A stretch of DNA of 64,000 nt, from the NCBI GenBank assembly GCA_903842345.1, contig CAIMLR010000007.1, positions 62,001 to 126,000 of the forward strand, written 5' to 3'. The notes under the pieces were generated by a model. The model was not told where the DNA came from. It saw only the letters and a program-made list of their open reading frames with translations, and did not search any database. Below, one piece after another: positions 1 to 64,000 of this stretch. Source of the stretch: an uncultured Myxococcales bacterium. Lineage in GTDB: Bacteria; Myxococcota_A; UBA9042. How positions within the stretch are numbered: the first letter of the stretch is position 1; every line of letters begins with the position of its first letter. The translations under genes were made by a program, and so were the position numbers.

Positions 1-10
1 CGCGCACCGG

Positions 11-26
11 ATTGCCGAAAGGCAAT
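11..26. terminator. Short GAAA-loop hairpin
   Basis: A perfect six-base stem, ATTGCC and GGCAAT, closes a GAAA tetraloop. It lies in the 84 bases before the first gene and no T-run follows. It could be the end of an upstream transcript outside the window or a leader structure. The role is uncertain. Confidence 0.3.
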
Positions 27-84
27 TGCTCGTCCATTGTACGCGCGCATCGGTTGCGCCAGATTCGCTGCCCTGAGGTTGCCT

Positions 85-1161
85 ATGTCGCCGTTTCGCC
101 TCGTTCTTCGCTTGTCCCTTGCCAGCCTGACGCTGGCGGCTGCCCTGCCCGCGTGGGCGCAAGCGCCCGAGGTGGATCGCAGCGAAGTGGACGCCAAGAA
201 GAAGGCGACCGAAGAAAAGGAAAAGGCCAAGGCCGCGGCTGCGGCGTCCGTCGTGCAGGAATCGGAGTCGGCGCGCGAGTCCCGGGAAGCGCAGGAGAAA
301 AAGGAACACAACGCCAAGGAAGCGGTCAAGCGTTTCTCAGAAGCATCGGACGCCGCGCGCAAAGGCCAGACGGCGCGTGCGTTGGCGCTTCTCGAGGCGG
401 CAGCCCAGCTGGATCCGTTTCGCCACGAGTTTCCGCTCAACGTGGCGACCGTTGCGGAAGCGCTCAAGCAGCCGGAAACGGAGTTCAAAGCGCTGTCGGC
501 CGCGACGATCCTGCTGAAGCGCGTGCTGGCGCAAGTCGGCGATTCGCCCAAGAAGCCGGAATATGAGGCGCAGTTGAAGAAGGCGGAGAATCGCCTGACG
601 GAGCTGCGCAGCGAGGGCAAAATCGCCACGGGCACCATCCGCCTGTTTGCCGAACCCAAGACGTGCGAAATCTTCCTGGACGGCGTGTACGTCGGCGTAG
701 GCGAAGGCACGATCGAGTCGCTGACCGGCACGCGCAAGGCCGAGACGCGCTGCGTTGGCTTCTACGACTACGAACAGTTCGTCAACGTCCGCGTCGGTGA
801 TCCCACCTCGGCTACGATCAAGCCGAGCGCGGTGCCGTACTTTGGCAAGCTCATCGTGCGCGTGGACCAGACGGACGGGGTCATCACTTTCCTGGACGAC
901 GTGCCGATCGAGCAGCGCCTCGCGGAAAAGCCCACGCAAGACGGCAAGATTTCCGGCAAGGGCACCAAGGCCGAGCCGTACCAACTGGCCGCGCGCAAGT
1001 GGATCATCCGGTTCGCCAAGGAAGGCTACGATCGCTGGCATCGCCGCATCGACATTCACCGCGACGAGACGGTGATGGTCGATGCGCGGCTGGAAGCGCT
1101 TGCGGACACCGAGGATGCGGCGCCGACCAGCGCCATTCCGCCTGCCGCGCCCAAGAAGTAG
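85..1161 (+). CDS. Secreted PEGA/TPR-type protein
   Basis: Exported protein of 358 residues, probably periplasmic. The ATG at 85 is chosen because it gives a clean signal peptide (MSPFRLVLRLSLASL..., cleavage near AWA-QA); an upstream in-frame ATG at 37 would bury it. After the signal comes a Lys/Glu/Ala-rich coiled segment (about residues 30-95), a TPR-like helical part (about 95-180), and a beta-rich C-terminal half with an 'IFLDGVYVG' stretch typical of PEGA domains. PEGA domains are surface or envelope beta modules, often seen in Myxococcota. It is the first gene of an apparent operon, 12 bases before an MlaE-type permease and followed by a BamD-like lipoprotein, so an envelope role is inferred. 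The exact function is unknown. Confidence 0.7.
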   Translation: MSPFRLVLRLSLASLTLAAALPAWAQAPEVDRSEVDAKKKATEEKEKAKAAAAASVVQESESARESREAQEKKEHNAKEAVKRFSEASDAARKGQTARALALLEAAAQLDPFRHEFPLNVATVAEALKQPETEFKALSAATILLKRVLAQVGDSPKKPEYEAQLKKAENRLTELRSEGKIATGTIRLFAEPKTCEIFLDGVYVGVGEGTIESLTGTRKAETRCVGFYDYEQFVNVRVGDPTSATIKPSAVPYFGKLIVRVDQTDGVITFLDDVPIEQRLAEKPTQDGKISGKGTKAEPYQLAARKWIIRFAKEGYDRWHRRIDIHRDETVMVDARLEALADTEDAAPTSAIPPAAPKK

Positions 1162-1173
1162 GCGAAACACCGC

Positions 1174-1983
1174 GTGACAACCGTGATCCTCCCATTGCCA
1201 GCCAAGAAAGCCGCGCCGACCGCGTGGCTCAAGTGGCTGCGCGCAACGTCCGCGCCGATGCGGCAATTCCTCGCGCTGTGCCGCGACACGCTGGTGCAGA
1301 TTGGCTCGGGACGCCGTGAAAAGGGCGCCATCGTCGAGCAAATGTACGCGATGGGCGTGCAGTCGCTGGTGTTCATCACCGTGACAATCGGCTTTCTGGG
1401 CATGATCCTCGTCTATCAGGTCGCCACGCAGGTGGAGAAAATTCTCCCTGATTTCAGCATGATCGGCCCGGCTTTTCTGCAGATCATGATCAAGGAATTC
1501 GCGCCGACCATTGCCGGCATGATGATCGCCACGCGCGTCGGCTCGGGCATCGCGGCGGAGATCGGCTCCATGGTCGTGACCGAGCAAGTCGACGCGCTGC
1601 GCATGTGCAACGCCGATCCGGTCAACTACCTGATTGTTCCGCGCTTTTTGGCTGCCGGCTTGATGATGATCTGCCTCACCATCTACGCCACGCTGATCGG
1701 CGAAATTACCGGCATGCTGACCGGCTACCTCGGCTTTGGCATCCACCCGCTGACGTTCCTGTCGATCCAGCTGGTCAAGGCGGGCGACATCGTCTCCGGC
1801 GTGACCAAGGCCTTTGCGTATGGCTGCGCGATTCCGCTCATCGCCGGCCAAGCGGGACTGGAAGCGACCGGCGGCTCAGAAGGCGTGGGCTGGGCGACGA
1901 CGCGCGCGGTGGTCAACGCCTCGTTCGCCGTCGTGCTGCTGGATTTCCTGATTTCCGGAGCAATCTACACGTTCTTCGGCTGA
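1174..1983 (+). CDS. mlaE: MlaE-type lipid ABC transporter permease
   Basis: Inner-membrane permease of 269 residues in the MlaE/YrbE family, the membrane subunit of MCE-type phospholipid transporters between the inner and outer membranes. The family core is visible: 'EFAPTIAGMMIATRVGSG', 'AAEIGSMVVTEQVDALR' and 'DPVNYLIVPRFLAAG', followed by hydrophobic helices. The GTG start at 1174 lies 12 bases after the preceding gene. An alternative ATG at about 1258 would remove a basic N-terminal tail. No MlaF ATPase or MlaD MCE gene lies nearby, so its partners must be encoded elsewhere. The adjacent BamD-like gene fits an envelope biogenesis operon. The family assignment is strong, while the exact substrate is inferred. 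Confidence 0.88.
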   Translation: MTTVILPLPAKKAAPTAWLKWLRATSAPMRQFLALCRDTLVQIGSGRREKGAIVEQMYAMGVQSLVFITVTIGFLGMILVYQVATQVEKILPDFSMIGPAFLQIMIKEFAPTIAGMMIATRVGSGIAAEIGSMVVTEQVDALRMCNADPVNYLIVPRFLAAGLMMICLTIYATLIGEITGMLTGYLGFGIHPLTFLSIQLVKAGDIVSGVTKAFAYGCAIPLIAGQAGLEATGGSEGVGWATTRAVVNASFAVVLLDFLISGAIYTFFG

Positions 1984-2061
1984 TGTTCGCGCTTGACCAA
2001 CGGCCGTGGATCTCCGACACTTCGCAGCCCCGCGCTGGCTTCCTGCGCCGTTTGCTTGGTC

Positions 2062-2952
2062 ATGACGCTCCGTCTCGCCCCCTTTGTCGCCCTCTTCTGC
2101 CTCACGCTGTCCGCGTGCGCCGGCGGTCAGGTTGCGGCTACAGCGGCGCCTGAGACGCCGTTGCCCGAGTCCGAGCAGCTCTACTTCGACGCTATGGAGC
2201 ACCTCGCGGGCGGCTCGCTGATCGAAGCCGAGCAGGAATTCCACAAAGTCCTGAAGCTGCCATCCTACCTGAAAGTGACCGCGCTCGCGCGTTTGCGCCT
2301 GGCCGACGCGCAGTTTGCCCAGCACAAATACGACGAGTCGATCGAGACCTACCTCTCGTTTGTCCAGCGCCACGACACCAATGAGAACGTGCCGTACGCG
2401 ATGTTCATGGTGGCCAAGGCGCACTTCCAGCTGGCGCCGGACGATATTTTTATCCTGCCGCCGTCAGAAGAGCTCGATCTGGGTCCGGTCCAGCAGGCGC
2501 GTTCGCACCTGGAACGCTTCATCCGCCAGTTTCCGCGTTCGCGCTTCGTCACGGAAGCCGTGCAACTGCGCGATCGCTGCCTGACGCTGCAGTTCGCCCA
2601 CCACGAATACGTCATCAAGTTCTACACCAAACGCGAGAAATGGCTGAGCCTCGTGTTCCGCATGCACCTCGCGATGCAGCAGTTCCCGTCGCGGGCGCGC
2701 ACGCTGCCCAACTATGAGCTGCTGGCGGCGTCCTACGGCAAGCTGGCGTGGCGCACGCGGGCGATCGAACTGTGGACGGCCATTGGCCAGCGCTTCCCGG
2801 GTGAAAGCGCCCGGGCGGAAACCGAGATTGCGGCCCTGAACGCGGCGATTGCTGCGGACAAGGCCAAAGGTTTGCCCGGCGACATGCCGGCGGAATTGCC
2901 GCCGACTGCCGTGTACAAGCCAGAAATTGCGACGGAGTCGGAGGATTCATAG
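2062..2952 (+). CDS. bamD: BamD-like TPR lipoprotein
   Basis: Lipoprotein of 296 residues. The ATG at 2062 places the lipobox (LSAC) near residue 19; the longer upstream reading frame has no signal. The body is made of TPR-type helical pairs: 'EQLYFDAMEHLAGGSLIEAE', 'ALARLRLADAQFAQHKYDES', 'YLSFVQRHDTNENVPYAMFM', and an 'ERFIRQFPRSRFVTEA' segment followed by an 'HHEYVIKFYTKREKW' helix. This order matches BamD (YfiO), the essential lipoprotein that works with BamA to insert outer-membrane beta-barrels. The length is slightly above the usual 240-270. Third gene of the operon with the PEGA protein and MlaE. An outer-membrane TPR lipoprotein outside the BAM complex remains possible. Confidence 0.72.
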   Translation: MTLRLAPFVALFCLTLSACAGGQVAATAAPETPLPESEQLYFDAMEHLAGGSLIEAEQEFHKVLKLPSYLKVTALARLRLADAQFAQHKYDESIETYLSFVQRHDTNENVPYAMFMVAKAHFQLAPDDIFILPPSEELDLGPVQQARSHLERFIRQFPRSRFVTEAVQLRDRCLTLQFAHHEYVIKFYTKREKWLSLVFRMHLAMQQFPSRARTLPNYELLAASYGKLAWRTRAIELWTAIGQRFPGESARAETEIAALNAAIAADKAKGLPGDMPAELPPTAVYKPEIATESEDS

Positions 2953-3084
2953 AATCCCCGGTCTCTGAGCACACCGCTGCGGCCACTGGGGCTGCAGCAT
3001 CACACGGCGAATGGGCGCGACGCCCGCTCGCCACCGAACGTCGGCATTCCGCAAGAGCAGCGGCCCGGCGATACGAGGAAGACC

Positions 3085-3441
3085 ATGGCTAACAGCAAGA
3101 AAGGCACCGCGCAAGTCAATCCGCCCACCCCGAAGCAGCGTGTGGAGAAGCAGTTCGGCTCCAAGGCCGCGCTTGTGGACAAGATCCTGGCGCTCTACGA
3201 CGCCGCCGAGGGCTCGCGCTCCAAGCTGATGCAGACGGCGAACAGCAAGCTGACGACGCACCTGCACAACACCCAGCGCATGGCCAAGGAATTTGGCACG
3301 CGTGACGGCGCGATCACCGCGATCCTCGCGCTGCGTTACCCCAAGGGCAACGCCCCGGAAGGCGAGAAGACCAAGCTGGAGAAATTCAGCCCGTGGCGTC
3401 TGATGGACGCGCATCGCCAGGCGACGACCGCCAAGAAGTAG
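3085..3441 (+). CDS. Small basic protein, unknown function
   Basis: 118 residues, lysine-rich, with no signal peptide or membrane segment. The ATG at 3085 is preceded by 'cgaggaag', a good ribosome binding site. The sequence looks helical in the middle (about residues 18-60, 'RVEKQFGSKAALVDKILALY') and has basic tails (ending ATTAKK). I do not recognise a family. The basic charge and small size would suit a nucleic-acid-binding or ribosome-associated protein, but nothing in the sequence proves that. It stands alone: 132 bases after the BamD-like gene and followed by a large hairpin terminator at 3473-3523. Confidence 0.6.
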   Translation: MANSKKGTAQVNPPTPKQRVEKQFGSKAALVDKILALYDAAEGSRSKLMQTANSKLTTHLHNTQRMAKEFGTRDGAITAILALRYPKGNAPEGEKTKLEKFSPWRLMDAHRQATTAKK

Positions 3442-3472
3442 TGTGCGGGCGCCCTGCGCCTTTGTGATTCGA

Positions 3473-3523
3473 CAAGCCGCCTTCAGGTCCCCGCTCTCCG
3501 CGGGCCGCACCTGGGGCGGCTTG
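3473..3523 (+). terminator. Long three-part hairpin, probable terminator
   Basis: Nested perfect arms: CAAGCCGCC (3473-3481) with GGCGGCTTG (3515-3523), CAGGT (3484-3488) with ACCTG (3509-3513), and CCCGC (3490-3494) with GCGGG (3500-3504) around a TCTCC loop. It is followed by TTCGTTT. The position, 32 bases after the stop of the small basic protein, fits intrinsic termination. Confidence 0.65.
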
Positions 3524-3627
3524 TTCGTTTGGCGGGCATGGCACACGCGTGACGCCCGCGCGTTGCCGGGGAGGCGGTGCCGTGCTGTGATCCGCCCGTG
3601 CTGTTGCGGCACACGTGGAGGCTGGTG

Positions 3628-3969
3628 ATGCTGCGTCTGACTCTCGTGCTTACGGTGCTGGGCAACGTCGCGCTGGCGGCGCATTTCCTGCGGGAGGCCA
3701 ACTTTGCCCTGCTGCTTGTCTGCCTCGCGTGCACGGCGGCGCTGTGGACCCGCCGCAATTGGGCGATCCTGCTCAATCAACTCCTGCTCGTGGGCGGCGC
3801 GCTCGTCTGGCTGGGCACGGCTGGGCAGGTGCTGGACAAACGGATGGCGGAAGGCCGGCCGTACGTGCGGATGCTGGCCATCCTCGGCGCGGTTGCGGCG
3901 CTGGTGCTGACGACGGCCGCGCTGTGGGCGGTGCCGCGCGTGCGGCGGGCGTGGCTTACGCGGGCGTGA
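3628..3969 (+). CDS. Small four-helix membrane protein
   Basis: 113 residues. The ATG at 3628 is preceded by 'gtggaggctggtg', which contains a GGAGG ribosome binding site; the longer frame from 3577 begins with Cys/Pro-rich residues unlike a signal. Four hydrophobic stretches are visible (about 2-18, 24-41, 45-65 and 80-100), separated by short charged loops such as 'TRRNW' and 'DKRMAEGRPY'. No family recognised. The C-terminus ends in a basic tail. The last 14 bases overlap the end of the convergent radical SAM gene. Probably an inner-membrane protein of unknown function. Confidence 0.6.
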   Translation: MLRLTLVLTVLGNVALAAHFLREANFALLLVCLACTAALWTRRNWAILLNQLLLVGGALVWLGTAGQVLDKRMAEGRPYVRMLAILGAVAALVLTTAALWAVPRVRRAWLTRA

Positions 3970-5296
3970 GGGTGCGCAGGCCAAGCGTGCCGTAATGCTG
4001 CAAGTACAGCGACGAAACGCCCGCACACGAGCCGCGCAGGGCGCAGCCGTCGCAGACCGCTGGGTGACCCAAGCTCTCATCCATCTTGCTGGGTAGGGTA
4101 ACTTCCGGCTCGCCGCCCTCGACAACCACCGGCACGGCCTCAGCGCGCACCAGGTTCTTGTATTGCGTCGTCCCGACCGGCAAGCCGCGCAACACGCAGG
4201 GAGGCAGGTTCGCCAGTGAGATGACGCTGCGTCTGTCCAGAATCCGCGACCGCATCGGCGCCAGCGCGTCCGCCACCGCCGCGTAGTCGGGCACAAGTCC
4301 GGCAAAGTCGCGCGCCGCCTTGCCCTTGATCCACGGGTAGCACAGCACGATGAGCGACGACTGAAACGCGTCGAGCAGCGCGACGAGCGCCGGCAGGCTG
4401 GACAGATTTTGTTGGACCATCACGCTGTTGGTGCGAAAGAAGATGCCGCGCGCTTCCTGGGTCGCGCGATCGCCAAAGAGCCGCTGGACGTTCTCCAGCA
4501 CCTGCCGCTTCTTGGCGAACAGCCCTGGCCGCCCGGTAATGGCGTCCTCCACTTCAGCCGTCGCCGCATGGATGCTCAGGATCAACACCGTCAGGCCAGC
4601 GGCCTTGACCGCTTCCATGTAGCCGATGTCCGCGAGGCGCCCGCCATTGGAGATCAGGTGAATCTCGGCAAAACCGAGGCCACGGGCAATGCCGATCAAC
4701 TCGGGCAAGTCCGTCCGCAGCGTCGGCTCCAGGCCGGTCAGCGTCACGCCTTCAAAGCCAGCGGCGCGCACGCGCTCCAACTCGCGCGTCAGCGTCGCCA
4801 GCGGCGCTTTGGGCAGCGCCTCGGGCGTCAGGCGATCCGTGCAGAACTTGCAGTTGGCGTTGCAGACGTGGCCAATGCGCAGGTCGATCATCTTCTCGCG
4901 CGGCACCCGGCCGACCTTGCGCAGCAGCGGCGCTTGCCCCGAACGGAAACAGTCCTCGAGCGCGGCGTCTGAGACGCCTTCCGTCCGTTGCCGCAACAGC
5001 GCCGCGGTCTTCCGGACAAAAGCGACGACTTCCTGGCCCGCGTCGCCCTCGATGACGAGCGACAAGTCCATTCGGCCCGCCGTCGCGAGAAACCGCCGAC
5101 CTTCCCGCCGCGGCGTGATGCGGATGCTGAACGGACGGGCGGCGGCCAGATCCCGAAAATGCAGGTCAATAGAGCGATTGGCGACGATGGCTTCCAGCAC
5201 AAAGCGCGCGTCAAACGGCTGGCCCAGCGCCATCGGGGCGAGGTAGCGCAGAAAGTCGGTTGCGGCTTGTGACGTTTCGGCGCCCGGTTGCATCAT
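3956..5296 (-). CDS. Radical SAM protein with C-terminal Cys cluster
   Basis: About 446 residues, cytoplasmic. The radical SAM CxxxCxxC motif is CNANCKFC at residues 145-152, which binds the 4Fe-4S cluster that cleaves S-adenosylmethionine. It is followed by 'GVTLTGLEPTL' (the GGEPT-like strand, here with Leu) and 'LISNGG'. The first 140 residues form an extra N-terminal domain. At the C-terminus lies CxxCxLRxxCAG (Cys 415, 418, 424), a SPASM-like auxiliary cluster candidate. Two adjacent ATGs (5296 and 5293) are possible starts; an earlier in-frame start at 5344 is less likely. A nearly identical Cys motif recurs in the methyltransferase at 50791. The substrate is unknown. It overlaps the end of the small membrane protein by 14 bases. 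Confidence 0.8.
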   Translation of the reverse strand: MMQPGAETSQAATDFLRYLAPMALGQPFDARFVLEAIVANRSIDLHFRDLAAARPFSIRITPRREGRRFLATAGRMDLSLVIEGDAGQEVVAFVRKTAALLRQRTEGVSDAALEDCFRSGQAPLLRKVGRVPREKMIDLRIGHVCNANCKFCTDRLTPEALPKAPLATLTRELERVRAAGFEGVTLTGLEPTLRTDLPELIGIARGLGFAEIHLISNGGRLADIGYMEAVKAAGLTVLILSIHAATAEVEDAITGRPGLFAKKRQVLENVQRLFGDRATQEARGIFFRTNSVMVQQNLSSLPALVALLDAFQSSLIVLCYPWIKGKAARDFAGLVPDYAAVADALAPMRSRILDRRSVISLANLPPCVLRGLPVGTTQYKNLVRAEAVPVVVEGGEPEVTLPSKMDESLGHPAVCDGCALRGSCAGVSSLYLQHYGTLGLRTLTPA

Positions 5297-5424
5297 GGTT
5301 CCATTGCCCGGCGGCGCCAGGGCGCGCGCATGCGGGAGACGCACGGGATCATGGACCGACGCAGATCGCCCGTCAAGCGGCTTTTTGCCTTTATTCCCAA
5401 GACATTACACGCTGCAATCCGCAA

Positions 5425-6132
5425 TCACCCGTAGCGATCGTCCCGCCACGGGTAGGCCGTCATCGAATAGCCGCGCTGTTCCCAAAATCCGGGCGCATCG
5501 GCCGTCAGGATCTCGATGCGGCTCAGCCACTTCGCACCCTTCCACGCCCACAGCTGCGGCGTAATCATCCGCACCGGACCGCCGTGCTCGCGCGGCAGCG
5601 GCTTGCCCTCTACCTGCCACGTCACCAGCACGTCGTCCTTGAGGGCCTCGTCCAGGGTCACGTTTGTCGTGTAGCCGTCGTAGCCGTGGCACATCAGCGC
5701 GGCCGCCGACTCCTGCACTTCCGCGAGCGCCAGCAGCGTGGAAACCCGCACGCCCACGAACGTGAGGTCCATCTTGGACCACGTCGTCACACAGTGAAAA
5801 TCGCTCGTGTCGATGACGTGCGGCAGCTGCTGGAGCTGGTTCAGGTCCAGTTCCAGCGGTTTGTCGCACGCGCCGTCGATCCGCAGCCGCCACTGCGCCG
5901 CCGTCACCGTCGGATGGACGCCCATGTCCAGCACCGGCCACTTGCGCGCCGGCGTCTGCCCCGGCGGCACCTTGGGCATGCCGTGGCGATTTGGCGCGCC
6001 GGAGCCCATCGGCGCGTCATCGGCCAGGGACGGCGTTTGCGCCATGCGCGCGCGATGCCGCTCCAGCCGCTTCAGGCGCGCGGCAATCACGGCGGGATCA
6101 GCCAACAGTTCAGACGGCAGCTTCTCAGACAT
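5425..6132 (-). CDS. Sulfite-oxidase-like molybdopterin oxidoreductase
   Basis: 235 residues, from an ATG at 6132 with a GAAGGGAA ribosome binding site. The central part is the sulfite oxidase molybdopterin fold: 'WRLRIDGACDKPLELDLNQL', then 'DFHCVTTWSK' with Cys114 as the expected molybdenum ligand, 'GVRVSTLL', 'CHGYDGYTTN' and 'LPREHGGPVRMITPQLW'. It resembles the cytosolic or exported YedY/YuiH-type enzymes that lack the heme and dimerisation domains. No Tat or Sec signal is visible at the chosen start, so either it acts in the cytoplasm or the true start lies elsewhere. Divergent from the thioesterase gene, with 90 bases between them. The substrate is unknown. Confidence 0.82.
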   Translation of the reverse strand: MSEKLPSELLADPAVIAARLKRLERHRARMAQTPSLADDAPMGSGAPNRHGMPKVPPGQTPARKWPVLDMGVHPTVTAAQWRLRIDGACDKPLELDLNQLQQLPHVIDTSDFHCVTTWSKMDLTFVGVRVSTLLALAEVQESAAALMCHGYDGYTTNVTLDEALKDDVLVTWQVEGKPLPREHGGPVRMITPQLWAWKGAKWLSRIEILTADAPGFWEQRGYSMTAYPWRDDRYG

Positions 6133-6222
6133 CGCGTTCCCTTCGCGCACATGGCTTGCGCGCTGCCATTCTGGCGTCCAAACTCGCCGCCGTCGAGCCG
6201 GGACCTCCGGTCGGAGAATCCC

Positions 6223-6732
6223 ATGGCCCGCCAATCGCCGCTCGCGCAGCTTGTCCAGACTGCCCAGAAGATGACCCTCGCGCAGAGCTGGGCCCTGTTG
6301 TCGCGCTATCCGCTCGGCAAGCTGGCATTTTCCAAGTTCATCGCCATCAAGGTGCCCTACTCCGGCGCGATGGGCGCAGAAGTGCAGGAGCTCGCGGACG
6401 GCCATGCCGTCGTCACCCTGCGCGATCGCCGGGCGGTGCGCAATCACCTGAACTGCATCCACGCCATTGCGCTCATGAACCTCGGCGAGCTGTGCACCGG
6501 CCTGGCGGCGTTCCACAAGCTGGACGGCTACGCCCGCGGCATTGTGACGGAACTGCGGATCCAGTACTTCAAGAAGTCGCGCGGCACGATTACGGCGCGC
6601 TGTGACGTCGAGATTCCGCTGCGCGCGGGAAAGCACGAGATGACCGTGGAGGGCAACCTGTTTGACGCAGGGGGCGACAAGGTCGCGACCGTCTGGGCGA
6701 CCTGGCAAATCGAGATTCCTGAAGCGGCGTGA
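6223..6732 (+). CDS. Hot-dog fold DUF4442-type thioesterase-like protein
   Basis: 169 residues; the ATG at 6223 follows 'cggagaatccc', a good ribosome binding site. The sequence has the DUF4442 / PaaI-like hot-dog pattern: a long N-terminal helix region, 'PYSGAMGAEVQELADGHAVV', 'RNHLNCIHAIALMNLGELCT' (the central hot-dog helix with the Asn-His stretch), then 'RIQYFKKSRGTITARCDVEI' and a closing strand 'VATVWATWQIEI'. Family members hydrolyse acyl-CoA thioesters or bind acyl chains. It stands alone on the plus strand, back to back with the molybdoenzyme and convergent with the esterase. The specific substrate cannot be told. Confidence 0.75.
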   Translation: MARQSPLAQLVQTAQKMTLAQSWALLSRYPLGKLAFSKFIAIKVPYSGAMGAEVQELADGHAVVTLRDRRAVRNHLNCIHAIALMNLGELCTGLAAFHKLDGYARGIVTELRIQYFKKSRGTITARCDVEIPLRAGKHEMTVEGNLFDAGGDKVATVWATWQIEIPEAA

Positions 6733-6735
6733 GCG

Positions 6736-7728
6736 CTACTCGGGGGCCAGGCCGAGGCGATCGATGAACGCGAACTGATCGACCCAATACTGCTTGGCCT
6801 GCGCACGCATCACGAACGCATGGAACGCATGGACTTCCTTGGGATAGTAGCGCGCCTCACACGTCACGCCGCGGGCGTCCAGCGCCGCCTTCAGTCGCCG
6901 CGTATCGTCCAGCAGCGGATCCGCGGTCCCGACGCCGGCAAAAAACGGCGGCAACGGCCGCTCCGGCGCGTCTGCCGTCTCCAACAGGACCAGCGGATCC
7001 GCGAGCGTCAAGTCCGCGTGGGGATCCGGACCCAGATACGCGCTGGACACTTCCGTCAGGCGATCCTCAATGAACTTGGCCATTTGCGGTTTACGCCGAC
7101 GCACGCGGTGGACGTCGCTGACCTGCAGGATTCCGCATGCGGGCAGGACCGCGCGCGCCGTCACGCCGGTGGCAAAAGCCCGCTGGGCAAACGGCTCCGG
7201 CCGCCGCCAACTCGTCGCGATGGTCAGCGCAGTCACCAGGTTGGCGCCCGCCGACTCGCCTGCAAAAACAAGGTGATCCAGATCAATCTGATAGTCCGCG
7301 GCATGCTGGACGAGCCAGACGAACGCGTCGCACGCGTCCTCAATCGCCGCCGGAAAGCGATGCTGCGGCGCGAGGCGGTAGTTGATCGACACAACCTGCC
7401 AGCCGCGCCGGGCGAAACTCAGCGCCATCAGCCAGTGCGTGTTCTTGGAGAGGATGCGAAAGCCGCCGCCGTGGATGTAGAGCACCGTCGGCATGGCGCG
7501 ACCGATACGAGCGCGCTGCACGGGACGCCAAATATCCAGCAGGTGCGCGCGGTCACCGGTGTTCTTGTACGCCACGTTTTCAATCACTTCCAAGCCGTGC
7601 CGCGACGGATGCGCCAGCGGATGCAGCTTGCCCGCGCGCGCGAGGCCGTTGAAAAAGCCGTCCACAAGCAGCGAACCCGCGCGCTTGCGCAGCCGGGTCG
7701 GATTCAGGCGCTCCGTCAGCGTGTTCAT
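6736..7728 (-). CDS. HSL-family alpha/beta hydrolase (esterase)
   Basis: 330 residues. The oxyanion motif HGGG is at residues 86-89 (YIHGGGF), the nucleophile motif GESAG has Ser159, and the acid and base are likely the Asp in 'GTADPLLDD' and the His in 'KEVHAFHAF'. These are hallmarks of the hormone-sensitive-lipase family of carboxylesterases. The start at 7728 has a GGAGG ribosome binding site and overlaps the stop of the upstream ArsC-like gene in an ATGA, so the two are translationally coupled. Last gene of a three-gene minus-strand operon (CcmH-like, ArsC-like, esterase). No signal peptide, so cytoplasmic. The substrate is unknown. Confidence 0.88.
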   Translation of the reverse strand: MNTLTERLNPTRLRKRAGSLLVDGFFNGLARAGKLHPLAHPSRHGLEVIENVAYKNTGDRAHLLDIWRPVQRARIGRAMPTVLYIHGGGFRILSKNTHWLMALSFARRGWQVVSINYRLAPQHRFPAAIEDACDAFVWLVQHAADYQIDLDHLVFAGESAGANLVTALTIATSWRRPEPFAQRAFATGVTARAVLPACGILQVSDVHRVRRRKPQMAKFIEDRLTEVSSAYLGPDPHADLTLADPLVLLETADAPERPLPPFFAGVGTADPLLDDTRRLKAALDARGVTCEARYYPKEVHAFHAFVMRAQAKQYWVDQFAFIDRLGLAPE

Positions 7729-8102
7729 TGGACCTCCAGCGCGGTGCGCCATTCCGTCTCGCGAAAGCCGATGCAGGCTTTGGCCTTGCCGCCAGCGCCT
7801 TTGACAAGGAGCAACGGCCGCTTGATCAGCCTGCCGTTGGCTGCCAGCGCGGCCAAAATGGCGGCCTCGCTCATGCCCGCGGACCGCTGCGCCCAACCTT
7901 CGCCGCGGTACACGAGCCCCGTCACGTTGAAGAGCTTGCGGACTTCCGCGTTTGAAACCGCGAGAATCTCAGCCAACTGCGCTGCAGATGGCGGGGTTTC
8001 GACCAAATCGACGGCGTCAAAAGTCACGCCTTCGGCGCGCAGCCAGCCCAGCGCCTTCTTGCACGTGCTGCAGCCCGCGTAGTGAAAAACCTGCACGCTC
8101 AT
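7725..8102 (-). CDS. ArsC/Spx-family thioredoxin-fold protein
   Basis: 125 residues with the ArsC-family signature: 'FHYAGCSTCKKALGWL' puts a CxxC (CSTC) on the first helix, and 'NGRLIKRPLLL' gives the conserved Arg-Pro loop. The family includes arsenate reductases, the regulator Spx and YffB-like proteins of unknown role. Having Cys at both CxxC positions is closer to Spx and the YffB/Yfgd group than to classical plasmid ArsC. The start at 8102 has an AGGAG ribosome binding site, 16 bases after the upstream gene. It overlaps the esterase start. There is no arsenic operon around it, so arsenate reduction is not implied. Confidence 0.8.
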   Translation of the reverse strand: MSVQVFHYAGCSTCKKALGWLRAEGVTFDAVDLVETPPSAAQLAEILAVSNAEVRKLFNVTGLVYRGEGWAQRSAGMSEAAILAALAANGRLIKRPLLLVKGAGGKAKACIGFRETEWRTALEVQ

Positions 8103-8118
8103 CGCTTCAACTCCTTGG

Positions 8119-8970
8119 CTACCATTCCGGATCATCGTCCAACGCCGCCGCCACTTTGCGCTTGGCCGCCTCTGACACGGCCACCGGCGCTTCATCCTGG
8201 GGAGACGGCGCCGTCGGCGGCCGCCTGGACCAACGCCGCAGCACCCACGCCAACAGCAGCGCCGCGCCGCCAATCACCAGCGCCGGCACCAGCCAGCCCT
8301 TCTCGCGCTGCTTGCCCGGCAGCAGATAGTCGCGGTGGATCTGCTCGCGCGGCGGGCGTTGCGCGTTGACGTCCGCGAGGTAGTAGTCGAGCAGTTCGTC
8401 GGTGCTGAAGCCCATCGCCAGGAACACCTTGGCCCGCAACTTGTAAATGATCGCCGGGGAGCACGAAAGACCGCATTTTGAAAAGAAGATCGTCGGCTTG
8501 CAGCCATCGCAGACACAGCGGACGTTCTTCATGAACCAGTCCATGCGGTCGCGCGGATAGCGGAGAACCCGCTCGTACTCGGGCTGCAAGGGCACAAACT
8601 TGCCCTCCACGTGCTCCGCCACGATCCGCTTGTCGGTCAACTGCGCGGTCGGCACGTCGGCGAGGCTGCGTTCCAGATCCTGGCGCATCTGCGCGGCAAA
8701 TGGACACGGGCACTCGGCCGCGCGCGCGCCTTTGCTCAAGTCGAGGCGAAAATCACCCGCTTCGTAGCACGTGCACGCGAGGTGATTCTCGATGGCCTGC
8801 AACGCAACTTCGCGCGCCGGATCGCGGACCGGCAACGGCCCTCCGGCCAGCGCGCTGTCGAGGCGGCGGGGCTCAATGCCAACGTGCGTGTCGGGGGCTG
8901 CCGGCTGCGAATCGTCCGCCAGCGCTGGTTGCGCCGCGAGCAGGATGACGATCGCCAAGAAACGCAGCAT
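8119..8970 (-). CDS. CcmH-like membrane protein with two Cys clusters
   Basis: 283 residues. Signal peptide at 1-18 (ending QPALA). Two Cys-rich modules follow: Cys66, 68, 87 and 89 (residues 60-105), and Cys152, 154, 157, 166 and 170 (residues 145-200). Each is embedded in a helical pattern like the CcmH/CycL periplasmic domain; the second ends 'LRAKVFLAMGFSTDELLDYY', close to the 'G.S.DEI..Y' part of CcmH. A single membrane helix (about 225-243) and a short charged tail end the protein. CcmH holds or reduces apocytochrome c thiols during heme attachment. Here the CxxC pair is replaced by CxC clusters and no other ccm gene is near, so cytochrome maturation is only a possibility. First gene of the minus-strand operon. 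Confidence 0.6.
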   Translation of the reverse strand: MLRFLAIVILLAAQPALADDSQPAAPDTHVGIEPRRLDSALAGGPLPVRDPAREVALQAIENHLACTCYEAGDFRLDLSKGARAAECPCPFAAQMRQDLERSLADVPTAQLTDKRIVAEHVEGKFVPLQPEYERVLRYPRDRMDWFMKNVRCVCDGCKPTIFFSKCGLSCSPAIIYKLRAKVFLAMGFSTDELLDYYLADVNAQRPPREQIHRDYLLPGKQREKGWLVPALVIGGAALLLAWVLRRWSRRPPTAPSPQDEAPVAVSEAAKRKVAAALDDDPEW

Positions 8971-9078
8971 GCCGCCAAGCGCGCCAGCACGACGCCAGCG
9001 CTTGAACTGTGCGACTGCCGCCGCGCGATTGCAACCCCGTCACGCGGTCCGCGCCCGGATAGCTGGACGCGCTTTTGC

Positions 9079-9107
9079 TTGAAAACCGCCTAGAAAGACG
9101 ATAGCCT
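9079..9107 (+). promoter_or_regulatory. Predicted promoter of Cys-rich lipoprotein gene
   Basis: TTGAAA at 9079-9084, a 17-base spacer, and TAGCCT at 9102-9107, about 50 bases before the ATG at 9159. The same layout occurs before the genes at 47181 and 52222. Confidence 0.45.
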
Positions 9108-9158
9108 ACGTCGGCTGATCGCCATCGCGCGGTCGTGTTTCCCACTTGGAGAATCCGT

Positions 9159-10844
9159 ATGCTCACGCGCCTCTCGACCCTTCCGGCCTCGGTTTCCTTC
9201 GCCCGCTCTGCGATCATCGCCAGCGCGCTACTCGTCGGTCTTTCGTCTTGCGGCGCAACCGCGGGCGGCGGCGGCGGCGGCGCGGGTACAGTCGGCGGCA
9301 AGGTCGACAGCGCGTGCAACGAGGCCTACGGCGAAGGCTGCTACTCGTTCAACGGCGTGACTTCCCGCGAGAAATGTACCGGCGGCAAGTGGACGCTCCT
9401 TGAGAACTGCGCCCAGGGCATGGTTTGCCAGGAGAAAATCACCGTCGCCGGGCAGCCCGCGCGGACGACGGAGTGCAAGGCGACATTCGTGACGCCGACG
9501 CCCGACACGACGAGCGGCGATGGCACCAGCAACGCGGACGGCACGACAACCGGCGACACCACGATCAAGCCTGACGGCACGACAACGGGCGACACGACGA
9601 CTGGCGACACAGCGACTGGTGACATGAAGGGCGGCGACACGACCGGCACCATCACAGAATTGCTCAAGTGTGCACAGGCGAGCTGCGCCGACCAGTGGGC
9701 GTCCTGCCAGATGGACACGTCCTGCATGGCCGTCCTCTCCTGCTTTGGCAGCTGCACCGCCGACGCCATCACGTGCGCCACGACGTGCCAGAAGTCCGGC
9801 GACAGCACGTCCCTCTCGCTCTTGCAGTGCGCGCAGGCCACGTGCACCGGCTCCGCGGTCTGCGGCGACGGCAAGTGCACCGGCAGCGAGGCCAACACGT
9901 GCCCGCAGGACTGCGCGACCGGCCCGGTGTGCGGCAACGGCACGTGCGAATCCGGTGAGAACGCGACAAACTGCGCGCAGGATTGCCCCGTGACCGATCT
10001 CTGCGGCAACGGAAAGTGCGACGCGGGCGAGACGCCCATCACGTGCCTGACCGACTGCTCGACGGCCTCGTGCTGCACGTCCAAGGGCTACAAGTGCGGC
10101 ATGGTCGACGCGTGCAACGGCTCGTGCGGCGTGTGCAGCGGCAATCAGGTGTGCAACGCGTCGTTCAAATGCGTAGCGGGCGGCGCGGTGTGCGGCAACG
10201 GCACGTGCGAGTCCGGTGAGACCTCGACGAGCTGCCCGTCCGACTGCCCCGCGACCAGCAAGGTCTGCGGCGATCTGACCTGCTCGTCGGGCGAAACCAG
10301 CACGTCCTGCCCGCTGGACTGCCCGCCAAGCGGCTGCGGCGACTCGTTCTGCAACTCGCCCAGCGAGACCGCCAAGACCTGCCCGCAGGACTGCGATCCG
10401 TCGACCCAGTGCATGCTCGCCAACTGCCAGTCGCAATGGCTGGCGTGCGCGGGCAATTCCGCTTGTGCGTCAGCGCTCACGTGCCTTGCCGGATGCGCTG
10501 CGGGCAACACGACGTGCGCGCAAGCCTGCTACACGAACGCCTCGGCGGCCGCCAAGACCCTGATGACAACGTACAGCACGTGCTACACCAACGCCGGCTG
10601 CAACAGCACCGCCCCCGTCTGCGGCAACGGCACGTGCGAGACCGGCGAGACCACGGCGACGTGCCCCGCGGACTGCCCGACGACGACGTTGGACCCGGGC
10701 TGCACTGCCAAGACCGGCTCGCCCGGCTGCGGCGGTTGCTCGTGCGAGGCGACCGTGTGCGCGTCGGACGCGTTCTGCTGCAGCAACACGTGGGACTCTG
10801 CTTGCGTCAACGAGTGCAAGACCGCGGGCACAGTCTGCCCGTAG
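9159..10844 (+). CDS. Cysteine-rich repeat lipoprotein (CGNGxCxxGE type)
   Basis: 561 residues. The ATG at 9159 gives a lipoprotein signal with lipobox LSSC (Cys31). A Thr/Gly/Asp-rich linker covers about residues 110-165. Seven repeats of CGxxxCxxxE...CxxDC type follow, in two groups. Two related four-disulfide modules flank them ('CADQWASCQMDTSC' and 'CQSQWLACAGNSAC'), and the end is a CxC...CCxxxWDxxCV module. This architecture marks secreted or surface lipoproteins of Myxococcota; the role is probably adhesive or structural. The nearly all-paired cysteines imply oxidative folding outside the cytoplasm. Divergent from the CcmH-like gene, convergent with the gene at 10878, with a palindrome between. 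Confidence 0.78.
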   Translation: MLTRLSTLPASVSFARSAIIASALLVGLSSCGATAGGGGGGAGTVGGKVDSACNEAYGEGCYSFNGVTSREKCTGGKWTLLENCAQGMVCQEKITVAGQPARTTECKATFVTPTPDTTSGDGTSNADGTTTGDTTIKPDGTTTGDTTTGDTATGDMKGGDTTGTITELLKCAQASCADQWASCQMDTSCMAVLSCFGSCTADAITCATTCQKSGDSTSLSLLQCAQATCTGSAVCGDGKCTGSEANTCPQDCATGPVCGNGTCESGENATNCAQDCPVTDLCGNGKCDAGETPITCLTDCSTASCCTSKGYKCGMVDACNGSCGVCSGNQVCNASFKCVAGGAVCGNGTCESGETSTSCPSDCPATSKVCGDLTCSSGETSTSCPLDCPPSGCGDSFCNSPSETAKTCPQDCDPSTQCMLANCQSQWLACAGNSACASALTCLAGCAAGNTTCAQACYTNASAAAKTLMTTYSTCYTNAGCNSTAPVCGNGTCETGETTATCPADCPTTTLDPGCTAKTGSPGCGGCSCEATVCASDAFCCSNTWDSACVNECKTAGTVCP

Positions 10845-10852
10845 CGGCGACG

Positions 10853-10866
10853 CGCTCCCGGGAGCG
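10853..10866. terminator. GC palindrome between convergent genes
   Basis: CGCTCCCGGGAGCG is a perfect 14-base palindrome placed in the 33-base gap between two converging genes. It could fold as a stem on either transcript. No T-run follows, so a bidirectional terminator role is inferred from position only. Confidence 0.4.
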
Positions 10867-10877
10867 GCGGAAATCGG

Positions 10878-12146
10878 CTAGCTATCCCGCAGCAGCGGCG
10901 TGAGCGGCGCTTGGCCTTGGATCATTTGCCCCTGACTGACGAGCATCGGCCGCCCGCCACCGGAGCGACCTGACGCGTCCAGCACGGCGCCGAGCTGATT
11001 GGCGGCATCCACCACCACCGCGCCCGGTGGCGTAATCGCGAGCGCCGCGACAAGCGCGCGCAACCAGATGCGCCCACCGAGCACGAACGGATCGACGTCG
11101 GCATCGGCCAGCGCTTCCATGGTCGTGCGCTGGTACTCGTTGTTGCCACCGCCGCGACGCGTCTCCAGATCCCAGCAAACGAGCACGGCGCCGAGCGCTC
11201 CCGGCCATTCACTGCCCGTCCCGGCGCGGTGCGCCATCGCCTGCAGCATGCCCGCGACGCGCAGCCGGTGACGCGCGGAAACGATGGCGTCAATCCCCGG
11301 CCCCTGGCTCGCCCGCAGGAGCGCCACCTGCGCCGCCATGTCGAAAGCCCGCGTCCGCTCTCCAGAAAAACCGTGCAGGCCTGCCAGCAGCGCCGTATGC
11401 CCGGCCAGCCGCTGCGTCTCCATACTGGCGCCAATGTGCGCCAGCGTCACCAGGGTCCGGAGCGCAACCGCAACCGCGCGACGCCCCGGCTGCCACGGCT
11501 GCGGCGCCAATTCCAGGGCCCGCAACGCCACCGCCGGATCCAGCAGCACGATTTGCTCCAGCCGCCGCAGGATCGCCGCGCTCGTCGCCCAAGGCCACGG
11601 CGTCGATTCGTCGCGATCCAGCCGCTCCGCCGCCGACACGGCCCGCGCCAGCCACACGCGCGCGGCCACGTCGCGATCGATCGGCTTGCTGCCATCGCCC
11701 CAAACCGGCCCCGTCAGCGCGCGCCAATGCACGCCGGGCAGCCGCACCGCCACGCTCTCCGCCGGACGCACGAACGCCTGCGTCAAGTGCATCAGCGTCT
11801 GCGCCGTCAACGGCTGGTCAAAGATCAGCTCCTGCGCGCCCATCGCGTCCAGCGCGCGGGCCACCTGCAGCACTTGGGCGACGCGATCGATGTCCACCGG
11901 CAGCAGCACGCGGTTGTAATACGCGGACGCGCCGAGGAACTGCAGCCCGCACGGCGTCGCGATCGCACCCGCCGTCGCGACCACATCATCGGCCATGCTG
12001 GCCAGCGACGGGTGATCGGCACCGTGTGCCACGGCCGCGCGCATCAGCGCATAGAGGCCATCCAGCAGCGCGAGCGCGAACTGGCCCTGTGCGCCGGCAT
12101 CGGCTGACCCGAGGGCCGCCGGGTAAATCCCGGAACCAGCCGTCAT
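10878..12146 (-). CDS. Helical protein, possible degenerate HD-GYP type
   Basis: 422 residues, mostly alpha-helical and Ala/Leu/Arg-rich, without signal or membrane helix. The first 130 residues ('ALLDGLYALMRAAVAHGADH', then 'LGASAYYNRVLLPVD', 'LDAMGAQELIFDQPLT') resemble the N-terminal region of HD-GYP-like proteins frequent in deltaproteobacteria. The later region has no intact HD or GYP metal-binding residues, so no phosphodiesterase activity is claimed. The ATG overlaps the stop of the upstream 565-residue ORF by ATGA, so the two are co-translated and probably work together. Function unknown. Confidence 0.55.
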   Translation of the reverse strand: MTAGSGIYPAALGSADAGAQGQFALALLDGLYALMRAAVAHGADHPSLASMADDVVATAGAIATPCGLQFLGASAYYNRVLLPVDIDRVAQVLQVARALDAMGAQELIFDQPLTAQTLMHLTQAFVRPAESVAVRLPGVHWRALTGPVWGDGSKPIDRDVAARVWLARAVSAAERLDRDESTPWPWATSAAILRRLEQIVLLDPAVALRALELAPQPWQPGRRAVAVALRTLVTLAHIGASMETQRLAGHTALLAGLHGFSGERTRAFDMAAQVALLRASQGPGIDAIVSARHRLRVAGMLQAMAHRAGTGSEWPGALGAVLVCWDLETRRGGGNNEYQRTTMEALADADVDPFVLGGRIWLRALVAALAITPPGAVVVDAANQLGAVLDASGRSGGGRPMLVSQGQMIQGQAPLTPLLRDS

Positions 12147-13831
12147 CCCTGCCTCCGCTTGCGCAACTCAACGAGCCGGTCGCGCAGCTCCGGCGCGTCG
12201 AACATCTCACCCATGCGCCATTTCAGCGCCTCCGCGGCGTGCGTCGGCGAGCGCGCCAGCGACTCCAGCAGCTGCACGCGCGTCTCCGCCGGCACCTTGG
12301 CTGAACGCATCATCTCCATCAGCGAATCCGCCGCGTAACCGATGCGCAGCGCGCTGTCCGCCACCTGCCGAATCGTCCGCAAGTCCCAGCGCGTACCACC
12401 GCTCTGGATGAACGCGTCCGTCAGCGCCATCAGGATCGGCGGCGGCACCGCCGCAACCCGCGCCGGATCCGTGAGCCACATGACCATCTGCGTGCGCTCG
12501 CGGGCGTCCGCCTTGGCGAGGGACAGCACCAGCGCCGGCAGGAGCGGATCGAGGGCGTCAACCGGCGTCGCGCGCAGCACTTCCAGGAACGCGCTGACTG
12601 GCAAGTTGCCGCCGAGATGGCTCCATTCGTCCGGCGACGGCGCCGCGGCCAGCAGGACGCGCCCCACCAACGGCCGAAGCGCGGGCTGCAACGTCGTCGG
12701 CGATGCCAGCCGGAGAAAAATCTCAATCGACAGCGTGCGCGCCATCTGGCCAAACACCGGCAAGAGCGCGTCCGGGTTTTCCGCCAAACGCCCCAGCAGG
12801 CCTTGCATGAGCCCGATCGCCGTCGGCTCGGCCTGCCGGTTGATGATCGCCTGGAGGCGCTCCAGATCGTCGGCGTTCATGTCGGGGCGCAGCGGCGCGG
12901 CCTTCGCCAGCGCTTCACCCACCGGGAAATTCAGCAGTTCAGCCACGCAGACGCGCCCGTAGTCCGCCTCATCCGCGCTGAGGAGACCGCTGAGCGCATT
13001 CAGGTCCGTGTCATACGTCTTGCCGGCCAGCCGCGTCAGTTGGCGCGCAACGAGCGGCGGCGGCACGGCGGGCTGCCAGCCACCTTCCGCCATCGCCGTC
13101 ATCATTTCCATGCGCAAGAGCGCGGCGCCGTTGTCCGCTTCAGCGCGCAAGGCCAGGACGTCTTCATCGCCCAGGACCAAATCGCCCGATGTCGCGCGCG
13201 CCCACCACGCCCGTTCGCGGGCGAAGGTCTCAGCCGCGCGGGCAGCAAACGGATCTGCGCCCTGGAGCACACGGCCCGCGGCATCCAGCCAGGCGGCCCG
13301 CAGCGCCGCACGGCCCGCATTGGCGTCGCCCGTCACCGCTTCAATGCGCTCCACCGCGCACGTGCGCAGGTCCAAACGAACGCCATCGGTGGGCGACGAC
13401 CACAGCCAGGAAGCGAGGTGGTCGACTGCTTCGGCGCCCGGCGCGGCTTGAGCGAGACCCGCCGCGAGCACCCGAACGTCTTCAGCGCGAATGTCCGGCA
13501 ACGTCGTCAACCCGCGCAGGCCGGCATACCAAGCCTGAAGCACCCAACGACCGGAGTCCGGCGTCGCCGCCAGCACCACCTCGCCGTCCAGCGTAACGCC
13601 GCTCGCCTCAATGTGCAGCAGCAGCTCCGTCACCGCTTTGGCCGCGTCGGTCGCCCGTGCCAGCAGCCCTTCCACGGCGGAGAGCTGCAGCTGTTGGGCG
13701 CGCACGAGTGCGTCCAGCGCGGTGCCAAACGCGCGCGCCAAGCGCAGGCGCTCAGACGGATTGGCGGGGTCGACAGGAGCCTGACCCGGGCGGGCGATCA
13801 ATTGCTGGTAGCGTGTGTCGCGAAACGTCAT
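12143..13831 (-). CDS. Helical repeat (HEAT-like) protein, unknown function
   Basis: 562 residues from the ATG at 13831; a GTG three codons upstream (13840) is an alternative, and neither has a clear ribosome binding site. The N-terminal 250 residues contain a domain similar in layout to the start of its downstream partner ('LDALVRAQQLQLSAVEGLLA', 'LLLHIEASGVTLDGEVVL', 'WVLQAWYAGLRGLTTLPDIR'). The rest is a run of short helical pairs resembling HEAT repeats ('LLPALVLSLAKADARERTQM', 'LQPALRPLVGRVLL'). Such proteins act as scaffolds. Coupled by ATGA overlap to the gene at 10878. A shared ancestral domain in the two genes suggests duplication. Confidence 0.55.
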   Translation of the reverse strand: MTFRDTRYQQLIARPGQAPVDPANPSERLRLARAFGTALDALVRAQQLQLSAVEGLLARATDAAKAVTELLLHIEASGVTLDGEVVLAATPDSGRWVLQAWYAGLRGLTTLPDIRAEDVRVLAAGLAQAAPGAEAVDHLASWLWSSPTDGVRLDLRTCAVERIEAVTGDANAGRAALRAAWLDAAGRVLQGADPFAARAAETFARERAWWARATSGDLVLGDEDVLALRAEADNGAALLRMEMMTAMAEGGWQPAVPPPLVARQLTRLAGKTYDTDLNALSGLLSADEADYGRVCVAELLNFPVGEALAKAAPLRPDMNADDLERLQAIINRQAEPTAIGLMQGLLGRLAENPDALLPVFGQMARTLSIEIFLRLASPTTLQPALRPLVGRVLLAAAPSPDEWSHLGGNLPVSAFLEVLRATPVDALDPLLPALVLSLAKADARERTQMVMWLTDPARVAAVPPPILMALTDAFIQSGGTRWDLRTIRQVADSALRIGYAADSLMEMMRSAKVPAETRVQLLESLARSPTHAAEALKWRMGEMFDAPELRDRLVELRKRRQG

Positions 13832-13920
13832 GGCCAGCACGGCGCCGGCACGGTCGGCGCGGCCTCAAGCATGCCGCAAGTGACACCTGTGTAAAGTGCC
13901 GGTGCGGTGGATGCGCTCGG

Positions 13921-14964
13921 CTACTCCGCGACGAATGCGCCGGTTGCGGCATCGCAGTGGTACAGTTCCGCGGCGCGCAGTTCGCCACCCAGCACGCTCA
14001 AGACCAGATAGGCAACGCCCGGATACATCGGCTGACCGCCCGGAGCGGCGCAGCGCACATCTTCCGCGGAGAAATAGGCGCCGGCATCGCAGTGGGAGTG
14101 CCAGATCGCCACGAGCGATTCACCGGCGTCGGCCGATTTGGCGATCACGCGTTCGTTCAGCTTGTAGGCCGTCCGCGAGGTCCGCGGGAATTCGCGTGGA
14201 TCCAGCGCGTGGTATCGATCCTGCAGATTGGGGCAGACGATGGCGTGCAGGTTGCCGTCTGGCTTGCGCACGATCAGGCCGCAGGTCTCGGTCGGATAGC
14301 CGCGCACCACCTCATCGGCGATGGGCTGCCACACGCGTACGTCGCCGCGCATCTCCGCCAACAGCCCCCGCGGCGGCGTGAACTGGCTCGGCGCGAGCGA
14401 ATCCTGGCTGCGCGCCTGCTTGGTCAGTTTGGGCGCGGTGGGATCCGTCCAGTCGATCGCCACGATGGCCGGCAGCGGTTCCAGGTGCAACACGTCCGCG
14501 AGGATCAGCTCCGCCGCCGCCGCGCCGAGCACGACCGCCAGATCCAAAGGCGCGGGCGCGCCGAGCTCAAAGCGCAAAGTCGCCACGCGCGCCGGACCGC
14601 TCTTGCCCGCCGCATAACCCGCATCGGCATCCGTAACGGCGACGTCAACGCTCGCGCCATAGGGCCGACTGGCGAACCAGTAGTGCGCCACCGGCGGCGA
14701 CGCGGCGCCCGGACCGTCGAGAAGCTGGAGCTGCGGGTCGAGCGCCTGCAGCGCACCGGCAAACGCGGACGGCGCCACGACTGCGCCAACGCCCGCGCCG
14801 ACGAGATACCGGCCACACGCTTCCGCCGCGGCCTGCGCCAGCTCACTCGTGTCACCGGCAAGGACCGCGGTCCAGTCGTGCAGCCGCGCCTGTCCGGCGA
14901 AATCCGCGCCGTCGACAAGCAGTTGCCGACCGTAACGGGCAAACAACAGCTTGGGGTCGCGCAC
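13921..14964 (-). CDS. E1-like/JAMM metalloprotease fusion
   Basis: 347 residues. The C-terminal third is a JAMM (JAB/MPN) metallopeptidase: Glu226 in 'YPTETCGL', then H289-S-H291-x7-S299-x2-D302, a perfect HxHx7Sx2D zinc motif. The N-terminal part begins 'RYGRQLLVDGADFAGQARL', the opening of MoeB/ThiF/E1 adenylating enzymes, but the GxGxxG nucleotide loop that should follow is lost and no catalytic Cys is evident, so the E1 part looks inactive. The GTG start at 14964 shares its first base with the upstream stop (TAGTG), coupling it to the MoaD/ThiS-like gene. JAMM proteins in such pairs trim the tail of the sulfur carrier (as in QbsD/QbsE and Mec/CysO). Its substrate is therefore most likely the neighbouring protein. 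Confidence 0.8.
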   Translation of the reverse strand: MRDPKLLFARYGRQLLVDGADFAGQARLHDWTAVLAGDTSELAQAAAEACGRYLVGAGVGAVVAPSAFAGALQALDPQLQLLDGPGAASPPVAHYWFASRPYGASVDVAVTDADAGYAAGKSGPARVATLRFELGAPAPLDLAVVLGAAAAELILADVLHLEPLPAIVAIDWTDPTAPKLTKQARSQDSLAPSQFTPPRGLLAEMRGDVRVWQPIADEVVRGYPTETCGLIVRKPDGNLHAIVCPNLQDRYHALDPREFPRTSRTAYKLNERVIAKSADAGESLVAIWHSHCDAGAYFSAEDVRCAAPGGQPMYPGVAYLVLSVLGGELRAAELYHCDAATGAFVAE

Positions 14965-15242
14965 TAGCAGCCGCCGGCAATCGCGGGAATGATGCTGATT
15001 TCCGCGCCATCGCTGACGGCGGTGTTCAAGCCGTCGAGGAAGCGGATGTCGTCTTCGCCGGCGTAGATGTTGATGAAGCGGCGGACCTTGCCGTCGTCGT
15101 CGACGAGCTTGGCGGAGATGCCAGGCGCCTTGGCTTCCAGGGCCTGCAGCACGGCGCCGACGGTGGCGCCTTCGACGGTGACGGAGTCCTTGTCAGCGGT
15201 GAATTTGCGCAGCGGAGTCGGAATCTTGACGATGACGGCCAT
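14964..15242 (-). CDS. MoaD/ThiS-like sulfur carrier ending in Gly-Gly-Cys
   Basis: 92 residues with a ubiquitin-like beta-grasp pattern: 'VIVKIPTPLRKFTADKDSV', 'GAVLQALEAKAPGISAKL', 'RRFINIYAGEDDIRFLDGLN', 'GAEISIIPAIAGGC'. Sulfur carriers normally end in Gly-Gly, which is adenylated and turned into a thiocarboxylate. Here one extra Cys follows the Gly-Gly. The ATG at 15242 has a GGGAGAA ribosome binding site. The stop overlaps the start of the JAMM gene. The likely role is donating sulfur for cysteine, molybdopterin or another cofactor after removal of the Cys. The extra Cys could also mimic a CysO-cysteine adduct. Family is firm, pathway inferred. Confidence 0.85.
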   Translation of the reverse strand: MAVIVKIPTPLRKFTADKDSVTVEGATVGAVLQALEAKAPGISAKLVDDDGKVRRFINIYAGEDDIRFLDGLNTAVSDGAEISIIPAIAGGC

Positions 15243-15259
15243 GACGGAGTTCTCCCAAA

Positions 15260-15395
15260 TGACGCAGCTTGGCGTCCCTTGCATTCGATTGACGCAGCGG
15301 CAACCACGGGCCGTGCGGCGCGAGTGGATACGGCAAGTGTCGCAAGTTGGCAAGTCGGCGCGGCAGAACTCAAGCTATCTCTGGCGGTTGACGCA
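15260..15395. promoter_or_regulatory. Three TGACGCA boxes in divergent promoter region
   Basis: TGACGCA occurs at 15260, 15290 and 15389 in the 234-base gap between the sulfur-carrier gene and the TPR lipoprotein gene. The first two are 30 bases apart and both read TGACGCAGC. The same core occurs in the palindromes at 41243-41294. A regulator site is inferred only from repetition. Confidence 0.35.
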
Positions 15396-15413
15396 AGAAC
15401 CGGGCGCGTGCGC

Positions 15414-15443
15414 TTGCCACTGGTAGGGGCGACGCTGTATCGT
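15414..15443 (+). promoter_or_regulatory. Predicted promoter of TPR lipoprotein gene
   Basis: TTGCCA at 15414-15419, an 18-base spacer, and TATCGT at 15438-15443, about 34 bases before the ATG at 15477. Sigma-70-like, moderate match. Confidence 0.35.
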
Positions 15444-15476
15444 GGTCAGCAGGTGTGAGCACGCCGGCCAAGGGTC

Positions 15477-17936
15477 ATGATGATGAAGAGCAGCGGCATC
15501 GCGACCTCGCGTATCAACGTTCTGCTGCGGCTGGGCGTGGCGGCATCGCTCGCGCTCACGGCGTGCGGCGCTGAACAGGCGCAGATCGTTGCCCCCAACG
15601 GCGCAGAAGCGGCCGCGAACGGCGACTGGGATGGCGCTGTCGCCCGCTATCGGGCCGCCCTGGACGCCGCGACGAGCCCGGACGAGCGAACGGCGCTGGA
15701 CGCCAAGCTGCAAGAAGCGACGACGCGTGCGGTCGGCCTACACGTCGACGCCGGCCATCAGGCTTTTGCGGTACACGATTTGGCCGGCGCGGAAGCGCAG
15801 TATGAAAAGGCCGCGGCGTTGCGCGCCGATGATCCGCGCGTGGTTGCCGGTCATGCAGCGACTGCGGACGTGCGGGCGCGCGGGACGCAAACGGAGGCGA
15901 GCGCCCGTGCGCGCTTGGCCAAGCTGAACGATCACCCCCTCACGCTGACCGATCGCGCCGAGTGGCAGGCGCTGATCAAGGATCTGGAATGGCTCGCGCT
16001 GTGGCCGCGGGATTTTCAGGTGGGTGCAACCCTGTGGCGCGAGGCCCGCGTTCCCGTGGCGGCGTTCCTGGTCGCCGATGCGCAGGAATTGCTGGCGGCG
16101 GGCAAGCCGCAGGACGCCGAGGCCCGCGCGCAGAAGGCCCTGGCGTGGTCGCCCGGCAATCCTGACGCGTTCGCGCTGCTGGAGAAGCTGCACTCGGCCA
16201 ATGACTTTCAGCAGCAGTTAGCGAATGCCGACGCGGAGTTGCAGGCTGGTCGCCTGGAAACAGCGCTGACCGCGTATGAGGCCCTGACGCAACGGCCGAA
16301 TCCACCGGCGGAGGCCGTGACCGGCCTGCGGGAGACCAAGAAGCGGCTCGTGGCGGACCTGCTGCTGCGCGCTCGCGACCAGCGCGCGAGCAAGAATTGG
16401 CCGATGGCGATGCGCCTCGCGGGCCGGGCGCGCGCCCTGACAACGGACGACCCGTCGCTGAATGCGGAAGTCGCGCGCGTGTTTGCGGAGACCCATGAGA
16501 AGGTGCTGGGCGGCCTGCAGAAGTCGATGGAGCTGGCGCTGAAGAAGAAGCTGCCGGCCGCGGCCTTGCTGTACGCCGAGATGATCCTCGCGGTGACACC
16601 GCAGGACAAGGCGGCGCGCAAGGTCCATGCCAAGTGGGCGAGCAAGGTGGCGGCGCTGGCGGCGACGCGGCTGGAGATCGCCGCGGGTGGCGCGCCGGGC
16701 GCTCCCAAGCAGAAAAAGGCCCGCAAGCACGGCAAGAATGCGGAGCCGGCGGTGGTTGCGCCGACGATGGGCGGACTGGATGCGGCGCTGGTGGCGGGCG
16801 TGCGGCGTGGGCTGGCGGCCGCGGGCTTGGAACGCGCGGGCATCGCGGTCGTGACCGGGAAGAAAGCCAACGCGCAGGCCAAGCTGCTGTTGACGGTGAC
16901 GAGCGCCAAGCTGGAACGCACGCAGGCGCCGGAGGCGCGGAGCAAGAACTACCTGGACCACGTGGAGATTGTCGACAATCCGGCGTGGGCGGACGCGCAG
17001 GCGCGGCAGTCGTCGGCGCTGCTGGCGCTGAACGTCGCGACCCAGGAACTGCGCCCGGTCCAAGAAGGCATCAACGAGGCGGATCGCGAGTTGTACACGC
17101 TGCAGCAGCAGTTCTCCGAGATCAAGAAGAAGATCGCTGAGGAGGATGCCGCGTACTACAAGGCCCAGCCGACGCCGTGCCCGGATGGCTCACTGGAGTG
17201 CGACGGGACGCGCGGCCATACGCGTTGGCGGAGCAACGTCGAGTACTACGACAAGCAAATCCAGAAGCAGCAGGCGCACGTGGCGGAGCTGGGACCCAAG
17301 CGCGTGAAGCTGCAGGCGGCCGTCGATGAGAAGCAGGCGGCCTACGATGCCGCGCAAAAGGTGGCGCTGGACACGCCGAAGCGCGCGCCCCAGGAGATGT
17401 GGCAGCCCTACGCGTATGAAGTGCAGCACCACAGCTACACGGCGCAAGCGGCCCTGCAGGCCAAGCTGGAACTGGCGATGGCCGCGAAGGCGAAGCATCA
17501 CGGCAAGCAGAAGGCGGGGGCCGCAACGCCGCCCTTCACGGCGAACGCGCAATGGCAGCAGGGCGGCGAGGATTTTGCGACGGACGTCATCGCGATCAAG
17601 GGGCAAGTGCTGGAGCCCAACCATCCGTCGGCGCTGCCGAGCGACGCGACCGTCGTCAACCAGGTCGCCGACAAGCTGCTGGCGCCGATTGTGCCGGCGG
17701 TCGTGGCGGCAATTGGTGGGCATGGCGCGCGTTTTGTCGTGGCGGCAGCGGCGTGCAAGGACAATCTGGCCAAGGTCGATCAGCTGGCGTTGGCTTGGCT
17801 GACCGCGCCGGGCTTGCCGCAGACGATGCAGGATCAGGTGCGCGCGCAGTTGGCGGCGCTGACGGCGTGGTTGCCGCAGCCCGGACGGCTTGACGCGGGA
17901 GCGATTGCGTACGACAAACTTCCAGCCATCAAGTGA
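15477..17936 (+). CDS. Large TPR and coiled-coil lipoprotein
   Basis: 819 residues. Signal with lipobox LTAC near residue 34, so it is a lipoprotein facing the periplasm or surface. Residues 45-400 form TPR-like helix pairs ('EAAANGDWDGAVARYRAALD', 'HQAFAVHDLAGAEAQYEKAA'). A basic linker rich in Lys follows (about 410-425), then a beta/alpha part, a coiled coil (about 535-620, 'LYTLQQQFSEIKKKIAEEDA') and a C-terminal domain. The ATG triplet at 15477 allows starts at 15477, 15480 or 15483; the first is kept. No enzyme motif. TPR lipoproteins often scaffold envelope complexes; the partner is unknown. It precedes the HAD gene by 25 bases. Confidence 0.68.
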   Translation: MMMKSSGIATSRINVLLRLGVAASLALTACGAEQAQIVAPNGAEAAANGDWDGAVARYRAALDAATSPDERTALDAKLQEATTRAVGLHVDAGHQAFAVHDLAGAEAQYEKAAALRADDPRVVAGHAATADVRARGTQTEASARARLAKLNDHPLTLTDRAEWQALIKDLEWLALWPRDFQVGATLWREARVPVAAFLVADAQELLAAGKPQDAEARAQKALAWSPGNPDAFALLEKLHSANDFQQQLANADAELQAGRLETALTAYEALTQRPNPPAEAVTGLRETKKRLVADLLLRARDQRASKNWPMAMRLAGRARALTTDDPSLNAEVARVFAETHEKVLGGLQKSMELALKKKLPAAALLYAEMILAVTPQDKAARKVHAKWASKVAALAATRLEIAAGGAPGAPKQKKARKHGKNAEPAVVAPTMGGLDAALVAGVRRGLAAAGLERAGIAVVTGKKANAQAKLLLTVTSAKLERTQAPEARSKNYLDHVEIVDNPAWADAQARQSSALLALNVATQELRPVQEGINEADRELYTLQQQFSEIKKKIAEEDAAYYKAQPTPCPDGSLECDGTRGHTRWRSNVEYYDKQIQKQQAHVAELGPKRVKLQAAVDEKQAAYDAAQKVALDTPKRAPQEMWQPYAYEVQHHSYTAQAALQAKLELAMAAKAKHHGKQKAGAATPPFTANAQWQQGGEDFATDVIAIKGQVLEPNHPSALPSDATVVNQVADKLLAPIVPAVVAAIGGHGARFVVAAAACKDNLAKVDQLALAWLTAPGLPQTMQDQVRAQLAALTAWLPQPGRLDAGAIAYDKLPAIK

Positions 17937-17961
17937 TGGCCAGCGACACGGCGAGTGGTGA

Positions 17962-18639
17962 ATGCGTTTTCCAGTAGTCCTTTTTGACCTCAATGGCACC
18001 CTTGTCGACACGTTGGCCGACTTGACGGCCGCGCTGAACGAGACGCTTGGGCATTTGGGCCGACCGCTGCTGGAAGCCACGCAGGTTCGCACGTGGTCGG
18101 GCGAAGGCCTGCGCGGGCTGCTGCGCGCGGCGCTGCTGGCGACGGGACCGGCGCCGACCGATCTGGAAATCAATGACTGGCTGCACGATTTCCGCGCCCG
18201 CTACGCCGCGCATCTGGGCCAGTGCGCGCAAGTGTATCCCGGCGTGAAGGAGACGCTCCACGCGCTGATGGAAGCCGGCGTGCGGATGGCGATCGTGACC
18301 AACAAGCCGGAAGCGCCGTCGCTGGGGCTGCTCCAGCAGATGCAAATCGCCGGCTACTTTGAATATTTCATGACGTGTGACGGCGATGTTCCGCGCAAGC
18401 CCGATCCCACCGGCGCGCTGCGGTTGATGGAGCAGCTTGGCGGGACGCCCGCGCAGACCCTCATGGTCGGCAGTTCGCGCATTGACCGCGAGACCGCGCA
18501 GAACGCCGGAATCACGTGCGCGCTTGTGCAGCACGGCGATCAGGAATCTTCGCGGGTGCAGTTGCGCGGTCTGGGCGCGGATTTCGTCCTGGACGACTTC
18601 ACGGTCCTGCGGGCGCTGGTTCTCGGCAACCGCGGCTAG
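17962..18639 (+). CDS. HAD-family protein, Gph-like, degenerate active site
   Basis: 225 residues with the phosphoglycolate phosphatase layout: motif I 'FDLNGTLVDT' (residues 8-17), a helical cap, motif II 'IVTNK' (111-115), the Lys in 'RKPDPT' (146) and motif IV 'MVGSSRIDRETAQNAG' (168-183). Two acidic residues are missing compared with active HAD phosphatases: the second Asp of DxDGT is Asn11, and the Asp of the GDS loop is Ser171, while Asp9 and Asp175 remain. The mature enzyme would dephosphorylate 2-phosphoglycolate, but these changes make catalysis doubtful. Whether it is a weak phosphatase or a regulatory relic cannot be decided from the sequence. Close behind the TPR lipoprotein gene (25 bases), so probably co-transcribed. 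Confidence 0.78.
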   Translation: MRFPVVLFDLNGTLVDTLADLTAALNETLGHLGRPLLEATQVRTWSGEGLRGLLRAALLATGPAPTDLEINDWLHDFRARYAAHLGQCAQVYPGVKETLHALMEAGVRMAIVTNKPEAPSLGLLQQMQIAGYFEYFMTCDGDVPRKPDPTGALRLMEQLGGTPAQTLMVGSSRIDRETAQNAGITCALVQHGDQESSRVQLRGLGADFVLDDFTVLRALVLGNRG

Positions 18640-18648
18640 CGCCAGACG

Positions 18649-19344
18649 CTACTTACCGGCGAATTGGGAGCCGTCCCACATGTAGCTGAACGTCTGCTGC
18701 GCGCGTTTGACCATCGTCCCGATCATGGACTCCACGTCGCACGCGATGCTCGCGCCCTGTGGCTCACCCGCTGAGATCGTCACGATCGGCGCCTTGCAGA
18801 TCTCGGACTGGTTGAGCGCCGGCTGGTCGTGACTCTTGAACGTCGTCGACGTGCGCTCAAAGACCGGCCGCAAACCCGCGCCATCGCCCATGTCGGTCGC
18901 AATCGCCCAATACAGCTGCGATTCTCCGCCCTTGGCCATGGAATCCCAGCGCGCAGCATCCAGCCGCAACAGCCACGCGTTGCGGCGTCCGAGGGAAATG
19001 CGCTCGAGGTGCGTCGTCTTGCCCTGGTCGGCCCGCGGACAGACGGCAAATTTCAGCGACAGCTCAATCTTCGCCGGCGACGACGGCCGCCCCGCGAGCG
19101 TCAGCAAGTAGCAGATCGGATTGCCGCCATCGGCGCCATCGTCCACGCGCACAAGCGCCGCGCCGCCCGCTTCCTCCGCCATGGGCGCCGCCGCCGCGAG
19201 CACCCGCACGTCCTTGGGATGCGCCTTCAGGAACTCCGCCGCCAGCTTGGTCAGCGCCGGACTCGCCTTGGCTGAAGGCGCCGCGCCCTTCGCCATCGCC
19301 GGAATCGCCACAAGCATCATCGCCATCGTCAACAGGAACCGCAT
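18649..19344 (-). CDS. Secreted protein, unknown function
   Basis: 231 residues with a signal peptide of about 18 residues (ending PAMA-KG). The mature part has four Cys spread over 90-210 (in 'GNPICYLL', 'LKFAVCPRAD', 'SEICKAPI', 'ASIACDVESM'), suggesting two disulfides in the periplasm. Strand-rich stretches such as 'PAKIELSLKFAVC' and 'GESQLYWAIATDM' suggest a beta fold. No family recognised. The start at 19344 has a GAGG site and lies 15 bases downstream of the PhoH gene's stop, so both are probably on one transcript. The C-terminus converges with the HAD gene. Confidence 0.6.
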   Translation of the reverse strand: MRFLLTMAMMLVAIPAMAKGAAPSAKASPALTKLAAEFLKAHPKDVRVLAAAAPMAEEAGGAALVRVDDGADGGNPICYLLTLAGRPSSPAKIELSLKFAVCPRADQGKTTHLERISLGRRNAWLLRLDAARWDSMAKGGESQLYWAIATDMGDGAGLRPVFERTSTTFKSHDQPALNQSEICKAPIVTISAGEPQGASIACDVESMIGTMVKRAQQTFSYMWDGSQFAGK

Positions 19345-19359
19345 GATATCCGCCTCGTC

Positions 19360-20670
19360 TTACAAAATGTTGGCCGCCAACTCTGCCAGCGGCGACCGCT
19401 CACCCTTCGCCAGCGTCACGTGCGCAGCGAGGGGCTCGTGTTTGAACTTCTCGACAAGATAGGTCAAGCCATTGTTGACGCTATCCAGGTACGCGTGGTC
19501 GATCTGATACGGATCGCCAGTGAAGATGATCTTGGTGCCGTGGCCCACGCGCGTCAGCACCGTCTTCACTTCATGGGGCGTCAGGTTCTGCGCCTCGTCG
19601 ACGATCATGAACACGGACGGCAGCGAACGGCCGCGGATGTAGGTCAACGGCTCCACTTCCAGCGTGCCTGAACTCAGCAGCTCTGCGTACGTGTGCAGTT
19701 TTGAGCCCTTGCCAAGATTGAGGTTGGTCAGCAGGTCGATGTTGTCGTGAATCGGCTGCATCCACGGCCCCAGCTTCTCGCCGACGGTGCCCGGCAGAAA
19801 ACCGAGGTCGCGACCCATCGGGAAAATCGGCCGGGACACCAGCAGCTTGCGGTACTGCCCGCCGTCCAGGACCGCCTGCAAGCCGGCGGCAATCGCCAGC
19901 AGCGTCTTGCCTGTGCCCGCCTTGCCCACCAGCGTGCAGAGCTGAATGTCATCGCGCAGCAGCATGTCCAGGGCAAACACCTGCTCGCGGTTGCGCGCGC
20001 CCACGCCCCACACGTTGCCGCGCTGCCGCTGCACGTTCTCAATCCGGTCGCCCACGACGCGTCCCAGCGCGGTGCGCGACGGCATGAAGCGATTGCGCAA
20101 AGTCACGTACTGATTGGGAAAAAGCTGCACACCCAGGTCCGCCCACGGCACGCCGCCTTCCGCGTAAACGGCTTCGATAGCCTCCGGGTCCACGTCCAAC
20201 TCCACCGTCCCGGAGAACAGCTCGGCCAGATCCACGCCTTCCCGGTCGTAATCCTCCGCGTGGATGTTCAGCGCGTCGGCGCGAATGCGCAGGTTGGTGT
20301 CCTTGGTCACAAAAACCACCGGCACGTCCGGCTCCGTCTCCAGCAGGTACACCGCGGCGGCGAGAATCGAGTCGTCCATCGGCCGCGACACCGAGAATTC
20401 CGGCGGCAGCTTGGACTTGCCCAGCACCACGCGGATCATGCCCCTTCCGGGCAGCGGCACGCCCTCGCGCAGGTTGCCCTTCTCGCGGTACGTGTCGATC
20501 TCCCGCGCGATGCGGCGGGCGTTGCGGCCCAATTCGCTCTGGTCCTTCTTGAACATGTCCAATTCTTCGATGACGGAGATCGGAATGTTCACGAAGTTGT
20601 CGGCAAAAGCGCGGAGGCAATTGCTGTCATGGAGGAGGACGTTGGTGTCGAGGACGAAGTTTTTGCGCAT
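19360..20670 (-). CDS. PIN-PhoH ATPase (PhoH2-type)
   Basis: 436 residues, a fusion of an N-terminal PIN nuclease domain ('FVLDTNVLLHD' with the metal-binding Asp, 'IPISVIEELD', 'VFVTKDTNLRIRA') and a C-terminal PhoH P-loop ATPase (Walker A 'GKAGTGKTLLA', 'MGRDLGFLPGTVGEKLGPWM', Walker B 'FMIVDEAQNLTPHEVK', 'IIFTGDPYQID'). PhoH2 proteins are RNA helicase/RNase enzymes that unwind and cut RNA with ATP. The ATG at 20670 has a GGAGAA ribosome binding site; a longer frame from 20709 adds an unconserved basic tail. No toxin-antitoxin partner gene was seen. First gene of a two-gene unit with the secreted protein downstream. Confidence 0.9.
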   Translation of the reverse strand: MRKNFVLDTNVLLHDSNCLRAFADNFVNIPISVIEELDMFKKDQSELGRNARRIAREIDTYREKGNLREGVPLPGRGMIRVVLGKSKLPPEFSVSRPMDDSILAAAVYLLETEPDVPVVFVTKDTNLRIRADALNIHAEDYDREGVDLAELFSGTVELDVDPEAIEAVYAEGGVPWADLGVQLFPNQYVTLRNRFMPSRTALGRVVGDRIENVQRQRGNVWGVGARNREQVFALDMLLRDDIQLCTLVGKAGTGKTLLAIAAGLQAVLDGGQYRKLLVSRPIFPMGRDLGFLPGTVGEKLGPWMQPIHDNIDLLTNLNLGKGSKLHTYAELLSSGTLEVEPLTYIRGRSLPSVFMIVDEAQNLTPHEVKTVLTRVGHGTKIIFTGDPYQIDHAYLDSVNNGLTYLVEKFKHEPLAAHVTLAKGERSPLAELAANIL

Positions 20671-20829
20671 GGTTCTCCGGGTGAAGAAGAGGCTAAAGCA
20701 CACTCGCATACGGGGATCGGTGCGTCAATGCGCCATCCCGGGAATCCGCGGCCGCGTGCGCTTGACCCCAATCGCCAGCACGCGCAACCTCTGCGCCGCG
20801 CCCGGAAAGTGGCGCACGAGAGGTTGACC

Positions 20830-21879
20830 ATGGCGGAGTTGCTGATTTACGGCTCGTACGGCTACACGGGCGAGTTGATGGTCGCGCAGGCGCTGGCGCG
20901 TGGTCTGCAGCCGATTCTGGCTGGCCGCAATGCGGACGCGCTGCGCACGCAGGCGGAGGCGCTGGGGTTGCGGTGGCGTGTGGCCGACCTGACGGCTGGA
21001 TCGCTCGACGCGGCGCTGCTGGACGTCGGCGTGGTGCTGCATTGCGCCGGGCCGTTCGCGCGGACGGCCAAGGCCATGATGGAGGCGTGCATCCGCAATC
21101 GGACGCACTATCTCGACATCACGGGCGAAATTGCCGTCTTTGAGATGGCGGCGCGCTTGGACAAAAAGGCCGCCGCGGCGGGCATCACCCTCATGCCCGG
21201 CGTGGGCTTTGACGTCGTGCCGAGCGATTGTCTGGCCGCGCACCTGAAGAGCCGCCTGCCGTCGGCCAATCACCTGACGCTGGGTTTCCAGTCCAACGGG
21301 CGGACTTCCCACGGCACGGCGACGACGATGGTCGAGAACATCGACGCGGGCGGCGCGGTCCGGCGCGATGGCAAAATCGTCCAAGTGCCGCCGGCATACC
21401 TGTCGCGGCGCATCGATTTTGGCTTGGGTACGACGGGCGCGGTGACGATTCCGTGGGGCGACGTCTCGACGGCGTTCTACACGACGGAAATTCCCAACAT
21501 TGAAGTGTTCATCGCGCTGCCGGCTGGCGCACGCATCGGACTCCGGCTGAGCCGCTACTTGAAGCCGATCCTCGCGAGCGCCTTCGTCAAGAAGCGCCTC
21601 CAGGCCAAGATTGACGCGGGACCGCGCGGTCCAACGCCGGCGCAGCGATCCCGGAGTCGCAGCTACCTGTGGGGCGAGGTCACGGACGCCGCGGGCAACA
21701 AGCGCGTTTCGCGGCTGCAGACGCCCGACGGCTACACGCTGACGGCGCTTTCCGGCGTGGCGATTGCCGAAGCCGCGCTGGCGGGCAAGCTGCCCAAGGG
21801 CTTTCAGACGCCGGCGCGGGCGCTGGGCGCGGATTTTGTGCTGTCGCTGCCGGATGTGGAGCGCAAGGACGAGGCCTAG
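20830..21879 (+). CDS. Saccharopine dehydrogenase-like / trans-acting enoyl reductase
   Basis: 349 residues. The N-terminus is a Rossmann fold: 'LLIYGSYGYTGELMVAQALA' holds the GxxGxxG dinucleotide loop, followed by 'LAGRNADALRT', 'VVLHCAGPFA' and 'HYLDITGE', the classical order of the saccharopine dehydrogenase NADP-binding domain. The family also contains the mycobacterial trans-acting enoyl reductase of polyketide and phthiocerol synthesis, which this length and sequence resemble. It therefore may reduce a lipid or ketone substrate rather than act in lysine metabolism. The ATG at 20830 has an AGAGG site. Divergent from PhoH, convergent with the Cys-rich lipoprotein behind a small hairpin. 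Confidence 0.82.
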   Translation: MAELLIYGSYGYTGELMVAQALARGLQPILAGRNADALRTQAEALGLRWRVADLTAGSLDAALLDVGVVLHCAGPFARTAKAMMEACIRNRTHYLDITGEIAVFEMAARLDKKAAAAGITLMPGVGFDVVPSDCLAAHLKSRLPSANHLTLGFQSNGRTSHGTATTMVENIDAGGAVRRDGKIVQVPPAYLSRRIDFGLGTTGAVTIPWGDVSTAFYTTEIPNIEVFIALPAGARIGLRLSRYLKPILASAFVKKRLQAKIDAGPRGPTPAQRSRSRSYLWGEVTDAAGNKRVSRLQTPDGYTLTALSGVAIAEAALAGKLPKGFQTPARALGADFVLSLPDVERKDEA

Positions 21880-21890
21880 CCGCACGCCGC

Positions 21891-21906
21891 GGCGCTCACG
21901 AGCGCC
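21891..21906. terminator. Hairpin between convergent genes
   Basis: GGCGCT (21891-21896) pairs with AGCGCC (21901-21906) around CACG, in the 27-base gap between two converging genes and touching the stop codon of the minus-strand gene. It may terminate the plus-strand transcript; there is no clear T-run. Confidence 0.35.
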
Positions 21907-23823
21907 CTACTGGCAGAGCTTCATGCTGCAGAGCAGGAGCGCCTTGGCCGCGGCTGTCGCAGCCGGGTCAGCGGCACACGCGGCCTCACACGCGGGATCC
22001 GCGGCGCACGCGCCCAGGCAAGTGCGTTGCGCCGGGCAGCCGTTGGTAATCTCACACGTCAAGGACGCCTGCAGGCAGAGCGCCGATTCGCATCCCGGTG
22101 CGCACGTCGCGTACTCGGGTGTCGCGGGCACGCATGCCTTGCCCGCCCAGCCGTTGCCGAGGCATTGCGCCGACCGGCACCACTGCACGTTCAACCACAA
22201 CTGCAAGCTCGTCGGGAAGCCGGGCAAGCCCGTGGGCAGCAGGCACGCCGCCTGACACGTCGCGTCCGTGCAGGCATTGGTGCACGTGAGCATCGTTCCG
22301 CAGCCGTCGTCGCCATCCACGCACGCGGTCATCGCGTCGCCGCAGACCTTGGTGGTGCAGGTGCCGATGCACGCGCTGTCCGTGACGTTGCACTGCCCGC
22401 CGCTGACTGGACAGTCCGCTGGGCACGTGCCGCTGGTTTCCGTCGCGCCGCAAATCGTATCGCCGCACGGGCTGCTCGGCTGGCAAATGCCGCCGGTGCA
22501 GCTCTTGCCGGTGCCGCAACCGACGCCGTTGCCCTTGATGGTCCAACTCGGTCCGGCCAGCGCGTCGCAGGCGTCCACGGTGCAGTCGTTGCCATCGTCG
22601 GTCGACACGTCCAGCGAGCCGCCGCACACGCCGCCTGAACACGCTTCCGAGTACGTGCACGCGTTCCCGTCGTTGCACTTGCCCGCGTTGTTCGTGTGCA
22701 GGCAGCCCTTTTTCGGATCGCACGCGTCGTCGGTGCACACGTTGCCGTCGTCACACGCCGTGGCGGGCGGCGTGCAGGTGCCGGCGTTGCACGTTCCGTT
22801 CGGCGCGCAGATGTCGCCGAGCTTGCACGTCGTCGCGGCGTTGGGCGTGTGCGTGCAGCCCGTCCCTGGTACGCAGGCATCGTCGGTGCATTCACTCTTG
22901 TCGTCGCAGACTTTGGGCTTGCCCGCGCATGCGCCGTTGGCTGGATCAATCGCGTTGCAGGCATCCTTCTCCGTGCACGGATCGCCGTCGTCGCACGCCG
23001 CGCCGTCGTAGGCCGCAGTTTGGCAGCCGCCGAGAAAATCGATGCACTTGCTGATGTTGCACGCGTTGCTGTCCGGCGGGCAGGTGACGGGCGTGCCCGT
23101 GCAGACGCCGCTGATGCATTTGTCGCCCGTCGTGCAGTGCGCGTCGCCGTCATCGCACACGGAATTTTCGACCTTGTTGGTCCAAGTGCAGCCCTTGCCG
23201 CTGGCGTCGCACGAGTCCGTTGTGCAGTCGTTCTTGTCATTGCAGACGACGGCGGTGCCTTTGCACGTCGTGTCGACGCAGACATCGCCGACGGTGCACG
23301 CGTTCGCGTCGTCGCAGCCGCACGGCTGGTCCTTTTTGGGGCCGCACGTCTTGGGCACCGGCACTGCTGCGGTCGAGCAGCCGATCGCCGGGTCACAGCT
23401 GTCCACCGTGCAGGGGTTGCCATCGTCGCAGCTCGCCGGCGTCTTGACGCACGCGCCCGCCTTGCAGAGCGCGCTCGCCGCGCACTTGTCGTCAACACCC
23501 ACGCACGGCGAATCGTCCGCCGCCGCCGTGGCCTTGCAAAAGCCGCTCACCGAATCGCACGTCGCCGTGTGGCACGCGTCGTTGTAGCCCGTGCAGTCCG
23601 CGTCGACTTTGCACCCCAACACCGGCACGTCGACCGCGGGCGTATCGCCGCCCGTGTCCTTGCCGTCCGCTTTGCCGTCGTCAGTCGCATCACCGGCCGC
23701 GCCGTCGTCCATCGCGGCATCGTCCACCGCGTCGTCGCCGACCGCAGCCGTCACGTCGCGCCGCGTCGGCAGGCAACCTGTCGCCAGCCCCATCAGCACC
23801 AGCCATGGCAAGATGTGCTTCAT
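21907..23823 (-). CDS. Cysteine-rich repeat lipoprotein (CDDGNxCT type)
   Basis: 638 residues. The start at 23823 gives a lipobox (GLATGC, Cys17). An Asp/Gly/Ala-rich linker follows (about 22-55), then about twelve repeats of the type CDDGNxCTxDxCDxxxGC (about 55-435), then a CGxTxCGxxE...CPxDC repeat, and a C-terminal part with Cys pairs ('CPAQRTCLGACAADPACEA'). Nearly all cysteines are spaced for disulfides, so it is a surface-exposed lipoprotein with a likely structural or adhesive role. The start overlaps the stop of the upstream paralogue (ATGA), and both share the 'DVPVLG' start of the first repeat, so the pair arose by tandem duplication. No catalytic motif. Confidence 0.75.
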   Translation of the reverse strand: MKHILPWLVLMGLATGCLPTRRDVTAAVGDDAVDDAAMDDGAAGDATDDGKADGKDTGGDTPAVDVPVLGCKVDADCTGYNDACHTATCDSVSGFCKATAAADDSPCVGVDDKCAASALCKAGACVKTPASCDDGNPCTVDSCDPAIGCSTAAVPVPKTCGPKKDQPCGCDDANACTVGDVCVDTTCKGTAVVCNDKNDCTTDSCDASGKGCTWTNKVENSVCDDGDAHCTTGDKCISGVCTGTPVTCPPDSNACNISKCIDFLGGCQTAAYDGAACDDGDPCTEKDACNAIDPANGACAGKPKVCDDKSECTDDACVPGTGCTHTPNAATTCKLGDICAPNGTCNAGTCTPPATACDDGNVCTDDACDPKKGCLHTNNAGKCNDGNACTYSEACSGGVCGGSLDVSTDDGNDCTVDACDALAGPSWTIKGNGVGCGTGKSCTGGICQPSSPCGDTICGATETSGTCPADCPVSGGQCNVTDSACIGTCTTKVCGDAMTACVDGDDGCGTMLTCTNACTDATCQAACLLPTGLPGFPTSLQLWLNVQWCRSAQCLGNGWAGKACVPATPEYATCAPGCESALCLQASLTCEITNGCPAQRTCLGACAADPACEAACAADPAATAAAKALLLCSMKLCQ

Positions 23824-25241
23824 TTGGCTTTGCAAATCCCTTGGCTGCAGGCCGAGCTGTTGCCGCAATCCGTGCCGTCCGTCGCCAGCGTGTGGGTGCA
23901 ACCCGCGACCGGATCGCACGCGTCGATGGTGCACGCGTTGGCGTCGTCGCAGTTCACGGGCTTGCCGCCGCACAGTCCGCCGGCGCAGGCGTCGCTGCTG
24001 GTGCAGCCGTTGCCGTCCGTGCACGTCTTGGTGTTGGGCGTGCCGACGCAACCGACGCCGGAAATGCAACTGTCATCCGTGCACGGGTTGCCGTCGTTGC
24101 ACGTGACGACCGTGGCGCTCTTGCACGTCGTCTTGCCGTCGCATTGGCCGTTCACGACGCACGGGTCGCTCGTCGTGCACGGCGTGCCGAGCTTGAGCGT
24201 CGTCTTGTTGTCGCACGTGCCGGTGTTCGCGTCGCATTTGTCCGTCGTGCACGGCTTGTTGTCGTCGCACTTGGACTTGGTCACGCACGTCGGCAGGGCG
24301 ACCGCGTCGGTGCCTGCGACCATCTGGCACGTGCCGGGATTGCACTTGTCCGTGCCGCATCCCACGCCGTCGCCGACGTAGATGTTGTCGCACGCGCCGG
24401 TCAGCCCGTTGGGGCCGTCGGTGGTGCACGGGTTCTTGTCGTCGCAGTCCTTGGGGACGCCGCAGCTGCCGTTGTTGCAGATCGGCGTGTCGGCGGGGTC
24501 GTTGCCGGTGCACGGAACGGACTTGGCCGTGTACGGAAAGCCCTGGTGCGTGCACAGGGACAGCACGCCAAGGGAGATGTCGCCCTTTTCGTTGCACGCG
24601 TCATTGGTGCAAGGTTCGCCGTCGTTGCAGTCCAACTGCGTGCCGACGCACTTCAACGTCGCCGGATCGCAATGGTCGCTCACGGTGCATTGCACGCCGT
24701 CGCTGCAACTGGCGTTGGCGAACGGATGGGAACAGACGCCATTGCCGCACAAATCGAGCGTGCAACCATTGTTGTCGCTGCAGTTCTTGGCCGTGCCGCC
24801 GACGCACGCGCCGCCCGCGTCGCAGGTTTGGCCGACGAGGCACGCGTCACTGTTGCACGGCGCGGCTTCGTCGAACTGCGGTGAATCGCACAAGCCCGTT
24901 TCCGCGTTGCACGTTGGCGTCGCGTGACACGGCAAGGTCGGCAGCGCCGCACAATCGCCCTTGGCCTTGCAGCCCAGCGCGACAGCGTCGCCGAGCACCG
25001 GCACGTCCTGCTCCGTTCCGGTCACATCATCCGCGGTGTCCAGGCTGCCATCCGCCGCGGCGCCGTCGCCCTTGGTGTCGGTCTTGGCGGCATCAGCCGC
25101 GACCGTGTCCACCTTGACGTCCGGCAGCGGATCGTTGGACCGCTCGCCCGGCAGGCAACCTGGCAACGTCAGCGCGACGCCAAACAGCAGCAGCAGCGCA
25201 ACCGGCATGTGGGCATCGAGCAACCGCTGGGCAACGCGCAT
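23820..25241 (-). CDS. Cysteine-rich repeat lipoprotein, paralogue
   Basis: 473 residues; the ATG at 25241 has a GGGAG ribosome binding site, and a downstream ATG (25208) would give a shorter signal with the same lipobox (TLPGC). An Asp/Thr/Ala-rich linker (about 30-75) precedes about twelve CxDxNxCTxDxC repeats that run to the end ('CDDANACTIDACDPVAGC' near the C-terminus). It is shorter than its neighbour and lacks the C-terminal modules. Translationally coupled to the downstream gene. Divergent from the ABC substrate-binding protein with about 156 bases between them. It is likely to be surface-exposed. I do not know its ligand. Confidence 0.75.
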   Translation of the reverse strand: MRVAQRLLDAHMPVALLLLFGVALTLPGCLPGERSNDPLPDVKVDTVAADAAKTDTKGDGAAADGSLDTADDVTGTEQDVPVLGDAVALGCKAKGDCAALPTLPCHATPTCNAETGLCDSPQFDEAAPCNSDACLVGQTCDAGGACVGGTAKNCSDNNGCTLDLCGNGVCSHPFANASCSDGVQCTVSDHCDPATLKCVGTQLDCNDGEPCTNDACNEKGDISLGVLSLCTHQGFPYTAKSVPCTGNDPADTPICNNGSCGVPKDCDDKNPCTTDGPNGLTGACDNIYVGDGVGCGTDKCNPGTCQMVAGTDAVALPTCVTKSKCDDNKPCTTDKCDANTGTCDNKTTLKLGTPCTTSDPCVVNGQCDGKTTCKSATVVTCNDGNPCTDDSCISGVGCVGTPNTKTCTDGNGCTSSDACAGGLCGGKPVNCDDANACTIDACDPVAGCTHTLATDGTDCGNSSACSQGICKAK

Positions 25242-25397
25242 GGAACTCCCAAACTGACCAAGATCATCCAAAGTCCGCCCCAGACGGACTTCTCGCTGCA
25301 GTTTAGCGGGTCGAACGCCGTGCGTCCATTGCCAAAGCCGCGGCAACAACCCAAGATCGCGGTTGCCGCGCCCGATGGCGCCCGTCGGCTGCCCCGC

Positions 25398-27089
25398 ATG
25401 CGTCAGGCTCCCCTGCTCCTGCTCTGCCTCCTGGCCCTGACGTTCCTCGCGCTGGCGTGCGGACGTGAGGCGGATCGCGGCGCGCAGTTGCTGGCGGAGC
25501 GCGTGCCGGCCGAGCGCCATCTGCTTTTTGCCTCAGGCGGAATGGAGTTTCTCGATCCGGCCAAGGTTGCGGAGACCGCCGGGCATCACCTGATGATGAA
25601 TGTGTTTGAAGGGCTGTACGTCTACAACCGCGGCGAAGGTCCGCCGGTGCCGTCGATGGCGACGCGCCACGAAGTGTCAGCGGATGGCAAAACGTGGACG
25701 GTGCACCTGCGGCCGGGCGTGACGTGGTCCGATGGCGTGCCGATCACGGCGCGGGATTTTGTCTGGAGTTGGCGGCGCGTGCTCGATCCGAGGACGGCGT
25801 CCCGCGCGGCGCAGCTGCTGTGGTTCCTCGACGGCGCGCAGGCGTACAACGAGGGCGCGGTCACCGATCCGGAGACCGTGGGCGTGCATGCGTCAGACGA
25901 CCAAACGCTGGTGATTCGGCTCAAGAATCCGACGCCGTTCTTTCTCGACCTGCTCTGCGAGATGCAATACGTGCCGACGCCGCGCCATGTTGTCGAAAAA
26001 TGGGGCGATGCCTGGAGCACGCCGGCGCACATCGTCTCCAACGGTCCGTTCCTGCTGGTCAAGCACGAGAACCGCGTGGTGTCCGAGCTGGTCAAGAATC
26101 CGCGCTACTGGGACGCGCAGGACGTGTGGTTGGACAAAATTACGGTGCTGCACACGGAGTCCGACCAGACCGCGTTTGACTGGTATGAAGTCGGCAAGAC
26201 CCAATGGCAGGGCGACACGTCCCTGCCGGTGGACCGCGCGCCGGGGCTGCGGGCGTCAGGGCGACCGGACTTCCACAGCGATCCCAAATTGTGCTCGTAC
26301 TACTTCAGCGTGCGGGTCGATCGGCCGCCGATGGACGACGTGCGCGTGCGCAAGGCCGTGAATCTGGCGATCGACAAGGAGAGGCTGGCCCTGCACATCC
26401 TGCGCGGCGGCCAGCCGGTGGCGAGCAATACGGTGCCGGATCTGTTCCGCGCCAGCCACGGCTACACGCCGCTTGTCGGCGACGGCTTTGATCCAGAGCG
26501 CGCGCGGCGGTTGTTGGCGGATGCGGGTCACGCCGGCGGTCAGGGTCTCGCGCCGCTTACGCTGTACTTCAACACGGGCGAGGGGCACCGGCTGATCGCG
26601 GAGTTTGTGCAGCGCAACCTCCAGGAGAACCTCGGCGTGCAGGTGCAGCTGGCCAACATGGAGTGGGGCTCGCTGCTCAAGACGCTGCTTGCCGGCGATT
26701 TTGCCATCGGACGGTCGTCCTGGTGCGCGGACTATCCGGATCCACTGACGTTTTTGGAAGTGTTCCACAGCCAGTCCAAGGCCAACTACTCGGGCTACAA
26801 GTCCGCCGAATACGACGGCGTGCTGGCCGCGATCCAGGCGGAAGCCGACATGCAGAAGCGCAATGCCCTGCTCCGACGTGCCGAAGAGATCCTGGATCGC
26901 GATATGCCCCTGACGCCGCTCTACCACTACACCTGGTCCTACCTGCTGCGGCCGTTCGTGCTGGGCTATGAGCGCCACGCGCAGGACATGCATCCGCTGA
27001 AGTACGTGCGCTGGGCCACGCCCGACGAGTGGACGCGCATCCAGCATGGCGCGGTCCTCCATCTGCCGCCGTTGCCGGGAGGCCAGTAG
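25398..27089 (+). CDS. Oligopeptide-type ABC substrate-binding lipoprotein
   Basis: 563 residues. Signal with lipobox LALAC (near residue 21), then an SBP_bac_5 (OppA/DppA family) protein: 'HHLMMNVFEGLYVYNRGEGP', 'WTVHLRPGVTWSDGVPITARD', 'DFVWSWRRVLDP', 'PFFLDLLCEMQYVPTPRHVV' and 'VRKAVNLAIDKERLALHIL'. It would capture a peptide or similar solute outside the inner membrane and deliver it to the permeases. The ATG at 25398 is the one that gives the signal. The next gene follows after 3 bases, so it heads the operon of permeases with unusual insertions. The ligand cannot be predicted. Confidence 0.92.
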   Translation: MRQAPLLLLCLLALTFLALACGREADRGAQLLAERVPAERHLLFASGGMEFLDPAKVAETAGHHLMMNVFEGLYVYNRGEGPPVPSMATRHEVSADGKTWTVHLRPGVTWSDGVPITARDFVWSWRRVLDPRTASRAAQLLWFLDGAQAYNEGAVTDPETVGVHASDDQTLVIRLKNPTPFFLDLLCEMQYVPTPRHVVEKWGDAWSTPAHIVSNGPFLLVKHENRVVSELVKNPRYWDAQDVWLDKITVLHTESDQTAFDWYEVGKTQWQGDTSLPVDRAPGLRASGRPDFHSDPKLCSYYFSVRVDRPPMDDVRVRKAVNLAIDKERLALHILRGGQPVASNTVPDLFRASHGYTPLVGDGFDPERARRLLADAGHAGGQGLAPLTLYFNTGEGHRLIAEFVQRNLQENLGVQVQLANMEWGSLLKTLLAGDFAIGRSSWCADYPDPLTFLEVFHSQSKANYSGYKSAEYDGVLAAIQAEADMQKRNALLRRAEEILDRDMPLTPLYHYTWSYLLRPFVLGYERHAQDMHPLKYVRWATPDEWTRIQHGAVLHLPPLPGGQ

Positions 27090-27092
27090 CTC

Positions 27093-28250
27093 ATGGCGCG
27101 TTTCCTGCTGCGGCGGCTGCTGGCTGGCTTTGTGACCCTGTGGGTTGTCGCGTCGCTGTCGTTTGGCCTCATGCGGCTGGCGCCGGGCGGGCCGTTCCAG
27201 CGCGACAAGCCGCTGGCGCCGGCCGTGGAAGCGAACCTGCGGCGGACGTTTGGCCTGGCGGCGGATGTGCCGAGCCCGGTCGCGGGAACGCTGGTGCGGT
27301 TTCTCGTCAAGCCGGGGCAGCACGTGCTGGAGCGCCAGCCAGTCGCGGAAATTCGCTTGCAGAACGGCCAGATGACACAGCCTTCGGCCGTCGCAGATCT
27401 CGAGGTCATCGCGCTCACGGGCACCCCAGGCCGCGTGCTGCGCGCCGGCGATCCCCTGCTCACGCGCGCGACGTCGGGCTGGGCGCAATACCGCCACGCC
27501 ATGTGGAGCTACGCGCATCTCGATTTTGGCGTGACCTATGCGTCCGAGGGCACGGAGACGGTCATGGCCACGTTGGCCAAGGCCTTTCCGGTGTCGCTGG
27601 AGCTCGGTTTTCTCGCGCTCCTGCTCGCGCTGCTGCTCGGCGTGTCGGCGGGCCTCGTCTCAGGCCTCTATCCCAACAGCCGCTTGGATCACGTGGCGAT
27701 GACGGGCGCGCTGCTGGCGGTTTCCATGTCGTCCATCGTCCTCGGACCGCTGCTCAAGCTGATCTTCTGCGTGCAACTGCGCTGGTTTGACGTCGGCGGT
27801 TGGCAGCCGCTCGCCCTCGATTGGCCGCACGTCCAAGTCAAGATCCTGCCCGTGCTCACGCTGGGCCTCATCTACGCCGCGTGGTTCGCGCGGCTGACGC
27901 GCGCCGGGATGCTGGAAGTCGTGCGCCAGGATTTCGTGCGGACCGCGCGCGCCAAGGGCCTGCCAGAACGCCTCGTCGTGCTGCGCCACGCTTTTCGCGC
28001 CGCAATCCTGCCGGTCGTCAGCTTCCTCGGTCCGGCGCTGGCGGGCATCGTCACGGGTTCGACGGTCATCGAGCAGGTGTTCCAGGTGCCCGGCGTCGGC
28101 GAGTTCTTCGTCACGTCGGCCGTCAACCGCGACTATCCGATGGTGATGGGCACGGTCGTGCTGTATTCGTCGCTGCTGATCCTCGCCAATCTGTTCGTCG
28201 ACCTGCTGCAAGCGGCGCTCGACCCGCGCGTGCGGGGGGACCATGGCTGA
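27093..28250 (+). CDS. OppB/DppB-type permease with lipoyl-like insertion
   Basis: 385 residues. The core is a binding-protein-dependent permease: TM1 at 9-29 ('FVTLWVVASLSFGLM'), the family order 'LELGFLALLLALLLGVSAG', and the EAA loop near 'RTARAKGLPERLVVLRHAFR'. In DppB-like proteins the first long helix is followed by 'LGLDxP' and then directly by 'WxxYLxxL...GDLG'. Here 'TFGLAAD' and 'WAQYRHAMWSYAHLDFG' are separated by about 70 extra residues (about 58-128), which read like a biotinyl/lipoyl or HlyD barrel-sandwich: 'SPVAGTLVRFLVKPGQHVLE' then 'RVLRAGDPLL'. No target Lys is at the hinge. Overlaps the next gene by 8 bases. Confidence 0.85.
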   Translation: MARFLLRRLLAGFVTLWVVASLSFGLMRLAPGGPFQRDKPLAPAVEANLRRTFGLAADVPSPVAGTLVRFLVKPGQHVLERQPVAEIRLQNGQMTQPSAVADLEVIALTGTPGRVLRAGDPLLTRATSGWAQYRHAMWSYAHLDFGVTYASEGTETVMATLAKAFPVSLELGFLALLLALLLGVSAGLVSGLYPNSRLDHVAMTGALLAVSMSSIVLGPLLKLIFCVQLRWFDVGGWQPLALDWPHVQVKILPVLTLGLIYAAWFARLTRAGMLEVVRQDFVRTARAKGLPERLVVLRHAFRAAILPVVSFLGPALAGIVTGSTVIEQVFQVPGVGEFFVTSAVNRDYPMVMGTVVLYSSLLILANLFVDLLQAALDPRVRGDHG

Positions 28251-29595
28251 CCGCAGCCCGACACGGGAAGCCTTCCTGCGTTTTCGCGCCAATCGCCGCG
28301 CGTGGTTCGGCGCGTGGTTCGTCGGCGCCGTCGGGGTGTGCGGTCTGCTGGCGCCGGTCATCAGCCAGCACGTCCTGCATTTCTCCGAGGATGAGCAGCA
28401 CACGTTTTGGGTGTTTGCGCCGCCGGGCACGCAGGACGTCGCCATCGACTATCCGACCTACGACGGCGACAAAGCCGCATTTGCGCGTCTGGATCTGGAC
28501 CGCGATGGCAAGCTGACCTGCGCGCGCACCGCGACGGGCGTGCATTGCCCCGAACTGGAGACCGCGTGGTGGGCGGAGCGCTTCTTCGCGTTCCTGCACG
28601 ACCTGAAGGACACCGCGCAGGGCCACGATCCGCCCGTGGCGGGCAAGCGCGCGCCGGACGGCCGGATCAGCCCGCAGGAATACCCGCAGCACCCCAGCGA
28701 TTGGCACGATCCGCGCGTCGCCGACGCCGTGCAGCGCCTTGGCCTGTTCGGTCCGCCGGGTTTTGCCCTGGTGGACGCCGATCACGACGGCTTTCTCAGC
28801 CGCCAGGAGGTCATCAGCCAGACGCGCTGGTCGCGCCTGCAGCAGAACCAACTCCTGCGCGATTTCGATGCGAACGGCGATCTGGCGATCGACCGCGGCG
28901 AATTTCCCGGCCAGCCGGAATTGCACACGCTGTGGCTCGGCACCGACCAGAAAGGCCGCGACTTGCTGGCGCGGCTGCTGTTTGGCGCGCGCGTGTCGCT
29001 GGCCATCGCGCTCCTGGCGACGCTCATCAGCGTGCTCATCGGCGTCAGCTATGGCGCGCTCTCCGGCTGGCTGGGCGGCCGCTGGGATGAGCTGATGATG
29101 CGCATCGTGGACGTGCTCTACGGCCTCCCGTTTCTCTTCCTTGTGATCCTGCTGCTCGTTGTCGCTGGCCGATCGACGGTCAATCTGTTCGTCGCGCTGG
29201 GCGCGGTGTCCTGGCTCTCCATGGCGCGCATCGTCCGCGGTCAGGTGCTGAGCTTGCGGCGGCGGCCGTTTGTGGAAGCGGCGGTGGCGATGGGCGTTGG
29301 GCAGGCGCGGATTCTGTGGCGCCACATTCTGCCCAACGCGCTGGGGCCGATTGTCGTCTACGCGACGCTTTCCGTGCCGGCGGTGATCATTGAAGAGGCT
29401 TTTCTGAGCTTCCTCGGGCTGGGCGTGCAGCCGCCCGCGGCGTCGTGGGGCACGCTGATTTCTGAAGGCGCGCGGCTGATGGCGCAGCATCCGTGGCTGA
29501 TCCTGTATCCGGGAACGCTGCTGACGTTGACGCTCTTTGCGCTGCACTTCGTCGGCGATGGCCTGCGGGATGCCGTCGATCCCCGAGGAGACTAG
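28243..29595 (+). CDS. OppC/DppC-type permease with EF-hand insertion
   Basis: 450 residues. TM1 is at about 21-42, and the family core starts at 'LWLGTDQKGRDLLARLLFGA' (about 230-249), followed by five membrane helices and the EAA loop ('AAVAMGVGQARILWRHILPN'). Between TM1 and the core lie about 180 residues that contain four EF-hand-like loops: DLDRDGKLTCAR (84-95), KRAPDGRISPQE (135-146), DADHDGFLSRQE (178-189) and DANGDLAIDRGE (209-220). The third is canonical, the fourth nearly so, the first two lack acidic ligands. By the positive-inside layout, this region lies outside the inner membrane. Calcium binding is inferred. There is no ATPase gene downstream. Confidence 0.87.
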   Translation: MADRSPTREAFLRFRANRRAWFGAWFVGAVGVCGLLAPVISQHVLHFSEDEQHTFWVFAPPGTQDVAIDYPTYDGDKAAFARLDLDRDGKLTCARTATGVHCPELETAWWAERFFAFLHDLKDTAQGHDPPVAGKRAPDGRISPQEYPQHPSDWHDPRVADAVQRLGLFGPPGFALVDADHDGFLSRQEVISQTRWSRLQQNQLLRDFDANGDLAIDRGEFPGQPELHTLWLGTDQKGRDLLARLLFGARVSLAIALLATLISVLIGVSYGALSGWLGGRWDELMMRIVDVLYGLPFLFLVILLLVVAGRSTVNLFVALGAVSWLSMARIVRGQVLSLRRRPFVEAAVAMGVGQARILWRHILPNALGPIVVYATLSVPAVIIEEAFLSFLGLGVQPPAASWGTLISEGARLMAQHPWLILYPGTLLTLTLFALHFVGDGLRDAVDPRGD

Positions 29596-29601
29596 GCCAT
29601 C

Positions 29602-30651
29602 CTACGCGTCGCCCCGCACAACCACCACGCGCACGGCTGGCCCGGGCTCCACGGTCGCGTTCACCAGGCCATAGTACAGTTCACCGTCGATCACCGGATC
29701 GATGGTCCGTCCGTCGCGCGCGACCACCCGGAGGTGTTTGGCCGGCCCCTGAAAAAAGTTGTGGATGTGAAACGGCTTGCCCGCCGACATCGCCGGCAGG
29801 TTCTTGGCGATCTCCCACGGGCTGACGTCGCCCCCCTGCACGTGCAGGACGCCAGGCTCGGCCGCGCAGGGAAAAAAGCGGAAGATGCCGGCGATGTTGA
29901 TGTCGATCGAGCCGACGTCCAAATCGCGGTACCATCGGATGGACTTCTGCTCGCCGTCCACCCAAACGTCCAACGGCTGCGGCTCAAAAATCGTGTCGGA
30001 GAAATGCCGCCACGTCACCGGCAGCGGCACCCAGCTCAGTGCCGGCGACTGCGATGCCGCCGACGTCAGCGTCTTGGCCACGACCTGCAACACGCCCAGG
30101 CCGCTCTGGTTTTGCTGGGCATAGAACTTGTCAAAGACCCGCTGGCCGGCGCCCGCGAGCGCTGACGCGAAGCCGATCTTGTCAAACGGCTTGCCCGGGA
30201 AGTCCGAGTCCGGTCCGTGCAAACCACGAACCCGAAGGCTGTCCAGCGTGACGATCTGCGGCGTTTCGCCCGCCCGCAGCTGCTTGGCAAGCGCCACGAT
30301 CAGGCTCTCCGTGTGCCCGACCACGCCCGCCTTGCGGCCGACGAAATCGATGGTGCCCGCGTTGGTCGGCATGATGGCCGGCAGCGGCCCCGTGTGGCCG
30401 CGCTCCTGCAGCACCTGATCCAGCACGTTGACGAGCCAGTGAAACGCGCCGTCGCCGCCGTCCGCAAGCCAGTACGGGACGCCCGCATCGAGGAATTCCC
30501 GAACGACGTCGGCGATCTCGCCCGTGTGATGCGTTCTCTTGACGAGGCCAAGGTCGCCCACCAACTGCCGCATGGTGTCGTAACGGCTGGGGTTGAGCCG
30601 GTTCTTCTTGGAATTGGGGTTGGTGATGACACCGATCAGCGGTTGCGCCAT
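29602..30651 (-). CDS. Diacylglycerol-kinase-family lipid kinase-like protein
   Basis: 349 residues. The N-terminal part has the DAGK catalytic fold: 'IGVITNPNSKKNR', 'YWLADGGDGAFHWLVN' and 'AIMPTNAGTIDFVGR'. The usual GGDGT reads GGDGA, and the usual GTxND is replaced by 'NAGTIDF'. The C-terminal 'PVIDGELYYG' matches the DGE motif at the end of this family. The enzymes phosphorylate lipids such as diacylglycerol or sphingoid bases with ATP. The start at 30651 is the only good ATG. It converges with the permease operon and lies 9 bases after the upstream minus-strand gene, so the two are co-transcribed. Substrate unknown; the altered loops may change specificity or reduce activity. Confidence 0.78.
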   Translation of the reverse strand: MAQPLIGVITNPNSKKNRLNPSRYDTMRQLVGDLGLVKRTHHTGEIADVVREFLDAGVPYWLADGGDGAFHWLVNVLDQVLQERGHTGPLPAIMPTNAGTIDFVGRKAGVVGHTESLIVALAKQLRAGETPQIVTLDSLRVRGLHGPDSDFPGKPFDKIGFASALAGAGQRVFDKFYAQQNQSGLGVLQVVAKTLTSAASQSPALSWVPLPVTWRHFSDTIFEPQPLDVWVDGEQKSIRWYRDLDVGSIDINIAGIFRFFPCAAEPGVLHVQGGDVSPWEIAKNLPAMSAGKPFHIHNFFQGPAKHLRVVARDGRTIDPVIDGELYYGLVNATVEPGPAVRVVVVRGDA

Positions 30652-30660
30652 GGCAGAATC

Positions 30661-31575
30661 CTACACGAGAGGCAGTTGGTACGGGATGCGCAGCACGTGG
30701 CACAGCTGGCCACGGCTGGCGAGACGCTGCGCGAGCGACTCGGCGCCGGCACCCCACGCGAGCACGGTCGGACACGCCGCTTGCGCGACGAACACGTCGA
30801 GCGCCGCTCCGGCGAGGCGACGGCTGAACGGCAGATGGACCGCGTCTGGCGGCACGGTTTGGCCCGGTTCAGCGATGACCGTCTGCGGCGCCGCGCGCCA
30901 CGCCGCCGGCAGCCGCGCGGCCTGACTCAGCGGCCACAGCAGCAGGCCCGCCGGACTGCGACCCGGCGACCGCGGCGCGAGCACCGGCAGACCGCTGCGC
31001 TCGACGAGGCGTTGCAGCGCCGGCGCGACCCGCAGCGCGCCGTCCGTCCACAGCAGCAAATCGAGCGCGAGCAGCGCGTCCTGCAACAACCAGACCTGAG
31101 GGCCGCCCGCGAGCGCCGCCTGCAGGTGCGTGTGCAGGTCCGCGGCCGTGCGCGTGTGCGCGTCGGCGAGCGCGGCGTCGAGGAGCAGCACATCGGCTTC
31201 CCGCAGATCCAGCGGCGGGCACGACGGCAGGACATCCAACGTCGCGGAGCGCACCGCGAGAATCGACTGGCCTTTGGCCTGCAGTCGCGCGATCGCCCCG
31301 CCCAGTGAAGCGCCTGACGGCAGCAGCTCAACAACGCCCGCGCCCAACTGAAACGGCTGACCGTAAGGTACCTGAAGCGCACGCCCGGCCGTCAGCGCAG
31401 CGAGGTTGGCGGCAATCGGCGTCGCCAGCACGCGCGCGCGCGCGGGCACCGGCATGTCCGCGTCCGTCAGCAGCCCAAGTGCGCCCGATCGCGGCGTATC
31501 CAGCCACAGGCGCGGCAAACGACACGCCAAGCCGCGTCGCCATCGCACTCCCGCCAATTCGTCCACGACCGTCAT
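30661..31575 (-). CDS. Degenerate metallo-beta-lactamase-fold-like protein
   Basis: 304 residues. The start at 31575 has a GAGG site; the longer frame from 31635 adds an unconserved tail. The layout resembles the MBL-fold exonuclease / mRNA 3'-end processing family: 'CRLPRLWLDTPRSGALGLLT', 'PVPARARVLATPIAANLAAL', 'VPYGQPFQLGAGVVELLPSG', 'ASLGGAIARLQAKGQSILAV' and 'DLREADVLLLDAALA'. The HxHxDH zinc motif is missing at the expected place ('LTDADMPVP'), so it should be inactive as a hydrolase. The similarity is seen by eye and is not proven. Upstream of the lipid kinase gene and divergent from plsB, with 72 bases between. Confidence 0.5.
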   Translation of the reverse strand: MTVVDELAGVRWRRGLACRLPRLWLDTPRSGALGLLTDADMPVPARARVLATPIAANLAALTAGRALQVPYGQPFQLGAGVVELLPSGASLGGAIARLQAKGQSILAVRSATLDVLPSCPPLDLREADVLLLDAALADAHTRTAADLHTHLQAALAGGPQVWLLQDALLALDLLLWTDGALRVAPALQRLVERSGLPVLAPRSPGRSPAGLLLWPLSQAARLPAAWRAAPQTVIAEPGQTVPPDAVHLPFSRRLAGAALDVFVAQAACPTVLAWGAGAESLAQRLASRGQLCHVLRIPYQLPLV

Positions 31576-31647
31576 CTGCGCCTCACCGGGGCGCGGTTGT
31601 ACCCGACACCCTTGCACTTCCACAACGCTTGGCACAGGATCTCACCG

Positions 31648-34497
31648 ATGACTACGCCCGCACCAACGCCGCCAACTCCGAACGATTCTAACGATCTGCA
31701 GCCGCTGGCCACCGCGCCGCTGCGTCAGGCGTCGCTGGGTACGCAGCCGGGCGCGGATCGCTGGACGGACGTCGATTTGGCGCACGTGACGGGCATGGTC
31801 GACAACCCGGGCCTCTTCCTGCGCCTCTTCGCGTGGATCTTCTTCAAACCGGTCACTTTTCCGGTGCCGCAGATCCAGAAGCTCAAGGAACTGTCCCACG
31901 AAGGCGTCCTCGTCTACACGATGCGCACGACCAGCCTGCTGGACTACCTTTACTTCAATTACGTCTTTCGCGACGCTGAGTTGCCGCTGGCGCATTTTTC
32001 CAACGGCGCGTCGATGCTGGCTTTCCAGCCGTGGCGCCGGGCGATCGCCGGCTGGTTCCGCCGCCGTGTGCTGCGCAAACCGCAGCCGCCGGAAGTGGAG
32101 GTGCTGTTTGGCCATTTGCGTCGCAAGCACGCGGTGTTGCTGTTCCAGCACCGGGTTTTCAGCCTGCTGGACCTGATCAACCAGAAGCCCGACGATCCGT
32201 ACCTCGCGGAGCTGATCGAAGCACAGCGCACGCTGCCCTTTCCCATCCTGCTGGCGCCGCAACTGATTGTTTGGGAACGCGATCCAGAGCGCAGCAAGAC
32301 GCGCATCATCGACGAATTCTTTGGCGATCCGGACGCGCCGGGGCGTTTTCGCAAGCTGCTGAGCTTCATCCTGAATCATCGCCGCGCGTTCGTGCAGTCG
32401 GGCGAGCCGGTGAACGTCCAGGCGTTCCTGAATGCGCACCCCCATCACCACGATGATCGCCTGCTTGCGGAAGTGCTGCGGCTGCAGGTCGACCAGTCGT
32501 TCCAGACCGAGCAGCGCGTCATCCGCGGCGCGCCGATCAAGCCGCCCAAACAGCTGCGCGAGGAGATCCTGGACGATCCGGAAGTCGTGCGCGATTTGGC
32601 GCGGCTGGCGGAGGAGACCAAGCAGTCCGTCGCGGAAGTGCGCGCGGAGGCGGACGAAAACCTGAAAGAAATCGCGGCCGACTACAGCATGGGGATGCTC
32701 AGCGCGTTGTCGCTGTTCCTGACGCTGCTCTGGGCGCGGATCTATGAGGGCATCGAAGTGGACGAGCCGGGTATGGAGCGCATCCGCGAGGCCGGCCGCA
32801 AGTCGCCCATCGTGATCGTGCCGAGCCACAAGAGCCACATCGACTACCTGCTGATCAGCTACCTCTTCTATCGCAACGGCTTGATTCCACCGCATATTGC
32901 CGCGGGTTCCAACCTGTCGTTCTTCCCGCTCGGCATCATCTTCCGCGGGTCCGGCGCGTTTTTCCTGCGCCGCAGCTTCCAAGGCCAGCCGATCTACGCC
33001 ACGATCTTCCGCCACTATTTCCGCAAGTTGATCCGCGACGGCCACTGGCTGGAATTCTTCCTGGAAGGCGGACGGTCGCGCACGGGCAAGCTGCTGCCGC
33101 CCAAGTTTGGCCTGCTCAAGCACGTGATGGAGGCGGTCGCCGATGGCCTGCAGCCGGACGTGGTGCTGATGCCGACCAACTTTGGCTATGAGCGGCTGAT
33201 CGAGGAAAAGTCCTACCGCAAGGAGCTGGAAGGCGGCGAAAAGAAAGCGGAGTCGCCGGTAGAAGTGCTGAAAGCGACTTCCGTGCTCGTGCACAAGTAC
33301 GGCCGCATTCGCATCCAGTTCGGTCAGCCGATGTCGGTGCGGGAGATCCTCGCCGAGAGCAACGCGCTGATGCCCGCCGCGACGCGCGACGCCAAGGCGT
33401 TTGACCGGGCGCTGAAGGTCTGCGGCTATCGCATCCTCGGCGGCATCAATGCTGCGGCGGTGATCACGCCGACGTCCATCGTCGCCGCGGTGCTGTTGAC
33501 CAAAGTGCAGCGCGGCATCTCGCGGGCGGACCTGCTCGTGCGCGTGGGCTTCCTGTTGGACATCGCGAGCCGGCGCGGCGCGGTGTTGTCCGAGACGCTG
33601 GAGACGGCGATCCGCGTGCGGCGGGCGCATCTGGTCGAGGCTGAGAACGCCGATCTGTCCCGCCACTTCGAGTCAGGCGGCATTCCGGAGCCGCTGGGCA
33701 AGACGGGTGAGCGCTCCCGCCGGATGGGCCAAGCCGTGGAGTCGATCGTCGATGAAGTGCTGAAGATGTTCGAAGCCGCCAAGTGGGTGCATGTGCGGCG
33801 TTTTGACGATCAGGACATCTACATCACCAAGACGGAAGGTCGACTGCATCTGGACTACTACAAGAACAACATGCTGCACCTCTTTGTGCCGGACGCGTTG
33901 CTGGCGTCCAGCGTGCTGGCGCTGCAAGTCCAGGCGGACCTGATCGATCCTGAAGAACTGAGCGACATGACCAAGTTCCTCTCGCGGGTCCTGAAATTCG
34001 AGTTCGTGTACGCCCCGGGCGTGTCCTTTGAGCAGATGTACGGCGACACGCTGCAGGACTTTCTGGCGTCCAGTTGGCTGGTGCGCGAGCCCAGCGGCAA
34101 GCTGCGGCTGCGGCCCACTGTGCTGCCGGTGGTGCGGCTGTACGCGAAGTTGGTGCAGAACTTCATCGAATCCTACGCGCTGATGGGCCGGGCGCTTTCC
34201 GCGCTGCAGAAGGGGCCGATGGCCGAGAAGGATTTCCTTGAGCACGTCCAAACGGAAGCGGCAAAGGCCTTTGAGCTCGGCGACGTACAGTGCTACGAGG
34301 CGGTGTCGCGCGTGAACCTCGGCAATGCGCTGAAGATCTTCGTGGAGCAGCGGTTCGTGCGGTCGTACTCGGAACAGGTCGGCAAGAAACGCGTCAAGAT
34401 GCTGACCGTTGAGCACGGCGAAGGAACTGGCGTGCAATTGGCGGGTTACGTGCAGCGCATTCGCGATCTGGCGGCGCCTTGGGGCCTCGATCGCTAG
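31648..34497 (+). CDS. plsB: Glycerol-3-phosphate acyltransferase PlsB
   Basis: 949 residues, longer than the about 810 residues of E. coli PlsB. The acyltransferase blocks are clear: block I 'VPSHKSHIDYLLISYLFYR' (HxxxxD near residue 393), block II 'FLRRSFQGQPIYA', block III 'LEFFLEGGRSRTGKLLPPK' and block IV 'VVLMPTNFGYERLIEEKSYR'. The N-terminal 330 residues and the C-terminal 300 match the PlsB long form. It transfers an acyl chain to sn-1 of glycerol 3-phosphate at the inner membrane, the first step of phospholipid synthesis. The ATG at 31648 follows an AGGA site. Divergent from the MBL-like/lipid-kinase pair, so the region groups lipid functions. Confidence 0.93.
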   Translation: MTTPAPTPPTPNDSNDLQPLATAPLRQASLGTQPGADRWTDVDLAHVTGMVDNPGLFLRLFAWIFFKPVTFPVPQIQKLKELSHEGVLVYTMRTTSLLDYLYFNYVFRDAELPLAHFSNGASMLAFQPWRRAIAGWFRRRVLRKPQPPEVEVLFGHLRRKHAVLLFQHRVFSLLDLINQKPDDPYLAELIEAQRTLPFPILLAPQLIVWERDPERSKTRIIDEFFGDPDAPGRFRKLLSFILNHRRAFVQSGEPVNVQAFLNAHPHHHDDRLLAEVLRLQVDQSFQTEQRVIRGAPIKPPKQLREEILDDPEVVRDLARLAEETKQSVAEVRAEADENLKEIAADYSMGMLSALSLFLTLLWARIYEGIEVDEPGMERIREAGRKSPIVIVPSHKSHIDYLLISYLFYRNGLIPPHIAAGSNLSFFPLGIIFRGSGAFFLRRSFQGQPIYATIFRHYFRKLIRDGHWLEFFLEGGRSRTGKLLPPKFGLLKHVMEAVADGLQPDVVLMPTNFGYERLIEEKSYRKELEGGEKKAESPVEVLKATSVLVHKYGRIRIQFGQPMSVREILAESNALMPAATRDAKAFDRALKVCGYRILGGINAAAVITPTSIVAAVLLTKVQRGISRADLLVRVGFLLDIASRRGAVLSETLETAIRVRRAHLVEAENADLSRHFESGGIPEPLGKTGERSRRMGQAVESIVDEVLKMFEAAKWVHVRRFDDQDIYITKTEGRLHLDYYKNNMLHLFVPDALLASSVLALQVQADLIDPEELSDMTKFLSRVLKFEFVYAPGVSFEQMYGDTLQDFLASSWLVREPSGKLRLRPTVLPVVRLYAKLVQNFIESYALMGRALSALQKGPMAEKDFLEHVQTEAAKAFELGDVQCYEAVSRVNLGNALKIFVEQRFVRSYSEQVGKKRVKMLTVEHGEGTGVQLAGYVQRIRDLAAPWGLDR

Positions 34498-34675
34498 CGT
34501 CCGCAGGCGGGACATTTCTTCGCCCGTGATCTAGCCCACTCCGCAGAACTTGTGCTAGCTTCCGCGCGTCTCGACCGGCTCCGTTCGCGCGAAGCTCACG
34601 TTGCCCGGTCGGCGGCGACGTGAACGATAAAGCGTCTGGGCTTCATCCAGAATCGCAACGCGAGGAGTCAGAAAC

Positions 34676-35197
34676 ATGAGGTTGTATCCCGGCAAGGTCT
34701 CAGCGATCGCCAAAGACATGGTCGACGTGCTGAGCGCGAGCGGCGACATTGAAGTGCTGCCTGAAATGGTCAGCGAAGTCGTCCTGGACATCGAAAGCGT
34801 GCTCCGCGAGTACATCCGCGCCGACCGCGAAGTCACCGATCGCGCCCGCGACCTGATTTCCCGCGACGGTCTGGAGTTCAACCAGGTCAACAAGATCAAG
34901 CAGAAGCTCGCGGAAGAACGCGGCTTTGGCGTGGGCGAGCGCGCCGCCGAGTACCTGACCAAGCAGTGCATTGAGGCGCTGTTCCACAGCCGTCACGTGG
35001 AAGAAGTGTATGCGGAGGACCACACGCTGCGCAAAAGTCTGCGCGACGTCATGAACCGCCACCTGCACGTCGACGACGACCTGGATCAGGAAGTTCGCCG
35101 TCGTATCAAGAACTTGCAGGAAGGCACCCAGAACTGGGAAGTCGAGTACCACAAGGTCATGGCGGATCTGAAGCGGCTCAAGGGTCTGGAAGGCTAG
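34676..35197 (+). CDS. DUF507 family protein
   Basis: 173 residues, helical and highly charged, from the ATG at 34676 with an excellent GAGGAG ribosome binding site 8 bases upstream. It matches the DUF507 family ('MRLYPGKVSAIAKDMVDVL', 'DREVTDRARDLISR', 'LAEERGFGVGERAAEYLTKQ'). Two halves look like an internal repeat: 'VLDIESVLREYIRADREVTD' and 'LRDVMNRHLHVDDDLDQEVR'. The family is found in deltaproteobacteria and Aquificae and has no known function. Cytoplasmic. It is preceded by 178 bases of gene-free sequence and followed by the GYF/TM2 gene. Confidence 0.82.
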   Translation: MRLYPGKVSAIAKDMVDVLSASGDIEVLPEMVSEVVLDIESVLREYIRADREVTDRARDLISRDGLEFNQVNKIKQKLAEERGFGVGERAAEYLTKQCIEALFHSRHVEEVYAEDHTLRKSLRDVMNRHLHVDDDLDQEVRRRIKNLQEGTQNWEVEYHKVMADLKRLKGLEG

Positions 35198-35320
35198 TCT
35201 CCGGCCAAAAGCGGAGATTGACGCGAACGCAGACTCCGCAGATAACTTGTAGGCGATCGGCGCGGCGGCCGATTCGGCATGCGACCGGTCTCCCAACGTA
35301 ACGAATTCCACGGCAAACCC

Positions 35321-36166
35321 ATGGCCTTCCACCTCCATCGCGATGGCACATCGACAACCTTTGCGGTCGCCGAACTGCGGGAGATGGCGAGGCGTGGCGA
35401 TTTGCCGCAGGACGAATACGTCTACGTGGACGAGAAAGGCGAGTGGCTGTCGGCGAGCCAAGTGCCTGAACTGACAGGCGCTTGGAACATTGAAGAGAAC
35501 GAAGCGACCGTCGCGGTGCAGCTGACGCCGGAGATGCTCGCGTCGATGGCCGGAATGGAAGTGCCGCCGAGCGCGGACATCCCGGGGCAGACGACGGCGC
35601 CGCAGCCGACGCCGCGGCCGGTATCCGCCATCCAGCCGAGTTCGCCGACGGCTTCGGGGCTGAGCCGCGCGCCGGATCGCCCGGGCGCGCTGGCTGCCAA
35701 GGCGCACGCGGCGGACGAGAGCAACGACAGCGTTGCGACGACGTTCATGCAGCTGCCGGACGAGTTGAAAGGCGTGCCGCTGCCGGCGCCCAAAGCTGCG
35801 GCGAAAGTCGTGCTGAAGCCCGCGCTGGTTGCCGCAGACGAGAACGAGGCGACCGCCTTCCTTTCCGCAATGCCCGACGATTTGGCGGTGAAGGCCGCTG
35901 TCCAGCCGAACACGGGCAAGGCCCACCCGGAGCTGGCCGCACCGACGAACCAAGCGTTGGTCTCGACCCGCGACGCGCAGACTGCGCTGCTGCTGTCCAT
36001 CGCGGGCGGCATCTTTGGCGTTGACCGTTTCTACCTGGGCTATCGCGGCTTGGGCATTGCCAAGCTCCTAACGCTCGGCGGTCTGCTGATTTGGTGGATC
36101 GTCGACATCGTGCTCATCGCAACCGGCAAATTGACCGACGCGCAAGGCAAACCGCTGAAGCGCTGA
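35321..36166 (+). CDS. GYF_2 and TM2 domain membrane protein
   Basis: 281 residues from the ATG at 35321; an upstream ATG at 35279 is possible and neither has a clear ribosome binding site. Residues 1-50 resemble a GYF_2 domain ('[20 protein letters not shown]', '[17 protein letters not shown]'). A long Pro/Ala/Glu-rich linker covers about 50-215. The C-terminus is a TM2 domain: '[20 protein letters not shown]', then '[20 protein letters not shown]' with the Asp-Arg-Phe motif. TM2 proteins are small membrane proteins of unclear function; GYF domains bind proline-rich peptides. This combination recurs in deltaproteobacteria. It is 71 bases before the next lipoprotein gene. Confidence 0.8.
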
Positions 36167-36236
36167 CCCGTGAACCGCGCTCATCACGAGCGGAACGACC
36201 CTGTGGGCGAGAACCAAGCCCCAAATGAGGAAGAAG

Positions 36237-36737
36237 ATGCCACACCTGCGCCCGACCGCCTTTTTCGCGGTGCTCACGTTGGCGGCCGCGACCCTGTCCG
36301 GCTGCTACAACACCTACCGCGTGCCGGCGGACGAATTCCGCAAGCTGCAGTCGGCTGGCGCGGTCATTGAGGATCAGAAGCTCGCCGGCATCATCTCGCC
36401 GGAAGAAGTCTCGGCGCTCGAAAAGCGCGGTGAGAACGACCTCGTGACGATCACGGACGACAAGGCCGAGAAGGTCGGCGTCAACCGCGACACGCGGCTG
36501 TTCGTGCGCTCGGAGGGCGGTCGCCGCTACCAGGTCACCGCGTTCAACTTCTCGATGGCGTCGAGCCAGCTCGTCGCATCCGATCGCGACTACCTGCTCC
36601 CGCTCTCAGAAGTGAAGTCGTTTGAAGTCGACCACCTCTCGACTGGCAAGACCGTAGCGATGGTCTCGGCGGGCGTGATCCTGGCGACTGGCCTGATCGT
36701 CGGCATCGTCGTCGCGTCGGGTAAGGCGTCGTTCTAG
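36237..36737 (+). CDS. Small lipoprotein with C-terminal membrane helix
   Basis: 166 residues. The ATG at 36237 is chosen because of the AGGA site six bases before it; the in-frame ATG at 36225 is just upstream. Lipobox TLSGC at about residue 23. The mature part begins 'YNTYRVPADEFRKLQSAG', then a beta-rich stretch ('LVTITDDKAEKVGVNRDTRL', 'GGRRYQVTAFNF'). A hydrophobic helix near the C-terminus ('VAMVSAGVILATGLIVGIVV') would put it back into the membrane. No family recognised. The next gene, the AsmA-transglycosylase fusion, starts 6 bases later, so the two are probably one operon. Confidence 0.7.
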   Translation: MPHLRPTAFFAVLTLAAATLSGCYNTYRVPADEFRKLQSAGAVIEDQKLAGIISPEEVSALEKRGENDLVTITDDKAEKVGVNRDTRLFVRSEGGRRYQVTAFNFSMASSQLVASDRDYLLPLSEVKSFEVDHLSTGKTVAMVSAGVILATGLIVGIVVASGKASF

Positions 36738-36743
36738 CCTTTC

Positions 36744-39737
36744 ATGACTGCCCAGAAACCACGCGCGCCGCACACGCACCCTGCTCGATCCGCGCACGCG
36801 CGGCCATGGCTGGCGCGCACCCTGGTGGCGGTCGCCGCGCTGTGCGGGCTCGGCCTTGGCCTTTTCTACTACGCGCTGCCGGGGCTGCTGACTGACAAGG
36901 TCACGGCGGGTCTCATCCAGCGCGCGGAGAAGCGCGGCATCAAGCTGACAATCGGCAAGACGTGGTTTGAGCCGCTGAGCGCGCTGACCCTGGACAACGT
37001 GGAAGTGCGCGACGCAGCGCATCCTGAAGCGGTCCCGATCGCGCGCATCGCCCGGCTGCAGGTGAAATACGAGATCGGCGGGCTCTTTTCGCCCAAGCTG
37101 TACCTCCAGACCATCCTGCTGCAGGCCCCGGACCTCTACGTGCGGCGCGAAGCCAATGGCACGTGGAACGCGCAGAGCCTGATTGACCGCCTGCTGAAGC
37201 CGCGCGAGGACGACGAAGAAGCGCGCGGTGGCGGTTGGCGCAAGTACGTGTCCAAGCACCTGCCGGACATCGAGATGCGGCAACTGCGCGCGGCTTTTGA
37301 CGACGAGCACAGCCAGACGCCGGCCAAGTTGGCGGGGCTGGACCTGCATCACCTGCGGATTTCTGACGCCGCGCTGAGCCTCAAGAACACGTCCGCGGTG
37401 GCGGAGACGCAGAACATCGTGCTGCAGGCATCCGCGCGGGTGGCGGGCATGGCGGACGCCGTGCAGCTGACCGGCAAGCTGGACCGGCCCAGCGATGGCA
37501 AAGAGCTGGGCACCGGCGAAGTGACGCTGCGGCTGCCGGGCGAAATGGCCGTGGACATGGGCGGATGGCGCGCGCAGGTCGGGCAGTTGACGGCGCGGAC
37601 GGATGGCTCGATCGCGTTGGGTCGCGTGCAGCTGGCACAGACCACGGGGAGCAGCCAATTCGCCCTGGACATCCAGGAAATCGCCATCAAGTTGAGCGCG
37701 ACGCCGGGCCCGGAGCCGGTCCTGCCGGAGGCACTGCAGGCCAAGATTCCGCCGTTTGCCCGCCAGTTGTTGCGGCGCGTGGCAGAAGTGGCGATTGAAG
37801 AGCCGGTGATCGTGGGCAAGCGCCAGGAAAAGCCCAAGGAAGCGGCGACGGCGGACGATGACGACGACGAGACGGCGGAGGAAGTGGCGCTGGATGCCGC
37901 CAAGCAGCCGGCAAAGGGCGGCAAGAACGCCAAGGCGGAGAAGGCAGCCAAGGCGGCAAAAGACGCCAAGGATGCCGCGGCGGCGGCCAAGAAGATCCCG
38001 GACGGACCGGAGGGCGCGGCGATTCGCAACGGCCTCTCGGCGGCGTTCACGCAAGGCGCGGACAAGCTTGAACACAGCCTGGCGAAGCTGAAGATGGCAG
38101 TCGCGGCGATTCCGGTGCCGCTCATCACCGTGCAGCGCGGGCGCGCGCGGTTCTCGGACGAGCAAGGCGCGGCAGGCGGGCAGGCGCGCGAACTGAGCGA
38201 CTTTTCCGCCAAGCTGCAGCGCAAGCCGGGTGAGGACGTGGCGCGGCTGGAGCTGGCGTTCCACACGCCCGGGCGGCAGGAGACGAACCAGATTGAGAGT
38301 CGGGTGGACACCAAGACCGGCGACGTCGAGCTGAAGATCCAGTTGGAGCACCTGCCGCTGGCGGCGTACGCCGCGGTGCTTCCGCCGAGCGTGGTGCCGC
38401 AGGCCAATGGCGCGATTCGCGATGCCGCCGTGACGCTGCTCTACACCGCGGCGACCGGGCAGCTGACGCTGGAAGGCCATGGCAAGGTCGAACACATGGA
38501 CGCCGACATCGCGCGGATTTCCCGGCAACGGCTGGAGGACCTCGTCGTGGAGGCGCACGGCAAGCTGGCGTTTGACCTGCGCAAGGAAGAGCTGAAGTTG
38601 GACGATGCGGAGATGGTCGTCGGCAAGACGCACGCGGTCATCCAGGCGACGATGAAGCGGTTCCGCACGGCGCCAGCGTTTGCGATTTCGCTGAAGATTC
38701 CGACCGTGCCATGCCAGGACGTCGTGGACTCGCTGCCGCGCGGCTTTGCGCCGATGCTGGAGGGCATGACGTGCGAAGGCCAGATGAGCGCCGAGGCGAA
38801 GTTGGCGCTGGATACCGGCAACATGAATTCCCTCAAGCTGGAATGGGAGCCGGCGCTCGCCAACGTCCGCGTGACGAGCATGGGCAAGTACATTCGCTTT
38901 GACATCTTTGACGCGGCGTTCGAGCACCACGCGCGCCAAAAAGACGGCACGCTCTACACGTTTGTGACGGGTCCCGGCGCGGACCTGTGGGCGCCGCTGG
39001 AAAGCATCTCGCCCAACTTTGTGAAAGTGTTGACCACAACGGAAGACGGCGGCTTCTTTGGCCACCACGGCTTCTCCTGGGAATCGTTCAAGAACGCCGC
39101 GATTGAGAACTTGAAGCGCGGCCGCTTCGTCCGCGGGGCATCGACGATTACGCAGCAGCTGGTCAAGAACCTCTTCTTCGTGGAGCGCGAGAAGACCATC
39201 AGCCGCAAGGTGCAAGAAGCCGTTGTGACGTGGCAGATCGAGCGGTCGCTGTCCAAGCAGCAACTGCTGGCGCTGTACCTGAACATCATCGAGCTGGGGC
39301 CGAAGATTTACGGCATCAAGGCGGCCGCGCAGCACTATTTTAACCGCGCGCCGGGCGAATTGACGCTGCTGCAGACCATCTGGCTGGGCGACATCGTGCC
39401 CAATCCGCGGGCGTTCTATCACCAATACCGCGACGGCAAGGTCAGCGACAGCACCAAGACGACGCTCTGCTGGATCGCGGACGTGATGGTGAAACGCGGC
39501 AAGATCGCCGAGGAAGAACGGCGCATGTTGGGCGATTGTGGCGGCGTCTTTGCCCCGGAAGCCGCGCCCGTGCCGGATCGCGGCCTTGGCCATGAAGGCG
39601 ATCCGGAGATTGGTGTGCCGCCGCCCGCCCCGCCCATCGTCGGGGAGCATCGGCAGCCCGCGCCACCGCCGCCGCCGCCGATCCTCGAGCACCGCCAGCC
39701 GAGCGCGCCCAGCGTTGCGCCGAACGAACAGCCGTAG
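36744..39737 (+). CDS. AsmA-like/GT51 peptidoglycan transglycosylase fusion
   Basis: 997 residues. One TM at about 24-44. Residues 45-720 are AsmA-like ('LTIGKTWFEPLSALTLDNVE', 'SPKLYLQTILLQAPDLYVRR'), with an Ala/Lys-rich insert (about 370-415). Residues about 750-930 are a family 51 glycosyltransferase: 'TTEDGGFFGHHGFSWESFKN', 'RGASTITQQLVKNLFF', 'VTWQIERSLSKQQLLALYLN' and 'GIKAAAQHYFNR'. GT51 polymerises lipid II into glycan strands; there is no transpeptidase domain. The tail is Pro-rich. AsmA domains are linked to lipid transport at the envelope. The fusion joins envelope lipid and peptidoglycan functions in one chain. Confidence 0.88.
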   Translation: MTAQKPRAPHTHPARSAHARPWLARTLVAVAALCGLGLGLFYYALPGLLTDKVTAGLIQRAEKRGIKLTIGKTWFEPLSALTLDNVEVRDAAHPEAVPIARIARLQVKYEIGGLFSPKLYLQTILLQAPDLYVRREANGTWNAQSLIDRLLKPREDDEEARGGGWRKYVSKHLPDIEMRQLRAAFDDEHSQTPAKLAGLDLHHLRISDAALSLKNTSAVAETQNIVLQASARVAGMADAVQLTGKLDRPSDGKELGTGEVTLRLPGEMAVDMGGWRAQVGQLTARTDGSIALGRVQLAQTTGSSQFALDIQEIAIKLSATPGPEPVLPEALQAKIPPFARQLLRRVAEVAIEEPVIVGKRQEKPKEAATADDDDDETAEEVALDAAKQPAKGGKNAKAEKAAKAAKDAKDAAAAAKKIPDGPEGAAIRNGLSAAFTQGADKLEHSLAKLKMAVAAIPVPLITVQRGRARFSDEQGAAGGQARELSDFSAKLQRKPGEDVARLELAFHTPGRQETNQIESRVDTKTGDVELKIQLEHLPLAAYAAVLPPSVVPQANGAIRDAAVTLLYTAATGQLTLEGHGKVEHMDADIARISRQRLEDLVVEAHGKLAFDLRKEELKLDDAEMVVGKTHAVIQATMKRFRTAPAFAISLKIPTVPCQDVVDSLPRGFAPMLEGMTCEGQMSAEAKLALDTGNMNSLKLEWEPALANVRVTSMGKYIRFDIFDAAFEHHARQKDGTLYTFVTGPGADLWAPLESISPNFVKVLTTTEDGGFFGHHGFSWESFKNAAIENLKRGRFVRGASTITQQLVKNLFFVEREKTISRKVQEAVVTWQIERSLSKQQLLALYLNIIELGPKIYGIKAAAQHYFNRAPGELTLLQTIWLGDIVPNPRAFYHQYRDGKVSDSTKTTLCWIADVMVKRGKIAEEERRMLGDCGGVFAPEAAPVPDRGLGHEGDPEIGVPPPAPPIVGEHRQPAPPPPPPILEHRQPSAPSVAPNEQP

Positions 39738-39743
39738 ACGGCC

Positions 39744-40592
39744 CTAAAGACCCTGAGCGGCCAGCCACGCGCGATCCGCCTCGCCCAGCGCGCGCACGCG
39801 GCCAAAGACCGCCTCCGTCATCGCCGCCGGATCGCCGAGCGGCTGCAGCGCATCGGCGCGGAACGGCTCGCCAAACCAAACGCGAATCGGCTGCGCGGCG
39901 CGCGGCGTCCGGCCAAACGTGCGCGTCACCTCCGTCTTCACGTCGTTGCTCAGCCCGCCAATGAAGACGGGAACGACAAGCACGCCCGGCGCGCAGCCCG
40001 CGACGAGCTGACCCGCCCCCGGTTTGAGCGCCAGATAGCTGTACGGGTCGTCGCCTTTGTTGCGCGTGCCTTCCGGATGGATGCCGATGATGCAGCCGCG
40101 CCCCAGCGTGCTCGAGAGCTGCTGAAACCCGATGGGATTCAGCTCACGGCGGCGGTCATCCCGGAACACGGGCGGCCACATCGTCGCCCCGGCCACCGCG
40201 AAATTCAGGAGCACGCCGAGCGGGTTGGTGTAGAAGAAGTCCTTGCGCACCGGATACGCGACCTCCCGCATGAACCGCGTGCGCCGCTTGACGACGGTCG
40301 AAATCACGAACAGGTCAAAGAACGAGCGATGGTTGGCCACGAGGATGAGGCCATCTTGCGCAGCGTGCTCGCGGAGCGCTTCGGCGCCAAAAACCCGCCA
40401 GCGCGGCCCCGTCACCGCGTCAACGACGTGCGCGAACGTCCAGCCCAGCGTGCCGTGCAGCGCCCTGCGCACCCACGGTCGGCGGTTGGCGGCTTCAAGC
40501 AGCGGCACAGCAACGCGTTCAAAACCGCGCAGTTTGGCGGCTGGCATGGCCGGCATAGGTGCGGAAAGGACTGGATCCAAATCATTGGGCAT
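39744..40592 (-). CDS. PlsC-type 1-acylglycerol acyltransferase
   Basis: 282 residues. The acyltransferase motifs are visible: 'ILVANHRSFFDLFVISTVVK' (HxxxxD-like, here NHRSFFD) and 'IIGIHPEGTRNKGDDPYSYL' (the PEGT motif), followed by 'PVFIGGLSNDVKTEVTR'. It transfers a second acyl chain to lysophosphatidic acid or a related lipid. The ATG at 40592 was chosen over a much longer frame reaching 41282, which would be unconserved. The N-terminal 80 residues carry a hydrophobic stretch that may anchor the protein. Converges with the AsmA/GT51 gene and is divergent from the SixA-like gene. Confidence 0.85.
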   Translation of the reverse strand: MPNDLDPVLSAPMPAMPAAKLRGFERVAVPLLEAANRRPWVRRALHGTLGWTFAHVVDAVTGPRWRVFGAEALREHAAQDGLILVANHRSFFDLFVISTVVKRRTRFMREVAYPVRKDFFYTNPLGVLLNFAVAGATMWPPVFRDDRRRELNPIGFQQLSSTLGRGCIIGIHPEGTRNKGDDPYSYLALKPGAGQLVAGCAPGVLVVPVFIGGLSNDVKTEVTRTFGRTPRAAQPIRVWFGEPFRADALQPLGDPAAMTEAVFGRVRALGEADRAWLAAQGL

Positions 40593-40706
40593 GGGCAAAC
40601 TCCGCCGCAAAGATAGCGATTGCCGCGTCGGACGCAACTGCCAATTGCGGCGCGCGCGCCATTCTGCGAGAGTCCCGGCGCGCCATTTGGGGCAACGGAG
40701 TCTGCG

Positions 40707-41201
40707 ATGCGGTTGTATGTCATGCGCCATGGTGTTGCGATGGATCGGCACGATCCGGCTGCGCCTTCCGATCCGGAACGGCCGCTGACCGCGGATGGCA
40801 GCGAGCGAACGCGGTTGGCGGTGCTGGGTCTCGTGCGCTTGGGCGTGCATGTGGAGCGCGTGTTGACGAGTCCGTACCTGCGCGCGACCCAGACGGCGGC
40901 GATTGCCGCGGAGCCGCTGGGCGTGCCGCGCGGCGCGATTGAAACGCTGGACGCGCTGGCGCCTGAGCAACCGGTGGATGCGGCCGTGGCGGCGATTGAG
41001 GCTGCCGGCGCGCGGTCGACGCTGCTGGTCGGCCATGCCCCGGAATTGGACGCGCTCATCGCTCGCCTCGTCGGTGCGACGCAGCCCCTGACCGCACTCA
41101 AGAAGGCCGGTGTGGCGGTGCTGGACGTGCGCGGACCGAGCGGCGGACGGCTCCTGGCGGTGTACGAGCCCAAGGTCCTGCGCCAGCTGGGACGCCAGTA
41201 G
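40707..41201 (+). CDS. sixA: SixA-like phosphohistidine phosphatase
   Basis: 164 residues in the histidine phosphatase superfamily: 'LYVMRHGVAMD' carries the catalytic Arg-His (R7-H8-G9), 'ERPLTADGSERTRLAV', 'VLTSPYLRATQTA' and 'LLVGHAPELDALI' with the second His. The short length and layout match SixA, which removes phosphate from histidine phosphotransfer proteins. The start at 40707 has GGAG seven bases upstream. It is divergent from the acyltransferase gene. No phosphotransfer partner lies in the window. Confidence 0.83.
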   Translation: MRLYVMRHGVAMDRHDPAAPSDPERPLTADGSERTRLAVLGLVRLGVHVERVLTSPYLRATQTAAIAAEPLGVPRGAIETLDALAPEQPVDAAVAAIEAAGARSTLLVGHAPELDALIARLVGATQPLTALKKAGVAVLDVRGPSGGRLLAVYEPKVLRQLGRQ

Positions 41202-41242
41202 CGGAAAATTCCGTCGTCTTTTCATGCTTATCCAATCTTTTT

Positions 41243-41294
41243 TGACGCGTTGCGTTATTTTGTCCTTGACACGATGACGCACTGCGTTATCTTG
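41243..41294 (+). promoter_or_regulatory. Double palindromic operator over a promoter
   Basis: TGACGCGTTGCGTTATTTTG (41243-41262) and TGACGCACTGCGTTATCTTG (41275-41294) match at 17 of 20 bases and begin 32 bases apart, about three helical turns. The second contains ACGCACTGCGT, a perfect 11-base palindrome with a central base. The -35 TTGACA (41266-41271), 16-base spacer and -10 TATCTT (41288-41293) overlap the second copy. The region before is AT-rich, like an UP element. Confidence 0.6.
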
Positions 41295-41338
41295 GTTTCA
41301 GAACGGAGGCCGCACCCCAGGCCGCCGAGGAAGTGACC

Positions 41339-41890
41339 ATGCAAGCGACTCAGACGACAAGCCAAAAGACCGCCGAGACGCCCCACCTGCCCGAGGCGCT
41401 GAAGCGCTTTCCGGCGGCGGTGCAGATGGCGGAACGCGTGGAAGCGGCGCGCGCCAAGGTGCAGCACGAATTTCACGACCGGGCGCTGCGGGCGCAGGCG
41501 CGCTTGACCGATTGGCAGGGCATGGCCCTCTCGCTTGTTGAGAAAGCGCAGGACAAAGCCCGCGCTGAGAAAGATGACGTGACGCAGCGCGTTGAGGCGC
41601 TGATTGCCAAGCTGCCGACGGCGGAACTGCACGGCAAGCTGTCCCCGTCGGTGGCGCTGCACGACCGCGGCGCGGCGCTGATGGCGGCGTGGCTCAAGCT
41701 GCCGGCCGATGTGCGCGACGACGTGCTGACTGTCGCCGGGATCGCGACCGCGCGCCAGACGGCGCAAGTGCTGGAAGAGATCGTGGCGCTCCGCGCTGAG
41801 ATCGCGACCCACTGGCCGCACGTAGAAACCAAAGACGCTGCCCCGGCTCGCCGGCGCGCGCGCAAGGATGCCACGCCCGCAGAGGCGTAA
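41339..41890 (+). CDS. Helical phasin-like protein
   Basis: 183 residues, soluble, rich in Ala, Glu, Lys and Arg, with long amphipathic helices ('AERVEAARAKVQHEFHDRAL', 'SLVEKAQDKARAEKDDVTQR') and a basic tail (PARRRARKDA). It has no signal and no membrane helix. The shape resembles phasins and other granule or coiled-coil proteins, but no domain is certain and no PHA gene is in the window. The ATG at 41339 follows GAGGAA at a good distance; a GTG two codons earlier is the alternative. It is behind a strong-looking regulated promoter and is followed by a large hairpin. Confidence 0.6.
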   Translation: MQATQTTSQKTAETPHLPEALKRFPAAVQMAERVEAARAKVQHEFHDRALRAQARLTDWQGMALSLVEKAQDKARAEKDDVTQRVEALIAKLPTAELHGKLSPSVALHDRGAALMAAWLKLPADVRDDVLTVAGIATARQTAQVLEEIVALRAEIATHWPHVETKDAAPARRRARKDATPAEA

Positions 41891-41907
41891 TCCTTGCTAC
41901 CCCTCGA

Positions 41908-41963
41908 GTGTCCCCGCGGCTGCTGCCCTCCCCTCCCCAACCCTGATGCAGCCGCGGGGGCAC
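41908..41963 (+). terminator. Long hairpin after phasin-like gene
   Basis: GTGTCCCCGCGGCTGC (41908-41923) pairs with GCAGCCGCGGGGGCAC (41948-41963) at 15 of 16 positions, around a 24-base C-rich loop. It lies 18 bases after the stop. The downstream sequence is pyrimidine-rich but not a pure T-run, so it is a probable terminator or a stabilising 3' structure. Confidence 0.55.
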
Positions 41964-42095
41964 CGACACTTCCTTCTCTCCATCACGATTGCGTCATCAG
42001 ACGCGCGCGGTGCTGGCGCTTGTTTGCCATGCTGCGCGGACGATCGTAGCCTTCCCCGCGCGGGCGCCTGCATTGGCGTTGCGGTTGGGGGATCT

Positions 42096-43664
42096 ATGGC
42101 ATCTGTGGGCGGCTGGCCGGCACTCGTTTTCTCGAGCGCCCAAACGTGTTTGCGCGCAAGCCTCGTCGGGCTTGCGGGCTTGTGCATCCTACCGGCGACG
42201 GCCCATGCGGCTGACGCGGACGTTGTCGCAGACGGCCAGGACGCCACAGCGACCAATGAGACCCCGCTGCGGTCTGGCCTGCGCTGGCACATCAACGGCG
42301 CTTGGCGGCTTGCCGGCGACCGCGTGACGCCGATTGACGTGAACGCGCCCGATCCGACGCACATCGCGCCCAATGACGTGGGCGAGCATCGCCTGCGCTT
42401 GGGTGGGGACGTGGAATACGCCCAGACGGAAGGCTTTGTGCGCAGCCTCGCGGCGCAGGTGCAGGCCGATTTCCGCCAGTCCAATTACACGATCGACACG
42501 CCCGACGGCTTCCTCATGCGCAAGGCGTTTGCCGAAGCGACGACGCTCGCGGGCCGCCTGGGCGCAGGTCGGACAACGCAGCATTGGGGTCTCGGCCTCG
42601 TGGCGCAGGATGGCGTGGACGATCCGATGCAGTTTGGCATGAAGCACGGCGGCGGCATTGTCGATCGCGTGCAGTACGCCATCTTGCCGGCGGCGCTGTT
42701 CAGCAAGGGCGACCCGCTGGAGGCTTTTCCGCTGGCGCTGGCCGTGGCGTATGACCGCGTGCGCCTGGACGACATGGCGCGCACCGACAGCGACGTCGCG
42801 CACCATTGGCTGGCGGCGCTGCTCTACCAGGGCAAGGACCTGCAGGCGGGCCTGTACGGCGTGAAGCGCGACCAGAAAGACGCGGCGGGCCTCGGCCTCG
42901 ATGCGTGGATTGGCGACGCCTACGCCAGCTATGGCGCATGGACCAACACCGGCTGGCGCTTGAGCGTCGCGGGCGAGGTTGCGGTCGTCTCCGGCACGAC
43001 GACGTGGCTGCGGACGATCACCCAGCCTGACCACTTGAACGTCGCGCAATGGGGCGGCGTGATTCGCGGCGAAGCGGCCCACAAGCAGGTGAAACTGCGC
43101 CTGGAAGGCGGCATCGCGTCGGGTGACGATCGGCCGTTTGACAACACGCTGCACAATTTCCAGTTCGCGAGCGACTACCACGTCGGCCTCGTGCTGTTCT
43201 CCCAGTACATGCGGCAGCAGTCGCGCAACACGATGTCCAACTTGGGCGACCCGCGCTACACCAATGGCGCGCCCGCGGGCGCTGAGCGCGTGGATACGCA
43301 CGGCGCGGTCACGCAGGCGATGTACGTGCATCCGGTCGTGCGCGTGGAAGCGACAAAGCGGTTGGCTGTGATGGCCGGCGCGGTGCTCGCGCGTTCGCCC
43401 GTGGAAGTCGCCGATCCGTTCCAGACCTACATGGCGGGCGGCGTGCCGGCCGGTCCGCGGGGCGCCAAGCGTCAGCAGGATCTCGGCCTTGAATTCGACA
43501 CCGCCGTGGAGTGGAACCAGCCCATGGCCGTCGGCCTCTCGCTGTTGGCGCGTGTCGATGCGGGCGTGCTGCTGCCCGGCCACGCGTTTGACGCCGCGGA
43601 TGGCACGGCCGCTTCAGCAGTCGCAGCGGTTCAGGGTCAAGTCGCGCTGCGCGGCGCCTGGTAA
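42096..43664 (+). CDS. Outer-membrane beta-barrel protein
   Basis: 522 residues from the ATG at 42096, which has GGGGG upstream and gives a signal peptide ('LVGLAGLCILPATAHA'). A longer frame from 41868 would put unconserved sequence before the signal. The mature part is a run of alternating strands ('FVRSLAAQVQADFRQSNYTI', 'VAEVAVVSGT'-like stretches, 'HVGLVLFSQYMRQQ') that ends in 'QVALRGAW', a C-terminal aromatic typical of beta-barrels. It may be a porin or exporter channel; it resembles large barrels such as the alginate/capsule export type. The substrate is unknown. It stands alone between a hairpin and the lipase-like gene. Confidence 0.65.
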   Translation: MASVGGWPALVFSSAQTCLRASLVGLAGLCILPATAHAADADVVADGQDATATNETPLRSGLRWHINGAWRLAGDRVTPIDVNAPDPTHIAPNDVGEHRLRLGGDVEYAQTEGFVRSLAAQVQADFRQSNYTIDTPDGFLMRKAFAEATTLAGRLGAGRTTQHWGLGLVAQDGVDDPMQFGMKHGGGIVDRVQYAILPAALFSKGDPLEAFPLALAVAYDRVRLDDMARTDSDVAHHWLAALLYQGKDLQAGLYGVKRDQKDAAGLGLDAWIGDAYASYGAWTNTGWRLSVAGEVAVVSGTTTWLRTITQPDHLNVAQWGGVIRGEAAHKQVKLRLEGGIASGDDRPFDNTLHNFQFASDYHVGLVLFSQYMRQQSRNTMSNLGDPRYTNGAPAGAERVDTHGAVTQAMYVHPVVRVEATKRLAVMAGAVLARSPVEVADPFQTYMAGGVPAGPRGAKRQQDLGLEFDTAVEWNQPMAVGLSLLARVDAGVLLPGHAFDAADGTAASAVAAVQGQVALRGAW

Positions 43665-43855
43665 GGGCTCATGTGGAGATACCCGATCAACGCGTGTCGG
43701 CGCGAGTCGGCTTCAGCCGCGCGCTTGCCGACCCAGCCAGTCAGCAACGCCCGTCCAATTCAGAGGTTTCGGGGCGATCGTCGAACGACCCAGCGAGCAG
43801 TAGGATGCGAGAATTCGTTGATCTACTGTTGCACGGGCCCCAAGCAGAGGACTTC

Positions 43856-46800
43856 ATGCATTCACTCGTCTTTCGTTGCCAATTCCTGATCCTCGCGCTG
43901 TCCCTCACGTCCCTCGCGGCGTGCCAGGATTCCCCGCGTTTGGGCCTCGCCGACACCGATCGCAGCCAGCCCGGCCCGGTCATCGTGTGGGATCCGCTGC
44001 GCCGCCCCGCGCCTGAGCTGCCGTTCCCCAACGATCTGGCGCTCAAGATGCTGGCCGATGGCACGCTGCGCTTCAACGTCTCCAAGGACGGCGACACCAA
44101 GATCGACGATTCCAACCGCCAACACCTGACGGAGCTCGACGGCTTCTCCGGTCTGTCGCCCATCACGGTCGCGTTTGACGGTCCGCTGGACGTCTCCACG
44201 GTGACGGACGACAGCATCTTCGTCATCAACGTCGATCCGGCGTCCAAGCGCTACGGTGAACGCATTCCGCTGGACCTTGGCCGCGGCTGGTATCCGCATC
44301 AGGCGGACACGCGCCACTACTTTCCGCGCGATCCGCTGGGCGACTACGACAGCTTCGTGCTGCCGCCAGACAACATGGTCGACCTGAACGGCGATGGCAC
44401 GCCGGACAAGTGGGTCTATCACTATGAAGTCTCGACCCACACGCTGGACATCCGCCCGCTGATCCCGCTGGCGACCGGCTCGCGCTATGCCGTGATCCTG
44501 ACGCGCAAGCTCAAGGGCTGGGACAAGAATGGCCGGTATGGGCCGATCCAGTCGCCGTTTGACATCGTCAACCACGACAGCCAGACCGCGGACCTGAAGC
44601 TGGCGCTGCCGACGCTGGAGAAAAACAGCGTCAAGCTGGAAGACATCGCGTTTGGCTGGACCCTGTCGACGGGCGACCTCGCCCGGACGTTCCGCAACCT
44701 GCGCGACGGTCTGTACGGCAGCGGGCCGTTCGCCTGGATGAACGACGCGTTCCCGGCGAAGATTACGGAAGTCACCAAGATGGACATCCCGTTTGACGGC
44801 AACATCGTCACGTATCCGGCCGACAATCCGTATCCGACCGTGGCGTGGGATCACGACTTTGTGCTGCAGGGCGAGTTCATCAAGCGCATCGTCGGGCTGA
44901 TCAACGCCGTGCAGCCGGGCGTGGCCGATGGCTTTGACTACGGCGACTACACGGTTTTTGGCGAAATGGAGACGCCGGACCTGCGCAACACGCCGGACAA
45001 GGTGTGGGTGCTGGACCAGAAGGCGGGGACGGTCGCGCAGACGCAGCCGGATGGCTCGGAAGCGATGGGCCAGACGGCGCATCATGAACGCGTGCCCTTC
45101 ATGCTGGTCGTGCCCAAGACGACGGCGAACCACAAGCCGCCGTTCCCCGTGCTTGTGTACGCCCACGCGACGGGCACGAGCCGGATTGAGGCGCTGCTGA
45201 TGGCCGATCGCCTCGCGCAGTCGGGTATCGCGACGTTCTCGATCGACGCGGTGGGCCACGGTCCGGTGCTGGCCGATCCGCTGAAGTTCCTGGCGCAGAA
45301 GGGCGGCTCGTACGTGCCGATCGTGCGCGGCATGCTCGGCCAGCTGATTTTCCCCAACGCGGCGACCGATTTCCCGGATTCGATGTCCGACAAGGACGTC
45401 ATCACGGCGATGCTGAAGAACGGCTTTGTTCAACAGCTCGCCGTCAAAGGCCGCGCGTTTGACGACAATGGCGACTGCCAGATCACCAACGGCGAGGGCT
45501 ACTATTCGCCCAACGCGTTCCGCCTGCGCGACTCGATGCGCCAGACGACGCTGGACTACATCGTGGCGGTGCGGATGCTGCATTCGCTGACGCAGGCGGC
45601 CGTGCCCAAGCCGCCGGCGGATCCGGCGCACGCGACGGCTGCAGAGCTGATGCCCAGCTTGATGGCCGGCGACTTCAACTGCGATGGCATCCTCGATCTC
45701 GGCGGCGCGTTCATGGTCGGCACGGACGGCAAGCCGATCGTGTCGGACAAGAAGAACCCGGACGGTTCAGCGCGCATGCAGCCGCAGCCGTACTTCATGA
45801 TGGGCATTTCGCTCGGCGGCGTGCACACCGCGCTGACCGCGCCGCTGGAGCCGTACATCGTCGCCGTGGCGCCGGACGTGCCGGGCGCGGGCCTGGCCGA
45901 CATCTTCATCCGCACGCACCTCGGCCAAATCGCTGAGCCGCTGATGCAGAAGATCGGCGGCGTCATGGTCGTCGGCTGCCCGATGGGCGCGGATGACCAC
46001 GGCAACAACCACGCGCGGCTGTCGCTCAACAACGACTCCGACAACTGCAACCGCGCGACGTTCTCCACGTTCCGCGACTGGAACCACGGCGGCGAGTGCG
46101 TGGACACCGCGGTGGACGTGAGCGCGTCCTACCCCGTGCAGTTGGACGGCGGCGACATCGCGCACCGCGGCGAGATTCTCGCGCCGATTGGCGCCACCGT
46201 GCGCGTGCAGGACCTGACGGCGGGGACGCAGGCGCAGACGACGGTCGCCAAGGACGGCGGCTTTGCCCTGGCGATCGCCTCGGACATTGGCGACGTGCTG
46301 GCGGTGGACGTGATCGGCCAATCCGGCAACGTCGTGAGCCATGCGCGCATGATTACGCCGTTTGAAGGTCTGGCGCGGACGCGCAACACGCCGGATTTCC
46401 GGCGCTTCGTCCAGCTGGCTGCGAACGTGCTGGAGGGCGCAGATGCGATCACGGTTGCGGATCGCGTGCTGCTCGACCCGTCCGCGGGCCGCCAGCCGGA
46501 GTGGCCCGTGACCAACATGCTCATGATGCTCTCCGTCGGCGACAGCACCGTGGTGTTCGCCCAGGGTCTCGCGCTCGCGCGGTCGATTGGTCTGTTTGGC
46601 CGCGATCCGGACTACGCCAAGGCGGCGGCGAATCCGTTTGCCGCACAAGTCGACTTTGCCGCGCCGTATCGCGTCTGGACGGAGCAAGTCATCGCGCTTG
46701 GCATCCTCGTCAGCAAGGACGTGCCGCCGCCGCTGCTGAATCCCGCGCGCCCGGAAGGCGGCAAGGGCACGGGCCTGTGCAGCATCGTGCCGTCGCAAAT

Positions 46801-47083
46801 CACTGCCGCGGGACCGCTGGGGAAGGCGCTGTCCGCGCTCTGTCTCGCCGACGTGCATGGCCACCACGAGTACATCGCGACGGTCGACAAGAACGACAGC
46901 TTCCCGCACGTCGATGGCTACAAGGGCACGTACACCCAGTACCACCGCAACCTCATCGCCTCGTATTTCCACTCACTGGCGACCAAGGTGAGCGAGGATC
47001 CCTGCTGGGGCGACGTCCAGTGCGTGACCGACCGCAAGCTGCGCGACGAATGGGACCTGCCGCTGGGCCAGACGCAGCCGTAG
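43856..47083 (+). CDS. Large lipase-like alpha/beta hydrolase lipoprotein
   Basis: 1075 residues. Signal with lipobox SLAAC (near residue 23; start at 43856 with AGAGGA six bases before). The N-terminal part matches the bacterial virulence factor lipase N-terminal pattern ('LPFPNDLALKMLADGTLRFN', then Ig-like strands such as 'ITVAFDGPLDVSTVTDDS'). The middle has an alpha/beta hydrolase: 'PFPVLVYAHATGTSRIEALL', 'DAVGHGP' and 'MMGISLGGVHTAL' with the Gly-x-Ser-x-Gly-like nucleophile. Similar proteins (Pla-1/cef, VolA) are surface phospholipases. The order of the active-site residues is only inferred. The C-terminal region is of unknown type. Confidence 0.7.
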   Translation: MHSLVFRCQFLILALSLTSLAACQDSPRLGLADTDRSQPGPVIVWDPLRRPAPELPFPNDLALKMLADGTLRFNVSKDGDTKIDDSNRQHLTELDGFSGLSPITVAFDGPLDVSTVTDDSIFVINVDPASKRYGERIPLDLGRGWYPHQADTRHYFPRDPLGDYDSFVLPPDNMVDLNGDGTPDKWVYHYEVSTHTLDIRPLIPLATGSRYAVILTRKLKGWDKNGRYGPIQSPFDIVNHDSQTADLKLALPTLEKNSVKLEDIAFGWTLSTGDLARTFRNLRDGLYGSGPFAWMNDAFPAKITEVTKMDIPFDGNIVTYPADNPYPTVAWDHDFVLQGEFIKRIVGLINAVQPGVADGFDYGDYTVFGEMETPDLRNTPDKVWVLDQKAGTVAQTQPDGSEAMGQTAHHERVPFMLVVPKTTANHKPPFPVLVYAHATGTSRIEALLMADRLAQSGIATFSIDAVGHGPVLADPLKFLAQKGGSYVPIVRGMLGQLIFPNAATDFPDSMSDKDVITAMLKNGFVQQLAVKGRAFDDNGDCQITNGEGYYSPNAFRLRDSMRQTTLDYIVAVRMLHSLTQAAVPKPPADPAHATAAELMPSLMAGDFNCDGILDLGGAFMVGTDGKPIVSDKKNPDGSARMQPQPYFMMGISLGGVHTALTAPLEPYIVAVAPDVPGAGLADIFIRTHLGQIAEPLMQKIGGVMVVGCPMGADDHGNNHARLSLNNDSDNCNRATFSTFRDWNHGGECVDTAVDVSASYPVQLDGGDIAHRGEILAPIGATVRVQDLTAGTQAQTTVAKDGGFALAIASDIGDVLAVDVIGQSGNVVSHARMITPFEGLARTRNTPDFRRFVQLAANVLEGADAITVADRVLLDPSAGRQPEWPVTNMLMMLSVGDSTVVFAQGLALARSIGLFGRDPDYAKAAANPFAAQVDFAAPYRVWTEQVIALGILVSKDVPPPLLNPARPEGGKGTGLCSIVPSQITAAGPLGKALSALCLADVHGHHEYIATVDKNDSFPHVDGYKGTYTQYHRNLIASYFHSLATKVSEDPCWGDVQCVTDRKLRDEWDLPLGQTQP

Positions 47084-47107
47084 CCTCGCGTCCTTGTGCG
47101 GTTTTGC

Positions 47108-47136
47108 TTGATGAACCGCCCCGGCCCCGTTACCCT
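47108..47136 (+). promoter_or_regulatory. Predicted promoter of kinase gene
   Basis: TTGATG (47108-47113), a 17-base spacer and TACCCT (47131-47136), about 45 bases before the ATG at 47181. It has the same layout as the promoters at 9079 and 52153. Confidence 0.45.
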
Positions 47137-47180
47137 ATTGGCGGGGATTTCCATGCGACCCACCGGTCGAAAGCCAAACG

Positions 47181-48809
<1,629 letters not shown>

Positions 48810-48884
48810 CGGGCCGCACGTTGCACTCGCCTGCGCGGCTTGACCCGCGCGACCGCGAATTGCGCGTCGATCCGCTCCGGTAAC

Positions 48885-48914
48885 TTGCCGCAACCGCCAA
48901 CCGCCTGTTACCTT
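48885..48914 (+). promoter_or_regulatory. Predicted promoter of mreB
   Basis: TTGCCG (48885-48890), an 18-base spacer and TACCTT (48909-48914), about 77 bases before the proposed start. A weaker version of the TTG-N17/18-TAnCyT layout. Confidence 0.3.
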
Positions 48915-48990
48915 CGCCCCCGGTCGCGCAAGCCATTGCGTCAGTTCCGTGCATGGCGGACGGCAATCTGGCGACCCGGAGATGGTGCCC

Positions 48991-50022
<1,032 letters not shown>

Positions 50023-50103
50023 CCAAACGATCAGTCCGCGGCGGCCTGCCCGAATGTGGCCCAGGTTTCACCGCGATCGCCGGGTTTACTGCCGCAAAAA
50101 CGA

Positions 50104-50139
50104 CAACGCGATCGCCGCGGGGGAACGGCGATCGTGTTG
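50104..50139. terminator. Hairpin between mreB and Tat-protein gene
   Basis: CAACGCGATCGCCG (50104-50117) pairs with CGGCGATCGTGTTG (50126-50139) at 13 of 14 positions with an 8-base loop. It lies in the 148-base gap of two convergent genes; a bidirectional terminator is likely by position. Confidence 0.45.
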
Positions 50140-50170
50140 CGTGAAAAACTTGGCGAGACGCGAAAGCGGG

Positions 50171-50629
50171 TTAGGCGATCGGGTCGTCGTTGGTCGTGTA
50201 CAGCTCAGCGTGCTTGGACTGGCGCGCGGCCATCGTGACGACGGTGCTCGGCACAGCCTTCACAGTCTTGTCCAAGTGCTTGGCGAGCGAACGAACCGCG
50301 AGCGTGTGCGACGCGGGCGTCTGCGCGTGACCCTGACCGTTGTTCACGAGGAACAGGTCAAAATCGCGGCTGGAGGCAACGGACTGACGGCCCGAACCAC
50401 GACGGCACGCTTCCACATTCAGGCGCTCGCCCGTGGTCGCGTGAACGAGCGTGATCGGCACGGCGCCCTTGGAGACGGCGCCGATCGAATCGACAACCCA
50501 GTTGTCGCTGCCGGCGGCAACGGACGAAGAAGAAGCAGCGGTGACCGAACGGCCAGCGGCGCTGACAACGGCCACACCGGCAACCGAAGTGCCCACCAGG
50601 GCAATGAAATCGCGACGAGAGAAAGACAT
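50171..50629 (-). CDS. Small Tat-exported protein, unknown function
   Basis: 152 residues. The N-terminus 'MSFSRRDFIALVGTSVAGVA' is a clear twin-arginine (SRRDF) signal with an Ala-rich hydrophobic core. The mature part of about 115 residues is basic at its C-terminus and has a single Cys ('NVEACRRGSGRQS'). A short hydrophobic strand 'DFDLFLVNN' and His-rich stretches ('QGHAQTPASHTLAVRSLAKHL') are present. No known domain. Tat export implies that it folds, perhaps with a cofactor, before export. It has its own good sigma-70 promoter (50661-50690). No neighbour gives its function. Confidence 0.72.
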   Translation of the reverse strand: MSFSRRDFIALVGTSVAGVAVVSAAGRSVTAASSSSVAAGSDNWVVDSIGAVSKGAVPITLVHATTGERLNVEACRRGSGRQSVASSRDFDLFLVNNGQGHAQTPASHTLAVRSLAKHLDKTVKAVPSTVVTMAARQSKHAELYTTNDDPIA

Positions 50630-50660
50630 AATGACACCCCCAGAGAAAGTCCCAGCTTAC

Positions 50661-50690
50661 AGTCTAGGGACAGGTGCCGCACTCTGTCAA
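50661..50690 (-). promoter_or_regulatory. Predicted promoter of the Tat-protein gene
   Basis: On the minus strand, TTGACA (50690-50685), an 18-base spacer and TAGACT (50666-50661), 32 bases before the ATG. It is the best sigma-70 match in the window. Confidence 0.55.
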
Positions 50691-50790
50691 ACGCTTTTGC
50701 CGGCGGACGTGAAACCGCGTTGCGCAAGGGCCTTGCAACGCGGGCCTCCTCGGCTACGCTGCGCCTGTCCGCACGGAGTCGCCTGCCTGC

Positions 50791-52137
50791 ATGAGCCATT
50801 CGCCAACCCCGCACCAGCCCGCTGCCCTGCAATGGATTGCCTGTCCTTCTGATAAGTTGCACTCGGACACGTGGCTGGCGCAGGCGCGCGCGAGCGGTTT
50901 TCACGTGGTCCTGACGCCGTGGCAGCAAGGGGCGAACGCTGTCGCGGCGATCGCGCAGTGGGCGAATCGGGTCCGGCGGCAGCGTCTCGTGGCGGCGTTG
51001 ACCGTGCCGGTCGACGCGATCGCGGCGCTGCCGCTGGTCGAGCTTGACGCATGCGGGCCAGTGCTGCTTGTCGTGACGCCGGTGCACACGACTGATCTCG
51101 TGCGCTGGTCCGATGTGCGGGCCAGGCTCGCGCGGACGCGATGCGCCAAGCTGCGCTGGACCGCGCTGGGCGTTCCGCTGTGCCATCTGGGCGATTGGCG
51201 GCCTGACGTGGCGCTGGTGCCGCCGCGGCCGCGCTCGCAACCGCCTGAGTGCGCGACGTGCGGGCTGCGCGCGCAGTGCGCGGGGCCGTTGTCGGGGCAG
51301 ATCGTGGCGCCATTGCCGGAGCCGGTCAGCAACCAATTTGACTTGACCGATGGCGCGCTCAACGACGCGCTGCTTACGCTGGACAGCACCCCGCCGCGGC
51401 ATTTCACGCTGCAGCAGCCGATGTCCCCGCTCGTCGCGGAGGCGTTGGCGCGCGGGCAGGTCTATCTGGACCAATCCGACAAGGCACGGCTGGACGATTT
51501 CGCCGCCGACCTGGCGCTGCTCCTTCCCGACGGCGGCGATCGTTGGCACGCCGCGGATCACCAGCCGTTTGCCGCGGAGGAGGCGCTGTTGCTCGGCCAT
51601 CTGCGGACCCTGAGCGGCGTTGTCGTGGACGTGGGCGCGGGGCCGATTCGCTACGTGCAGGAACTCGCGGCGGCGCAAGCGGCAGGGACCCTGCGCTACG
51701 TCGCGGTGGAGCCGGAGCTCGCCGCGCTGGAGCGGACGGTGGCAGTTCTCCCGGAGGCGCTGAGCTTGCAGGGCACGGGCGAGCACCTGCCGCTGGTCAG
51801 CCAGTCCGCCGACGCCGTGCTGATGCTGCGTTCTTTCAATCATTTGCGCGACGTGCCGCAAGCGCTGCAGGAAGTCGCGCGGGTGCTCAAGCCCGGTGGC
51901 GTGTTTCTGGCGTGCGACAATGTCGCGTTTGGCCTCTGCCGGTCGCCCGAGCAACTGGCGCGCGCGCACGCGATTCCGGTGGCGGAGACGCCGTTTGAAC
52001 ACTACCGCAACGCTGACGCGCCCGATGCTGCCGCCGCTTTGCTGGCCGCCGTGCCAAACGGTTTCGCGCTGCATACGGTGCAGTCCGTCGGCCTGGGCAC
52101 GTCCAACCAGTGGTTCCTGCGCGCCACGCGTTTGTAA
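50791..52137 (+). CDS. SAM methyltransferase with N-terminal radical-SAM-like remnant
   Basis: 448 residues. The C-terminal half is a class I methyltransferase (Methyltransf_11): 'VVDVGAGPIRYVQELAAAQA' (motif I), 'VAVEPELAALERT' and 'SQSADAVLMLRSFNHLRDVP', then 'VLKPGGVFLACDN'. The first 175 residues contain a Cys cluster CxxCxLRxxCAG (Cys154, 157, 163), identical in spacing to the C-terminal cluster of the radical SAM protein at 3956-5296. The upstream part has a strand/helix rhythm ('FHVVLTPWQQGANAVAAIAQ', 'GPVLLVVTPVHTTDL') but no CxxxCxxC, so it looks like a barrel that lost its iron-sulfur site. The methyl acceptor is unknown. Confidence 0.72.
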   Translation: MSHSPTPHQPAALQWIACPSDKLHSDTWLAQARASGFHVVLTPWQQGANAVAAIAQWANRVRRQRLVAALTVPVDAIAALPLVELDACGPVLLVVTPVHTTDLVRWSDVRARLARTRCAKLRWTALGVPLCHLGDWRPDVALVPPRPRSQPPECATCGLRAQCAGPLSGQIVAPLPEPVSNQFDLTDGALNDALLTLDSTPPRHFTLQQPMSPLVAEALARGQVYLDQSDKARLDDFAADLALLLPDGGDRWHAADHQPFAAEEALLLGHLRTLSGVVVDVGAGPIRYVQELAAAQAAGTLRYVAVEPELAALERTVAVLPEALSLQGTGEHLPLVSQSADAVLMLRSFNHLRDVPQALQEVARVLKPGGVFLACDNVAFGLCRSPEQLARAHAIPVAETPFEHYRNADAPDAAAALLAAVPNGFALHTVQSVGLGTSNQWFLRATRL

Positions 52138-52152
52138 ACCGTCCGTTGTAAC

Positions 52153-52181
52153 TTGAACGCGGCGAAGCGGCACGATACCCT
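52153..52181 (+). promoter_or_regulatory. Predicted promoter of MopE-like gene
   Basis: TTGAAC (52153-52158), a 17-base spacer and TACCCT (52176-52181), about 40 bases before the ATG at 52222. Same layout as at 9079 and 47108. Confidence 0.45.
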
Positions 52182-52221
52182 AGATGGTTTGCGGGCGCTT
52201 CCATCGCGTCGGGTCACCGGG

Positions 52222-58050
<5,829 letters not shown>

Positions 58051-58052
58051 CG

Positions 58053-58991
58053 CTACTTGCGCTCGTCGACAAGCGACTTGAGGAAGTGCTCGCCCGCCCG
58101 GTAGCTCGATCGCACCAGCGGCCCTGACGCGCAATACAGGAAACCGAGCTCCAGGGCGCGCGCCTCCCAGCGCTGGAACGCCTCGGGCGTCACGTAGCTC
58201 AGCACCTCGAGGTGCCACGGCGACGGCCGCAGGTACTGGCCCAGCGTCACCGCGTCGCAGTCGTGCGCCCGCAGGTCCCGCAGCGCCTGGTCGATTTCCT
58301 CGTCCGTCTCCGACAAGCCCAGCATGATCGACGATTTCGTCACCACCTGCGGCCGATGCTGCTTGGCGAACTTCAGCACGTCCAGGCTCTGCTGGTACGA
58401 GGCGCGGCGATCGCGCACGGACGGCGTCAGGCGCGCGACCGTCTCCACGTTGTGGGCGAACACGTCCGGCGCGCCATCCAGCACCGCGGCGATCTGCTCC
58501 GGCTTGCCCTGGAAATCCGGGGTCAGCACTTCCACAAGCGTCTGCGGGCTCGCGGCCTTGATCGCCTGGATGGTCGCGGCAAAGTGCGCCGCGCCGCCAT
58601 CGGGCAGGTCGTCGCGGTTCACGCTCGTCAGCACCACGTAGTCCAGCGCCATGAGCTGCACTTGTTCTGCGGACTTGCGCGGCTCGTCGGCGTCCAGCTC
58701 CGGCGGCTTGGGATTGTTCTTCACCGCGCAAAAGCGGCAAGCCCGCGTACACGCTTCCCCCATCAGCATCAGCGTCGCCGTTCCGGCATTCCAGCACTCG
58801 CCGATGTTGGGGCACTGCGCCTCTTCGCAGACCGTGTGCAGCTTGCGGGTGCGGAGGCGATTCTTGATGTCGGCGTAGCGCTCACCGCCCGGCAGCGGCG
58901 CTTTCAGCCAAGGCGGGAGGCGCGGACGTTCCACGCCGCGTTCGCGGTCGCGCTCGCGCAGGAGCGAGGTCTTTTCTGGAGAAATGCGCAC
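58053..58991 (-). CDS. lipA: Lipoyl synthase LipA
   Basis: 312 residues. Start is a GTG at 58991 with GGAG seven bases upstream; the longer frame to 59090 overlaps the neighbouring gene. Auxiliary cluster C55-x4-C60-x5-C66 ('CEEAQCPNIGEC') and radical SAM cluster C81-x3-C85-x2-C88 ('CTRACRFC'), with 'VRSSYRAGEH' near the end supplying the conserved Arg-Ser-Ser-Tyr-Arg. LipA inserts two sulfur atoms at C6 and C8 of protein-bound octanoyl groups to make lipoate, needed by pyruvate and 2-oxoglutarate dehydrogenases and GcvH. LipB is not adjacent. Downstream of the lipoprotein gene by 28 bases and converging with the MopE-like gene. Confidence 0.95.
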   Translation of the reverse strand: MRISPEKTSLLRERDRERGVERPRLPPWLKAPLPGGERYADIKNRLRTRKLHTVCEEAQCPNIGECWNAGTATLMLMGEACTRACRFCAVKNNPKPPELDADEPRKSAEQVQLMALDYVVLTSVNRDDLPDGGAAHFAATIQAIKAASPQTLVEVLTPDFQGKPEQIAAVLDGAPDVFAHNVETVARLTPSVRDRRASYQQSLDVLKFAKQHRPQVVTKSSIMLGLSETDEEIDQALRDLRAHDCDAVTLGQYLRPSPWHLEVLSYVTPEAFQRWEARALELGFLYCASGPLVRSSYRAGEHFLKSLVDERK

Positions 58992-59019
58992 AGGCGGACT
59001 CCGCGCAACCCGCTGCGGG

Positions 59020-60810
59020 CTACAGTTTGCAGGCGGCTTGACTGGCAGCCGCTGAGAAAGGTGCCGAGATGATCTGCGCGGTGGCGTCAAACGCGTCCGT
59101 CGCGGTCACGGGCAGCGAGACCACCGTCTCGAGACCGCCCGTCAGCACCGCGCCAACGGGCAGCGGCACGGCGATCTGGCCAAAATGCGGCCCCATGGGC
59201 GAAAGTCCGTCAATCTTCACGGCCGTCATCGCGATCTGCGCTGGCGCCAAATCGGCGGGCGGCGCGAGCAGGACAAAACCGCTGACGAGGCAACCGGTCT
59301 TGGTCTGCTCATCGGTCTGGCACTGGCTCTGCGGATCGGCGCTCGACGCCAGCTTGCCAAGGCCGAGCAAGCCGCCCGAGACGAGGATGTAGCCGCCGTC
59401 CAAACGCGTCGCCGCGACGCCGATGCCGCCGGGAAGAACGGTATCTGCGGGCAGCGCGACTTTCTTGCACACGGCGGTCCTGGCCACGCGATCGACGAGG
59501 ACGACGTAGCTGGGCGTGCCGGTTGCCCAGCCGGCATCAACGGGAATGCCGCCGGTGACGAAGAACGTCAGGACGTCGCCCTGCTCGCTGAGGACGACGG
59601 CGGCGGCACCCATCGCCTGCGCGTTCGGATCGGTCAAGATGGCGTCGCCCGTGACGGTGAGGAGCGCGCCGGCCTTGCCGTCCTTGTCGATGACCTCGCC
59701 AAAATCCGCCGCTTGCGCCGACGTCTGGCCGCCCCAGACGACGACAGCGCCATCGGCGTAAGCCAACACGTTGGGCTGAATCCGCGCCGCGGCGAGCGTC
59801 AGCGCATCCGTGGTCCCAACGCCAAGATTGGCGATGTCGGCGAGTCCGCGCACGCGTGCGCCCGTGGCGAGCGCCTTGTTGTCTTCACCCAGACCGCCGG
59901 CAAAGACGACGGTGTCACCGGCGACTGTCGCGCTCGCAAAAGGCCGCACGCCTGAACCGATGTTGGCCACCGCCGCGACCGACTTCGCGCCTTCCGTCTG
60001 CACGTCCAGGACTTCCGCCGCGGGGGTGACGAGCGCCGCCGACGAGAGATCGTCCGGCGCAAACAGAGTGATCGGCAGCGTATTGTTGGTCTTTTGCAGA
60101 CGCGCGCTGCCGCCCGCCACAAGCACGCGCGTCGCGTCCAGCGGCAGGACTTGCGGCCAAATGCGCGCCGCCAGCAGCGACGGTCCCGCCCGCCACGTGC
60201 CCAGTTTGGCGTCGTAGATGTCAGTCGCGACGGACGCCTTGGCCAGCGTGCCATCCCACTTGTCCGCGCCGCCCACGGCGATCGCGTTCCCTGTCGTCAG
60301 CGCCGCACCGCCGGCAAAAGCCCGCGGCGTCTGCAGCGTACCGCCCGCCCCCGCGTTGCCCGCGCACGCCAGCTTGCCCGGCGGCGTCATGAACACGCGC
60401 GCGGTGGTGTCCTCGCCCTGCTTGACCACGAAATCGCTGCCCTTGCCGTACCAGACCACGCGGTTGTCGGCCGTGCACGCGTAGACCTGCAGCTGCAACT
60501 GCTGGGAGACCGGCAGCACGCCGACGTTCCACGTTCCGTTGCTCGCGACTTCCTTGGCGGTGATGCTCGCCGTCGCCGACTTGCCCGTGTCGAGCGCTGT
60601 CCAGCGCAAGGTCAGCCGATCGACCGCATCCGCGCCCGCCGACGGTGGCGTGCCCGTGCCATTCCAGGTCGCGGAACAGGCCTGCGTCCCTTCCAACGCG
60701 GCAAACGCAATCGCCACGCCACCCGCCGCCGGCGCTGGCGAGTTGGCCGTGCAGCCCAGCGCGATTGCCGGCAGAATCAGCCATTTTGCCCGATGCCACT
60801 CTGTTGCCAC
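59020..60810 (-). CDS. Kelch/beta-propeller-like lipoprotein
   Basis: 596 residues from the GTG at 60810 with AGGGG upstream; it gives a lipobox AIALGC (near residue 20). A longer frame from 60897 lacks a signal. The mature chain is strand-rich, with recurring 'GGxxxWD' and 'VVFAGG', 'VVVWGG', 'VLVAGG' and 'ILVSGG' units that resemble Kelch blades, and Gly-Gly turns spaced about 50 residues apart. Beta-propeller lipoproteins may bind surface ligands. No enzyme motif. It is likely in the same transcription unit as lipA, 28 bases downstream, although lipoate synthesis has no obvious link to it. Confidence 0.6.
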   Translation of the reverse strand: MATEWHRAKWLILPAIALGCTANSPAPAAGGVAIAFAALEGTQACSATWNGTGTPPSAGADAVDRLTLRWTALDTGKSATASITAKEVASNGTWNVGVLPVSQQLQLQVYACTADNRVVWYGKGSDFVVKQGEDTTARVFMTPPGKLACAGNAGAGGTLQTPRAFAGGAALTTGNAIAVGGADKWDGTLAKASVATDIYDAKLGTWRAGPSLLAARIWPQVLPLDATRVLVAGGSARLQKTNNTLPITLFAPDDLSSAALVTPAAEVLDVQTEGAKSVAAVANIGSGVRPFASATVAGDTVVFAGGLGEDNKALATGARVRGLADIANLGVGTTDALTLAAARIQPNVLAYADGAVVVWGGQTSAQAADFGEVIDKDGKAGALLTVTGDAILTDPNAQAMGAAAVVLSEQGDVLTFFVTGGIPVDAGWATGTPSYVVLVDRVARTAVCKKVALPADTVLPGGIGVAATRLDGGYILVSGGLLGLGKLASSADPQSQCQTDEQTKTGCLVSGFVLLAPPADLAPAQIAMTAVKIDGLSPMGPHFGQIAVPLPVGAVLTGGLETVVSLPVTATDAFDATAQIISAPFSAAASQAACKL

Positions 60811-60910
60811 GCGTTGCCCCTGCGATCCGCCCAAGCGCGGACGGCGTGGTTGTAACGCCGCTGGGAGCAAGCTGCAAATGGCGCTTTGGGAATGCACTGT
60901 CCATCTGCTG

Positions 60911-60919
60911 TGCTATGCT
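60911..60919 (+). promoter_or_regulatory. Extended -10 element before rseP
   Basis: TGCTATGCT is a TGn-extended -10 hexamer, 55 bases before the ATG at 60975. No convincing -35 is seen at the right distance. Confidence 0.3.
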
Positions 60920-60974
60920 GCCGCGCGCCTGAAACCGGGCGCGTCTCACTTGCCACTCTCCGCGCGGGTCGTCC

Positions 60975-62744
60975 ATGCCGTTGCTCTACGCGCTCCTCAT
61001 GCTTGTACCGCTCGTGCTGTTCCACGAGTTCGGCCACTTCGTCGTCGCCCGTTGGATGGGGGTGCGCGTGTTGTCGTTCTCCATCGGCTTTGGCCCGGTG
61101 GTGCTGGAATGGCAGCGCAACGGGACGCAGTACGCGATTCGCGCGCTGCCGCTGGGTGGCTACGTGCGGATGCTGGGCGACGATCCGTCCGCACCGGCCG
61201 ATCCCGAGCTGGCCAACGCGCCCGATGCGTTCACCTCCAAGCCAGTGTGGCGCCGGACGCTGATCGTTGCCGCCGGGCCGATTTTCAACTTTATCCTGCC
61301 GCTGTTCGTGCTTTTTGGCAGCGCCTTGGCGTTCCGGCAGCAGGTGGTGCCGTCCGTCGTGGGCGCAGTGGTTCCGGGCGGTCCAGCGGCGATCGCGGGC
61401 CTGCGCACGGGCGACCAGATCCGCGCGATCGATGGCGAGCCCGTCGCAACGTTTGATGAGCTGGTTGACGCCGTCTCTGCGCGCCCGGGCAAGCTGACGA
61501 AGTTCTCGATTGAACGCGCTGGCCAGCCGCGGGACATCCTCGTCACGCCGATTCGCCAGCGGCAGATGATTCCGGAGTTGGGCATGGTCCGCTACGTCGG
61601 GCGCATCCAGGTCCTGGCGCAGCCGGAAGCGTCCGTGGTTTCCGTGCAGCCGGGCTCGGCGGCGTGGCAAGCGGGCGTGCAGAGCGGCGATCGCGTGCGC
61701 GCAGTGGAAGTGAACGGCAAGGCGACGCCCGTTGAGCGCTTCTACGAACTGGACGACCGCCTGCGCCTCGCGCTGCAACAGCATGCGCCCGTGACCCTGC
61801 ACCTTTCGCACCTGCGTTGGCAGACGGAAGTCAGCGGCGACACGCTGGAAAAGGCCGTTGAACACCCGCACAACGACGCGACCGTGCGCATCGCGGTTGC
61901 CCCGGGTCAGGCGGTCGACATGGCGGCGCTGGGCCTGCTGCCGCCGGGCGCGATCGTCGGATCGCTGGAGAAAGCGACGCCGGCCGTGACGGAAGCGCAC
62001 CTGCAGCCGGGCGACGAACTGCTGACGCTGGACGGCAAACCGCTGACGTCCCTGATGCAGCTCTACGACGAGCTGCGTCGGCCATTCGACGACGTGCGCG
62101 GCAAGAAGGAGAACCAGGGACGCGCGCCGGAGGAGATTGTGGCGCAGGCCAAGCTGGCGCTGAAGCCGCATCTGCTGCACTTGCGCCGCCGGGTCGCGCA
62201 GCCGCAGCCGGGTCAGGCTGATTTTGTCGAGCTGGACGCGCCGCTGACCTTGGGTATCGCGCTGTCGCCCGACCACCGGCCGCACGCGCAAATCGGCATC
62301 GGGCCGGCGACGGACTACACGGTTGCGCCGCTCATCGCCAATCCGCGGCCGATCGCGTCGGCGCTGACGTGGACCGGCGAGAAATTCGTCGAGGGCGCGG
62401 AGATGGTCTTCCGCACGCTCGCCGGGCTGTTCAAGGGCGACGTGCCGGTGCGCGAGGTCGGCGGACCGCTGTTCATCGCGCAGATCGCCAACAAAAGCGC
62501 GGAATTGGGCGCAGAGACTTTCCTCGTGACAATGGCGGGGCTGTCGATCAATCTCGGCATCGTCAACCTGCTGCCGATTCCGCTCGTCGATGGCGGCCAC
62601 CTGCTGTTCCTGCTGATTGAGGCGATTCGCCGCGGCCCTGTGCGCTTGCGGACCCGGCAGATCGCCGCGTACGTCGGCATGACGTTCCTGGGGCTGCTGT
62701 TCCTGGTCGTGATGAAGAACGACATCGAACGGCTGATTCGCTGA
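60975..62744 (+). CDS. rseP: RseP-type site-2 protease with three PDZ-like segments
   Basis: 589 residues, longer than E. coli RseP (450). The zinc site HExxH is at residues 17-21 (HEFGH), and the second ligand motif 'LLPIPLVDGGHLL' lies near 540. Between them are three PDZ-like segments: 'VVGAVVPGGPAAIAGLRTGD', 'VVSVQPGSAAWQAGVQSGDR' and 'PAVTEAHLQPGDELLTLDGK'. RseP is a membrane metalloprotease that cuts anti-sigma factors inside the membrane during envelope stress. It starts a two-gene operon: tsaB begins 4 bases after its stop. Three segments instead of two is unusual but the catalytic residues are intact. Confidence 0.92.
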   Translation: MPLLYALLMLVPLVLFHEFGHFVVARWMGVRVLSFSIGFGPVVLEWQRNGTQYAIRALPLGGYVRMLGDDPSAPADPELANAPDAFTSKPVWRRTLIVAAGPIFNFILPLFVLFGSALAFRQQVVPSVVGAVVPGGPAAIAGLRTGDQIRAIDGEPVATFDELVDAVSARPGKLTKFSIERAGQPRDILVTPIRQRQMIPELGMVRYVGRIQVLAQPEASVVSVQPGSAAWQAGVQSGDRVRAVEVNGKATPVERFYELDDRLRLALQQHAPVTLHLSHLRWQTEVSGDTLEKAVEHPHNDATVRIAVAPGQAVDMAALGLLPPGAIVGSLEKATPAVTEAHLQPGDELLTLDGKPLTSLMQLYDELRRPFDDVRGKKENQGRAPEEIVAQAKLALKPHLLHLRRRVAQPQPGQADFVELDAPLTLGIALSPDHRPHAQIGIGPATDYTVAPLIANPRPIASALTWTGEKFVEGAEMVFRTLAGLFKGDVPVREVGGPLFIAQIANKSAELGAETFLVTMAGLSINLGIVNLLPIPLVDGGHLLFLLIEAIRRGPVRLRTRQIAAYVGMTFLGLLFLVVMKNDIERLIR

Positions 62745-62747
62745 CGC

Positions 62748-63464
62748 ATGAACCTCATCGCGCTCACCACTTCAACGTCGCATTGGTCGGTTTGGCTGCA
62801 CCGCCAGGACGGCTGGCAACGCGCCGCGCATGCGGAAGCGGGGCGCGGCACGGGCCAACGCGCCAGCCTGACGCGGATGGTGTGGCAGCTGCTCGCGGAG
62901 GCGGACCTCCAGCCGTCCGACCTGCAGCGGGTGGTCTGCGACATTGGCCCCGGGAGCTTTACCGGACTGCGGCAGGGACTCGCGCTCGCGCGGGCGCTGG
63001 CGTGGGCCAATGCGATTCCGACCCACGGCGTGGGCTCGCTGCAATCCATGGCGTGGGCGGTCCAATCTCAGCTCGCGACGGGCCAAACGTGTGCGGTGGC
63101 GCTGCCGGCGCGCACAGACGTCGATTTTGTCGGCCTTGGCGACGGCGCGGCGTTCACGGAGCGCGCGTTGATGCAGCCGGACGCGCTGGCGTGGTGGCAG
63201 GAATTTCGCCCTGACGTGCTCGCGATTCCGGCGGCCGATCTGGGACGCTCGTTGGCCAAAATGGCCCTGGCGCAGGGCGCACAATGGTTGGAATTGCACC
63301 CGGAAGCCGAAGCAATGGGCCGGTGGAGCCTCGCGCAGCCGGCGGCGACATCGACTCTGGCGCCGCGCTATCTCGCTGTTTCTGAAGCTGAAAATCACGC
63401 TGGCGTGACGATCCCGGAGATCACGGTCGCGGCCATTGACCGCAGCGGTGGCGGCGCCATCTAA
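62748..63464 (+). CDS. tsaB: tRNA t6A modification subunit TsaB
   Basis: 238 residues, ASKHA-type fold with the TsaB/YeaZ pattern 'RVVCDIGPGSFTGLRQGLAL' and 'ALARALAWANAIPTHGVGSL'. TsaB is the platform partner of TsaD in making N6-threonylcarbamoyladenosine at position 37 of tRNAs that read ANN codons. It has no catalytic site itself. The ATG at 62748 lies 3 bases after the rseP stop, so they are co-transcribed. The C-terminal 40 residues ('ITVAAIDRSGGGAI') are variable. TsaD and TsaE are not in the window. Confidence 0.9.
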   Translation: MNLIALTTSTSHWSVWLHRQDGWQRAAHAEAGRGTGQRASLTRMVWQLLAEADLQPSDLQRVVCDIGPGSFTGLRQGLALARALAWANAIPTHGVGSLQSMAWAVQSQLATGQTCAVALPARTDVDFVGLGDGAAFTERALMQPDALAWWQEFRPDVLAIPAADLGRSLAKMALAQGAQWLELHPEAEAMGRWSLAQPAATSTLAPRYLAVSEAENHAGVTIPEITVAAIDRSGGGAI

Positions 63465-63474
63465 GCAACCTACC

Positions 63475-63503
63475 TTGTCAGCCGTTCAGCTGATCGGCAC
63501 AAT
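63475..63503 (+). promoter_or_regulatory. Predicted promoter of PqqD-like operon
   Basis: TTGTCA (63475-63480), a 17-base spacer and CACAAT (63498-63503), about 120 bases before the ATG at 63625. It is a fair sigma-70 match in the 160-base gap after tsaB. Confidence 0.4.
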
Positions 63504-63624
63504 GAAGGCGGATGGGTGTCCGCTGAGTGCGCAACTTTTTTGCATCTCGCAGCAACAGAAGTTCAGGTGACCCGCGCGTCATGCGGGACAACGGTCACCG
63601 AGCCACCAAAGGATGCACTGCACG

Positions 63625-63975
63625 ATGACGGCAACCACGCAACTTCGCTACCGTTTGCACCCGCAAGCCGCGCACCGCAAGGTTGCCGGCGAAGTGTTTG
63701 TGGTCACGGGCGATCGGGCGTTTCATCGCATGCAAACCGCCACAGCCATCGCGCTTTTTGACGCGCTCGGGCAGGCCGAAGCGGGTGCAACCGCGGCGGA
63801 GCTCGTCGCGGCGCTGCGCCAACAATTCGATGTAAACAAAGTGATGGCGGAAAACGACGTCGCGGATTTTATTGAGACGCTCGTGACGCGCCAATTGGCC
63901 GTGCCGGTCCATCCGCCGCGCACCGCAGCCGATTGTCCCTCACCTGCCGACCCCCAAGCAGAGGTGACTCCATGA
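63625..63975 (+). CDS. PqqD-family peptide-binding protein
   Basis: 116 residues. The first 95 match PqqD: 'YRLHPQAAHRKVAGEVFVVT', 'MQTATAIALFDALGQAEAGA', 'LVAALRQQFDVNKVMAENDV' and 'FIETLVTRQLAVPV'. PqqD-type domains are RiPP recognition elements that hold a precursor peptide for a radical SAM enzyme; some family members work without peptide modification (HPr-rel-A systems). The start at 63625 is the better of two ATGs (63613 and 63625). The stop overlaps the next start in ATGA, so the partner gene follows directly but is cut by the window. The C-terminal tail is Pro-rich. Confidence 0.75.
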   Translation: MTATTQLRYRLHPQAAHRKVAGEVFVVTGDRAFHRMQTATAIALFDALGQAEAGATAAELVAALRQQFDVNKVMAENDVADFIETLVTRQLAVPVHPPRTAADCPSPADPQAEVTP

Positions 63976-64000
63976 ATTCCAGCCATTCAAGCAACCGGTT
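63972..64000 (+). CDS. Partial gene at window edge, coupled to PqqD
   Basis: Only nine codons are visible (MNSSHSSNR...). The ATG at 63972 overlaps the stop of the PqqD-like gene. The polar beginning gives no clue to its family. By context it is the next member of the PqqD operon: a modifying enzyme, a precursor peptide or a transporter. Confidence 0.5.

Follow-up and report, generated by a model that had tools for sequence, protein, structure and literature searches.

In the QbsE/QbsD and HcyS/HcyD systems, the residues that follow the Gly-Gly of the sulfur carrier are removed by a JAMM partner, and in carriers of the QbsE/QbsD type the sequence of this tail is fixed. In M. tuberculosis, the Gly-Gly of CysO is described as the thiocarboxylate-bearing end, and Mec hydrolyses the CysO-cysteine adduct (PMC3227635). 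DRJAMM of Deinococcus radiodurans was reported to cleave MoaD-MoaE, leaving a C-terminal Gly, and the DRJAMM mutant accumulates cPMP (PMC8832034). MoaX of M. tuberculosis works only once it has been cut after Gly82, by a protease that had yet to be identified in 2015 (PMC4326299). In 2006, Iyer, Burroughs and Aravind raised the possibility that ThiS/MoaD is freed from fusions by JAB proteins, and they described operons of ThiS/MoaD, JAB and E1, some of which include a cysteine synthase (PMC1779556). With these precedents, trimming by a JAMM protease is a known activity; what is new in the present analysis is that the tail of carriers across a phylum follows no fixed sequence.

We analysed a stretch of 64,000 nucleotides (hereafter the window) from an uncultured Myxococcales bacterium (GenBank assembly GCA_903842345.1, contig CAIMLR010000007.1, positions 62,001 to 126,000). 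The assembly is of Myxococcota type and comprises 5.85 Mb in 50 contigs, with 95.7% completeness. A gene at 9135-10844 (+) of the window encodes a 569-aa Cys-rich protein with a signal-like start and many repeats resembling CGNGxCxxGExxxxCPxDC.

The carrier gene and its last codons

The carrier gene (14964-15242, minus strand) encodes a 92-aa protein of the ThiS/MoaD/CysO type. The beta-grasp ThiS domain of such carriers was recognised by Pfam (PF02597, E 1.1e-13, residues 5-91; 51.9 bits against a cut-off of 22.5), and the NCBIfam model for SAMP1 (NF041918) was matched at 60.0 bits, exactly its cut-off and hence borderline. The nearest solved relative was 3dwg chain C (E 1.1e-22), which we take to be CysO of M. 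tuberculosis. Translation confirmed the first-pass annotation of the C-terminus as IAGGC: the protein ends ISIIPAIAGGC, followed by TAG at 14964-14966. The Gly-Gly codons, which mark the functional C-terminus of the carrier, lie at 14970-14975, and the tail codon TGC (Cys92), whose removal we predict and which is variable among relatives, lies at 14967-14969. The ThiS family match ends at the second Gly, so that Cys92 falls outside it. A free Gly-Gly C-terminus is thus not encoded, as Cys follows, and would exist only after trimming.

A sequencing error at the last codon, which the first-pass annotation had named as a reason to drop its proposal, was ruled out because the run GGC-GGC-TGC-stop is identical in six other genomes of the window's family (L038, L041, L061, L039, L060, L059). 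One of these records, L039 (contig CAMDBH010000068.1), is titled as a Klebsiella pneumoniae MAG; the locus itself belongs to relative G005, a member of the group of the window's family, and the title is probably wrong.

The GTG start of the JAMM gene at 14964 is the last base of the carrier stop, giving the one-base overlap TAGTG. This shared base would fit a role of the extra codon in translational coupling, in which it sets the distance from GGCGGC to the overlapping GTG. However, the spacing from the carrier stop to the next start differs among family members with the same tail (TGATCGTG in L038 and L041, TGAGCCTTGCAAGTG in L061), on which we rejected this explanation; its chance of being right is very slim.

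The JAMM partner protein

The partner (13921-14964, minus strand) is a 347-aa protein in which Pfam, alignment, a structural model and structure comparison identified a degenerate E1-like half fused to a JAMM/Prok-JAB protease. The JAMM domain (residues 198-347, 13924-14373, minus strand) matched Pfam PF14464 at 2.9e-16 and carries HSHCDAGAYFSAED at 14059-14100 and Glu226 in YPTETCG. Residues E226, H289, H291, S299 and D302 were invariant in the eight aligned relatives, so the catalytic set is intact, and the JAMM half of the model reached Z up to 12.3 to JAMM folds among the matches listed. This domain was the sole Prok-JAB found in the window genome.

The degenerate E1-like domain (about residues 1-195, 14380-14964, minus strand) was assigned from weak profile matches and the model. 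It has an RYGRQ head at residues 10-14 (14923-14937) and no GxGGLG. The NCBIfam match to MoeB was weak (E 0.0058, residues 9-62), and a further profile match gave E 0.0078 over residues 8-62. In the model, built from eight sequences with a mean pLDDT of 81, the N-terminal half matched ThiF of the ThiS-ThiF complex (1zud) and, among the matches listed, the NEDD8-activating enzyme entries 3dbr and 1yov chain C, presumably APPBP1, with Z 9.4 over residues 13-185. JAMM chains dominated a second structure comparison, in which two of the matches listed cover the N-terminal half. The nucleotide-binding motif GxGGLG and SNLxRQ were absent from all eight aligned sequences, and R10, R13 and Q14 of the RYxRQ head with its arginine finger were invariant in all eight. 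Judged from alignment and model, the JAMM protein has as its N-terminal half a degenerate E1 with a retained arginine-finger head, RYGRQ. Among the PADLOC models of anti-phage E1/JAB systems (CBASS, Bil), the carrier and the JAMM protein matched no family; the matches of the headless E1 described below, to E1-E2 models and to BilD, were confined to its E1 part.

Tails after Gly-Gly vary among relatives

The carriers compared come from relatives and from families picked by hand across the phylum; this set includes the best matches and is not a random sample. Of its 101 distinct carrier-like ORFs, the counts cover the 93 that have a GG motif and E below 1e-15. Seven distant LSGG proteins, all ending in plain GG, were left out, as was L055, which lacks AGG at the expected place; near position 2344 of L055 (genome G029), the expected AIAGG end reads AVATGWYHGG-RDVA, owing to divergence or a sequence error. 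The presence of Gly-Gly in 93/93 carriers is circular, because the rows were selected by this motif.

The results showed that 60 of the 93 carriers have residues after Gly-Gly and that 33 end in plain GG. The tail is one residue long in 30 carriers, two in 13, three to five in 10 and six to eleven in 3, and in the other 4 the frame continues past GG into another enzyme, an E1. The first residue of the 56 short tails is R (14), A (12), C (10), L (7), V (5), W (2), H (2) or, once each, K, G, I and S; Asp, Glu and Pro do not occur. For Pro, about 11% would be expected from random codons at 66% GC, but the rows are related and its absence (0/56) is only a hint. The first-pass annotation had proposed to look for conservation of the extra Cys, and none was seen across homologues, which end after GG in R, V, G, AHG, AD, CFK, WR and further tails, or in nothing at all. 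Homologues with plain GG, the other case in which that annotation would have given way, make up the 33/93, most with a JAMM in the locus.

All 12 carriers of the window's family have a tail, which is exactly C in 7 and R, V, G, AHG and AD in one each; the R tail is that of a sister species in the same genus as the window organism. Cys-only tails in this family exceed the random-codon expectation, yet about five changes on the family tree suffice to explain them. On the tree of the 93 carriers, the presence of a tail changes at least 20 times, its first residue at least 45 times and the state 'exactly C' at least 6 times, and of the carrier pairs that are 70-85% identical in the core, 25% agree in tail state. 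Across distant relatives, the PAIAGG end shows little or no variation. These many changes and the low sharing between close pairs indicate a drifting tail behind a nearly constant PAIAGG end. The best reading is that the Cys itself is not special and that the tail is of free composition, with Cys as the version of this lineage.

We weighed against this a specific role of the encoded Cys, as a translated copy of the CysO-cysteine adduct that would be a normal substrate or regulator of a Mec-like JAMM. The terminal Gly-Cys would be the same bond that Mec hydrolyses in the adduct (PMC3227635), as far as the chemistry can be deduced, and 7 of the 12 family tails are exactly Cys. Nevertheless, Arg occurs in the sister species, Val, Gly, Ala-His-Gly and Ala-Asp occur elsewhere in the family, 33/93 relatives have no tail, and the window operon lacks a cysteine synthase. 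We consider this explanation very improbable, and a Cys-specific function was discarded as the main reading, since tails differ between species of one genus and are absent from 33/93 relatives. The proposal in the first-pass annotation that the protein mimics a CysO-cysteine adduct is not supported by these counts.

JAMM genes and operon context

A JAMM motif lies within 3 kb of the carrier in most loci, including most plain-GG loci. The pattern used (a regular expression) missed divergent cases such as L078 and L084, which Pfam later found. In 16 genomes chosen because no JAMM motif lay near the carrier, or because the case was doubtful, a Prok-JAB was present in 16/16, in one (G234) below the cut-off. 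We found no carrier-bearing genome without a JAMM, so there is no contrast for 'no JAMM, no tail'. Across 36 relatives, a Prok-JAB above the cut-off occurred in 19/19 genomes with a strong carrier versus 8/17 without.

In a second operon type, with the JAMM gene upstream, all 13 listed carriers extend past GG, 9 with short tails and 4 as fusions. In L113:2858-4279 (-), L116:3992-5419 (+), L126:3491-4765 (+) and L135:47-1408 (-), the carrier is fused through GG into an E1, and a JAMM gene lies upstream of all four. Pfam confirmed ThiF and rhodanese domains in L113, L116 and L135; in L126 the frame runs into the E1 and is truncated where the contig ends. Because GG is internal in these fusions, the carrier could use it only if cut there.

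An alternative is that the JAMM mainly releases carrier that is attached to proteins or present in a cysteine adduct, as a desampylase or Mec does, and that trimming is incidental. SAMP1 is the nearest named model of the carrier, HvJAMM1 acts with SAMP1 (PMC4443979), and 33/93 carriers need no trimming while most of their loci still have the JAMM motif. However, the 12/12 family members and the 13/13 listed JAMM-upstream loci would need trimming before any E1 step, and we regard this alternative as unlikely.

Pfam found no cysteine synthase (CysM) among the ORFs flanking the window operon; PALP genes occur elsewhere in the window genome. Many relatives have a cysteine synthase in the carrier operon, in some cases between carrier and JAMM (e.g. 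L086). The absence of both the E1 and the cysteine synthase of relatives from the window operon, together with four family genomes that keep E1 and JAMM and in which no carrier was found, could mean that the tail is never removed and that the carrier has no sulfur role in this lineage or acts as a binding protein. We judge this improbable, as an idle C-terminus would not need a PAIAGG end that is near-invariant over distant relatives.

Headless E1s and separate heads

E1s and heads were surveyed in 94 loci (the 93 counted and L055) with patterns and a single profile derived from the same data. The E1 upstream of the carrier was headless, starting directly at the GxGGLG strand, in 35/35 loci where the pattern detected it. 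In the other operon type, where the E1 follows the carrier or is fused to it, 15 of 15 E1s kept the head, and the heads found in those loci belong, by position, to the E1 itself. The pattern found no E1 in 44/94 loci, where tblastn often did. The carrier was followed, at a distance of up to 150 bases, by a separate head in 30 of the 35 headless loci and in 24 of the 44 without a pattern-found E1. The three separate heads compared with Pfam and NCBIfam matched only about the first 60 residues of MoeB/ThiF, and the window's family has the head as part of the JAMM protein. No head was found in five headless loci (L085, L088, L091, L140 and L138, of which four belong to a single family, f39), an argument against a head that is required in every case. 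At L253, L254, L255 and L257, a headless E1 adjoins an E1-like/JAMM protein, and no carrier was found in those genomes.

The related E1 of the window genome lies on contig C44 and is headless; a second E1, with rhodanese and head, lies on contig C47. Since an E1 is required and the related one is on C44, the earlier suggestion of a self-contained trim-and-activate module is doubtful.

The N-terminal Arg11 of ThiF and Arg14 of MoeB enter the ATP site of the neighbouring subunit and were reported as non-essential (PMC13139853), and MoeB and ThiF are described as homodimers (PMC12355090). In our loci, the E1-like half keeps the head, the upstream E1s are headless and the E1s of the other operon type bear heads, which together point to a split, asymmetric E1 with a protease built into its inactive half. 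The arginine that enters the ATP site is, we assume, the second Arg of the RYxRQ motif. In our reading of the sequences, the headless E1 and the head-bearing half would complete each other. We tentatively propose, as a possibility somewhat short of probable, that Myxococcota have a split E1 made of a headless catalytic E1 and a head-only pseudo-E1 whose gene directly follows that of the carrier. Through fusion of the pseudo-E1 with the JAMM in the window's family, a single heteromeric machine would trim and activate the carrier, and its protease may also mature ThiS and MoaD-MoaE of the genome.

Other carriers and possible further substrates

Seven ThiS-family genes were found in the window genome, and all seven encode residues after GG. 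Besides the window carrier with its Cys, ThiS ends in GGG-Ala, MoaD is fused to MoaE, and four ThiS-like genes end in GG-SK, GG-SK, GG-AR and GG-AR, each with a ThiF-like gene about 2 kb downstream. These four ThiS-like/ThiF-like copies (L033-L036 and L024-L027; contigs C17, C47, C7 and C42) form a repeated module, and the two ThiF-like genes tested from it scored 39-47 bits with PRTRC_ThiF, far below the cut-off. Tails on ThiS itself are rare, at 5 of the 25 read, with one further ThiS unparsed. They occur solely in G000, G001, G002, G004 and G005, all five with a window-type JAMM; each tail is one residue, and the only known Prok-JAB of those genomes is not beside ThiS.

A MoaD-MoaE fusion lies at L048:5287-5946 (-) and is the rule among relatives, occurring in 28/36. 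The comparison with the JAMM covers these 36 relatives; the fusion itself was looked for in 377 genomes. A carrier-type JAMM was present in 23 of the 28 fusion-bearing relatives and absent from 5 (G003, G009, G010, G016 and G019, with completeness of 88, 89, 94, 92 and 67%), so a need of the fusions for the JAMM is suggestive only; the MAGs of relatives are incomplete. G007, G008, G013 and G020 have a MoaD-MoaE fusion and an E1 adjoining a window-type JAMM protein. No carrier was found in these four genomes, so the JAMM protein probably has another substrate there, and the MoaD-MoaE fusions of relatives are possible substrates.

Discussion

We consider it likely that the carrier is made as a precursor whose tail, of free composition, is cut after Gly91 by the adjacent JAMM before adenylation by an E1 and thiocarboxylate formation; cleavage, E1 pairing and the thiocarboxylate are inferred. 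The gene product would be the precursor of a CysO/SAMP1-like sulfur carrier. The JAMM protease would expose the Gly-Gly carboxylate, which an E1 would adenylate and which would then take up sulfur as a thiocarboxylate. As the JAMM would always be at hand, the stop codon would not be held in place directly after GG, so that tails could arise, drift and vanish, with read-through into the following E1-rhodanese gene as the extreme. The degenerate E1 half probably binds either the carrier or the headless active E1, and trimming and activation might thus occur in one complex.

Tail variability, JAMM co-occurrence, the in-frame E1 fusions, the absence of Pro, and the DRJAMM and MoaX precedents were counted in support of trimming; the 7/12 family tails that are exactly Cys and the five tailed ThiS that are not beside a Prok-JAB were counted against it. 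The context supports the JAMM as the natural remover of the tail, by analogy with the JAMM release of the terminal Gly of MoaD from MoaD-MoaE (PMC8832034). The first-pass annotation held that the Cys blocks the tail until the coupled JAMM removes it. The residue after GG and the intact JAMM catalytic residues support this as far as context goes; a need for the residue to be Cys is not supported.

These findings suggest that, in much of a phylum, the GG C-terminus of the carrier is apparently left to a protease instead of being encoded; annotation by terminal GG would then miss most such carriers. Window-type JAMMs are also candidates for cutting the MoaD-MoaE fusions common in the phylum. If the division into head and headless E1 is true, bacteria have set the active half of an E1 for a sulfur carrier apart from the inactive half and linked the latter to a protease, and the origin of asymmetric E1s could be tested in small proteins.

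Comparison with known systems

Like CysO-Mec-CysM of M. tuberculosis, the window locus has a CysO-like carrier sequence and an adjoining JAMM gene in the operon, with an intact zinc motif, and many relatives have the cysteine synthase in their operons. Unlike that system, the window carrier has an encoded tail, the JAMM is fused to an E1-like half, and the operon has no cysteine synthase. MoaD-MoaE/DRJAMM and MoaX resemble the locus in a Gly-Gly end freed from a longer precursor, which in the window is a prediction; the extra part here is one non-conserved residue, whereas theirs is an enzyme subunit. With QbsE/QbsD and HcyS/HcyD the locus shares residues after the carrier GG and a JAMM partner (their removal being predicted in the window), but the pathway is another and the window-type tail, which is not conserved among relatives, lacks the fixed sequence of the QbsE/QbsD type.

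In operon types 4b and 4c as defined by Iyer, Burroughs and Aravind, a ThiS/MoaD-like protein likewise occurs together with JAB and E1, and a cysteine synthase may be present or absent; the E1 of those operons is fused to rhodanese, whereas here a headless E1 stands apart and the head is separate or fused to the JAMM (PMC1779556). Sections 12 and 16 of that paper make no mention of short tails or a split E1. Titles and abstract openings on inactive adenylation domains and on MoeB/ThiF, a scope with subscription literature mostly outside it, name no bacterial split E1. In UBA3/APPBP1 and yeast Tcd1-Tcd2, the active half receives its arginine finger from an adenylation half that is itself inactive (for Tcd1-Tcd2, PMC13139853), as we propose here; unlike those pairs, the proposed one is bacterial, and its inactive half would consist of a head and a partial fold joined to a protease. 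If true, the arrangement would be a bacterial parallel of the active and inactive halves of eukaryotic E1s.

Follow-up and report, generated by a model that had tools for sequence, protein, structure and literature searches.

The window, by which is meant the whole 64,000-nucleotide stretch of DNA that was analysed, contains a three-gene operon, oppA, oppB and oppC, on the forward strand. The first gene (25398-27089) encodes an OppA-type substrate-binding protein (SBP_bac_5, E 5.9e-84) with a lipoprotein-like signal (LALAC), its start codon having been picked by eye within a longer open reading frame. It is followed by oppB (27093-28250), which encodes an OppB-type permease of 385 residues (BPD_transp_1, E 2.5e-37; E. 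coli OppB, 8z21_A, E 6.3e-71), and by oppC (28243-29595), which shares its first 8 bases with oppB and encodes an OppC-type permease of 450 residues (BPD_transp_1, E 6.9e-32; OppC_N, E 1.5e-7). Upstream of the operon, on the reverse strand (21907-25520), are two large open reading frames with repeated Cys-rich units of the form CDDGNPCTxDxCD. The operon's OppA is the only SBP_bac_5 match in the window's genome, and there is one OppB match and one OppC match. The sole OppD/F-type (oligo_HPY) ATPase pair of this genome (G000) is found on contig C27 (153974-155180), unlinked from oppABC. Among relatives, oppA, oppB and oppC are adjacent in L035-L040, and ATPase genes lie beside oppC: two in L042 and in L044, and one found in L040 (oppF-type). 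By gene content, with OppA, OppC and two ATPases all encoded alongside OppB, the system appears to be complete in the window's genome, although its genes are dispersed.

Between LRRTFGL and WAQY the window's OppB is longer by about 70 residues. Positions 27264-27476 of the forward strand correspond to residues 58-128 of the 385-residue open reading frame, and the domain as delimited by Pfam, AlphaFold2 and fold search, with beta strands at residues 56-126, occupies 27258-27476. A sequence-only reading had reported these extra residues and recognized in them two half-motifs of a barrel; both are present in the translation, the first (SPVAGTLVRFLVKPGQHVLE, residues 61-80, 27273-27332, also placed by alignment) and the second (RVLRAGDPLL, residues 114-123, 27432-27461). 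E. coli OppB (8z21_A) aligns to residues 1-55 of the window's OppB and then to residues 132-381, leaving the stretch between unmatched. Measured from anchor to anchor, the gap is 73 residues in the window's OppB and between -1 and 6 residues in 69 of 70 loci from other phyla (L045-L114), the N-terminus of the remaining one (L070) being unreadable. The BPD_transp_1 core and the likeness to solved OppB, which extends to the predicted structure (8z21_A, Foldseek E 5.6e-16), identify the protein as an OppB-type permease, and apart from the insert it appears by sequence to be a normal oligopeptide importer subunit.

Several lines of evidence agree on the fold of the insert. The Biotin_lipoyl family (PF00364) matches the insert alone with E 4e-5 and 23.8 bits (cut-off 22.1), scores 19.2 bits within full-length OppB, below the cut-off, and at E 0.1 matches 12 of 19 insert-bearing rows. 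A profile of eight inserts searched against the PDB retrieved biotinyl domains first (E 5.5e-8), with lipoyl domains and MacA-type adaptors ranking after them. AlphaFold2, given eight sequences only as input, predicts the insert alone as all beta with a mean pLDDT of 92.3, and in the model of whole OppB (mean pLDDT 80.1) the strands at 56-126 lie between helices at 43-53 and 129-141; the segment is thus predicted to be neither disordered nor helical. In the predicted model two hammerhead halves, joined by a short QNG turn, form a flattened beta barrel. The 50 matches listed by Foldseek for the insert model all belong to biotinyl or lipoyl carriers, the great majority being biotin-dependent carboxylases or carrier domains thereof (TM-score 0.85 for a biotinyl domain), and VIA-align superposes the insert on 2d5d over 70 of 75 residues (Z 13.5, 1.4 A). 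The insert is therefore predicted to be a biotinyl-type barrel-sandwich-hybrid domain, as the sequence-only reading had proposed for the fold, and its closest solved folds among the matches listed are biotinyl (BCCP) domains rather than HlyD adaptors.

The proposed lipoyl/HlyD-like identity thus stands as regards fold class and falls as regards nearest relatives. It had been coupled to the suggestion that the domain extends toward an outer-membrane partner, and the lipoyl domains of HlyD adaptors do share the fold: the insert can be superposed on the adaptors EmrA and BesA as well (Z 11.5 and 11.6), and HlyD_3 (PF13437) gives weak matches, 20.7 bits for the insert, below its cut-off of 22.2. 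However, no helix is found within the insert in the AlphaFold2 model, which therefore lacks the helical hairpin of HlyD-type adaptors, and a single domain of about 70 residues is probably too short to span the periplasm. Membership among the HlyD/MFP adaptors was rejected on the sub-cut-off PF13437 score and the absent hairpin, and nothing was found in support of a reach toward an outer partner, which is accordingly very unlikely.

The closeness to biotinyl carriers among the matches listed would also be expected if the domain were itself biotinylated or lipoylated. Against this, a phmmer alignment with yeast acetyl-CoA carboxylase pairs Asn91 (27363-27365) with the MKM lysine that carries biotin, no MKM-like motif is found at the hinge in 19 aligned insert-bearing rows, and the loop that bears the insert presumably faces the periplasm, away from the ligases. 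The hinge Lys (MKM or DKA) of a functional biotin or lipoyl carrier is absent, as the sequence-only reading had noticed; carrier function was rejected for that reason and retains hardly any probability. Since the carrier Lys aligns with Asn91, the insert has a carrier fold without the cofactor site.

The taxonomic distribution of the insert is narrow. A profile of 19 stretches finds at least 22 full-length copies in at least 21 of 377 Myxococcota genomes, all with E 1.3e-38 or better; at most 10 first-look candidates were scored per genome, so that these counts are lower bounds. Twenty of the 21 insert-bearing genomes are among the 52 examined genomes of the window's class, and the remaining one (G334) belongs to another class. 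The next match is a fragment in G031 (4.8e-21), where the gene is split at the contig edge and was counted apart from the full copies; the listed matches from 4.5e-13 on each extend chiefly over the flank or chiefly over the domain. Among 80 named loci the insert is present in L035-L041, absent from L043 and L044, and cut at a contig edge in L042; the nearest relatives in this set are uncultured Myxococcales, and the search that produced it began from exact peptide patterns and is therefore biased to near relatives. In the 70 loci from other phyla (L045-L114) the insert is absent in all 69 readable cases. The segment is thus shared by the lineage as a folded domain and is not an ordinary loop, and it makes this importer a genuine variant, specific to the lineage, of a known transporter.

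Some individual members depart from the general pattern. L043 (Myxococcales RS415), whose OppB is barrel-free, has in its OppA (ORF 3967-5982) an insert of about 68 residues that by eye resembles a helix-hairpin-helix (ComEA-like) domain. L024 (G050) has an OppB with a shortened remnant of 22 residues instead of about 70. The f5 genome G049 contains two barrel-bearing OppB genes, L209 (contig C24) and L019 (contig C61), and the f5 barrels of L018, L020 and L021 contain two cysteines, located in SPC and in GC or PC stretches, that might form a pair and that are absent from the window's copy. In family f18 (L122-L129, L131, L132, L134-L136) an unrelated OppB insert of about 33-63 residues, of the type LDRPVFPVY...QYWE, is found at the barrel's site, and the OppC there is of the EF type too.

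The partner permease also carries an extra domain on its outer face, as had been claimed for both permeases. The OppC insert (28381-28920, forward strand) comprises about 180 residues between the first and second membrane helices and contains EF-hands (EF-hand_5, E 1.7e-8, in 2 stretches; EF-hand_1, E 2.7e-8), with the Pfam EF-hand pair at OppC residues 174-221. By pattern, at least one EF-like loop is present in all 21 barrel rows and at least two in 17, the other 4 being f5; the pattern is loose and gives single chance matches in many Bacillota OppC (e.g. L052), and the four f5 rows are therefore doubtful. When nine barrel-bearing OppC were searched with Pfam, five scored above a cut-off, two were weak and two gave nothing; among f5, L020 and L021 gave no EF-hand at E 0.01, and the matches in L018 and L019 all fell below the cut-off. 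Conversely, EF-type OppC is often paired with a barrel-free OppB (L022, L023, L116-L121 and others).

Phylogenies of the OppB core, excluding the insert, were built from 95 of 152 different cores in a first tree and 56 of 152 in a second, which omits the long-branch rows L025, L026 and L166; the N-terminus of L133 was unreadable. Rows with EF-hand OppC form one clade, with the exception of L052 (SH-aLRT 93 in the first tree, 98/90 in the second), and the barrel-bearing rows form one inner clade within this group (support 88 and 99/92, respectively). The OppC EF-hand insert is thus older and wider than the OppB barrel, which is nested inside that group, and co-occurrence is therefore one-way. 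The expectation that the two inserts always occur together does not hold, and obligate co-occurrence was rejected, the OppC insert being wider and the EF-hands of f5 fading while the barrel stays. These findings also bear on the idea that the barrel packs on the EF-hand domain of OppC as a calcium-dependent cap over the translocator. The barrel is found only inside the clade with the EF-hand type of OppC insert, and both inserts are located in TM1-TM2 loops on the same face; however, EF-hands are common without the barrel, and f5 keeps the barrel while its EF-hands are reduced, which makes such a cap improbable.

An AU test on the second tree does not reject strict monophyly of all rows with a full, shortened or partial barrel (p 0.284). 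The simplest history is a single gain of the barrel, with later loss in L022 and L026, both of which sit on long branches, and shortening in L024. More specifically, a biotinyl-type domain may have been grafted once into OppB in the ancestor of one Myxococcota lineage, at a site that would lie in the periplasmic TM1-TM2 region, between the second scoop helix and alpha3, the helix before TM2.

The scoop offers a context for the barrel. On the prevailing view, type I importers make contact with their binding protein by way of short loops, of which the scoop is one. In E. coli DppABCDF, according to PMC12136057, the periplasmic scoop of DppB is a helix-loop-helix located between TM1 and alpha3. 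It inserts into the DppA cleft, where Glu41 and Arg42 of DppB pair with the DppA residues that hold the dipeptide; its deletion is reported to impair growth and to lower ATPase activity to about a quarter. By alignment with DppB, the corresponding region of the window's OppB is residues 31-54 (27183-27254), in which the acid/base pair Asp38-Lys39 (27204-27209) aligns with Glu41-Arg42. The scoop acid is kept in 18 of 19 insert-bearing rows, as is the K/R in 18 of 19, and in the AlphaFold2 model the insert directly adjoins the C-terminal end of the second scoop helix. Because the pair matches that of DppB, the charges are kept and the barrel comes right after the second scoop helix, the barrel would be expected to lie beside docked OppA, next to the loop by which the scoop reaches into the cleft of this lipoprotein. 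Its role may therefore be mechanical: it may serve as a rigid platform on which a lobe of OppA docks or is steadied, and may also contribute to sealing the outward-open cavity, across from the OppC EF-hand domain. This docking or sealing platform is the tentatively favored explanation, with a probability somewhat short of even.

Rates of change within the insert bear on this reading. In all 10 within-genus pairs the insert has a dN/dS of 0.27-0.69, and the core 0.06-0.12; the nonsynonymous rate of the insert (dN 0.19-0.43) is about 3 to 8.5 times that of the core (0.04-0.09). The insert is under purifying selection but is less constrained than the core. This selection speaks for the platform, as do the persistence of the domain at low identity, the clade of single origin and the gene content of a working importer. 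Counting against a docking platform are the fast change of the insert and the finding of no invariant surface residue across 19 aligned rows, unlike what a tight and conserved interface would show. Given the fast change, any interface with OppA is more likely to be loose than tight. Also counting against docking, no extra domain matching the barrel was seen in OppA when 5 barrel-bearing rows were compared with 2 barrel-free rows of the EF clade. Some relatives can also dispense with the barrel: L022, L026 and L024 lack it or have a shortened form.

Another possibility is a tolerated graft, a domain that folds by itself and persists as a neutral or slightly beneficial spacer without any dedicated partner. 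The rapid evolution of the insert compared with the core fits such a history, as do the losses and the shortened form among relatives, and the unrelated f18 inserts (33-63 residues) appear at the same place as if the site accepts insertions. Yet dN/dS remains below 1 in 10 of 10 pairs, and the domain persists to about 23-26% identity across several families; a spacer of this kind is thus rather unlikely, though it deserves consideration.

The docking platform could be extended to both inserts, the OppB barrel and the OppC EF-hand domain together forming a collar round docked OppA, with release or sealing dependent on calcium. This is a doubtful proposition, but if true it would mean that a cytoplasmic biotin-carrier domain had been turned into part of a periplasmic gate, and that a type I importer had become regulated through a built-in docking ring. 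Whatever its role, the insert is a folded domain from a metabolic carrier family, situated right behind the scoop in the one such system that the window's genome encodes. It represents a reuse of the biotinyl fold, probably outside the cytoplasm, without a cofactor, and a natural experiment on how a permease holds its binding protein. Among titles and abstract openings in open-licence PubMed Central, no papers on a biotinyl or lipoyl domain or on EF-hands in an Opp permease were found.

With E. coli OppBCDF (OppB, 8z21) and DppABCDF (8z1v-8z1z) the window's OppB has in common the permease core, the cytoplasmic coupling region, the scoop with its acid/base pair, and the operon partners OppA and OppC; in E. 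coli OppB and DppB, however, the second scoop helix leads to alpha3 with no domain in between. Similarly, E. coli OppC is without the EF-hand insert, and the family profile matches the window's OppC only from residue 229 on. The biotinyl (BCCP) domains of Pyrococcus horikoshi (2d5d/2ejf) and yeast acetyl-CoA carboxylase (5csa) share the predicted fold over nearly the whole insert and are similar in sequence; the insert differs from them in that an NG turn replaces MKM and the carrier Lys, and in that it is built into a membrane protein, on what is probably the periplasmic side. The lipoyl domains of the HlyD/MFP adaptors (EmrA, 4tko; BesA, 4kku) resemble it in fold class, in being extracytoplasmic and in being part of a membrane transporter, whereas the insert has neither the helical hairpin nor the further adaptor domains and is located within an importer subunit.

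Follow-up and report, generated by a model that had tools for sequence, protein, structure and literature searches.

The first periplasmic loop of an OppC-type peptide permease of Myxococcota holds a predicted four-EF-hand domain

We found that the OppC-type permease encoded in the window (the whole stretch of 64,000 nucleotides analyzed here) carries an insert that is, by its sequence and its modeled structure, a four-EF-hand domain of calmodulin- or lanmodulin-like type and that probably binds Ca2+. The reading that we prefer, with a probability of roughly 0.55, is that the insert, stabilized by Ca2+ and held rigidly to the permease core, serves as a docking module for OppA; calcium would then be mainly structural. 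Four-EF-hand domains on transporters are known already (PMC6283063), as are EF-hand-like sites in the binding proteins of ABC importers (PMC5717064). The papers that we searched, mostly outside subscription journals, contained no EF-hand domain in the permease subunit of a binding-protein-dependent importer and no Ca2+ sensor in the transmembrane subunit of one, and within that literature the earlier note's remark that no permease with such an insertion had been described still stands.

The gene oppC is a single uninterrupted open reading frame of 450 aa, the start codon of which overlaps the end of oppB (Table 1). Pfam assigned OppC_N to residues 5 to 46 and BPD_transp_1 to residues 267 to 448; among the NCBIfam models, the OppC model matched best (E value = 1.3e-81, under that model's whole-protein cut-off), and the nearest PDB chain was the E. 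coli OppC structure 8z21, to which the permease core was 54% identical over 217 alignment columns (Foldseek match). All the marks tested were present (OppC_N, the LGTDxxGRD segment, and the BPD_transp_1 core), and the protein is, on these marks, the permease subunit of an otherwise ordinary, predicted oligopeptide ABC importer. Known OppC and DppC proteins have a short linker between TM1 and TM2, whereas the OppC of the window has about 175 extra residues, of EF-hand type, between membrane helix 1 and the LGTDxxGRD core, which begins at residue 229. As had been claimed for ordinary Opp permeases, only a short linker occupies this site in E. coli OppC (L114) and in the insert-less myxococcal OppC orthologs (families f17, f18, f23, f31, f35, and f38); the limits of the insert were set from these short linkers. 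The TM1-TM2 region of DppC is periplasmic (PMC12136057), and by homology, the placement of the OppC insert on the outer face comes close to being shown; the retained cysteine pair C93/C102 was also counted toward this position. An artifact or frameshift was ruled out, as congeners keep the insert and its pN/pS ratio is below 0.3.

Table 1. Positions in the window of the oppABC genes, the two inserted domains, and the four EF-hand loops
Feature	Position	Strand	Details
OppA-like binding protein	25398..27089	+	lipoprotein-type signal (LALAC/G); SBP_bac_5 5.9e-84
OppB permease, 385 aa	27093..28250	+	BPD_transp_1 2.5e-37
OppB insert, biotinyl/lipoyl-like barrel-sandwich	27264..27458, residues 58-122	+	Biotin_lipoyl; PDB profile
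OppC permease	28243..29595	+	
Inserted EF-hand domain (predicted)	28402..28920, residues ~54-226	+	between TM1 and the LGTDxxGRD core
EF loop 1	28492..28554	+	D84-L-D86-R-D88-G-K-L-T92-C93 (8 residues) C102-P-E104
EF loop 2	28609..28680	+	expanded, partial: D123 ... D139-G140 ... E146
EF loop 3	28774..28809, residues 178-189	+	DADHDGFLSRQE; canonical, complete; best Pfam stretch
EF loop 4	28867..28902, residues 209-220	+	DANGDLAIDRGE; complete, best conserved loop

Next, we looked at the identity of the insert. Three Pfam models exceeded their gathering scores in the whole protein (EF-hand_5, E value = 1.7e-8; EF-hand_1, 2.7e-8; EF-hand_6, 4.2e-7), and EF-hand_5 reached 2.9e-10 with the insert on its own; EF-hand matches were also obtained in 10 of 12 OppC homologs and in 13/13 relatives. 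A whole-genome scan with Pfam EF-hand_7 returned nothing significant, which is not evidence of absence, as the shorter EF models do match. A profile built from 27 inserts aligned in a single stretch with calmodulin residues 11 to 142, across all four EF hands (E value of about 1e-10). The insertion of an EF-hand region into an OppC-type permease, which had been proposed from the letters alone, is thus real.

The full-length OppC model was poor in its membrane part (mean pLDDT of 64.6), and we therefore modeled residues 46 to 231 separately with AlphaFold2 (12 sequences), which gave a confident structure (pLDDT of 86, pTM of 0.80). Helices were predicted at residues 77 to 83, 103 to 122, 170 to 177, 187 to 193, and 201 to 208 and short strands at 90 to 92, 141 to 142, 185 to 186, and 215 to 217, a pattern that agrees with the helix-loop-helix units and short beta bridges of the EF-hand fold, except that no helix was predicted past EF4. 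The top 50 Foldseek matches of this model consisted almost entirely of EF-hand proteins and of kinases with EF hands, each match being weak (E value of 0.05 to 0.65), and the best VIA structural match had a Z of 5.3. A fold search with the full OppC model returned mostly permeases, with calmodulin only at an E value of ~1.5. Since no single fold match is strong, the overall packing would differ from that of calmodulin. Four collinear EF loops are common to the insert and to calmodulin and other four-EF-hand proteins; unlike those of calmodulin, the EF hands of OppC belong to a membrane protein and lie on the outside of the cell membrane, the EF1 loop of the window is broken by a cysteine-bracketed insertion, and the EF1 and EF2 loops of the relatives lie too close together for canonical pairing.

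The four loops differ in completeness and conservation. Read as residues 84 to 95, as the earlier note had it, EF1 seems to be without Glu12; alignment to insertion-free relatives sets E104 at position 12, displaced by an in-loop insertion, and we therefore counted the loop as complete. No class-type row lacked D1 or E12 of EF1 (13/13 had both), even though some of these rows have long insertions in the loop, and C93, C102, P103, and E104 were invariant in 12 sequences. The helix that follows the insertion begins at residue 103 in the insert model, and the insertion is probably closed by a C93-C102 disulfide; three relatives (L093, L101, and L111) have neither the cysteines nor the insertion. 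In the lineage of L073 and L099, a long cysteine-rich stretch lies between the halves of the EF1 loop. The second loop, which had been placed at residues 135 to 146, proved partial: D123, D139, and E146 were invariant in 12 sequences, and of the canonical ligands the window has D139 and E146 only; the missing D1 and D3 are present in families f19, f30, and f48.

EF3 and EF4 were both complete, in keeping with the earlier ranking of the loops, which erred in that the best-conserved loop is the fourth and not the third. EF3 is kept in the class and in families f19, f30, and f48 and is lost in family f5. EF4 has an unusual Leu at position 6, where Gly is expected. Its D1, D5, and E12 (D164, D168, and E175 of alignment A1) were invariant in 20 diverse sequences that were 28 to 84% identical to the insert of the window, and exactly 13 residues, without indels, separated its E12 from the G of GTD in 37/37 sequences. 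Families f30 and f48 (L074, L075, L076, and L083) have four near-canonical loops, for example, DTNGDGQVTTVE, DVDGDGALSAAE, DEDGDGRVVMEE, and DKDGDRRLAAAE. EF4 is degenerate in L089 and L091. In family f5 (L105 to L108), EF1 to EF3 are degenerate and EF4 is canonical, with a stretch bearing a conserved cysteine pair in place of EF3. The degenerate loops of some relatives indicate that not all members need all sites.

Adjacent loops are separated in the relatives by 13 (EF1-EF2), at least 18 (EF2-EF3), and 19 to 20 residues (EF3-EF4) and in the OppC of the window by 18, 31, and 19 residues. Lanmodulin is spaced by 12 to 13 residues between adjacent EF hands, not ~25, and pairs EF2 with EF3 and EF1 with EF4 (PMC10232371). 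The short EF1-EF2 spacing is thus common to lanmodulin and the relatives of the insert, whose profile gave a gapless 49-residue alignment to lanmodulin as its best natural match, above all natural calmodulins; the NCBIfam LanM model matched 13/13 relatives (best E value = 3.3e-10). In both calmodulin and troponin C, VIA matched single EF pairs to OppC residues 108 to 198 (EF2 and EF3). The loop spacing argues against calmodulin-type sequential pairs (1-2 and 3-4), and the aligned ranges favor EF2:EF3; together, the spacing and the structural matches suggest a nested pairing of EF1 with EF4 and of EF2 with EF3, as in lanmodulin. We rejected membership of the lanmodulin family itself: the Pro at position 2 that marks lanmodulin was absent from every loop inspected, the EF2-EF3 and EF3-EF4 spacings were longer, and the member shown scored 24.6 bits against the LanM model, far short of the curated cut-off of 135 bits. 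Lanmodulin, which is periplasmic in its own host, is moreover a free protein of under 200 residues, whereas the EF-hand insert is a portion of a permease.

We then considered the distribution and history of the insert. It was kept in all four congeners (78 to 84% identity) and occurred throughout the class of the window and in other families of Myxococcota, which excludes chance, already thought unlikely when the insert was first noticed. The insert profile matched 73 of 379 Myxococcota genomes at an E value of ≤1e-3, a count that takes in some generic EF-hand proteins. Apart from one record that bears the title Klebsiella pneumoniae, the named relatives with the insert were Myxococcales metagenome-assembled genomes (MAGs); that record (L068, CAMDBH010000039.1) holds an oppABC cluster of myxococcal type and is evidently a mislabeled MAG. 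No relatives of the insert were found in plasmid records. In a tree of the OppC core, the 48 EF-bearing rows formed one group (84/90), implying one change, and this group adjoined E. coli OppC, apart from the insert-less paralogs of the same genomes. When the insert-less orthologs were included, the tree implied two changes (short search, modest support), which a single gain of the insert and its loss in f17 would account for. These trees suggest that the insert was gained once and perhaps lost later, with one or few origins in Myxococcota. The pN/pS ratio was 0.17 to 0.29 for the insert versus 0.05 to 0.09 for the core, i.e., nonsynonymous evolution was about two to five times faster in the insert; the insert is therefore under purifying selection, which is weaker than that on the core.

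The genes oppA and oppB lie upstream of oppC, in the order oppA-oppB-oppC that is also found in E. coli OppBCDF and DppABCDF and in M. tuberculosis OppABCD; downstream of oppC is a diacylglycerol-kinase-like gene on the opposite strand. Like the E. coli and M. tuberculosis importers, the genome of the window has separate OppD/OppF ATPases with oligo_HPY ends. In contrast to the known Opp and Dpp systems, its oppDF genes are on another contig: the two oligo_HPY ATPases, the only ones in the genome, are neighbors on contig 27 (L094:3882-5883), away from oppABC and next to a ribosomal protein S1-like gene. Elsewhere in the window, the minus strand at 21907 to 25520 holds two long open reading frames for cysteine-rich proteins that have many CDDGNPCT-type repeats and are probably secreted or located at the surface, and a 966-aa open reading frame near the operon, at 31597 to 34497, has GPAT_C and Acyltransferase (glycerol-3-phosphate acyltransferase) domains.

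OppB has an insert of its own. Biotin_lipoyl matched 10/11 of the homologous OppB segments (best E value = 8e-7), and a profile of the insert matched lipoyl and biotinyl domains in the PDB (best E value = 7.4e-14, to a lipoyl protein). The alignment of OppB inserts showed no conserved lysine, which indicates a relative of the fold and not a carrier domain. The insert starts directly after the counterpart of the scoop motif of DppB, a motif that contacts DppA (PMC12136057). At least seven EF-bearing systems have an OppB of normal length (L075, L076, L083, L086, L088, L110, and L112), so that the two insertions arose independently; the earlier note had taken their pairing as an argument against chance, and that argument falls.

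These observations bear on what the insert does. In the reading that we prefer, Ca2+ would bind at EF1, EF3, and EF4, and possibly at the expanded EF2 too, and at the levels found in the periplasm it would keep the EF-hand domain folded. The domain would flank the site at which OppA docks and form a platform or lateral wall there, holding OppA and helping to close off the translocation mouth, and the short, constant link from EF4 to the core would act as a rigid joint. Such a role would parallel, by analogy, that of the extra periplasmic domain of MalF toward the maltose-binding protein. MalF P2 of the maltose importer is a large additional periplasmic permease domain of a type I importer that lies beside the binding protein; its fold is unrelated to that of the OppC insert, it has no calcium, and it occupies a different permease loop. 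Precedents for contacts of this kind are the DppB scoop motif, which touches DppA (PMC12136057), and the Ca2+ site by which AlgQ2 meets the alginate importer (PMC5717064). As a rule, calcium is plentiful in the periplasm, where its level tracks that of the medium, and most of the time an EF hand would be saturated there. Together with the piecemeal loss of sites in some lineages, these high levels led us to prefer a structural role for calcium.

The same considerations weigh against a calcium-gated importer, in which binding and release of Ca2+ would reshape a sensor and the 13-residue link between EF4 and LGTDxxGRD would open or close peptide uptake. A four-EF-hand architecture does resemble that of regulatory proteins, and the invariant EF4 ligands and indel-free link would suit such a device, but an EF hand in the periplasm would usually be saturated, individual lineages have lost sites while keeping the insert, and no regulatory context was found; we regard gating as possible but rather unlikely. 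The fuller version, an ABC importer gated by extracellular Ca2+ through a lanmodulin-like, nested four-EF-hand sensor in the first periplasmic loop of OppC, is doubtful and a little less probable still. We also considered that the insert, derived from EF hands, now serves in most species as a scaffold independent of metal, its acidic loops being relics. The ligands lost from EF2 in the class of the window and from EF1 to EF3 in family f5 are consistent with this, as is the faster nonsynonymous evolution of the insert; however, EF4 retains D1, D5, and E12 down to 28% identity, EF1 retains its Glu12 even where the loop carries long insertions, and four near-complete loops persist in f30 and f48, which makes relic loops quite improbable.

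The insert might instead attach the importer not to OppA but to some other part of the envelope, be it peptidoglycan, a peptide receptor of the outer membrane, or a protease, which would suit a separate outer domain that is predicted to fold independently. The independent insert of OppB in many of these systems, which marks the outer face as a site of repeated additions, would fit as well, but the adjoining genes (oppA, oppB, and the diacylglycerol-kinase-like gene) show no apparent partner, and we judge such an attachment very unlikely. Least probable of all is a lanmodulin-like selectivity for lanthanides or another metal over Ca2+, tying metal supply to the uptake of peptides or metal-chelating peptides, which the 13-residue EF1-EF2 gap, the gapless alignment, and the LanM matches of the relatives would favor and which the absence of Pro at position 2, a position 9 that is mostly Ser, Thr, or Ala, the EF3-EF4 spacing, and the low LanM score of the member shown oppose.

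Two further kinds of known system are comparable to the OppC-type permease described here. In the mitochondrial ATP-Mg/Pi carrier (SCaMC), four EF hands form a domain that is joined to a transporter (PMC6283063); it is an unrelated carrier with an N-terminal fusion and an established calcium regulation, whereas the OppC insert is internal and its regulation by calcium is hypothetical. In the alginate importer, AlgQ2 meets the permease at an EF-hand-like Ca2+ site (PMC5717064); AlgQ2 and Smon0123 each have a single EF-like loop, and it is in the binding protein, whereas the EF hands of the window are in the permease.

Peptide importers are among the best-studied ABC systems, yet an EF-hand domain in one was not seen in the papers searched. 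The cysteine-bracketed interruption of EF1, together with a lanmodulin-like spacing outside the lanmodulins, bears on the evolution of EF-hand domains. Should calcium prove important in this system, a textbook importer would have acquired an ion input at its outer face, and a role of calcium in bacteria would become testable at a defined site, with the insert-less orthologs as natural controls; the question that could then be put to experiment is whether calcium controls peptide uptake or only props it up.
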